A DNA stretch of 34,869 bases from Parvularculaceae bacterium (GTDB taxonomy: Bacteria > Pseudomonadota > Alphaproteobacteria > Caulobacterales > Parvularculaceae): assembly GCA_021776435.1 (NCBI GenBank), contig JAJFFW010000030.1, forward strand, positions 1-34,869. The letters run 5' to 3'. The notes under the pieces are model-generated. The model searched no databases, was not told the origin of the DNA, and was given only the letters and a program-made list of their open reading frames with translations. Below, piece after piece: positions 1 to 34,869 of this stretch (position 1 is the stretch's first letter; each line of letters starts with the position of its first letter). The translations under genes were made by a program, and so were the position numbers.

Positions 1-101
1 CGGCGCATTTTAGAGTGTGCGTCCTGCTTCAGACTAATGTAACATAGGTTGACGCGGCGGCGAGTAAATGTGCGGGCCGGCGCGTAAAAAGGGAGGATAC
101 G

Positions 102-287
102 ATGCCTGAAGGACCCCCCGGCGGATCGAAGCTCAGCCCGATCATCATCGGACTTATCGTCGCCGCTCTTGCGATTGTTGGCTATATTATCTACGAGCAG
201 AATCGAGAACCCAAGACGCTGGGCGAGGCGATTGATCGCGCCGCGGATGATCTGAAAGACGCGGCCGATGAGATCGGCAATAACTAG
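102..287 (+). CDS. Small single-pass membrane protein, unknown function
   Basis: A 61-residue protein with a strong ribosome binding site (GGGAGGA at 91-97) just before its ATG. Residues about 12-31 form one hydrophobic segment (IIIGLIVAALAIVGYIIY). The polar C-terminal half, rich in Ala, Asp and Glu, looks like an amphipathic helix (AIDRAADDLKDAADEI). I do not recognise a family. A Gly/Pro-rich N-terminus before the membrane segment suggests a small inner-membrane protein with a short soluble tail. It stands alone upstream of nth with a 100-bp gap. The strong RBS and clean membrane segment make it likely to be real. Confidence 0.6.
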   Translation: MPEGPPGGSKLSPIIIGLIVAALAIVGYIIYEQNREPKTLGEAIDRAADDLKDAADEIGNN

Positions 288-389
288 CATTATAGACCAC
301 CCTTTGGCAGCTTCGCGCGACATGCAGGACGGGCGGTTGATCTGTGCCGGTGTCATTAAGGTCCTCAAACCAATCGGGCCGGAGATTCC

Positions 390-1136
390 ATGCCGCGTAA
401 ACTGACCCGGGAAGACGCTGCGCGCCTTTTTGAAATGCTCAGCCGCATCGACCCGGCGCCGACGACTGAGCTCTCCTATCGCGATCCCTATACGCTGGTG
501 GTCGCCGTGGCGCTATCGGCGCAGGCAACGGATGTCGGGGTCAACAAGGCGACAGCGAAACTCTTTCCCGTCGCTGACACGCCAAAAAAAATGATCGCCC
601 TGGGGGAGCAAAAACTCGGCGAGCATATCAAAACCATCGGTCTGTGGCGCAACAAGGCGAAGAACGTCATTGCGCTCTCGCAAATGTTGATCGACGAGTA
701 TAACGGTCAGGTGCCGCAAGACCGTGACAGCCTTGAGAAACTGCCGGGTGTCGGACGCAAGACAGCGAATGTCGTTATGAATGTCGCCTTCGGCCAACCT
801 ACGATCGCTGTCGATACGCATATTTTCCGTGTTTCAAACCGGACGGGTCTGGCTCCCGGTAAGACGCCGCTGATCGTTGAACTGGGTTTAGAAAAAATCA
901 TACCCTCTGAATATCTTCAGCACGCCCATCACTGGTTGATCCTGCACGGGCGCTATGTCTGCAAGGCGAGGACGCCAGAATGCTGGCGTTGCGAAATTTC
1001 TGATATCTGTCAGTTTAGGGATAAATCGGCGGCGCCCGGCGCGAAACAGCCTGCAGTGAAGATGGCGGGGCGGTCGAGGTTGCGGTCGGGGGAGAATCGC
1101 GGCGTCAAAGGCAAGACTGCCGCGCGAGCCGATTGA
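390..1136 (+). CDS. nth: Endonuclease III (DNA glycosylase/AP lyase)
   Basis: Base-excision repair enzyme that removes oxidised pyrimidines and cleaves the resulting abasic site by beta-elimination. The helix-hairpin-helix reads LPGVGRKTANVV at about residues 118-129, with the catalytic Lys at 124. The catalytic Asp is D142 in VDTHIFR. The iron-sulphur cluster ligands are Cys191, 198, 201 and 207, with the family spacing C-x6-C-x2-C-x5-C. At 248 aa it is longer than E. coli Nth (211 aa), because of a basic, Ala/Gly/Arg-rich C-terminal tail after the cluster. The start ATG has GGAG 6-9 nt upstream. It is followed by an inverted repeat and then pyrF. Confidence 0.96.
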   Translation: MPRKLTREDAARLFEMLSRIDPAPTTELSYRDPYTLVVAVALSAQATDVGVNKATAKLFPVADTPKKMIALGEQKLGEHIKTIGLWRNKAKNVIALSQMLIDEYNGQVPQDRDSLEKLPGVGRKTANVVMNVAFGQPTIAVDTHIFRVSNRTGLAPGKTPLIVELGLEKIIPSEYLQHAHHWLILHGRYVCKARTPECWRCEISDICQFRDKSAAPGAKQPAVKMAGRSRLRSGENRGVKGKTAARAD

Positions 1137-1174
1137 AGAACAGGAAGTCAAACGATGCCGCACGCATCCCACTC

Positions 1175-1246
1175 CCGCTCATCCCAGCGAAAGCCGGGAT
1201 CCAGTTCTGACTCAGCCTGGATCCCGGCTTTCGCCGGGATGAGCGG
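1175..1246. repeat. Long imperfect inverted repeat (REP-like hairpin)
   Basis: Two 29-nt arms (1175-1203 and 1218-1246) match as reverse complements at 28 of 29 positions, with a 14-nt loop. The arms carry the GGGATCC / CCCGGCTTTCGCCGGGATGAGCG type of sequence that often occurs as dispersed intergenic hairpins in proteobacterial genomes. It lies between nth and pyrF and has no U-run, so it is more likely a REP-like dispersed element than a classical terminator. Only one copy is visible here. Confidence 0.75.
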
Positions 1247-1275
1247 AGAGTTTGTCCACGTCGGAAGGTCCCGCG

Positions 1276-1971
1276 ATGGCTGATGCGCGCAAAAAACTGA
1301 TCATCGCCCTCGACCTTCCCACAACCGAAGAGGCCGAGACCCTTATCAAATCGTTGGGCGACGACGGTGTATTTTACAAAATCGGCTATCAGCTCATGCC
1401 GGTTGGCGGAATTGATCTCGCTAGACGATTGAGCGCCGCGGGGAAAAAAGTCTTTCTCGATTTCAAATTTCACGACATTGGCGCGACGGTCGAGCGCGGC
1501 GTCAGGAGCGTTGCAAAACTCGGCGGTGACTTTCTGACCGTACACGCCGAACCTGATGCGTTGAAAGGCGCCGTCGCCGGACGCGGCGATGACAAGCGCC
1601 TCAAAATTCTCGCGGTCACCGTCCTGACCAGCCTGACACAGGAATCGCTCGCCCGCTCAGGCGTTTCAATGAAGATCGAAGACCTTGTTTTGAAGCGCGC
1701 CGAATTCGCCGCTGAAGCTGGCGCAGACGGGGTTATCGCCGCAGCCAGAGAGGCCGCGGCCATCAAAGCGCGTTTTGGCGACGCGTTGAAAATTGTAACG
1801 CCGGGCATCCGTCCGGTTGGCGCCAACGTTAATGATCAAAAACGTGTCGCGGCCCCCGCCGACGCCATCAAAGCCGGCGCAGACTATCTGGTCGTAGGCC
1901 GCCCCATTATCGCGGCCGAAAACCCTGCCGCAGCGACAAGAGCCATCCTCGAAGAGATTGGCATGAGCTAA
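1276..1971 (+). CDS. pyrF: Orotidine 5'-phosphate decarboxylase
   Basis: Final step of UMP synthesis, converting OMP to UMP and CO2 in the cytoplasm. The protein starts MADARKKLIIALD; I prefer the ATG at 1276 over an upstream in-frame TTG at 1252 because GGAAGG (1263-1268) sits 7 nt before it. Catalytic residues are visible: D13 (IIALD), K35 (YKIGYQ) and the D-x-K-x-x-D set D62/K64/D67 in FLDFKFHDIG. The phosphate-binding region reads VTPGIRP, and the C-terminal ADYLVVGRPI is typical of the beta-alpha barrel end. Length (231 aa) matches the family. Confidence 0.96.
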   Translation: MADARKKLIIALDLPTTEEAETLIKSLGDDGVFYKIGYQLMPVGGIDLARRLSAAGKKVFLDFKFHDIGATVERGVRSVAKLGGDFLTVHAEPDALKGAVAGRGDDKRLKILAVTVLTSLTQESLARSGVSMKIEDLVLKRAEFAAEAGADGVIAAAREAAAIKARFGDALKIVTPGIRPVGANVNDQKRVAAPADAIKAGADYLVVGRPIIAAENPAAATRAILEEIGMS

Positions 1972-2063
1972 TTTTTCACCCCCCTTTGCCAATACCGTCT
2001 CTCTCCTATAGCTTCGTCAAGGGGACTGCTGGGGTGGGGGTTTCAAGGTAGGAGGACGTCTTT

Positions 2064-3884
2064 ATGGGCGATCCTGTGAACCGTATTTTACGGCGCTCAA
2101 AAAGGTCAGTTATCAGCGCTTATCTGGAAAGCGCACGACGAAAAGGCGCCAAAGCAATCGCTGTCATTGACGGCGACGGGCGCAAGATGTCTTACCAGGA
2201 TCTCACGCGGGCGGCTTATGCGTTGGGCGGACCGATCGCGCGGATGACTGAGAGCCGAGAGAATGTTGGCGTGTTACTGCCGACCGGCGCCGGCGCTGTA
2301 ATCTCATTTCTCGCCATCCACACGCGAGGCCGCACACCGGCCATGCTCAACTTCACCGCGGGCGCCCGCAATTTAATTTCGGCCTGCCGCACGGCCCAAG
2401 TCAACCGCGTTATCACGGCAAAAAAATTCATCGAGATGGCCAGTCTTGAAAAGCTCATTGCGGGTCTTTCGGATGCCGTAAACATTATTTATCTCGAGGA
2501 CATCAAAGAAAATCTATTGAAGCGTGACAAGGCGATGGCGATCGCCGGACCGTTTCTCCCGACTTTGTTTGCAGGCAATCCGAAATGCGAAGAAACAGCT
2601 GTGGTGCTGTTTACGTCCGGCACCGAAGGCGACCCCAAGGGGGTGGTTCTCAGCCACTCAAACATTCTCGCCAATATCGAACAAATTTCTGCGCATGTTC
2701 AACTTGAACCGACAGATATATTTTTCAACCCGCTGCCGACTTTTCACTGCTATGGCCTGACGGCTGGCGCCTTATGGCCGATTATCTCTGGTTATCCTGT
2801 TGTATTCCACCCGTCACCCCTTCAGACAAAAATCATTCCCCAGCGGATCTTCGATACAAGCTCTACGGTGCTTTTTGCGACTGATACTTTTCTTCAGCAA
2901 TATATGCGCGCGAGCAATGAAGGCGGCATGAGTTCTCTCCGGATTGCGGTATGCGGCGCCGAACGGGTTCGCGATGAAACCCGCCAGACTGCGGAAAAAC
3001 AGTTTTCCTTTGAGGTCCTCGAAGGCTACGGCGTCACTGAAGCATCTCCTGTGCTTGCGGCCAATCAGCCCGGCGACCCGCGCCCAGGCACAGTCGGGAA
3101 GATGTTGCAGGGGGTCGAGACACGAATTGAACCGGTAGAGGGTCTCGAGGGTGCAGGACGATTACATGTTCGCGGCCCAAACATCATGAAGGGGTATCTT
3201 TCGCCTGACGAACCCGGCGTTTTGAAGCCCCCACCCGATGGCTGGCACGATACTGGCGACATCGTTTCCATTGACGACGGCGGCTATGTTTCCATTCGCG
3301 GTCGCATGAAACGGTTTGCCAAGATTGGCGGCGAAATGGTGTCGCTTACAGTCGTCGAAAACTGCGCGTCCACCGTATGGCCAGACAACCGGCATGCAGC
3401 CGCAATCCTTCCTGACCCGAAAAGGGGCGAACAAATAATATTAGTATCAGATTATGCTAAAGCCGACCGCGCCCTGTTGCTCGCCTGGGCGCAATCGCAC
3501 GGTGTGCCCGAACTCGCAGTGCCCAAAAAGATCGTCAGCGTTGAGGAAATCCCGGTTCTCGGAACCGGTAAAACCGATTATCTGGTCGTCGAGCGTCAGG
3601 CCAAAGACGGTCTCGCGGCGCTCGCGGCCAAAGCAGCAGAGCCGCCCGAACCCACAAAACAGGAATTAAAAAAACGCGCAGCCGAAGAACGCCGCGAAGC
3701 TAAAGAGGCAAAAAAAATTGCCAAGGCGGGAGAACCGCATGAATCCGAAACCCTAGCCGACTTGGAAGAAAGCGATGAGACGAGCCAGGCGCCAACTGAA
3801 GATACGGGCGCAAAGCTACAAACCGCCGCTAAGTCTGAACCGGAATCCGACAATTTTGATGACCTAAAAAAGGCGGCGGAATAA
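2064..3884 (+). CDS. AMP-forming acyl-CoA/acyl-ACP synthetase-like ligase
   Basis: An adenylate-forming enzyme, expected to activate a fatty acid with ATP and pass it to CoA or ACP. The P-loop-like motif reads TSGTEGDPKG at about residues 184-193. Then come GYGVTEASP, the D-containing core motif HDTGDIV and the hinge region GRMKRFAKIGGE. The C-terminal catalytic lysine lies in VLGTGKTDY near residue 500. It resembles the ligase half of Aas (acyl-ACP synthetase/lysophospholipid acyltransferase), but no acyltransferase domain is present. Residues from about 515 onward form a highly charged Lys/Glu/Ala-rich tail that looks disordered. A strong AGGAGG lies at about 2050. Substrate is not deducible; it is distinct from the second ligase at 12117. 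Confidence 0.8.
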   Translation: MGDPVNRILRRSKRSVISAYLESARRKGAKAIAVIDGDGRKMSYQDLTRAAYALGGPIARMTESRENVGVLLPTGAGAVISFLAIHTRGRTPAMLNFTAGARNLISACRTAQVNRVITAKKFIEMASLEKLIAGLSDAVNIIYLEDIKENLLKRDKAMAIAGPFLPTLFAGNPKCEETAVVLFTSGTEGDPKGVVLSHSNILANIEQISAHVQLEPTDIFFNPLPTFHCYGLTAGALWPIISGYPVVFHPSPLQTKIIPQRIFDTSSTVLFATDTFLQQYMRASNEGGMSSLRIAVCGAERVRDETRQTAEKQFSFEVLEGYGVTEASPVLAANQPGDPRPGTVGKMLQGVETRIEPVEGLEGAGRLHVRGPNIMKGYLSPDEPGVLKPPPDGWHDTGDIVSIDDGGYVSIRGRMKRFAKIGGEMVSLTVVENCASTVWPDNRHAAAILPDPKRGEQIILVSDYAKADRALLLAWAQSHGVPELAVPKKIVSVEEIPVLGTGKTDYLVVERQAKDGLAALAAKAAEPPEPTKQELKKRAAEERREAKEAKKIAKAGEPHESETLADLEESDETSQAPTEDTGAKLQTAAKSEPESDNFDDLKKAAE

Positions 3885-3922
3885 GATCCCTCCGTCAACA
3901 GCAATATGCGATGCATGTGACT

Positions 3923-3946
3923 CCCGCATTTTGATCCGGGTTTTTT
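3923..3946 (+). terminator. Possible weak intrinsic terminator
   Basis: CCCG (3923-3926) pairs with CGGG (3937-3940) across a 10-nt loop and is followed directly by TTTTTT. The stem is only 4 bp, so this is weak, but its place 39 nt after the ligase stop and before a converging gene fits a terminator. Confidence 0.35.
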
Positions 3947-4046
3947 AGCACAAGGTTTTGTCATAGTTGAAGGCCCGGACTTCATTCGCACCGACAACCG
4001 GACTAGATCGGAGGATCGTTGAAGCGTCACAGCGCCTTACTCTTTG

Positions 4047-5060
4047 CTACCCGGAAAAGGCGCCATTGGCGAGATAAGCCCCGAGTGGCGGCAGGCCGAC
4101 CGCCAGCCCGACGCTAATCACCAACCCGACAAACGCCTTAAAGGCATCGAGGACGACAATCTTCGCCGTAGAGGCAGGGCTGCGAATATTGTCGATGGTT
4201 GCGATTGCAAATTCCCGTCCCCCGATTAGGCCTAGGAAGACCCATGTCGTCGACATCGGAATCGGGTTAATCTTCGCATAATAAAATAAGAGTGACGCAT
4301 ACAGAAAATCAACGATGGTCGCTGAGCGAATATCACGTACGTTCGTTTTCGTCTTCAAGATTCTCTGTACCGGCCCGCCGCCATTTGCGAAAGTAAAGGC
4401 TAGCAAAACAAGAATAACAGATATAGCGAGCGTAGCCTCCTGAAGGTTCAACGCCGGCGCGCCTAAGCCATCATCGCCTCTGGGTAAAAAGACAAAAATA
4501 TTTGCAAAATCTTGAATCAACCAAACCGCCCAAAGATAGCCCGTCGATATCCATTGTAAGAGAACCCAAATCGGCGCGTGCTGTTGATCAGCGGTTTTAA
4601 GAAACCAACGCTCGATAGTCGGCGCTAATATTACATAAATAATGCCACCCGTGACGAAAGCCGCCGCATAACCGGATAGTGATTTTATCAGCATGCTTTG
4701 CATGCCGCTCACGGTGGCGAAAATCGATAACACCATGAAGCTTGTTGAGACGGGAATGCCGTATCTCGTCAGGATTAACAACACAAGCGGTGGGATGGTA
4801 TGGTACCATTGAACATCGAAAATAGGATATTTTTTTACGTTTGACAGACGCCCCCAGGACGGGTCGCCCGCATATTGAAAATACCCGAAATAGAAAATCC
4901 CTACAAGGATGATTGCGGCGTAAAGATAAAGCGCCCACCAAGGCAGCCGGCGATTTGAATTTATGAACGTTCCAAGCGTCTGTAACGCATCATTGCCTAC
5001 AACTGCGTATGCGGCAAAGGCGAATCCGACCGCGGCCCAAAGACCAATATCGATATCCAT
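4047..5060 (-). CDS. PiT-family-like inorganic phosphate transporter (membrane protein)
   Basis: A polytopic inner-membrane protein of about 337 aa. I place the start at the ATG at 5060 (MDIDIGLWAA), with AGGGG upstream, rather than the longer reading frame. The pseudo-symmetrical PiT signature is recognisable in altered form: an early VVGNDALQTLGTFINSN (compare the GANDVxNA motif) and two membrane-embedded STT-type motifs, GIPVSTSFMVLS and PIPMSTTWVFLG. These are known as the substrate-binding repeats of the PHO4/PiT family. The protein is shorter than many PiT members and the motifs are degenerate, so the substrate (phosphate or another anion) is uncertain. It is divergent from hemH and convergent with the ligase. 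Confidence 0.55.
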   Translation of the reverse strand: MDIDIGLWAAVGFAFAAYAVVGNDALQTLGTFINSNRRLPWWALYLYAAIILVGIFYFGYFQYAGDPSWGRLSNVKKYPIFDVQWYHTIPPLVLLILTRYGIPVSTSFMVLSIFATVSGMQSMLIKSLSGYAAAFVTGGIIYVILAPTIERWFLKTADQQHAPIWVLLQWISTGYLWAVWLIQDFANIFVFLPRGDDGLGAPALNLQEATLAISVILVLLAFTFANGGGPVQRILKTKTNVRDIRSATIVDFLYASLLFYYAKINPIPMSTTWVFLGLIGGREFAIATIDNIRSPASTAKIVVLDAFKAFVGLVISVGLAVGLPPLGAYLANGAFSG

Positions 5061-5292
5061 TCCATAACCCCTGTTCGTGCGGGCGCACACTTGCCGCAAA
5101 GTTATGCAGATTTATGACAGTCTTCATTTTCGTCGCGGGGTGTTGTCGTTATCGCTGCAGAAGGCGCAGACATTGACGTTGCGGCCCTAAGTTGTCTTAC
5201 GATGACAGCGCGGTTATGGAGTTACGTCAGTCTAAATTTTTGCTGACTCTACGCTTTGCGCACACGGTGCGCGCCGATATCGGGATGATCAC

Positions 5293-6366
5293 ATGAAGGA
5301 CGACCCCTCTCCGTCAACTCAGACGAGTCCGTCTACAACCCGACTCGCGGGGCGCCTGACTACGACTGATAAACGCGTCGGCGTATTGTTGGTTAATTTG
5401 GGTACACCGGATGCTGCCGAGCCCGGCGCGGTGCGCCACTATCTTGGCGAGTTTTTGAGCGACAAACGGGTGGTCGACCTGCCTCGCGCGTTTTGGTTGC
5501 CCGTTTTACACGGAATTATTCTCAATACGCGACCCGCCAAAACCGCGCGCACCTACAAATCGATCTGGAGAGAGGACACAAACGAATCACCGCTTCGCTA
5601 TTTCACGCGCCAACAAACTGAAGCTCTTGCAGACCGTTTAGGCGATTGCGCCTCAGTGGACTGGGCCATGCGGTATGGCAGTCCATCGATAGGCGACCGT
5701 CTTGACGCCCTCAAAAAAAAAGGGCGCCGGCGGATTTTGATCGTGCCGCTCTATCCGCAATATTCAGCGACGACCACGGCGACGGTGAATGACGAAGCCT
5801 TTCGCATCCTCCAAAAGATGTGCTGGCAACCAACGCTCAGGATCGCCCCGCCGTTTTATGACGACGACGGCTATATCTCCGCCCTCACCGCGGTCACACA
5901 ACGGCGCCTTTCTGAATTGAGCTGGACGCCAGAACGGGTGCTGATTTCCCTTCACGGCCTGCCCCAACGCTATGTGGACCAAGGCGATCCGTATTATTTG
6001 CATTGCACCACGACCGCATGCCTCTTACGGGAATCGCTTGGGTGGTCAGAGGAATTCGCGCCGCTGACGTTCCAATCGAAATTCGGGCGCGCGAAATGGC
6101 TGGAACCGGCGACGGACGCCACTCTCGAAGGCCTCGCCGGTGAAGGCGTGAAACGCGTCGCAGTGATGACGCCGGGCTTCGTCGCGGATTGCATTGAATC
6201 CCTCGAGGAAATCGACATCGCCGGCCGCAAGCGGTTTATGTCAGCCGGCGGCGAACACTTTGACGCCATTCCCTGCCTGAACGATTCGCCGGAAATGATC
6301 GCTTTTCTCGAAACCATCATGCGCCGGGAAACAGCGGGATGGATCGACCATTGCGAAAACCTCTAA
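5293..6366 (+). CDS. hemH: Ferrochelatase
   Basis: Inserts Fe2+ into protoporphyrin IX, the last step of haem synthesis, peripheral to the inner membrane. The N-terminal VGVLLVNLGTPD and YLGEFLSDKRVVDLPR are family hallmarks. The catalytic histidine lies in ISLHGLPQRY (about residue 221), followed by the TFQSKFG block and the acidic substrate-site motif PGFVADCIESLEEID (about residues 294-308). The length of 357 aa is normal. The first 25 residues are a polar extension before the core. It is transcribed divergently from the PiT-like gene across a 232-bp gap. No Fur or Irr box was confidently seen. Confidence 0.96.
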   Translation: MKDDPSPSTQTSPSTTRLAGRLTTTDKRVGVLLVNLGTPDAAEPGAVRHYLGEFLSDKRVVDLPRAFWLPVLHGIILNTRPAKTARTYKSIWREDTNESPLRYFTRQQTEALADRLGDCASVDWAMRYGSPSIGDRLDALKKKGRRRILIVPLYPQYSATTTATVNDEAFRILQKMCWQPTLRIAPPFYDDDGYISALTAVTQRRLSELSWTPERVLISLHGLPQRYVDQGDPYYLHCTTTACLLRESLGWSEEFAPLTFQSKFGRAKWLEPATDATLEGLAGEGVKRVAVMTPGFVADCIESLEEIDIAGRKRFMSAGGEHFDAIPCLNDSPEMIAFLETIMRRETAGWIDHCENL

Positions 6367-6521
6367 TACACCGTCGGCTGCTTTCGCGCCCCATTATCTG
6401 GCCGTCGCAGCACAGGCGCATTTACCGACTGGCGCCTATCTATCTTATAGGGTTGAATGAATGATAGAGAGCCGAGCGAAAAAGTGAGTGATGGTTTTGG
6501 CGCGTAAAAGCTGATGGAGCA

Positions 6522-7130
6522 ATGTACGGCGCGATGGAGTTTCTTGATCCAGAGTTCTGGTCTTTTTTATGGGACCTCGAACGCTATAAAGCGCTCATCG
6601 AACAGCTGGGCGCCAAGGGTCCGTTACTGGGCATCGCGGCAATGGTTATTGTCTCCTTCCTGCCCTTGCCCGCGGAAACAGTCGCCATCGCAAACGGTAT
6701 TGTGTTCGGCCGAGGGCTAGGCTTCGTCCTGACATGGACAGGCGCCATGCTCGCAGCGCTGATCGCTTTCTGCCTCGCGCGATGGCTCGGTCAACCGATC
6801 GTCAACCGCATTCTTCCAAAATCCGCTCTTGAACGGTTTGATAGGCAAATAAAAAATCACGGCGCTCCATTCTTGCTGCTGGCCCGCATGATTCCATTTA
6901 TTCCTTATACCGTTGTTAATTACGGGTCTGGGCTGAGCCCTGTGCGCCTCTGGACATACACTTGGACGTCTGCAATAGGCATGGTGGCGCCAATCTTCGC
7001 GTTTGTCAGCGTCGGCGCCCTGATGGTCGAGCAGCCATGGATCGGCTGGGTGTCACTCGGCGCGTTGATCGCTGTTTTCGCCTTATTGGCCTATTATGCG
7101 CGGTCGATGTGGAGCGGCGCCGAGAACTAA
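6522..7130 (+). CDS. TVP38/TMEM64 (DedA-like) family inner-membrane protein
   Basis: A 202-aa protein with several membrane segments (about residues 35-60, 65-85, 120-140, 148-168, 175-195). The family core is visible: a re-entrant region FLPLPAETVAIANGIVFGRGLGFVLTW and the conserved LLARMIPFIPYTVVNYGSGLSPV block, equivalent to the E/R-Pro-rich DedA core. Proteins of this group are linked to lipid scrambling or flipping and membrane homeostasis, but the substrate here is unknown. The ATG at 6522 is preceded by TGGAG; an alternative ATG lies at 6534. It ends 6 bp from the convergent threonine aldolase gene. Confidence 0.85.
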   Translation: MYGAMEFLDPEFWSFLWDLERYKALIEQLGAKGPLLGIAAMVIVSFLPLPAETVAIANGIVFGRGLGFVLTWTGAMLAALIAFCLARWLGQPIVNRILPKSALERFDRQIKNHGAPFLLLARMIPFIPYTVVNYGSGLSPVRLWTYTWTSAIGMVAPIFAFVSVGALMVEQPWIGWVSLGALIAVFALLAYYARSMWSGAEN

Positions 7131-7136
7131 CGCCAG

Positions 7137-8180
7137 CTAGAGAAGACGGCGAACATTATCCACAAAGTCGTCAACATCATTGTGCGTTGTTTTAAACGAC
7201 GCAATCAGACGGTGCATTTTGCCGTCCGCTGGATCACCGGGCGTTATCCATGGATAAAAAGTCGCGCCATTATCGCGCAATTTTTCAGCAACACCATCCG
7301 GGAAGACCGCAAAGACCTCATTGATCTCAGTCGGATAAGAAACCTCAACACCTTCAATAGCGCAGAGACCATCGGATAACCGCTTCGCCATGGCGTTCGC
7401 ATGATCAGCAAGCTTTAACCACAGACCGTCGGTAAGGTAAGCGTCAAACTGCGCCGCAATGAAGCGCATCTTCGACCATAAATGTCCCGCGCGTTTGCGC
7501 CGGAATTCAAAGTCCTTCGCCATGGCCTTGTTGAAGAAAATGACCGCCTCTGCAGCCAGGCAGCCATTCTTGGTGCCGCCGAAACAAAGAACGTCAACGC
7601 CAGCTTTCCAGCTGAGTTCGGCTGGTGTCGCGCCAGTGGAGGCAACAGCGTTCGCGAATCGCGCGCCGTCCATATGAACACTCAGGCCCGCATCATGCGC
7701 GGCGTCACACAGCGCCGTTAGTGCGTCAACAGAATAGAGAGTGCCGCATTCCGTACCCTGTGTCAGCGATAGAACATTCGCCGGCGCGCCATGGGGCGGG
7801 CGCTCAGGAAATCCGGCAAGCGCCTTAGTTATTGTGACCGGCGTAAGCTTTCCACCAGGCCCGGCGATTGGAAGGAGTTTAGCCCCGCCCGTAAAGAACT
7901 CCGGCCCGGCGCATTCATCCATCTGCACATGGCTTTGTTCATGGCAGAGCACCATGCCGTATGGCGGAGTCATCACCGACAGGGACAGCCCATTCGCTGC
8001 GCCGCCTGTTGCCACCAAATAAACAGTGCACTCGCACTCGAATATTTCGCAAAACCGCGCCTCAACGCGTTTCGTCAGATCATCACTGCCATAAGACGGG
8101 GCAGTTCCCTCACTGGCGCGCATGACGGCATCCAGGATTTCCGGCGCCGCTCCCGTCCAATTGTCCGATGCAAAGTTCAT
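7137..8180 (-). CDS. ltaE: Low-specificity threonine/beta-hydroxyamino-acid aldolase
   Basis: PLP-dependent fold-type I enzyme cleaving L-threonine or related beta-hydroxy amino acids to glycine and an aldehyde. I place the start at the ATG at 8180 (MNFASDNWTGA), the usual beginning of this family; the longer frame overlaps the upstream gene. The PLP region shows VHMDGARFANA with the conserved Asp, and the Schiff-base lysine in CFGGTKNG. The length is 347 aa. The upstream HAD gene ends only 22 bp before, so the two probably form one transcript. Strict versus low specificity, or phenylserine preference, cannot be read from sequence. Confidence 0.88.
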   Translation of the reverse strand: MNFASDNWTGAAPEILDAVMRASEGTAPSYGSDDLTKRVEARFCEIFECECTVYLVATGGAANGLSLSVMTPPYGMVLCHEQSHVQMDECAGPEFFTGGAKLLPIAGPGGKLTPVTITKALAGFPERPPHGAPANVLSLTQGTECGTLYSVDALTALCDAAHDAGLSVHMDGARFANAVASTGATPAELSWKAGVDVLCFGGTKNGCLAAEAVIFFNKAMAKDFEFRRKRAGHLWSKMRFIAAQFDAYLTDGLWLKLADHANAMAKRLSDGLCAIEGVEVSYPTEINEVFAVFPDGVAEKLRDNGATFYPWITPGDPADGKMHRLIASFKTTHNDVDDFVDNVRRLL

Positions 8181-8202
8181 CACCCGACCATCGCGCTTCA
8201 CA

Positions 8203-8880
8203 TCATGTGGCGTCAAGACGCTGCTGAAAAGATATGAAGTCCTCAACATTGTCGTGCGCGCCCGCCTCGCACAATCGTTCCGCGTGACCGTCGTAAACAT
8301 GTCCGCCGCCAAGAAAACCCCAGACTGTCATGCCCGCAGCACGACCTGCGCGAACGCCGTTCTCGCTATCTTCGAGGACAAGACAACGTGCAGGGTCAAC
8401 ACTGAGCTTATCGGCCGCATATAGAAAAACATCCGGCGCGGGTTTCCCGTTCACCACCAAATCCGCGGAATAGATATGAGGCGCTGCGTGACCCCAAAGA
8501 CCCATGCGCTTCAGTTTTGATTCAAGGAACAGCGCACGCGCCGATGACGCAACGGCGATAGCGCCGGTTTTTTCCTTTGCCGCCTCCATGGCCGCACCGG
8601 CGCCGGCGATCACCGTCAAGGCGCCCATTTCATTACGGCGCCCGGCGGTGATCCGATCTTCGAAATCATCGGGCGCCGCGGCGCCAAATGCATTGCGATA
8701 ATCAATGCGCAATTGTTCGATAAAAACACCGTCGTGGAGACCGACAAAACGCCGAACATAATCAGGCGTCGTATATTCGAGACCCATTTCCTTGAGCGCT
8801 TTTCGTTCCCCACGGATAGCAAGCACCTCGGAATCCACCAGAACCCCATCGCAATCGAAGATCACCGCATCAAATTTCAT
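8203..8880 (-). CDS. HAD-superfamily phosphatase (CbbY/Gph/YieH type)
   Basis: A 225-aa HAD subfamily IA hydrolase. Motif I is FDCDGVLVDSE (nucleophile D9, acid D11). Motif II is in AVASSAR, motif III is the Lys of NGKPAPDVF, and motif IV is LVLEDSENGV. The helical cap lies between residues about 17 and 90. Members dephosphorylate sugar phosphates or phosphoglycolate-like metabolites. The YieH-like EDSENGV and GKPAPD motifs suggest a sugar phosphate, but this is inference. It is the first gene of a two-gene unit with ltaE, and sits just downstream of the hppA terminator. Confidence 0.85.
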   Translation of the reverse strand: MKFDAVIFDCDGVLVDSEVLAIRGERKALKEMGLEYTTPDYVRRFVGLHDGVFIEQLRIDYRNAFGAAAPDDFEDRITAGRRNEMGALTVIAGAGAAMEAAKEKTGAIAVASSARALFLESKLKRMGLWGHAAPHIYSADLVVNGKPAPDVFLYAADKLSVDPARCLVLEDSENGVRAGRAAGMTVWGFLGGGHVYDGHAERLCEAGAHDNVEDFISFQQRLDAT

Positions 8881-8889
8881 AACGCATCC

Positions 8890-8921
8890 AAAAAAAAGCC
8901 CCGGCGCAGCGGCCGAGGCTT
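8890..8921 (-). terminator. Rho-independent terminator of hppA
   Basis: Read on the minus strand, AAGCCTCGGC (from 8921) pairs with GCCGGGGCTT (to 8896) around a 6-nt loop with one mismatch. A run of T follows, seen as the A-run at 8890-8897 on the plus strand. It lies between the hppA stop and the HAD gene start, which separates the two transcription units. Confidence 0.8.
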
Positions 8922-8951
8922 CTTCGTAGTGATGATTATGCTTTTCGGCAA

Positions 8952-11078
8952 TTACCCTGCCAGGATGGCCAATAAAAGCAACGCGACAATATTGGTAATC
9001 TTGATCATCGGGTTTACCGCGGGACCGGCCGTATCTTTATACGGATCACCTACAGTATCTCCCGTAATGGCGGCTTTATGGGCTTCAGAACCCTTGCCGC
9101 CGTGATGGCCGTCTTCGATATATTTCTTGGCGTTATCCCATGCGCCGCCGCCAGCGGTCATGGAGAGCGCAACGAAGAGGCCTGTCAAAATCACACCAAT
9201 CAACATGGCGCCCAGCGAAGACAATGCTGCCGATTTCCCGGCCACCATCAAGATGGCGAAAAAGAGAACGATCGGTGACAGAATGGGAATCATCGACGGC
9301 ACCACCATTTCCTTGATCGCCGCCCGCGTCAGCATATCAACCGCACGGCCATAATTCGGCTTCGACGTGCCAGCCATAATGCCTGGGTTTTCTCGGAACT
9401 GCTTGCGCACTTCCTCAACCACAGCGGCCGCTGCTCGCCCCACTGCTTGCATCGCGATGCCGCCAAACAGGAACGGCAACAATCCGCCAATGAACAGACC
9501 CGAAATCACATACGGATTTGACAGAGAGAAGTTCACGACCACATCCGTAAACCACGGAAATTGATCGGGGTGAGCAACGAAGTGTTTGATGTCTTCCGTG
9601 TAAGCTGCGAACAACACAAGCGCACCGAGTCCGGCCGAACCAATAGCATAGCCTTTCGTGACCGCTTTCGTTGTATTGCCGACCGCATCGAGAGCATCAG
9701 TCGTTTCGCGAACTGAGCCTTCAAGCCCAGCCATTTCAGCAATGCCGCCGGCATTATCCGTTACAGGCCCGAATGCGTCGAGCGCCACGATCATCCCGGC
9801 AAGCGCCAACATCGTCGTTACCGCCGTTGCAATGCCGTAGAGGCCAGCAAGATTATAAGTGATCACGATGCCGACAACGATCACGAGCGCAGGAAGCGCT
9901 GTGGATTCCATAGAGATCGCAAGACCCTGGATCACATTGGTGCCATGTCCAGATTCCGAAGCCGCCGCAATCGAGCGTACAGGACGGAAATTAGTCCCGG
10001 TATAATATTCAGTGATCCACACAATCAGACCCGTCACTGCGAGCCCGACAACGCCGCATAAGAAGAGGCTAAGCCCAGTGAAGCCAGCGCCAGACGACAT
10101 CTGAGCGATAGGGTCAGAGAAACCAAACATCGAGAACGTCACAACGCCAATCGCAGCGAGCGACAGCACGCCGGTCACCACAAGACCTTTGTAAAGCGCG
10201 CCCATAATATTCTTGGAGCCCGGGCTCAATCGCACAGCATAAGTGCCGATGATCGAGGTCACGATGCACACGCCGGCAATCGCGAGCGGATACATCATGA
10301 ACTGAGCAGCGTTCGCCGTATACAGGATCGAACCCAAAACCATGGTGGCCGCAATCGAAACGACATAGGTTTCGAAAAGATCCGCGGCCATGCCAGCACA
10401 ATCGCCGACATTGTCGCCGACATTATCAGCAATCGTCGCCGGGTTGCGGGGATCATCCTCAGGGATGCCGGCCTCGACCTTGCCCACCAAATCACCGCCG
10501 ACATCAGCGCCTTTGGTGAAGATGCCGCCGCCAAGACGCGCGAAGACCGAAATCAGCGATGCGCCAAGGGACAGGGCGATGAGACCGTTCACAACCTCGC
10601 GGCTTTCCGGCGCATAGCCGGCGACACCCGTCAGGATTGCGTAATATCCGGCGAGTCCTAAAAGCGCGAGCCCCGCCACCAGCATGCCGGTGATAGCGCC
10701 AGCCCGAAAGGCGGTCGAGAGACCCTTGCCCAGGCTTTCGCTCGCCGCCTGGGTGGTGCGTACATTGGCGCGCACAGAAACCAGCATGCCGATATAACCC
10801 GCTGCGCCCGAAAGGATAGAGCCAATAGCAAAGCCTACGGGTGGGATCAGGTTGAGGCCAAAAGCCACTAACAATACGATGAAAACGACGACGCCTACGA
10901 TCGCGATCGTTGTGTATTGACGATTAAGATAAGCCTGCGCCCCCTCTTGGATAGCGCTAGCGATTTCTTTCATGCGATCATTGCCAGTCGGCAAAGACAG
11001 CACAGATTGAATGGTCAGACCGCCGTATAAAATTGCAAGTGCGCCGGCGGCGAGAACCAAACCAAGCCCTAAGCTCAT
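8952..11078 (-). CDS. hppA: Membrane-bound H+-translocating pyrophosphatase, K+-independent type
   Basis: A polytopic inner-membrane pump (708 aa) that couples PPi hydrolysis to H+ export. The PPi/Mg2+ site [11 protein letters not shown] begins at about residue 190, followed by [25 protein letters not shown]. The C-terminal catalytic block [20 protein letters not shown] is intact. The K+-dependence position reads [10 protein letters not shown] (near residue 466): a Lys where K+-dependent enzymes have Ala. By established family rules this marks the K+-independent, H+-pumping class, as in Rhodospirillum. AAGAAAGG precedes the ATG. A clear terminator follows. Monocistronic by layout. Confidence 0.96.
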
Positions 11079-11226
11079 GTCATACCTTTCTTGGGTTTTT
11101 CCTGAGTGATGGTTAGGTGATCGCTGGAATGGCGGCGACGTACAAACTATTCGCGCCCTTCAACCAGCCCCCGTTTATGTTGGCGCGGAAATTGGCAAAG
11201 GCGTTTGGCAAAATCAACTAAAACTT

Positions 11227-11240
11227 GCGCCTGCAGGCGC
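11227..11240. repeat. Perfect 14-bp palindrome between hydroxylase and hppA
   Basis: GCGCCTGCAGGCGC is a perfect dyad. It lies downstream of the broken hydroxylase gene and in the hppA leader region. On the minus strand it is followed by AAGTTTTAG, which is too weak to call a terminator. It could be a weak terminator or a protein site for hppA. Confidence 0.3.
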
Positions 11241-11283
11241 CTGAAGTGGAATTAATACAAATCGAGAAGCGAGCCGAGCCGTT

Positions 11284-11859
11284 TTAAACGGCCTTGGAGC
11301 GCATCGCCTGGGTGCTTTTCGGCTCTGTATCATCAAGCGCCTTCACCCAAGGGTACTTCTCAGCGATTTCGTTTGTGTAACCAAGCTTTCTCGCGGTCGG
11401 GCTGCGTGCTTTATTGGTGGTCTCAGCATAAAATGTACGGCAAAGCTTGTCCCAGAAAAATTCTGCGATTCCGTAATTGCCGTCCTCATTATGGAAATGA
11501 TGAGCAAGATGGCGCTTTTTGACGATTTTCCAGAATTTCGATTTCGGCTCGAAGGCCAAATGCTGGCCAGAATGGATAAATTCCGTGAAACAGGTCATTA
11601 CCAATATGCCGGTGATGGCGCCCGCCGCGCCCGACAGACCGCCAACCATCCATCAGACCGGCCCAGCCACGATAAAAAACCGCAACGGTGATGGTAAGGC
11701 GATGATACCGATAACCAGCGACACAACAATGGTTGCGACATAGGCCTCAATACTAGGGTCGGTTATGTAGGCCCGCACAAGATCTTTAAACGTCATGCGG
11801 TTGAGAAGATATTCCTCTGCGAAACCGGCGAACCTAAGCTCGCAAGTGTTCAAAAACAA
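11284..11859 (-). pseudogene. Fatty acid hydroxylase/sterol desaturase-type gene interrupted by in-frame TGA
   Basis: Two pieces in the same frame (11859-11656 and 11649-11284) are separated only by TGA (11655-11653) and TGG. Read through, they give one protein of about 190 aa. It has hydrophobic segments (VATIVVSLVIGIIAL, GAAGAITGILVMTCF) and the histidine motifs of the di-iron hydroxylase superfamily: FIHSGQH, then KRHLAHHFHNE, then GNYGIAEFFWD. The coding signature on both sides of the stop is intact, so the stop is recent, a sequencing error, or read through. The N-terminus is uncertain: TTG at 11859, ATG at 11796, or further upstream, none with a good RBS. It is divergent from the ceramide operon, which suggests it acted on an acyl or sphingoid chain; that role is inference. 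Confidence 0.75.
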
Positions 11860-12116
11860 GCGAGTGCGTATGGGGTGTAGCCGCTTAAACTCATGAGTTT
11901 CCCCGATCTTGAAATATCGAAGAGCAAATCTTGAAGGTCATTTTTCTCCCTATGCCTTGCCCGTTGGCCTCAAGAACTGTATCCGCCCATGATAACGTTG
12001 GGTGAACCTGCGCCCAGGCGCGGCATGAAGCGTGCATTTGTTTGGTGCGTTTGTTTGAACGACGGTTGAGTAATAGAAAAAAGCCGGGCTCAGCCCAGCG
12101 AAGTGCGGGGGCGTAG

Positions 12117-13880
12117 ATGGCCTTAATCCCTACTCCTAGTTCGAACCAAAACCTTGCCTTGGTTCTTGATGGGTTTCCAACGATTACTAAGGCTCTTGAT
12201 TACGCCGCGAAGGGCGAGACCGGATACAACTTTTATGGCCTCCATGGCGAAGTTGAAACGGTGCTGCCATATTCTTTGCTTAGAGAAAACGCGCAAGAAT
12301 TAGCGGCGAAGCTCTCTGCGCGCTTCGAGCGCGGGTCACGAATTGCTCTGGTCGCCGAGACCGGACCAGATTTTATGATCTTATTCTTCGCCTGCCAGTA
12401 TTCGGGAATGATACCAGCCCCAATGCCGATGCCTGTCAATCTGGGTGGCAAAGAGGGCTATCTCGTCCAGATCCGCCAGATGATCATGGGGGCCAAAGCG
12501 GCCGCTGCCGTTGCGCCGTCTGAACTGACCTCTTTTATCTCCGAAGCCGCCGAAGGTCTGGCAGATGTTGAGGTCTTTGATTACGACAGCCTGAAATCGC
12601 TGCCCTCGGGTGATCGTTTCGAACCGTTCGGTCCGGACGAAGATTGTTATATTCAATACTCGTCCGGCTCGACGAGTGCCCCAAAGGGTGTCATCGGCAC
12701 TCAGAAATCCGTAACGAGCAACCTTCAGGGCATTACTGCATACGGCTTAGCGATCAAAGAAAACGATCGCGCTGCATGTTGGTTGCCTTTGTATCACGAC
12801 ATGGGGCTCATTGGATTCGTCCTGGCGCCACTTTTTGGTCAAGTCACCGTCGATTATTTGGCGACTGCCGCCTTTGTCCGACGACCGCTCTTATGGTTGC
12901 GGATCATGTCGGAGAACAAGACATCGATTACCTACAGCCCCTCTTTCGGTTACGAACTTGCCGCCAAGCGCGCGGCCCGCGCTGAATCAGGTTCGCTGGA
13001 CTTATCGAACATTCGCGTTGCGGGGATTGGCGGCGACATGGTGCGCGCCGATGCACTGAACGCTTTCTCAGACGCATTTGCGGATGCCGGGTTCAAAGCG
13101 AGCGCCTTTTTGCCCAGCTATGGTCTTGCCGAAGCGACTTTGGCGATTTCATTCACCGACCTCGACGCAGAAGTGACTATCGATCACGTCGATATGCGCC
13201 ACTACACGCGTTCGGGCGTGGCGCAGCCTGCATCCGCGGTCACCTCGCCAGAGCATCGCCGCGGTTTCGTCCTTTGCGGTCGCGCCTTGCCGGGCCATGA
13301 AATCGAAGTGCGCGGGGAGCACAAACAGGCGCTTGATCCGCGCGTCGTTGGACAGGTTTTCATCAAGGGGCCGAGCGTCACGTCAGGGTATTTCAGCGAT
13401 GCACAAGCCTCAGAACGGATGTTCGATGGGGAATGGCTGGACACCGGCGACATGGGCTATTTTCTGGATGGGCAGATCGTCATCACCGGTCGTGTGAAAG
13501 ACCTGATTATTATAAACGGTCGCAATATCTGGCCGCAGGATATTGAGTGGGCGGTCGAGAAAGTCGATGGCGTTCGCCAAGGCGGCGTTGCTGCGTTTTC
13601 TATCGATGACGGCGCCGGCGAGAAGATTGTCGTTGTCGCCGAGTGCCGCGGTATGGATGACACCGCACGTGAAGCCCTTCAACAGGAACTGTCTCGCGTG
13701 GTTCGAAACGCATCCGGCGCTCCCGCAAAAATCGTACTGGCGAGACCGCATTCAATGGTGCTGACTTCGTCAGGCAAGCTTTCACGCGCCAAAGTGAAAC
13801 AGAAATTCGTCGATGGCGCTTTCGACAGCGAGTCCGTCGATACGCCTTCTGCGCCAGCGCTCATAGAAGCGCGGGTGTGA
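12117..13880 (+). CDS. aasR: Acyl-ACP synthetase / fatty acyl-AMP ligase of ceramide synthesis
   Basis: First gene of a four-gene run that matches the Caulobacter order of acyl-ACP synthetase, reductase, ACP and Spt. It should activate a fatty acid with ATP and load it on the dedicated ACP (gene at 14842). The adenylation core is intact: YSSGSTSAPKG (about residues 180-190), WLPLYHDMGLIG (typical of fatty acyl-AMP ligases), LPSYGLAEATLA, WLDTGDMGYF and GRVKDLIIINGRNIWPQDIE. A C-terminal lysine lies in TSSGKLSRAKVK. The length is 587 aa. A small GGGCT-C-AGCCC hairpin (12086-12096) lies 20 nt before the ATG. The stop overlaps the next start by 4 nt. Confidence 0.88.
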   Translation: MALIPTPSSNQNLALVLDGFPTITKALDYAAKGETGYNFYGLHGEVETVLPYSLLRENAQELAAKLSARFERGSRIALVAETGPDFMILFFACQYSGMIPAPMPMPVNLGGKEGYLVQIRQMIMGAKAAAAVAPSELTSFISEAAEGLADVEVFDYDSLKSLPSGDRFEPFGPDEDCYIQYSSGSTSAPKGVIGTQKSVTSNLQGITAYGLAIKENDRAACWLPLYHDMGLIGFVLAPLFGQVTVDYLATAAFVRRPLLWLRIMSENKTSITYSPSFGYELAAKRAARAESGSLDLSNIRVAGIGGDMVRADALNAFSDAFADAGFKASAFLPSYGLAEATLAISFTDLDAEVTIDHVDMRHYTRSGVAQPASAVTSPEHRRGFVLCGRALPGHEIEVRGEHKQALDPRVVGQVFIKGPSVTSGYFSDAQASERMFDGEWLDTGDMGYFLDGQIVITGRVKDLIIINGRNIWPQDIEWAVEKVDGVRQGGVAAFSIDDGAGEKIVVVAECRGMDDTAREALQQELSRVVRNASGAPAKIVLARPHSMVLTSSGKLSRAKVKQKFVDGAFDSESVDTPSAPALIEARV

Positions 13881-14803
13881 CATTGCGCGTTGCGCTCACG
13901 GGCGGAACCGGATTCGTCGGAACCGCGATCATAGACTGCCTGCTCGAAAGAGGATTCGCCGTGCGGGCGTTGGCGCGCGATCCCGGTCGATTGAAACGCT
14001 TCGATGAAATTGAAATTATCGAGGGCTCTCTCTCAAATAGAACCGAATTGGCGCGGCTCGCAGAGGGCGCATCCGTTTTTATTCACTGCGCAGGCCTGAC
14101 CCATGCGCGCACAAACGCAGAATTCATCGCCGTCAATATCGAGGGCTCCCGCGCTGCCGCCAAGGCGTCCGCTCTAGCAGGCGCCAAATTTATTCACATC
14201 TCTTCGCTCGCCGCACGCGCGCCAAATCTTTCCGCCTACGCCGCGAGTAAGCATGAAAGTGAAATTGCTGTAGCTGAATGCGGTGAGAACTGGATTGGAT
14301 TGCGAGCGCCAGCCATGTACGGACCAGGCGATAGCGCAACATTACCGTATTTCCGAATGGTGAAAAATGGTTTTGCGCCCGAGCCCGCGGCACGGCCATC
14401 GCCACGCGCTTCCATTCTCTATGTCAACGATTTTGCCGAAGCGGTTCTTGCCGCCTTTGATGCGGCGCCCGGTCAGGTTTATGAAGTTGGCGATGAGTGT
14501 TCAGACGGTCACAGCTGGGGAGAGATCGGCTCTGCCTGCGCTGCGGCCCTGGGCGTCAAAGCGACGTCATTACGTCTGCCACGCTGGGCGATGACGGCCT
14601 TTGCCGCGCCAGCCGCAGCAGTGGAGCGCATGTTTGGCGGCGCGCCGATGGTGACGCCCGGCAAAGTTCGTGAATTTTTCCACCCTGACTGGGCGGCGCG
14701 TGAGACCTTGCTAACCAGCGCAAGCGACTGGCGGCCGTCAACACCACTTCACGAAGGGTTTGCAAAAACCGTTCGCTGGTATCAAGAAAAAGACTTGCTA
14801 TAA
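13877..14803 (+). CDS. cerR: NAD(P)-dependent epimerase/dehydratase-type ketoreductase of ceramide synthesis
   Basis: An extended short-chain dehydrogenase (308 aa). The Rossmann motif GGTGFVG is at residues 9-15 and the catalytic triad is S110, Y121 and K125 (SAYAASK). The start is GTG at 13877, overlapping the aasR stop as GTGA, which implies translational coupling. Its place between aasR and acpR matches CerR of Caulobacter, known to reduce the 3-keto group of the sphingoid intermediate. The C-terminus continues without a known extra domain. Function is assigned from family and context, not from sequence alone. Confidence 0.85.
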   Translation: MTLRVALTGGTGFVGTAIIDCLLERGFAVRALARDPGRLKRFDEIEIIEGSLSNRTELARLAEGASVFIHCAGLTHARTNAEFIAVNIEGSRAAAKASALAGAKFIHISSLAARAPNLSAYAASKHESEIAVAECGENWIGLRAPAMYGPGDSATLPYFRMVKNGFAPEPAARPSPRASILYVNDFAEAVLAAFDAAPGQVYEVGDECSDGHSWGEIGSACAAALGVKATSLRLPRWAMTAFAAPAAAVERMFGGAPMVTPGKVREFFHPDWAARETLLTSASDWRPSTPLHEGFAKTVRWYQEKDLL

Positions 14804-14841
14804 GCCCGGCCGAGCGCATTTAAGATAGGGAGACAGACCCC

Positions 14842-15105
14842 ATGACCAGCATTCAGGAAGACGACGACCTCGTATTCCACAAAATCTGCTCGTTGCTCGA
14901 GCCGCTGAATGATAAAGGCGTGAAACTGACACGCGACACCGAGCTGATTGCGGATCTCGAGGCTGACAGCGTTTCTGTACTCGATGTGGTTATGGATATC
15001 GAAGACAATTACGATATCTCGATACCGGTCAACACAATGTCCGAAATAAAGACAATTGGCGAATTGGTCGACGCCATTCACGCCATCAAAAAAGAGCAGG
15101 GCTAA
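14842..15105 (+). CDS. acpR: Dedicated acyl carrier protein of ceramide synthesis
   Basis: An 87-aa acidic protein with the four-helix ACP pattern. The phosphopantetheine attachment Ser is S43 in EADSVSVLDVVMDIED; the usual DSL motif is DSV here, as often in specialised ACPs. AGGGAG lies upstream of the ATG. It stands 38 bp after cerR and only 3 bp before spt, so it is part of the same operon. It should carry the acyl chain that AasR loads and hand it to Spt. Confidence 0.9.
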   Translation: MTSIQEDDDLVFHKICSLLEPLNDKGVKLTRDTELIADLEADSVSVLDVVMDIEDNYDISIPVNTMSEIKTIGELVDAIHAIKKEQG

Positions 15106-15108
15106 ATT

Positions 15109-16320
15109 ATGAGTTTGTTCGACAAATTCGAAAAGACAGCCTCGCTATACAAAGAGCTTCTCGGCGCGGGACGCGATCCGTTTGGTGTTTCGATGGAAGA
15201 AATGAAAGGGCCCATGCGCGCCATAGTTAAGGGTAAGGAAATCGTCCTGGCGGGAACGAACAATTATCTCGGCCTGACATTTGAGGACGACGCCATTAAC
15301 GCCGCCAAGCGCGCCCTAGAAGAACAAGGCACCGGCACAACAGGGTCGCGCTTTGCGAATGGCACTTATGCCGGACACAGGGAGATTGAATCCGCCCTCG
15401 CCGAGTTTCTGGGCTTTTCGAACTGCGTCGTATTCTCGACCGGATATCAGGCGAATTTGGGCGCCATCGCCGCCCTCGTGCAGCCCCCCAATGACGTCAT
15501 TCTTCTTGACGCTGACAGTCACGCCTGCCTCTATGATGGTTGCCAATTAAGTGGCGCCCAGACTATCCGCTTTCATCACAATTCCCCGGAAAGCCTCGAC
15601 AAACGCCTTTCCCGACTTGATCCGTCGATAACAGGAAAGCTTGTTTGCATTGAAGGCATGTATTCAATGTTTGGTGATGTGGCGCCGGTCAAAGAATTTG
15701 TCGAGGTCGCCCACAAACACGGCGCCTATCTTTATCTCGACGAAGCGCATTCTTTCGGCGTCTACGGAGAGAATGGCCGAGGTGTCGCCGAAGCCGAAGG
15801 CCTCATGGACCAGGTTGATTTTTACTCTGGGACATTCTCCAAAAGCCTGTGCTCAATTGGCGGCTTTGTTGCATCCAACCACCCTGAGCTTGAATATCTT
15901 CGCTTTTCGAGCCGTCCTTACATGTTTACAGCCTCGCCATCGCCGGCGAATATTGCAGCAGCGACCGCTACGCTTAAGCATATTAGCGCCGATGCAAGCT
16001 TGCGCGAACGGCTATGGTCCAACGCAAAACGCATCCACAGCGCATTCCAGCAATTGGGATTTGATTACTGCGCCCCAGTTGGGCCGGTTATTGCTGTGCG
16101 TCTTCCAGATAAACAGACAGCGTTCTTGGCATGGAATTTTCTTATGGATAACGGCGTCTACGTTAATCTGGCCATCCCACCGGGAACGCCTAATGCGGCA
16201 TCAATTCTAAGATTAAGCGTATCCGCAGCTCACACAACAAAGGATCTGGATATTATTGTTCAGGCATATACAGCGCTGGCTGAAAATTTTCAGTCCGCCC
16301 TAGTCACCACGCCAGCCTGA
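15109..16320 (+). CDS. spt: Serine palmitoyltransferase
   Basis: PLP-dependent alpha-oxoamine synthase (403 aa) that condenses L-serine with an acyl thioester to 3-keto-sphinganine, the committed sphingolipid step. Family residues are visible: H138 (DADSHACLYDG) stacking on PLP, D211 and H214 (YLDEAHSFGVYG), and the Schiff-base lysine K245 (SGTFSKSLCSIGGF). AONS and KBL homologues share this fold. The neighbours AcpR, AasR and CerR decide for Spt over BioF or Kbl. The start is 3 bp after the acpR stop. In Caulobacter-type systems the acyl donor is acyl-AcpR. Confidence 0.92.
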   Translation: MSLFDKFEKTASLYKELLGAGRDPFGVSMEEMKGPMRAIVKGKEIVLAGTNNYLGLTFEDDAINAAKRALEEQGTGTTGSRFANGTYAGHREIESALAEFLGFSNCVVFSTGYQANLGAIAALVQPPNDVILLDADSHACLYDGCQLSGAQTIRFHHNSPESLDKRLSRLDPSITGKLVCIEGMYSMFGDVAPVKEFVEVAHKHGAYLYLDEAHSFGVYGENGRGVAEAEGLMDQVDFYSGTFSKSLCSIGGFVASNHPELEYLRFSSRPYMFTASPSPANIAAATATLKHISADASLRERLWSNAKRIHSAFQQLGFDYCAPVGPVIAVRLPDKQTAFLAWNFLMDNGVYVNLAIPPGTPNAASILRLSVSAAHTTKDLDIIVQAYTALAENFQSALVTTPA

Positions 16321-16491
16321 ATGACAAAAGCTGGATTGAGATGAGTTATGCAGGAGCGTTCCTATTCGCCTATGGCTTAAAAACCCCACAATTCGGCCCT
16401 CAACTTGACCGTTATATGCGCTATCCGAAGCGTTAGCGTTAGAATTGACGAGAGTATCCGGAAGAGTAACTGTCTGCAGGAGTAAATTGAC

Positions 16492-17004
16492 ATGACAAAT
16501 CGCATTTTCACCTTGGCAATGGTACCCTTGTTCATGTTCGCGATAAGCGGAGAGGCGGACGCTGAAAACAAAACGAAACAAGCCGAGGATGAGCATGCCA
16601 TGTTCGAGTTTGAACATGTCAGTTGTAATGGGGCGCCCAACCAGATCCGGATCGTCGTTAGCGACATTAAGCGCAGCGTAGGTCTGATCACTGCGGACCT
16701 GTACCTTAATGATAAGGAAAATTTTCTGCGAAAAGCAGGTCGCGCTACGCGCGTCCGATTTGCAGCGCACGCTCCATACACTAAATTTTGCGTCTCGGTT
16801 CCTGAAGCCGGGGACTATGCCGTTGCGGTCTATCACGACAAGAACGCCAACCGAAAACTAGATAAAGGCGCCTTCGGTTTGCCCTCGGAACCATGGGGGC
16901 TTTCCAAAAACCCAAAAATCAGGTTTCGCAAACCCCGTGTTGAGGAGGCGCTCTTTAATGTTGCGTCCGACGGTGCAACTATGGAAATCAAGCTCAACGA
17001 TTGA
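16492..17004 (+). CDS. Secreted DUF2141-family protein
   Basis: A 170-aa protein. The N-terminal hydrophobic stretch TLAMVPLFMFAISGEADA looks like a Sec signal peptide (cleavage around residue 24). The body fits DUF2141: early beta strands with IRIVVSDIK, then GDYAVAVYHDKNANRKLDKGAFGLPSEPWGLSKNP, whose DxNxNxxLD loop is the family signature and resembles a Ca2+-binding loop. The fold is probably a periplasmic beta-sandwich. AGGAG is 9 nt before the ATG. It sits between spt and the ceramide synthase gene, so a role in handling sphingolipid at the envelope is possible but unproven. Confidence 0.8.
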   Translation: MTNRIFTLAMVPLFMFAISGEADAENKTKQAEDEHAMFEFEHVSCNGAPNQIRIVVSDIKRSVGLITADLYLNDKENFLRKAGRATRVRFAAHAPYTKFCVSVPEAGDYAVAVYHDKNANRKLDKGAFGLPSEPWGLSKNPKIRFRKPRVEEALFNVASDGATMEIKLND

Positions 17005-17056
17005 ATCGGCGGCCGGTCGACACGCGGCCTGATCGCCGCGAAGGAAAGAACGGCCA

Positions 17057-18220
17057 ATGTCCGAAGCAGCGGCGGCGCCGACCGCCCCGATAGAAATTTT
17101 CCCTGTCTCATCTCCTCAGGATCGACGAGCCTTCATGCGCGTCGCCGCAGAAATCTACGCCGACGATCCAGCCTGGATCGCCCCGCTAGAATTTGAACTC
17201 GGCCAACGACTTGATCCCGCTAAAAATCCGGGATTGAAAGGCGCCGAGCATCAATTGTGGATAGCCTATCGCGATGGCGCGCCCGCCGGTCGCATCGCCG
17301 CGATCGTTAACCCCTTGCATCTTGAGAGGCACAAAGATGAAACAGGGCATTTTGGTTTTCTCGAGTCGATCAATGATGCTTCCGTTTTTCAGTTGCTCAT
17401 AGAAACGGCGGAAGCTTGGTTAAAAGCGCGCGGTATGAAGAAAATTGCCGGGCCTTATAGCTTTTCCGTCAATGAAGAATGCGGGATGTTGATCGATGGT
17501 TTCGACACGTCGCCGTACATTATGATGCCCCATGGTCGCCCCTATTATCAATCACAAATAGAGGCTTTAAAATATTCCAAAGCGATGGATATGTACGCCT
17601 TATCCTATAAGCCCGTGCACGACTTTATACCGGACCGCAGGAAACGCTTCGTCAACAAGATACTTTCTAACCCAAAAGTGACAATACGGAATCTCAACCC
17701 CAAAACGTTTGTAGAGGATATAAAGCTATCTATTGATATTTATAACGATGCATGGTCGAGGAACTGGGGGTTTGTACCGTTTACTGATGAACAAGCTCAG
17801 CACATGGCTGAGGAGCTTCGTCCGATGATGGATCCGAACTATGTGGCTATCTGTTATTTTGATGGCGAGCCGACCGCCTTTGGTATCGTGTTGCCAAACA
17901 TCAATGAAGCAATTGCCGATTTTGGCGGCAAACTTTTTCCATTCAACTGGGCGCGCTTGTTATGGCGGCTAAAAGTGAAGGGGATCAAATCGTCACGCAT
18001 GCCCCTCATGGGGGTCAGGCGTAAACTCCACGCAAAACCTGTCGGCGTTGCTTTCGCTTATAAAATCATTGATATGGTTAATGACGCAAATATTAATGCA
18101 GGCGTTGTCATGACTGAGCTATCCTGGATTCTCGAATCCAATCCGTCGATGCTGAATATGCTCACAGAAATGGGTGGGAAAATCTACAAAACCTACCGGA
18201 TTTATGAAAAGGCGCTATGA
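17057..18220 (+). CDS. bcerS: Bacterial ceramide synthase (GNAT-like N-acyltransferase)
   Basis: A 387-aa protein resembling Caulobacter CCNA_01212/CC_1154, the enzyme shown to N-acylate the long-chain base to ceramide. It is unrelated to eukaryotic ceramide synthase. The N-terminal half holds a GNAT-type fold (IAYRDGAPAGRIAAIVNPLHLER; GHFGFLESINDASVFQLLIETAEAWLKARGMKKIAGPYSFS, broken here only for reading). The second half has VAICYFDGEPTAFGIVLPNINEAI and ends in the conserved MLTEMGGKIYKTYRIYEKAL-like segment. No membrane segments are obvious. AAGGAAAG lies upstream. Its ATGA overlap with the next gene points to coupling. Confidence 0.85.
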   Translation: MSEAAAAPTAPIEIFPVSSPQDRRAFMRVAAEIYADDPAWIAPLEFELGQRLDPAKNPGLKGAEHQLWIAYRDGAPAGRIAAIVNPLHLERHKDETGHFGFLESINDASVFQLLIETAEAWLKARGMKKIAGPYSFSVNEECGMLIDGFDTSPYIMMPHGRPYYQSQIEALKYSKAMDMYALSYKPVHDFIPDRRKRFVNKILSNPKVTIRNLNPKTFVEDIKLSIDIYNDAWSRNWGFVPFTDEQAQHMAEELRPMMDPNYVAICYFDGEPTAFGIVLPNINEAIADFGGKLFPFNWARLLWRLKVKGIKSSRMPLMGVRRKLHAKPVGVAFAYKIIDMVNDANINAGVVMTELSWILESNPSMLNMLTEMGGKIYKTYRIYEKAL

Positions 18221-19005
18221 ACCACGCGGGTCTATATATTCTTTGTCTCATGGCGCTCCTGTCCGCGTCAGCGGTCGCTGAGAGCAACGAAGACCCTCTC
18301 GAATATTTCGGTTATCGCATCGTCAACACCTATCCTCACGATCCTTTGGCATTCACGCAGGGATTGTTTTTTCTCGATGGCGCGCTCTTCGAAAGCACCG
18401 GACTTCGCGGACAATCGACGGTCCGTAAAGTCGATCTTAAAACAGGCGCCATACTTCAACGCATTCAATTACGAAATGAATACTTCGGCGAAGGCATCAC
18501 CAACTGGGACGGCGCGATTATCGCGCTGACATGGCAGGCTGGCGAGGGGTTTGTCTTTGACCGCGAGACGCTCACCCGAACACAGTCCTTCTCCTATGAA
18601 GGTGAAGGCTGGGGACTGACTCAAGATGGCGCCCGGTTGATTATGAGTGACGGCACCTCAATCTTGAGGTTCATGAATCCAGAAACCCTCACCGAGTCGG
18701 GACGATTAGCGGTTACACTCCGTGGCCAACCCTTAGACAAACTCAACGAATTGGAGTGGGTCAACGGGGAGATATTCGCCAATGTGTGGTTAACGGAAGC
18801 TATTGTCCGTATCGACCCCCGCTCTGGCGCAATAACCGGAATAATCGACTTACACGGCTTACTTCCCGAGAAAGATCGCTCGCTGGGTCAAGCGGATGTT
18901 TTGAACGGCGTCGCTTATGATGCCGATACCGACAGGCTGTTCGTCACGGGTAAAAACTGGCCGCACCTTTACGAGATCGAATTGATCGCGCATGGAACGC
19001 AATAG
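18217..19005 (+). CDS. Secreted glutaminyl-peptide cyclotransferase-like beta-propeller
   Basis: A 262-aa protein of the plant/bacterial type glutaminyl cyclase family (Glu_cyclase_2), which forms N-terminal pyroglutamate. A signal peptide is visible (LYILCLMALLSASAVAES). The family blocks are present: NTYPHDPLAFTQGLFF, LFESTGLRGQSTVRKVDL, GEGITNW, GEGWGLTQDG, LNELEWVNGEIFANVW, LNGVAYDADTDRLFVTGKNWPHLYEI. The fold is a five-bladed propeller and the site of action is the periplasm. Its start overlaps the ceramide synthase stop by 4 nt, which is odd because no biochemical link is known. It ends 4 bp from convergent amn. Confidence 0.85.
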   Translation: MNHAGLYILCLMALLSASAVAESNEDPLEYFGYRIVNTYPHDPLAFTQGLFFLDGALFESTGLRGQSTVRKVDLKTGAILQRIQLRNEYFGEGITNWDGAIIALTWQAGEGFVFDRETLTRTQSFSYEGEGWGLTQDGARLIMSDGTSILRFMNPETLTESGRLAVTLRGQPLDKLNELEWVNGEIFANVWLTEAIVRIDPRSGAITGIIDLHGLLPEKDRSLGQADVLNGVAYDADTDRLFVTGKNWPHLYEIELIAHGTQ

Positions 19006-19009
19006 TTAT

Positions 19010-20476
19010 TCACCGTAAAAACGGCTCATCAAAACTTCTGAGCTTTCGAGAATGCAGCGATCCGGCCTTAGCTTCTTCTCGTAAGAGATCGATCGCGCGT
19101 ATGCCAATGTCGAGATGCTGACTGACGCGCTCTTGATAGAACGCGTCCGCCATTCCAGGCATCTTGATTTCGCCATGAAGCGGTCGATCAGATACGCATA
19201 AAAGCGTTCCGTATGGCACACGATAGCGATACCCGTTCGCCGCAATCGTTGCTGACTCCATATCGATGGCGATAGCACGGGCCTGGTTAAGACGCACAGC
19301 GCTGAGTTCAAAACTCAGTTCCCAATTTCGGTCGCCTGTCGTCACCACCGTACCCGTGCGCAGGTGTTCTTTTAATTTCACGCCTTCAATGCGTGATACT
19401 TCTTGCACCGCGCGCGTCATCGCCAATTGCACTTCAGCAATTGTCGGCAACGGCACCGATGGCGGAAGCACATCATCGAGAACCTTGTCTTCTCTCAAAT
19501 AGGCGTGGGCGAGCACATAATCCCCAAGTCTCTGAGACCGTCGAAGACCGCCGCAATGGCCAATCATTAACCACACATGCGGACGCAGCACCGCAATGTG
19601 ATCGGTAATCGTTTTTGCATTAGAAGGACCAACACCAATATTGACCAGGGTTATTCCTTCCTTCTCCGACTGGACCAAATGATAAGCTGGCATTTGCGGC
19701 AATTTTGGAAGTTCCGCCTGTTCGGGTGGCGTCCCCTTACGCCAGATGCGGTTTCCGGGCTCGATCAACGCTTCAGCCCGGCCGGCGTCAACTTCCGCCT
19801 TCGCATAATCAACGAACTCATCCACATACCGCTGATAATTCGTAAACAGAACAAAATTTTGATAATATTCAGGTTTCGTCGCCGTATAATGCTGGATACG
19901 ATACAGCGAATAATCGATCCGTTCGGCCGTGAACAACGAAAGCGGCAAGTGACCACTGCGTTTTAGAATCATCTCGCCATCGACAATATCATCATTTGTC
20001 GCAACCAAATTGGGCATATGAAAATAATACGGCAACTCTGCGCGCTTTTCTGGCGTCAACGCCGACGTTGCTTTTTCGAGCGCAAAAGTAAGAGGGATTG
20101 GCGTGCGTGACCGACCAACGTAAATCTTGGCTTCAAACCGCTCCATTATCCGTCGAATTTGTGACCGCAGGTAATCTGCATACAAAGCAGGGTGTGTGAT
20201 GGTTGTGCCGTGCAAACTCGTATCGGCGATACGCCCTAGCGCAAGATTGCTGGTTTGAGTCGCCTTTTCCGGGGGGACTGAAGCACAAAGGTATGGATAG
20301 ACCGGTGCATCTTCGGCGCCAGGCAAAAGATTGCCCTCAATATACCTCTTGAAACGCTGCTTCGTGGCGGTCAGCGCATCATCATAAAGCTTCATCAACA
20401 GACGTACGGCATCTTCAGGGGTCGCGCAGGAGACCAGACCGTCTGCCGGTGCGTCAGGGATCAATTCTTGTGGCAT
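19010..20476 (-). CDS. amn: AMP nucleosidase
   Basis: Cleaves AMP to adenine and ribose 5-phosphate, affecting the adenylate pool; cytoplasmic. The length of 488 aa matches Amn. The N-terminal AMP-nucleosidase domain contains the YPYLCASVPPEKA and TTITHPALYADYLRSQI segments. The C-terminal nucleoside-phosphorylase-like domain has VNIGVGPSNAKTITDHIAVLRP, WLMIGHCGGLR, GDYVLAHAYLRED and AIDMESATIAANGYRYRVPYGTLLCVSD. TAAGGAATA precedes the ATG. The C-terminal tail is slightly extended past LRSFDEPF. Confidence 0.95.
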   Translation of the reverse strand: MPQELIPDAPADGLVSCATPEDAVRLLMKLYDDALTATKQRFKRYIEGNLLPGAEDAPVYPYLCASVPPEKATQTSNLALGRIADTSLHGTTITHPALYADYLRSQIRRIMERFEAKIYVGRSRTPIPLTFALEKATSALTPEKRAELPYYFHMPNLVATNDDIVDGEMILKRSGHLPLSLFTAERIDYSLYRIQHYTATKPEYYQNFVLFTNYQRYVDEFVDYAKAEVDAGRAEALIEPGNRIWRKGTPPEQAELPKLPQMPAYHLVQSEKEGITLVNIGVGPSNAKTITDHIAVLRPHVWLMIGHCGGLRRSQRLGDYVLAHAYLREDKVLDDVLPPSVPLPTIAEVQLAMTRAVQEVSRIEGVKLKEHLRTGTVVTTGDRNWELSFELSAVRLNQARAIAIDMESATIAANGYRYRVPYGTLLCVSDRPLHGEIKMPGMADAFYQERVSQHLDIGIRAIDLLREEAKAGSLHSRKLRSFDEPFLR

Positions 20477-20589
20477 TATTATTCCTTACCAGCGTCTGAG
20501 CCGAAAAGCATATACTGGTTTATAATACAAGCGCCAGGTTGAGTGTTCACCCGCGCTCACATGCTGTAGCATGGGCGTTACTCGATGCT

Positions 20590-20621
20590 CAAAAACTTTT
20601 GCAGGGCCTCATTGCGCCCTG
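20590..20621 (-). terminator. Possible terminator after the GNAT gene
   Basis: CAGGGC (20602-20607) and GCCCTG (20616-20621) form a 6-bp stem with an 8-nt loop. Read on the minus strand, it is followed by CAAAAGTTTTTG. The U-run starts a few bases late, so efficiency is uncertain. The position, 110 nt after the 20734 stop and upstream of amn, fits. Confidence 0.4.
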
Positions 20622-20733
20622 GCGTTTGGTGGTGATGATCCAATCTCGTCATCCCCGGCCATATTGAAACGCGTGATTTTGGTTCAATTAAACTTCAGTA
20701 GAATATTATTCTCTAGATCCATGTGAGGTGACC

Positions 20734-21927
20734 TCACCGCACTTTCCCCATTGCGGGACTTCCCCCAATCTTTGTTTGAAAGTTTTCGCGTGCACCCTCC
20801 AGAATGCGACACAGACTTAGCATCGCTTTGGCCTGAACACCCGCCGCACTCACGTTAATGGCTGAAATTCCACGCCTTTCAGTCCACAGACCGTTTATCA
20901 TGGGATGGTCTTCGGAAGAGCAAGAATCCATGGAAATAAACTGTTCGGTGGAAAGCAGATCCATTGTTGCAGCGATAAGCATTAACACGCCGGGCGAGTA
21001 TTTGGAGAAACCTTCATCGAAACAAATCTTGAAACCGTGACCCACGCCCCCTTGAAGAAAGTTAATCTGCATGGCGATAGGTTTTTCACCGACATCAAGC
21101 CTGTAAAAATTGAGGGCGTTCGCCGCATAAGCCCCGCTTATCGCGTCACGGAAGAAGATCGCTTCAGCCGGCCGCGAAAGCATCGATCCATCAACGGCGC
21201 CCTTCCATCCCGCATGTTCAATTTGAAGGAACAGCTCCGCCCATTCACTGACCTGCGCAGCGGTCTTCGGAGCATGCGTTGTTAAATCGCCGATCTCCAT
21301 AAGGCGGTTTCGTTGGCGCTGAAGTTCATTGCGCTTCCTCTTGCTGATGTTCTTGAGCAGATAAGTTTCGTGCGAGAGGTCTGTTTTTAAGAGAGCACGG
21401 TCATAGCGATCGGAATCATAGATCAGCCGTCCGTTCTCATTTCCCACGCGCGCCGCGGCCCGCGCCATGGGGCCATCAACATCGAGCAATCGAAGCCGAA
21501 TGAAAGCAAACCCCGTCGATGCTTGATCGAGTAGACGATAAAGTGTGCGAAAGAACAGATCCTCTGCGCCGCACCGCACGAGAGGAGCGCCATAAAAGCA
21601 ATGCGGGTGGATCCAGGTTTCGAGATATCTGATAGGCATATGCGCATAACCGCGTTTTTCGGTCACCGGTAAAATCCCAATCAGTTTCTCGCTCTCCCAA
21701 ACACAGGCGAGAGAGACTTTTTCCTCATCACAGAGATGCAAAAGAGCCGGCGCCGCCATAAAGGGTGAAAAATAAGGATTCGGCTCAGCGGCTTCCGCAG
21801 CAAGCGAACGCCAGTCTGATTCTATCATCGCCATTTCATGTGGCTGCAAAAAGCGGGCGCGCAAGCCTAGAGTCGGCGGCTCAATGGGCCGAACCTGGTC
21901 GGGTAATACCTCAACGCCTAAGGCCAT
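20734..21927 (-). CDS. GNAT-family acetyltransferase (BioF2/CelD-like)
   Basis: A 397-aa protein with the double-GNAT layout of the acetyltransferase_6/CelD-like group: an N-terminal domain with ACVWESEKLIGILPVTEKRG, a basic helix KNISKRKRNELQRQRNRLME, then AEAIFFRDAISGAYAANALNFYRLDVGEKPIAMQINFL, and the late block KYSPGVLMLIAATMDLLS. Such proteins transfer acyl groups in polysaccharide or surface-polymer pathways. The actual substrate is unknown. It is not close to the ceramide synthase in motif content. A 257-bp gap separates it from amn. Confidence 0.75.
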   Translation of the reverse strand: MALGVEVLPDQVRPIEPPTLGLRARFLQPHEMAMIESDWRSLAAEAAEPNPYFSPFMAAPALLHLCDEEKVSLACVWESEKLIGILPVTEKRGYAHMPIRYLETWIHPHCFYGAPLVRCGAEDLFFRTLYRLLDQASTGFAFIRLRLLDVDGPMARAAARVGNENGRLIYDSDRYDRALLKTDLSHETYLLKNISKRKRNELQRQRNRLMEIGDLTTHAPKTAAQVSEWAELFLQIEHAGWKGAVDGSMLSRPAEAIFFRDAISGAYAANALNFYRLDVGEKPIAMQINFLQGGVGHGFKICFDEGFSKYSPGVLMLIAATMDLLSTEQFISMDSCSSEDHPMINGLWTERRGISAINVSAAGVQAKAMLSLCRILEGARENFQTKIGGSPAMGKVR

Positions 21928-22114
21928 ATTCTAACAATCCATAAATTCCGCGCGAACAGCAGAGACCGGGATGCGGCGCAAAAAGCCCTTCACAGCCATC
22001 AATGCAGTCTGCGTGCCAGAAGTCACGAATTCGTCAATGCCCCTCAGAAACTGCGGCGCCATCCGCAATCAGCAAGATTAAGGATGTTAAGAGCCGAGCC
22101 GCACACTTAGTAAC

Positions 22115-22327
22115 CTAAATTTTATCGACTTCGTCGTCGTTTAACACGCGGGCCTCTTCCGGTAACATAATCGGAATGCCGTCGCGGATGGGGTAAGCAA
22201 GACGCGCTTTCTTGCTAAGAATTTCGCCCCTCTCACGATCATAAACCAAGGGGCCTTTTGTCTGCGGACAAATAAGGATCTCCAGGAGCTTCGGATCCGG
22301 TTCAGCCTGTTTTTCGTTGTTTGTCAT
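22115..22327 (-). CDS. Trm112/UPF0434-like small protein
   Basis: A 70-aa protein with the YcaR/Trm112-like core: [48 protein letters not shown]. Only one cysteine of the zinc-ribbon pattern remains (CPQTKGPL), as usual in bacterial UPF0434 members. I place the start at the ATG at 22327 (MTNNEKQ) with GACGGGG upstream; the longer frame would run into the upstream gene. It is 31 bp after the LON-domain gene and likely in the same transcript with it and cnoX, a grouping common in Alphaproteobacteria. Confidence 0.85.
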
Positions 22328-22358
22328 TATCGCCCCGTCATGTGTTCTGTATTCAGCT

Positions 22359-23021
22359 CTATTGCAGTGTTGAGGTCTCTCCGCCCTCACCCGCGCCCGA
22401 CATTTCCATCAACGCCGTCAAGCATTCCGCACGATCGAGCGTGGTCTCAGCTTCAAGCAATGCCTGTTTTTCATTAGGGGCAAAGGGACAACCCATCGCC
22501 AGGGATCCGACAAGTGCTTCCGTCGGCGCCTCATCAACCGCATCCCAATCCGTTTTCAGCCCTTCTGCATCAAGATAACGCTTCATGGCGCGCATTAACC
22601 GCTCGCGATCAACGAGAGACCCGGACGTATCTTTTCCGACGTCTGCAGTGAAGGCGTTCCAATCCACGCGCGCCTGTCGATAAGGCGTATCCACACGGAG
22701 CTCTTCAATAATACGGAATCGCTTGATCCCGGTGAGTGTGACAAGATAACGGCCATCATCCGATTCTGAAAATGTGGTAATCCGACCGGCTCCGCCCACC
22801 GCATAAAGCAACGGCGTCACGCCGCTTGTTCGTTCTCTTGGCTGGATCATGCCAATCACTCGCCGACCGCCGATCGCATCGTCAATCATGCGCAGATAAC
22901 GAGGTTCGAAAATATTCAGCGGCAATTGCCCACCCGGTAATAACAAAGCCCCTGCCAAGGGAAACAACGGAATCGTGGGCGGCAGCGTGCGGCCGTGTGG
23001 CATATAGGTTTGATCGGTCAT
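22359..23021 (-). CDS. LON substrate-binding-domain protein
   Basis: A 220-aa protein with only the N-terminal domain of Lon protease: [36 protein letters not shown], then RVIGMIQP and [29 protein letters not shown]. There is no AAA+ or protease domain, so it is a stand-alone substrate-recognition or PUA-like protein of unknown partner. The C-terminal half is helical. It lies 36 bp downstream of cnoX and 31 bp upstream of the Trm112-like gene, a probable three-gene operon. Confidence 0.88.
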
Positions 23022-23057
23022 CGCGTCATGGCGCGCTCAAGAGCCACCTTTCTCGGG

Positions 23058-23975
23058 TTACGAAAACAAGATCGACGATAATGTGCGCCGGCCTCGCATA
23101 GAGATCGGATGGGCGCCGCCGAGAGCATCAAACACTGTCAGCAATTTCTTTCGCGCCGCTTCCTCGTTCCAACTGCGGTCTTTCTCGACCACAAACAACA
23201 ACTCATTGACACCGCCTTGCATATCTCCAGCAGAAATGAGAGCGCCCGCAAGATCAAACCGGGACTGCAGGTCTGAGGGGTCTTGCTCAAGCTTTTCGCG
23301 TAGCGCCTGAGGGTCGCCCACCTCACCTTCGCTTTCCGCCAATGCCAGACCAGCCTTGGCGCTCAGCAGCGCCGGATCATTTTGCTTGTCAGCCGGTGCG
23401 CTGTCGAGGATGGCCCGGGCCTGTTCGAGATCGCCCGTCGCAAGATGACAACGCGCAAGGCCTGCAATCGCCGGTGGATGAGCGGCGTCGTGCTGCGCGG
23501 CCTCGGCATAAAATTGAGCCGCCGTCGCGACGTCACCCTGATCGAAGGCCGCATTGGCGGCTGTAATCATGTCCTCGATGCTGACCGTCGGCGCCGCGCC
23601 TCCGTTCAAAGGCAACAAGCGCTCGATAAACGCCTTGATTTCACTCTCCGGCACCGCACCTGTGAAGCCATCGACAGGGCGCCCTTGAAAAAAAGCATAA
23701 ACCGTCGGGACCGATTGAATGCGCAATTGGGAAGCGAGCATCTGGTTCTTGTCGATATCGACTTTAACCAGCTTCACGGCGCCGTCAGCCGCGCGCACGG
23801 CCTTTTCCAGAGCCGGGGCGAGCTGTTTGCAGGGCTCGCACCATGGCGCCCAGAAGTCGACAATCACCGGCGTCGTCATTGAGGCGGTGAGCACATCCTC
23901 CTCAAATGTTTCGATGCTGACGTCTTTGATGAGATCGGCCGCGTTCTCTCTATTCGCGCCAATAAGCTCGCTCAT
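23058..23975 (-). CDS. cnoX: Thioredoxin-TPR chaperedoxin
   Basis: A 305-aa protein: thioredoxin domain (residues about 20-125) followed by TPR-like helical repeats (about 135-300). The active site is FWAPWCEPCK (C46, C49), with a CEPC rather than CGPC centre, and cis-Pro in SVPTVYAFFQG. CnoX/YbbN family members protect proteins from oxidation and pass them to GroEL. Both cysteines are present here, so it may also be redox-active, unlike E. coli YbbN. TGGAGA precedes the ATG. First gene of the cnoX-LON-Trm112 unit. Confidence 0.88.
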   Translation of the reverse strand: MSELIGANRENAADLIKDVSIETFEEDVLTASMTTPVIVDFWAPWCEPCKQLAPALEKAVRAADGAVKLVKVDIDKNQMLASQLRIQSVPTVYAFFQGRPVDGFTGAVPESEIKAFIERLLPLNGGAAPTVSIEDMITAANAAFDQGDVATAAQFYAEAAQHDAAHPPAIAGLARCHLATGDLEQARAILDSAPADKQNDPALLSAKAGLALAESEGEVGDPQALREKLEQDPSDLQSRFDLAGALISAGDMQGGVNELLFVVEKDRSWNEEAARKKLLTVFDALGGAHPISMRGRRTLSSILFS

Positions 23976-24045
23976 GTCGTTCTCCAGAATTCCAAAACCT
24001 TAGATGAGGCCGCACAGGCCGAAACGCAACCATTTAACCATATCC

Positions 24046-24585
24046 TTATCCGGCGGTTGGCGCAGCAAGATCAACAGTCCGTGGTTCAAAGCCACAATGG
24101 CGGATAAATTTGAGCAGATCTGCCGGCGAAACCGCTGTTGAGGCGGTATTTTCGAGGGGGTGAAACCAGACCGGATCGTGGACCAATAACTGACTATCGA
24201 CGATGACCGACGACAATGCTTTGGCGCTCTCATTCATCAGGGTGAACGGGGTGACCGCGCCCGGAATAACGCCGAGCGTGGCGGTCATCAATTCGGGTTT
24301 ACCAAAGGAAAGCCGGCCCTTGGCTCCCAACAGTTTGCCAAGCCCGACGAGATCAACCCGGGTATCACTCAGCGCGACAGCCAGGAATAGGGCGCCTTTC
24401 TTGTCTTTCAAAAAGAGGTTTTTTGAGTGCCCACCCGGCCATTGGCGCTTCAGGTCCCGGCCCTGATCGACGGTAAAAATCGCCTCGTGCTCGACCGTCT
24501 TGTGGCCGACATCGAGTTGGCCGAAAAGGGTGATGAGCGCGGCCCGGTTTGCAGGCCGGGATATGGGAGGTTTGGTGAGTGACAT
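24046..24585 (-). CDS. proX: Prolyl-tRNA editing protein (ProX/PrdX, YbaK family)
   Basis: A 179-aa stand-alone editing domain that hydrolyses mischarged Ala-tRNA(Pro). The conserved catalytic Lys lies in GGHSKNLFLKDKKG, followed by VDLVGLGKLLGAKGRLSFGKPELM and the GVIPGAVTPFTLMN block typical of the family. I choose the ATG at 24585 (MSLTKPP), with GGGTAGGG 7 nt upstream, over a TTG one codon earlier. Its stop is 70 bp from the cnoX start. Confidence 0.9.
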   Translation of the reverse strand: MSLTKPPISRPANRAALITLFGQLDVGHKTVEHEAIFTVDQGRDLKRQWPGGHSKNLFLKDKKGALFLAVALSDTRVDLVGLGKLLGAKGRLSFGKPELMTATLGVIPGAVTPFTLMNESAKALSSVIVDSQLLVHDPVWFHPLENTASTAVSPADLLKFIRHCGFEPRTVDLAAPTAG

Positions 24586-24669
24586 CAAGCGACCCTACCC
24601 CACGCACACCAATTGCCAAGCACCCATATCCTTCGAAAATCAGGCCCCACGCCCTCATCGCGCCCCCTC

Positions 24670-24698
24670 TTGCAAAGCGCCGGGCCGTCGTGCATATA
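24670..24698 (+). promoter_or_regulatory. Candidate promoter of tRNA-Gly
   Basis: TTGCAA (24670-24675) and CATATA (24693-24698) are separated by 17 nt. The end of the -10 box is 43 nt before the mature tRNA 5' end. This is a sequence-level match only. Confidence 0.45.
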
Positions 24699-24741
24699 GC
24701 GCCTCCTGCCGGGCCTTAACGGGTTCGGGGGACGTCAGTGA

Positions 24742-24822
<81 letters not shown>

Positions 24823-24882
24823 CCAAGAAGTTCAATAAATTACAAAGACCGACATCTTGGACACCATCCTTATTTTTCTGCT

Positions 24883-24900
24883 AGGTAACACTTAGGTAAC
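24883..24900 (+). promoter_or_regulatory. Candidate integrase arm-type sites (left interior)
   Basis: AGGTAAC occurs at 24883-24889 and again at 24894-24900, 11 bp apart (one helical turn). The same pair with the same spacing occurs near the other end of the element at 34283-34300. This placement fits arm-binding sites for the integrase. Confidence 0.55.
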
Positions 24901-25012
24901 AACCTCAACGGCTCTGCTTGGCCGTGTTTTTCAAAAAAGTTTATTCGTAAAATGCGGGTGCTTTCGACACGAGTGCTCGTGTCTACACAATGGCTGGCCC
25001 GGTGCTGGCCAG

Positions 25013-25248
25013 GGTTGAGCGCATGAACCGCGCCCTGAAAGAAGCGACTGTCAAGCAGCATCACTACTACAGCCATGACCAGTTGAAGGCTCATCTTCAA
25101 AGCCTTCATCGACGTTTACAACTACACCAAGTGATTGAAGACGCTCAAAGGCCTCAAACCTTACGAACACATCTGTAAATGCTGGACCGAAGAGCCGAAC
25201 AGATTCATGCTCAACCCGTTACAGGAAATGCTGGGACTGAACACCTAG
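25013..25248 (+). pseudogene. IS481-family transposase C-terminal remnant
   Basis: The reading frame contains VERMNRALKEATVK and SHDQLKAHLQ, the end of an integrase-core transposase. It then shifts to another frame giving AFIDVYNYTK, a stop, and LKTLKGLKPYEHICKCWT and EPNRFMLNPLQEMLGLNT. These blocks match the usual C-terminus of IS481-type transposases. Only the last 80 or so residues remain, with one frameshift and one internal stop, so it is dead. The stop at 25246-25248 is the natural end. No terminal inverted repeats were identified. It shows past insertion activity in the element. Confidence 0.75.
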
Positions 25249-25387
25249 CAAATTATCAATTCTTAGTGAATCTAACTAAACTTGTTTTTAGTGTAAGTCG
25301 GTATTGATGGGTTTTTTTAGAGTCTATTTCGAATTCAATAAATCCTGACCTAAATTGCCTCGCTTGCGCTCAACAGGGAGGGAAGCC

Positions 25388-28300
25388 GTGACCGCCGATG
25401 CTGCCGCAACAGACGAACACGAACTGGAGGCGTGGGTCCGGACGCGCATCGAGGTGCTCCGCCCTAAACTGCTCGATCTCACCCGCAGGAATCCGCTGAT
25501 TTCCACAAAGCTCACGCCGCGTTCGAATTCCCACGTCCGCGTTGTTGATGAGTTACCCGATGTGCTCGCCTTCGAACTCAGTAATCAGCAAAGCATGCGG
25601 TTTGTTCCGCTTCCTTCCCTCGATCTCGATCCCAAGGATGAGCTGCGACCGGATTTCCGGGTCGCGCTGGCTGAAGCCCACCGCATAGACGAAACATACC
25701 TGGAAGCGATCAAAGCGATTCAAAACGGTGGCGACGAAGCGCAGGATGAAATTCGGCGTCTTGAGCGCGAACTCAAAGATCGCGTGCGTGAACGCTTAGG
25801 TCTGCCGCTGCGTCAGACGGGCGCTGACATTTCCCTTGCCCAACATGCCAAACTGCATGGGATTTCTCCGTACTATGACTTGCCCGATCCGAGCGAAGAA
25901 CATCAGGACGGGCGACACCGGGACGATGATATACAGACGCTTCTGCTGACGGACGATCTTGAGAGGAAAATGACCGGCATCACCACAAAATGCCGGACAT
26001 GGCTGCAAGAAACCGGAATTAACGTCCTGCATGTGGCATTTGGCTTTCTCGAATGGCAAGATGACAGATTACGCAGCAGCGCCTTTGCTCCGCTCGCCCT
26101 CATGCCCGTCGGAATTACAAAGAAAAAAACGCCGGAAGGCCCGGAGTTCCGGGTGACGGGGCTGGGCGATGCCGGCGAATCGAATCTCGTCCTTGCCGAA
26201 ATGCTGCGTAACGATTTCGGCATCGATCTGCCGAAGGTCTCAGAAGGATCCATTGAAGATTATCTGGCGGAAGTCGCCGAAATAAAACCGCGCAATCTGA
26301 AATGGAAGGTGCGCAGGCAGGTCGCCTTTGGCGTTTTTCCCTCGGCGCGCATGGCGATGTATCACGACCTCGATACGTCGCAGACCTCATTTCACAATCA
26401 GGAATTGGTGAAACAGCTTCTCGGCGGCATGGATACTTCGGAGGCTTCACCGTTCGCCGATGAATATGATGTCGATGCGCCCGAAATCGAGGCCAAGATT
26501 CCCTGCCTGGTGATGGATGCCGATTCCTCGCAGCTTAGAATCATTGCAGACATTGCCGATGGGCGCAATCTAGCCGTAGAAGGCCCCCCTGGTACGGGCA
26601 AATCTCAAACGATCGTCAATACGATTGCGAGCGCGATTGCGGGCGGCAAGAAGGTGCTGTTCGTCGCTGAGAAAATGGCCGCGCTGGAAGTCGTTAAATC
26701 GCGCCTCGAATCTGTCGGGCTTGGCGAGTTTGTTCTGCCTTTGCAGGCCGAACGCTCAACGCGCGATCAGGTTATATCTTCTGTCAGGGAACGGATTGAA
26801 ATGGCCGCGCCGAGCGCCGCGCCCGATTATGAATCAAAGCTCGCGCAGTTCAGAAAAGTCCGATCTGAGCTGACAATATATATTGACGTTATCTCATCGC
26901 CCTATGGTGCTACTGGCCTGAAAGTCTACGATGTCCTTGGCAGGGCTATGTGGTCTAACGACATGCTAAAAGACCGGCCTGACGTATTTCTTAACCCGCC
27001 TATCAGCGATCCGGAATCTTTTGATAAGATTCGCCTTGAGACGCTTCGTCAGGCTGGAGACCAGTTGGATACAGCGAGCAACGAAGCGTCTCTGGCGGCA
27101 GAATATTGGCGCGGCCTTAATATCGAAAGTGCAGATCGATTCACGCTGGAGCAAATCTTGGCGCTCGCGAAGAGCGCCAAGGGTACTTATGACGCAGCCG
27201 CGCATGAACGGGAAGCACTTCAGGAGTTTAAGCTTGATCCTAAGCTGCCGGAAAGCGGTCTTGTGACTATCGAAGGCGCGCTAAAGGAGATCAATTCACA
27301 GATTGCTGGCTGCGATCCGGCATCTATTGTGCGTATAGCGAAAAACGGCGCACTCAGCGCTATCGGGAAATTCCAGGAGGCGTGTGCTCGCTATCAGACG
27401 GTCCTCGGAAAACTAAAAAAATTCCTTGTCGCGCCGTCCGACGATATGCTGGCAGGGCGCGTGCGCAGAATATATGCGTTTTGCAGTCAAAACAGCATCA
27501 ACTCGCTCGACCTCGAAGCACTTCTCCGCCGTATTGAATCAGACCGGTACGAACTCGCGTCGCTGGAGAAGGTTGAGGCGTCTTTATCGGATTTACCCGA
27601 GGACATTCTGGATTCAGAGAGCTTAAACATCGATGCGATCCGCATAGCGCATGATGTCATCTCCAATTCTTCACCAGAATCTCTCGCATTGCGCACTTCC
27701 GCGAATGCTAATCCGGCAGCCGCTCTCATCGTTCAGCAGGCTGCGCAATCTGGAAGGAAGTTGCGTGAAGAAAAGGCCAAACTCGAAGAGAGTCTGATCA
27801 TCCCATCCGATATGACCTCGACTGAGCTTGCCGGACATGCTGCAGCCTTACGCGATGCAGGTTTCTTCTCCTTTTTTTCAACCTCCTACCGTACCGCAAA
27901 ACGCACCTTGCGCACACTGTCTCGCGCAGGGCGTGTGAAGAAAAATGAAGATGTCCGACAGTTACAGGCGCTGGCGGATTGGAAAGCGTCGGAAGCAAAG
28001 CTGCTGGCCGATGAGCAAGCCAAAACGTGCTTCGGCATGCTCTTTAGAGGTATCGAGACGGATTTTGATGCCTTTGAGAAACTTGGCTGTTACTACGAGC
28101 AAGTAGATCAACGCCTCAAAGGCAACGGCAACCGCAATCTGCGCCGCTTCTTGAAAGAAGGCGATCTTGATGCGCTCCTCGCCGTTCCCGAGTTTCCAAA
28201 AACGCAATGGGACGGAAAAATCTCAGAGCTTTCCGATAACCGCACTGAGTTGGAACGCCAAATCCAGGCGTTCAAAGCGGCGCATCGAGAATTAAAAGAG

Positions 28301-30910
28301 TTATGCAGTTGCTTCATAGCGCCTGCAAAAATGCGGATTGACGCTCTGCCGGAACTTGCCAAGCAAATTGAGGCCAATGTCAACCGTAAACATGAACTCG
28401 ATAACAATACAGCTATTGCAGGCATACTCGAAGAGCGATTTAGCGGGGCGGCTACCAACACCGACGATCTTGCCCGTGATCTGGCGCTCGCCCGGTTTAC
28501 ACTTTCGCATGATGCCTATGCCGATGAAATCCTAATTCAGATTGAGTCAGACACGATCACACCTTGCCTGAGCGCGCTGCATAACGTGCAAAAGCACGGC
28601 GCGCTCGCCCATGGAACACTTCAAGCGCTTTGTGATCGCTCGCATATTCCTCAACGCCACTACACTGAAGGCAGAGATCATGGGCAGATCGCCGCGTTTC
28701 TCGATGCAGCAATCAATGATGAATCCGGCCTTCAGGCGCATGCGAAATATGCGCGCGCGCGTCGTCGCGTCGATGAGTTGGGCTTTGGCTGGGCGACGGC
28801 GGCGCTTTTGGGCCAAGAACATGCGCTAAGAGGTTTCGGCAAGATCATCGAAGCTTCGGTTATTCGCGCTATGGCGCTTCAGCTCATGGCGGCACACGGG
28901 GCCGTGCTTGACCGATTTCCCGGCACGCAGCTCGACGCACTTCGCGCAAGGCTCGCCAAGCTCGATTCACAAATCATACGCTTGGCCCAACAGCAACTCA
29001 GAACCATGGTCGCCGGCAACACCAATCCTCCGCCAGGAATCGGATCAGGGCCAAAATCACGCTGGACCGAAATGGCCTTGCTTGAAAACGAAACGAGCAA
29101 GAAGCAGAGATTCATAGCCGTGCGCGACCTGACGCAACGCGCCCGCCGATCGCTGCAAGAGCTAAAGCCCTGCTGGATGATGTCGCCGTTGGCTGTGGCG
29201 CAATACCTTCCTGCGGGCGAGGTTTCTTTCGACCTCTGCATCATAGATGAAGCCTCACAGATGCGCCCGGAAGACGCAATCGGCGCTCTTGCGCGTTGTG
29301 CTCAAGCCATGATTGTCGGCGACACCAACCAGCTTCCGCCGTCCAACTTCTTCCAAAAGATGCTGGATGACGGCGAAGGCGAAGACGACGATGCATTGGT
29401 TGACGAAGAATCGATTCTTGAAATCGCCAATTCCCGCTTTCGCCCCGCACGGCGCCTGCGATGGCACTACCGCTCGCAACATTCCGGGCTTATCCGGTTT
29501 TCAAATGAGCTGGTCTATCACAACGATCTGGTTATCTTCCCATCTGCATCCGAACAGCGCGCCGACATGGGCGTATCGCTCGTACCGGTGGAGGGACGCT
29601 ATAGATCGGGAGTCAATCCCGATGAGGCGCAGGCTATTGTCGAAGCGGCAATTCGGTTTATGCGAACATATCCGGACCGCTCTCTGGGAATCGTCACGCT
29701 CAATCAAAAGCAGCGCGATCTGCTGATTGACGAAGTGAATTACGCGCTCGAAAATGATCCCGCCGCGACGACGTACGTAGAGAACTGGGCAAAGCGCAAT
29801 GACGGGCTTGAATCGTTCTTCATCAAAAACCTTGAAAATGTGCAGGGTGATCAGAGAGATGTCATATTCATCGGCACCGTTTACGGTCCAGAGCAGCCGG
29901 GCGGACCCGTCATGCAGCGCTTCGGGCCGATTAACGGGAAAGCGGGGCGGCGAAGACTCAACGTTCTCTTCTCGCGCGCTAAGCTACAAATAGTGACATT
30001 TTCATCGATGAATCCGTCCGATATCCGGGCCAATGAAAACTCCAATCCAGGCACTTACATGCTCAAGCACTGGCTGGAATATTCCGCGAGCGGTGTGCTT
30101 GAAGCCACAGACCAGGCCTATGCGAACACAGATTCCGATTTCGAGGATTATGTGATCCAGCAACTAAAGTCGATGGGCTGCGAGCCAGTACCGCAAGTCG
30201 GAGCCGCCGGGTATTTCATCGATATTGGCGTGAAGCATCCTGATTGGCCTTACGGATATATTCTGGCTGTGGAGTGCGACGGCGCGAGCTATCATTCATG
30301 CCGTTCAGCGCGGGATCGCGACCGACTTCGACAGGAAGTTTTGGAGCGTCGCGGCTGGAAATTCCATCGTATATGGTCCACGGATTGGTTCAACGATCCT
30401 ATTCGCGAGGCGCAGCGAATGCGCGAAGCTATAAAAGGAAGGCTTACGGAATTATCGTCTCAGCAGGAAAGTTATGCGCCGCCATCTCCCGTTAAATACG
30501 ACGCGGCGGATATTGATGTTCAAAGTGCTCTGCCCACAGATGCGACGGCTGCAAAAGTCATCGATTCACAATTGGATTTGCAGGCGTCCATTTCGCCAGA
30601 CAAAGAATCCAAAACTGAGCTCTCTCAAACAGGGGCGTCGCAGACACCTTCACCCTTCATTGAGGTAGGTGATCAGGTGCGGGTTCGTTATCTGGCCGGA
30701 TCGCAAGTGACCATACAAGTCAGGATAAGCGATAAGCTGAACGATCCCGACAATGGTGTTATATGCGCTCATGAGCCGCTCGCTACAGCATTGATTGGTG
30801 CAGAACAGGGCGAAGAGGTTGAGGTGTTGATAGGAAGCTATGTGCGCAAAGCTCTTATTGAAAACGTCATCAAAGCAGAGAATGCAGAGGCGGTAAATTC
30901 GAACGCCTAA
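25388..30910 (+). CDS. DUF4011 / SF1 helicase / Vsr-like nuclease with Gre-like C-terminal domain (candidate defence protein)
   Basis: About 1840 aa. I choose GTG at 25388 with RBS AGGGAGG 6 nt upstream over a TTG at 25355 that lacks one. Order: DUF4011-type N-terminus (EAWVRTRIEVLRPKLLDLTRRNPL); helicase first half with Walker A GPPGTGKS near residue 400; long alpha-helical insertion (about 480-1200); Walker B CIIDEASQM near 1282, GDTNQLPPSNF, RWHYRSQH near 1357, ENVQGDQRDVIF and NVLFSRAK near 1525. Then a Vsr/MTES_1575-type nuclease (about 1585-1677) with FIDIGV, AVECDGASYHS, RDRDRLRQ, GWKFHRIWSTDWF. After a low-complexity linker, residues about 1756-1835 resemble the GreA/GreB C-terminal domain. 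All helicase and nuclease motifs look intact. This is the main cargo of the element; one-gene helicase-DUF4011-Vsr proteins are known phage-defence genes (Hhe, as I recall). Defence is inference. Confidence 0.85.
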   Translation: MTADAAATDEHELEAWVRTRIEVLRPKLLDLTRRNPLISTKLTPRSNSHVRVVDELPDVLAFELSNQQSMRFVPLPSLDLDPKDELRPDFRVALAEAHRIDETYLEAIKAIQNGGDEAQDEIRRLERELKDRVRERLGLPLRQTGADISLAQHAKLHGISPYYDLPDPSEEHQDGRHRDDDIQTLLLTDDLERKMTGITTKCRTWLQETGINVLHVAFGFLEWQDDRLRSSAFAPLALMPVGITKKKTPEGPEFRVTGLGDAGESNLVLAEMLRNDFGIDLPKVSEGSIEDYLAEVAEIKPRNLKWKVRRQVAFGVFPSARMAMYHDLDTSQTSFHNQELVKQLLGGMDTSEASPFADEYDVDAPEIEAKIPCLVMDADSSQLRIIADIADGRNLAVEGPPGTGKSQTIVNTIASAIAGGKKVLFVAEKMAALEVVKSRLESVGLGEFVLPLQAERSTRDQVISSVRERIEMAAPSAAPDYESKLAQFRKVRSELTIYIDVISSPYGATGLKVYDVLGRAMWSNDMLKDRPDVFLNPPISDPESFDKIRLETLRQAGDQLDTASNEASLAAEYWRGLNIESADRFTLEQILALAKSAKGTYDAAAHEREALQEFKLDPKLPESGLVTIEGALKEINSQIAGCDPASIVRIAKNGALSAIGKFQEACARYQTVLGKLKKFLVAPSDDMLAGRVRRIYAFCSQNSINSLDLEALLRRIESDRYELASLEKVEASLSDLPEDILDSESLNIDAIRIAHDVISNSSPESLALRTSANANPAAALIVQQAAQSGRKLREEKAKLEESLIIPSDMTSTELAGHAAALRDAGFFSFFSTSYRTAKRTLRTLSRAGRVKKNEDVRQLQALADWKASEAKLLADEQAKTCFGMLFRGIETDFDAFEKLGCYYEQVDQRLKGNGNRNLRRFLKEGDLDALLAVPEFPKTQWDGKISELSDNRTELERQIQAFKAAHRELKELCSCFIAPAKMRIDALPELAKQIEANVNRKHELDNNTAIAGILEERFSGAATNTDDLARDLALARFTLSHDAYADEILIQIESDTITPCLSALHNVQKHGALAHGTLQALCDRSHIPQRHYTEGRDHGQIAAFLDAAINDESGLQAHAKYARARRRVDELGFGWATAALLGQEHALRGFGKIIEASVIRAMALQLMAAHGAVLDRFPGTQLDALRARLAKLDSQIIRLAQQQLRTMVAGNTNPPPGIGSGPKSRWTEMALLENETSKKQRFIAVRDLTQRARRSLQELKPCWMMSPLAVAQYLPAGEVSFDLCIIDEASQMRPEDAIGALARCAQAMIVGDTNQLPPSNFFQKMLDDGEGEDDDALVDEESILEIANSRFRPARRLRWHYRSQHSGLIRFSNELVYHNDLVIFPSASEQRADMGVSLVPVEGRYRSGVNPDEAQAIVEAAIRFMRTYPDRSLGIVTLNQKQRDLLIDEVNYALENDPAATTYVENWAKRNDGLESFFIKNLENVQGDQRDVIFIGTVYGPEQPGGPVMQRFGPINGKAGRRRLNVLFSRAKLQIVTFSSMNPSDIRANENSNPGTYMLKHWLEYSASGVLEATDQAYANTDSDFEDYVIQQLKSMGCEPVPQVGAAGYFIDIGVKHPDWPYGYILAVECDGASYHSCRSARDRDRLRQEVLERRGWKFHRIWSTDWFNDPIREAQRMREAIKGRLTELSSQQESYAPPSPVKYDAADIDVQSALPTDATAAKVIDSQLDLQASISPDKESKTELSQTGASQTPSPFIEVGDQVRVRYLAGSQVTIQVRISDKLNDPDNGVICAHEPLATALIGAEQGEEVEVLIGSYVRKALIENVIKAENAEAVNSNA

Positions 30911-31134
30911 GCTCAGACGCGCGGGGCGGGCGAGGTAGCCTACCACGGAAAGATCAGTAGGGAAGCCACGGCCAGGTTGCATTCTGTAATCGGACCAATC
31001 CCGCTACTGCTATTGAACACCAACCTAAGCCACGCGGGGGGGGGGGAGTGAACTTTACATGAATTAGAATTCGGATTCGACTTCATGTATGCTACTGTTA
31101 ATAAATATATTTCAACCGTTTTTGAGCAAACAAA
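30911..31134. other. Intergenic region with an 11-G tract upstream of tetR
   Basis: No gene seen. The main feature is a homopolymer of 11 G (31036-31046), about 89 nt before the TetR start. The DNA after it turns A/T-rich. No convincing terminator for the large gene was found. Confidence 0.7.
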
Positions 31135-31791
31135 ATGGCCGCATTCCTTAAACGCAAAGCTCGCAAGGAACATCGTCGTGTTAAGCTAGGCTTTGAAGAC
31201 CGGCGCACCACCGCACTTCGCTTAGCTGGGCTAGAATTACTTGCTATTTCTGATTTTGAAAAAATATCAATTGCCATGCTCACAAAAAAGGCGGGGTGCT
31301 CCGTCGGAGCATTTTATTATCGTTATCCTGATAAGAGCGCTTATTTGATGCAACTTATTGCAGTGACGTTTAGGCGTCTCGAAAACAATTTCGAAAACAG
31401 GTTTATTAATACAGAGGGAGAAAAACCGCCGCCGAAAATATCCTTATCGGATTTCATCACTGATATTGTCTCTCAGCTAAGCCATAAAGAAATCGTGGGC
31501 GTCATTCGTGCGGCGCTTAAGCTTGGCTCAACCGAACCTGAAGCCTTGCGTTATTATGAGCAATCTCGGGCGCGCATCACGGCGGAAACTGTGAATCTTT
31601 TCGGGCACGAATCAAGAAAGAAAATTCCAGAAAAACGCATTCGGGAAGCAATGCAAATTCTTTTCGCAACAATAAATGACGCCGTTCAAATGCCCAATAG
31701 CGCCGAAATGGAATTGGGCGGCAAAGAAATGACAGCTTTCCTTTTCGGAATTGTGGCAAACCAAATAGGAGTTAAGCCTGAATCTGTCTGA
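31135..31791 (+). CDS. TetR/AcrR-family transcriptional regulator
   Basis: A 218-aa protein with an N-terminal basic stretch and a TetR helix-turn-helix: LAGLELLAISDFEKISIAMLTKKAGCSVGAFYYRYPDKSAYL (HTH about residues 43-68; the AGCSVGAFYYRYPDK segment is classic). The C-terminal ligand domain (about 75-218) has no recognised effector class. No clear RBS is present, only an A-rich leader (GAGCAAACAAA). It is the nearest regulator to the helicase-nuclease gene, in the same direction but downstream of it, so it may control itself and the cargo. It is A/T-richer than the chromosome genes. Confidence 0.88.
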   Translation: MAAFLKRKARKEHRRVKLGFEDRRTTALRLAGLELLAISDFEKISIAMLTKKAGCSVGAFYYRYPDKSAYLMQLIAVTFRRLENNFENRFINTEGEKPPPKISLSDFITDIVSQLSHKEIVGVIRAALKLGSTEPEALRYYEQSRARITAETVNLFGHESRKKIPEKRIREAMQILFATINDAVQMPNSAEMELGGKEMTAFLFGIVANQIGVKPESV

Positions 31792-31893
31792 CAGGTTGTC
31801 AAAATAAATCAAATAAATTCAGTGAAGTTTTATCGGGAGGGCAAGATGCGGACGCATCGATGACACAGATACGGTTCAAGAAACGAAATCGCA

Positions 31894-31913
31894 CTAAAAT
31901 AACCCTATTTTAG
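31894..31913. repeat. Perfect 8-bp AT-rich inverted repeat at the end of the AlpA-like gene
   Basis: CTAAAATA-ACCC-TATTTTAG is a perfect dyad covering the last codons and stop of the AlpA-like gene. It lies between the convergent tetR and alpA-like genes. It could be a weak bidirectional terminator or an operator. Confidence 0.4.
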
Positions 31914-32175
31914 GCACATGGCTAAACGATCCACGCTCCACCTGGGATGTACTCGTTCGCAGCCGCGCTTCGACCCAGGCGATAATGTCACGGCGGCGAT
32001 AGCGGATTGAGCGGGCTGACACTTTGACGAATTGCGGGCCGCCGCCTCGCAGGCGCCAGTTCTGAAGGGCCCGCACCGTATAACCCAGGAATGCCGCCGC
32101 TTCTTTCTCGCAAACGAGTTGATCGAGATATTCAAACGGATATCCGCGTGGTTCATTGCCAACACCATCTGGCAT
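31894..32175 (-). CDS. AlpA/excisionase-like helix-turn-helix regulator
   Basis: A 93-aa protein. I set the start at the ATG at 32175 (MPDGVGNEP) because AGGAG lies 7 nt upstream; longer readings lack one. The MerR/AlpA-like winged helix reads VCEKEAAAFLGYTVRALQNWRLRGGGPQFVKVSARSIRYRRRDIIAWVEARL. Such proteins act as excisionases or as activators of integrase genes in tRNA-borne islands. It is transcribed in the same direction as the integrase and lies 86 bp beyond the end of the hypothetical gene. Confidence 0.82.
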   Translation of the reverse strand: MPDGVGNEPRGYPFEYLDQLVCEKEAAAFLGYTVRALQNWRLRGGGPQFVKVSARSIRYRRRDIIAWVEARLRTSTSQVERGSFSHVPKIGLF

Positions 32176-32261
32176 ATATCGACTCCTATTGCTGCTACAT
32201 AACGCCAAGCATTGTCTGAGGAGCCGGAGTCCGGAAAAAGAACAATAAATACGCACCGGGT

Positions 32262-32972
32262 TTATAGTTTCCGGGCAGATTTAATTTGTTCAGCCGTCAT
32301 TTGAAAATCGTCGCGGATTACGAGACGAATAACTTCGTTTTGAAAGCCTTTTTCCGTTCCATGCATTTTTAAGAGCGAGGCGTGAATTATTGGATAGGCG
32401 TGCGTCATTGGTTTCGAGAAGTCGATTTCGCCTTTCAATTTTAATTTTTGATATGCCGCCTCTATTTTATCGCGTGAACTGGGCCGACCCGCGGGCCGTG
32501 GAGGCTGTATATTCGGGGGTTTTTTTGCAAGCGCTGTTTTATGCGTTTTTATCGTTGAATTTCTTGACCGTTTAATTATTCGCACGCTCTCGAATTTCAG
32601 GCTGCCACTCTGAATTTCCGATTTTGAAAAATCAATTTCGCCCAATTGCCAAATGTCAGCGGGAATTTCCTTCGGATCATCTCCAAGTTCGCGCGGCGTT
32701 AAATATCCAAAACCTAATAATTTTTCCGTTGCCAACTGGCGTTTAAAATCTGCCTTTACGGCATTAATTCTCCGGTTATGTTCTGTAATCGTGGTGCTGA
32801 TTTTTGCAAATCCGTGAATTAATCGCTCCGTAGCCTTTTCTTGATTTTCGGCATTTTCAGATACCGGATATGACTGAGAATAAGGCTGGGAATTGAATTT
32901 CCGCCAATTTCCGTATTTGTCGAGCGCGTCCATTAATGGAATGCTTGAATTATATGCGTCTTGCGGGGTCAT
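32262..32972 (-). CDS. Hypothetical island protein coupled to integrase
   Basis: A 236-aa protein with no firm family. The C-terminal part, AGRPSSRDKIEAAYQKLKLKGEIDFSK and following, resembles a short module seen beside integrases in alphaproteobacterial islands (GRPSxRDxIxxAY). The heptapeptide GEIDFSK occurs twice (residues 111-117 and 181-187), which suggests an internal duplication. The middle (130-160) is basic and low-complexity. Its ATG overlaps the integrase stop (ATGA), so the two are translationally coupled. A DNA-binding or recombination-accessory role is a guess from context. Confidence 0.75.
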   Translation of the reverse strand: MTPQDAYNSSIPLMDALDKYGNWRKFNSQPYSQSYPVSENAENQEKATERLIHGFAKISTTITEHNRRINAVKADFKRQLATEKLLGFGYLTPRELGDDPKEIPADIWQLGEIDFSKSEIQSGSLKFESVRIIKRSRNSTIKTHKTALAKKPPNIQPPRPAGRPSSRDKIEAAYQKLKLKGEIDFSKPMTHAYPIIHASLLKMHGTEKGFQNEVIRLVIRDDFQMTAEQIKSARKL

Positions 32973-34240
32973 GGCTGCATTTCAATCTGCGAATTCGGCT
33001 TTTTCGGAAACTCTACGATTTCCGCATCGGCTTTTCCGTTCAATGCGTCCAAAATTCTTTCGGAGATTATATCCGCTGCAGCGACCAGCGCCTTATCGGG
33101 CATATGCGCATAGCGTGCGGTCACGCCTGAAAGGGAGTGACCTAATAAACCGGCTATTGTCAGTTCGGAATAACCGAGGCCTGCTGCAGCGGACGCAAAG
33201 CTATGGCGAAGCGTATGAATTGTTGCGCCCTCTATATTCGCACGCATGCAAAGGCGCATAAAAACGCGAGGCAAGCCGACAAAATGCCCCTCCCCAGTTA
33301 ACGCAGGAAAAACCCACTTCCCGTTTTCTATTCGCGATAAACTTTGCAATAAATCGACGGCAGGTTTTCCGAGTGGTCGAATTTGCGCGCCGGTTTTTGT
33401 ATCGCCAAACCGAATACAAGAATTTGTCGCGTCAATCCACTCCCAGGGAAGGCTTAATATTTCACCGCGACGGCACCCGGTTAAGGCAAGGGTTTTTAGC
33501 GCGTCTATTCCAGTTAAATTTTTGCCGTCTAATTCCGCTTCACGCATCGCAGCGCCAAATGCGACGAACTCATCAAAACTAAAAAACCGCGTGCGTTTTT
33601 GGTTTGGATATTTTTTCGCAAGCCGCGCCGGGTTGTCTTTGATCACGCCATTGCGCCGCGCGAATTCCAGAATGGCGCCGAGCATGCCGAGCGTGCGCGC
33701 GCCAACGCCTCTCCCGCCCGTCGTGTTAGCGCCGCGCCCAATGCGCCTTTTCATCTTGGCGGTTTTGCCCGCTGCAATATCGGCCTGCATGCGCTCAAGA
33801 TCGGAAACTGTGATCCGAGCGACTGCGCGATTACCGATGAGCGGTTTAACGTGACATTCGATGCGGCTCTTATCCATAGAGAGCGTTGACGGCTTTACCC
33901 ATGTAGTCGCGGCTTCAAGATACCAATCGCAAAGCTCTGCAACTGTCATCGCGTTGCGAGCGGCTGCCTTCTCTCCTGCGGGATCGCCGCCTCTATCCGC
34001 TTCTGCGAGTTTCTGTCGAGCTTCCTTGCGCGCCTCATCGGGCGTGAGCGTGCCAAGGCGCCCTAGTGTAAGTTTACGCTGACGGCCTTCATGGGTCCGA
34101 TACATAACAACCCATGAACCCGCGCCACCCGCTTGGATACGCAGTCCGAACCCTTTAAGTTTGTCGTCCCAATAGGTAATTTCTTTCCCGTTCAGATCGG
34201 GCTTAATTGCATCTGCAAATCGTTTGGTCAGACGGGGCAT
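32969..34240 (-). CDS. int: Tyrosine recombinase/integrase (DUF4102 type)
   Basis: A 423-aa P4-like integrase. The N-terminal arm-binding domain (DUF4102) spans about residues 1-90 (LTKRFADAIKP, KGFGLRIQAGGAGSWVVMYR). The SAM-like core-binding domain spans about 100-200. The catalytic set is complete: R257 (TGCRRGEI), K282 (TKTG), H342 and R345 (HTLRHSFAS), H368 (LLGHSL) and nucleophile Y377 (ARYAHM). It lies next to the right attachment repeat, as usual for tRNA-targeting islands. It probably drives insertion at tRNA-Gly. Confidence 0.96.
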   Translation of the reverse strand: MPRLTKRFADAIKPDLNGKEITYWDDKLKGFGLRIQAGGAGSWVVMYRTHEGRQRKLTLGRLGTLTPDEARKEARQKLAEADRGGDPAGEKAAARNAMTVAELCDWYLEAATTWVKPSTLSMDKSRIECHVKPLIGNRAVARITVSDLERMQADIAAGKTAKMKRRIGRGANTTGGRGVGARTLGMLGAILEFARRNGVIKDNPARLAKKYPNQKRTRFFSFDEFVAFGAAMREAELDGKNLTGIDALKTLALTGCRRGEILSLPWEWIDATNSCIRFGDTKTGAQIRPLGKPAVDLLQSLSRIENGKWVFPALTGEGHFVGLPRVFMRLCMRANIEGATIHTLRHSFASAAAGLGYSELTIAGLLGHSLSGVTARYAHMPDKALVAAADIISERILDALNGKADAEIVEFPKKPNSQIEMQP

Positions 34241-34256
34241 AGCGCACTCAAAACCT

Positions 34257-34300
34257 GTTACCTAAAACTCAACGCCATGGTTAGGTAACAAATAGGTAAC
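34257..34300. promoter_or_regulatory. Candidate arm-type sites and integrase leader
   Basis: GTTACCT (34257-34263) is the reverse complement of AGGTAAC, which follows at 34283-34289 and 34294-34300. The direct pair is 11 bp apart, exactly as at 24883-24900. The cluster lies 17-60 bp upstream of the int ATG, so integrase binding here could also repress its own gene. Confidence 0.5.
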
Positions 34301-34378
34301 AACGCACAGCGAATTCCGGCGTCGATCAACGCAGACTATACCACGAGCATATTGGTTTTTCATCAATAAAATCATGAG

Positions 34379-34384
34379 ATTATA
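34379..34384 (-). promoter_or_regulatory. Possible -10 box for int
   Basis: TATAAT on the minus strand, about 140 nt upstream of the int start and between the arm sites and the right attachment repeat. No good -35 was found 17 nt upstream, so this is only a candidate. Confidence 0.3.
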
Positions 34385-34429
34385 GCAAACTGGCGTAATG
34401 TGGAGGAAATGGTGAAATTGGTTTTATCC

Positions 34430-34483
<54 letters not shown>

Positions 34484-34869
34484 CCAAGAAAAACAGCCAG
34501 TTAGAAGATGTGATTGTTTAGTCGCCATCATAGCTTTGCTCCCAGCTAACAGTTAGGGAACAACCATAACCATTCACCTTGGCCGCATTCGTCGTGAGAA
34601 ATTATTCGTAGACCGCAAGCACTTTCGTTTCGCACGACCTCGTTAAGACAACGCACACCCCACCCTCAGCTCCCCGCGTATTGGACAAACCGAATTTGTT
34701 GACGGCAGCATAGTAAGACGAGCGACTCTCCGCCCTGACGACAGTCTTCATTCTATGGATATCTGACACTATGCAGGGATTTTGTCAGATTGTGAAACGT
34801 CTTTGCGGCTTCGGGGGGCTAATTCAGGGGATACCCCGCTCACGGATCTGACACTATCACCCATAGTGT
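34484..34869. other. Non-coding flank with decayed element end and inverted motifs
   Basis: No gene was found. From about 34545 to 34650 the sequence resembles the left interior of the element (24880-24990): GCTAACAGTTAGGGAACAACC against GCTAGGTAACACTTAGG and its continuation, then CTTGGCCG, TTATTCGTA and a CTTTCG block in the same order. The last 110 bp carry ATCTGACA...TGTCAGAT (34761-34768/34783-34790) and ATCTGACACTAT (34846-34857) followed by ATAGTGT at the window edge. Confidence 0.6.

What the first reader, a model, noticed from the sequence alone, without database searches (positions are those of the whole stretch)
30640..30907. GreA/GreB-like domain fused to a mobile helicase-nuclease
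The last about 80 residues of the large cargo protein read as VGDQVRVRYLAG, DPDNGVICAHEPLATALIG and EQGEEVEVLIG, in the same order and spacing as the C-terminal FKBP-like domain of GreA/GreB, including the P-x3-ALIG core. In Gre factors this domain binds the RNA polymerase rim; the coiled coil that enters the secondary channel is absent here. The domain follows the Vsr-like nuclease across a disordered linker, in the place where related proteins often carry DUF3320. The inference is that the helicase-nuclease docks on RNA polymerase or transcription complexes, for example to sense heavily transcribed phage DNA. I do not know of this fusion being studied.
Basis: partly seen in the sequence, partly recalled or inferred. 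Interest (0 to 1): 0.85.

Follow-up and report, generated by a model that had tools for sequence, protein, structure and literature searches.

The report
Helicase-nuclease with Gre-factor tail
A large anti-phage-type DNA-cutting enzyme, carried on a small mobile island, ends in a true copy of the piece that GreA/GreB proteins use to grip RNA polymerase; the tail is conserved in a whole branch of this enzyme family and suggests, but does not prove, that the enzyme reaches its DNA target by riding on transcription.

Summary
Window 30653-30874 encodes a real GreA/GreB C-terminal (FKBP-like) domain at the end of an 1851-aa DUF4011 / SF1 helicase / MTES_1575 (Vsr-like) nuclease. Five lines agree: the Pfam gathering score; profile-profile comparison with GreA (98.1%, E 8e-14); an AlphaFold model (pLDDT 90) whose top 14 PDB matches are GreA, GreB, Gfh1 and Rnk; the tail profile matching in 387 of 398 genomes of the phylum, the best matches being GreA-sized; and all 44 tails matching PF01272. 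The Gre coiled coil is absent, the linker is predicted disordered, and the domain is under purifying selection. The fusion marks one branch of the DUF4011 helicase-nuclease family, across several phyla, with some losses. The gene sits on a ~9.7 kb island with 61-bp att repeats in tRNA-Gly. Docking on RNA polymerase is plausible but unproven: the fold and P-x3-AL core are kept, yet the serine whose S121P change impairs E. coli GreA binding is Ser in only 10 of 44 tails (Cys here). GreA/B-C domains in other predicted immunity proteins were described in 2021 with the same RNA polymerase idea; I found no paper on this fusion. New variant of a known kind.

The parts
25355..30910 (+). Gene of the fusion protein, 1851 aa (TTG start as listed; the true start may be another codon)
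   Evidence: closest homologue L034 (Marinicaulis flavus) matches residues 8-1843 at 85%
25466..26206 (+). DUF4011 (PF13195), residues 38-284
   Evidence: 104.3 bits, cut-off 22.2
26534..26704 (+). SF1 helicase N-terminal motif region with Walker A GPPGTGKS at residue 410
   Evidence: PF13245/PF13604 hits; motif
29225..30001 (+). SF1 helicase C-terminal half (AAA_11 end with Walker B DEAS at residue 1298, and AAA_12), residues 1291-1549
   Evidence: PF13086 52 bits, PF13087 44 bits; motif
30140..30433 (+). MTES_1575 Vsr-like restriction-endonuclease-fold nuclease, residues 1596-1693, motif VECDGASYH present at 1639
   Evidence: PF18741 120.5 bits, cut-off 38.2; motif
30446..30652 (+). Ser/Glu/Pro/Thr/Gln-rich linker, residues 1698-1766; fast evolving and predicted disordered
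   Evidence: pLDDT 42-47 over about residues 1725-1761; linker dN/dS 0.2-0.45 against 0.03-0.08 for the core
30653..30874 (+). GreA/GreB C-terminal FKBP-like domain, residues 1767-1840
24742..24816 (+). tRNA-Gly(gcc), attachment gene of the island
   Evidence: ARAGORN
24769..24829 (+). Left att repeat (61 bp), overlaps the 3' part of tRNA-Gly
   Evidence: 98% identical to 34430-34490
34430..34490 (+). Right att repeat (61 bp)
   Evidence: sequence read
32969..34240 (-). Tyrosine integrase (Arm-DNA-bind_3 + Phage_integrase), 423 aa
   Evidence: Pfam 56.6 and 55.5 bits
31135..31791 (+). TetR-like regulator, 218 aa, on the island
   Evidence: PF00440 21.5 bits, just under cut-off 24

Best explanation
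A single-gene, island-borne anti-phage-type enzyme of the DUF4011 / SF1 helicase / MTES_1575 nuclease family (relatives: Hhe, ProA, PADLOC candidate PDC-S37) carries at its C-terminus, on a flexible tether, a genuine Gre-factor C-terminal domain. Most likely mechanism: the tail binds host RNA polymerase, probably at the beta' rim helices where GreA, GreB, Gfh1 and Rnk bind, without a coiled coil to enter the secondary channel. This would keep the helicase-nuclease next to DNA being transcribed, so that it acts preferentially on strongly transcribed or structurally abnormal invading DNA. Shown here: homology of the tail, its fold, its conservation in a clade, its tether, Walker A, Walker B and nuclease motifs present by sequence, and the mobile island. 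Inferred: anti-phage activity, RNAP binding, and delivery of the nuclease to transcribed DNA.
For: Homology and fold of the tail. In the whole-phylum scan the tail profile, built without any GreA, hits 387 of 398 genomes; the best-scoring matches after the window's own fusion are in open frames of GreA size, mostly 160-220 aa. Conservation as a unit: 44 tails in A1; a clade of 47 rows (SH-aLRT 99) holds 39 Gre-tailed proteins, three of the other eight being cut by contig ends; adding the divergent tailed row L007 gives a tree of slightly higher likelihood, and adding L021 too is not rejected (p-AU 0.63 and 0.33). Purifying selection: tail dN/dS 0.05-0.25 where dS is measurable, linker 0.2-0.45. 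Family role: NCBIfam and PADLOC best hits are anti-phage proteins or candidates. No constant gene partner, and some defence genes among the neighbours. Known biology: Gre CTDs bind beta' rim helices (PMC7527559, PMC4598747); Rnk binds RNAP although its coiled coil is too short to reach the active centre (PMC4598747); HelD is a UvrD-like NTPase with a GreA/B-like region that docks on RNAP (PMC7749165); Gre-C domains in other predicted conflict systems (PMC8195603).
Against: No binding data. Residues nearly invariant in GreA (E112, S121, S124, R128, K133) are mostly not kept in the tails; the S121 position is Cys in the window and Ser in only 10/44. GreA itself is reported to need both NTD and CTD for specific RNAP binding (PMC7527559), so a lone CTD could be weak. 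Several members of the clade lack the tail (L046, L055, L073, L075, L076), so it is dispensable at least in some lineages. Anti-phage activity of this protein was not tested.
Confidence: 0.5

Rival explanations
1. The Gre-C domain has been co-opted as a general protein-binding or regulatory module of the helicase-nuclease (binding a phage protein, another host protein, or the enzyme itself) and no longer binds RNA polymerase.
For: Fold-core positions are conserved but most GreA-specific invariant positions are not, including the S121 position implicated in RNAP binding (PMC7527559). Other C-terminal modules occupy the end of related proteins: DUF3320, a topoisomerase-type zinc ribbon (L073), RAMA/DUF4357-like domains after Gre-C (L082, L085), which fits a variable sensor slot.
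Against: All 44 tails still match PF01272, and Rnk, which shows that S124 is not essential (it has Ala there), binds RNAP (PMC4598747).
Confidence: 0.33
2. Guard or decoy: the tail mimics GreA so that a phage factor that targets the secondary-channel rim, or the altered RNAP it leaves, is detected and triggers the nuclease.
For: Phage and plasmid factors act at this site (TraR and lambda Orf73, PMC9239242, listed); the diversity of the contact loop among tails would suit recognition of changing partners.
Against: No direct evidence; needs an extra step beyond docking.
Confidence: 0.1
3. A housekeeping or repair role: a transcription-coupled helicase-nuclease analogous in logic to Mfd or UvrD, not an anti-phage system.
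For: RNAP-docking helicase-like NTPases are known outside defence (HelD, PMC7749165).
Against: Patchy distribution (32 of 385 class genomes have any homologue), island location with att repeats, and best matches to anti-phage models.
Confidence: 0.07

Closest known systems
Hhe / DUF4011 anti-phage protein (NCBIfam NF042953; PADLOC PDLC02194)
   Same: DUF4011 anti-phage helicase family; 1168 bits, best stretch residues 162-1706
   Different: Below the Hhe cut-off of 2000 bits; the Hhe plasmid proteins aligned here match only to residue 1682-1705, so no Gre tail is seen in them
PADLOC candidate PDC-S37 (PDLC05009) and NCBIfam ProA (NF058533)
   Same: PDC-S37 is the best PADLOC match (1105 bits); ProA is the second NCBIfam match (978 bits)
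   Different: ProA score is below its cut-off of 1500; none of the 44 tails matches any PADLOC model, so these models do not describe the Gre tail
GreA/GreB transcript cleavage factors, Gfh1, Rnk (PF01272 proteins)
   Same: C-terminal FKBP-like domain homologous by sequence and fold
   Different: No N-terminal coiled coil; fused to a helicase-nuclease; several GreA-invariant residues changed
TPR / GreA-B-C / PIN predicted conflict systems (Kaur et al. 2021, PMC8195603)
   Same: Gre-C domain inside a mostly standalone counter-invader protein, proposed to engage RNAP hijacked by virus
   Different: Different architecture: TPR plus PIN RNase with variable N-terminal effectors, no DUF4011, helicase or Vsr-like nuclease described
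HelD (B. subtilis)
   Same: SF1/UvrD-like NTPase carrying a Gre-like RNAP-docking region (PMC7749165; fold hit Z about 7)
   Different: Gre-like region is N-terminal and has the coiled coil; recycles RNAP and has no nuclease; Z about 7 is no higher than for unrelated FKBPs

Membership tests
GreA/GreB C-terminal domain (PF01272) | Reaches Pfam gathering score | tested here: met
   29.2-29.7 bits for the isolated tail, cut-off 26.9; 23.0 in the full-length protein
GreA/GreB C-terminal domain (PF01272) | Profile similarity to GreA in both directions | tested here: met
   hhalign 98.1%, E 8.3e-14; tail profile hits E. coli GreA 1GRJ at E 9e-8 and matches in 387/398 genomes, top-scoring ones GreA-sized
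GreA/GreB C-terminal domain (PF01272) | FKBP-like fold of Gre CTDs | tested here: met
   Foldseek top 14 all Gre-family; Z 12.1 to 1GRJ
Gre transcript cleavage factor (GreA/GreB proper) | N-terminal coiled coil with acidic tip | tested here: not met
   No Gre N-domain Pfam hit at E<=1; one helix then disordered linker in the model
RNAP rim-binding Gre-type factor | Residue implicated in RNAP binding kept (GreA S121) | tested here: inconclusive
   Cys in the window, Ser in 10/44 tails; Ser in the aligned E. coli GreA, GreB, Gfh1 and Rnk
RNAP rim-binding Gre-type factor | Physical binding to RNA polymerase | not testable with these tools
   No complex modelling or biochemistry available
Hhe (NCBIfam NF042953) | Curated equivalog cut-off 2000 bits | tested here: not met
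   1168.5 bits
ProA (NCBIfam NF058533) | Curated equivalog cut-off 1500 bits | tested here: not met
   977.8 bits
DUF4011 / SF1 helicase / MTES_1575 nuclease proteins | PF13195, AAA_11/AAA_12 and PF18741 above cut-offs in this order | tested here: met
TPR / GreA-B-C / PIN systems (PMC8195603) | TPR repeats and PIN domain | tested here: not met
   Neither found in the Pfam scan of the full protein at E<=1; the PIN of those systems is a divergent version, so a missed one is not fully excluded
Integrative genomic island | Integrase, tRNA attachment site, flanking direct repeats | tested here: met

The most novel reading that the evidence does not exclude
A transcription-coupled restriction enzyme: a helicase-nuclease that finds foreign DNA not by sequence or modification but by hitching to RNA polymerase through a Gre-type grip, so that heavy or abnormal transcription of phage DNA marks it for destruction.
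Probability: 0.3. Interest if true: 0.85.

Novelty: new variant of a known kind. Interest (0 to 1): 0.58.

Why it matters
How DUF4011 / Hhe-type defence proteins recognise invading DNA is, as far as I could find, not settled. A conserved RNAP-type docking domain on one branch gives a concrete, testable answer: recognition through transcription. It would join HelD and the predicted TPR/Gre-C/PIN systems as a case of a Gre module reused to bring another enzyme to RNA polymerase.

Tried and rejected
Chance match: rejected by homology, fold and conservation. Ribosomal protein S1 / KOW-type barrels: the PDB profile search gives weak short hits to S1 over the first ~30 positions and one tail hits KOW weakly, but Gre proteins rank first and cover the whole domain. 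Generic FKBP/SlyD: Z about 7 against 11-12.6 for GreA and Gfh1. phmmer of the single tail against PDB found nothing significant; the profile was needed. Phage-borne copies: none of the tail in 50,697 phage records; one partial relative in a metagenomic phage record and one IMG/VR contig that has the same length and match as the Paracoccus luteus locus. Conserved partner gene: none seen among 145 neighbour proteins, where the commonest Pfam family occurs in 4. GreB/Gfh1 contact residues from the primary structure papers could not be checked: those papers are not held. No empty-site search was done for the island.
Full report
WHAT IS THERE. The finding lies at the 3' end of ORF 25355-30910 (+), 1851 aa. 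Pfam gives, in order, DUF4011 (residues 38-284, 104 bits), helicase motifs (AAA_19/AAA_30 around Walker A GPPGTGKS at 410; AAA_11/AAA_12 with DEAS at 1298), MTES_1575 Vsr-like nuclease (1596-1693, 120 bits) and PF01272 GreA_GreB (1767-1835). The helicase and nuclease motifs are present, so nothing in the sequence suggests a dead enzyme. The best family matches are anti-phage: NCBIfam Hhe 1168 bits (cut-off 2000) and ProA 978 (cut-off 1500), PADLOC PDC-S37 1105 and Hhe 754. It is therefore a relative of Hhe, not a member by NCBI's own threshold.

IS THE TAIL REALLY A GRE DOMAIN. In the full-length scan PF01272 scores 23.0 bits, under the gathering score of 26.9; the isolated tail scores 29.2-29.7, over it. 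I collected relatives, extracted the distinct tails of 43 of them and aligned these with the window's (A1, 44 rows, no stand-alone GreA among them). Every one of the 44 matches PF01272 at E<=0.01 on its own. The A1 profile finds E. coli GreA (1GRJ, E 9e-8), a GreA/GreB-family protein (2PN0, 1e-6), Rnk (2e-4) and Gfh1 (3e-3) in the PDB. Run over 398 genomes of the phylum it matches in 387; after the window's own fusion the best-scoring listed matches lie in open frames of GreA size, mostly 160-220 aa, though I did not verify each one as GreA. Profile-profile comparison with ten GreA proteins gives 98.1%, E 8.3e-14, 29% identity over 73 columns. The AlphaFold model (pLDDT 89.9, pTM 0.76) matches only GreA, GreB, Gfh1 and Rnk in its first 14 PDB rows, with Z 12.1 to 1GRJ and 11.3 to Gfh1 in its RNAP complex, well above FKBP/SlyD at about 7.

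ANATOMY. A second model covering the nuclease end, linker and tail shows a 25-residue helix after the nuclease, a linker at pLDDT 42-47 (about residues 1725-1761) and then the well-defined Gre domain. Pfam finds no Gre N-terminal domain. So the coiled coil is absent and the domain is tethered. In close pairs the tail is under purifying selection (dN/dS 0.05-0.25 where synonymous change is not saturated; several tail values could not be computed), while the linker evolves fast (0.2-0.45) and the helicase-nuclease core slowly (0.03-0.08).

DISTRIBUTION. On a tree of the helicase-nuclease core (85 rows, tail columns not included), 39 Gre-tailed proteins fall in one branch of 47 (SH-aLRT 99). Of the eight without a labelled tail, L038 is cut by a contig end inside the Gre domain, L047 and L078 end at contig ends, and L046, L055, L073, L075 and L076 have other or short C-termini. 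Two further tailed rows, L007 and L021, sit just outside on long branches; holding L007 with the branch is at least as likely (p-AU 0.63), and holding both is not rejected (0.33). One origin with several losses is the simplest reading, but separate gain in L021 is not excluded. Record titles in the branch name Alphaproteobacteria, Gammaproteobacteria, Deltaproteobacteria, Nitrospinae, Binatia, Dadabacteria and a Bacteroidetes bin; MAG labels may be wrong. A near full-length relative lies on Rhizobium leguminosarum plasmid pRLN2, annotated only as 'DUF4011 domain-containing protein'. In the class sample 32 of 385 genomes have any homologue, and only a handful of these reach the tail. The set is biased towards the query, because the loci were found with peptides of the window protein.

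DUF3320. Outside the branch DUF3320 is common at that place (for example L084, 69 bits; L094, 49 bits). But L062 carries Gre-C followed by DUF3320 (28.6 bits, cut-off 25), and L068, L070 and L056 have similar long extensions after Gre-C, of which those of L068 and L056 were scanned and gave no Pfam hit; L082 and L085 have a RAMA/DUF4357-like extension (below cut-offs) after Gre-C. So Gre-C is an addition, not simply a replacement.

SETTING. The gene lies on an island of about 9.7 kb: tRNA-Gly at 24742-24816, 61-bp direct repeats at 24769-24829 and 34430-34490 at 98%, and a tyrosine integrase at 32969-34240. The other cargo is a TetR-like gene and an ORF without a Pfam hit. Across 27 related loci no partner gene recurs: the commonest Pfam family is found in 4 of 145 neighbour proteins. 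PADLOC hits among the neighbours include type I specificity subunits, Ssp components, PDC-S11 and mad3, but I ran no control for how often such hits occur by chance, and some of these models have housekeeping relatives. In L037 a tRNA-Gly(gcc) lies just upstream of the gene as well.

DOES IT BIND RNA POLYMERASE. Literature: the globular CTDs of Gre factors bind the beta' rim helices (PMC7527559; PMC4598747). [quoted passage not shown] In HelD a Gre-like N-terminal region sits on a UvrD-like NTPase (PMC7749165). Against: E. coli GreA is said to need both domains for specific binding (PMC7527559). At the sequence level (its window numbering is 4 too high), fold-core positions G89, V92, G118, P125, A129 (Gly in E. 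coli GreA) and L130 are kept in the tails, but positions near-invariant in GreA are not: E112, S121, S124, R128, K133. S121P impairs GreA binding to RNAP (PMC7527559), though proline could disturb the strand rather than remove a contact. S121 is Ser in E. coli GreA, GreB, Gfh1 and Rnk and in 22 of 30 GreA-set rows, but in the tails it is H 13, G 13, S 10, and Cys in the window (Ser in its close relatives L034 and L093). Position 124 is Ala in Rnk, so its change is less telling. I read this as leaving RNAP binding open, at about even odds.

PRECEDENT AND NOVELTY. Kaur et al. 2021 (PMC8195603) described predicted counter-invader proteins with TPR, GreA/B-C and PIN domains and proposed that they act on RNAP hijacked for viral transcription. 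Anantharaman et al. 2013 (PMC3710099) described giant SF1 helicase / Vsr / wHTH proteins and noted that the wHTH overlaps DUF3320. None of my searches found a paper that joins Gre-C to the DUF4011 helicase-nuclease, within an open-access library only. I file it as a new variant of a known kind: a known defence-type enzyme with an added known domain, in a conserved combination that I could not find described. RNAP-coupled targeting, if shown, would raise the interest considerably.

Noticed in passing
window 24882-24903, 34282-34303, 34543-34564: 22-nt direct repeats (TAGGTAACA motif twice in the second copy, nearly so in the first) near both island ends, possibly arm-type integrase sites; the third copy lies outside the right att repeat.
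   Followed up: no
L035 and L005, around the nuclease-linker junction: The homologous gene is split into a 1672-aa frame and a 159-aa frame that carries the Gre tail; one search counts two TAG codons in the L005 match. Either a decayed gene or a separated tail.
   Followed up: no
L082 and L085, after the Gre domain: Extra C-terminal extension resembling RAMA/DUF4357 (weak, below Pfam cut-offs), a domain type named for restriction enzymes and adenine methylases.
   Followed up: partly
L073 C-terminus: Member of the Gre-tailed branch that ends instead in topoisomerase-type zinc ribbons (PF01396, 40 bits).
   Followed up: no
L037:7737-7811: tRNA-Gly(gcc) lies just upstream of the related gene, as in the window, suggesting a shared integration site.
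   Followed up: no
window 32262-32972 (-): 236-aa ORF overlapping the integrase stop-to-start junction, no Pfam hit at E<=0.01.
   Followed up: no
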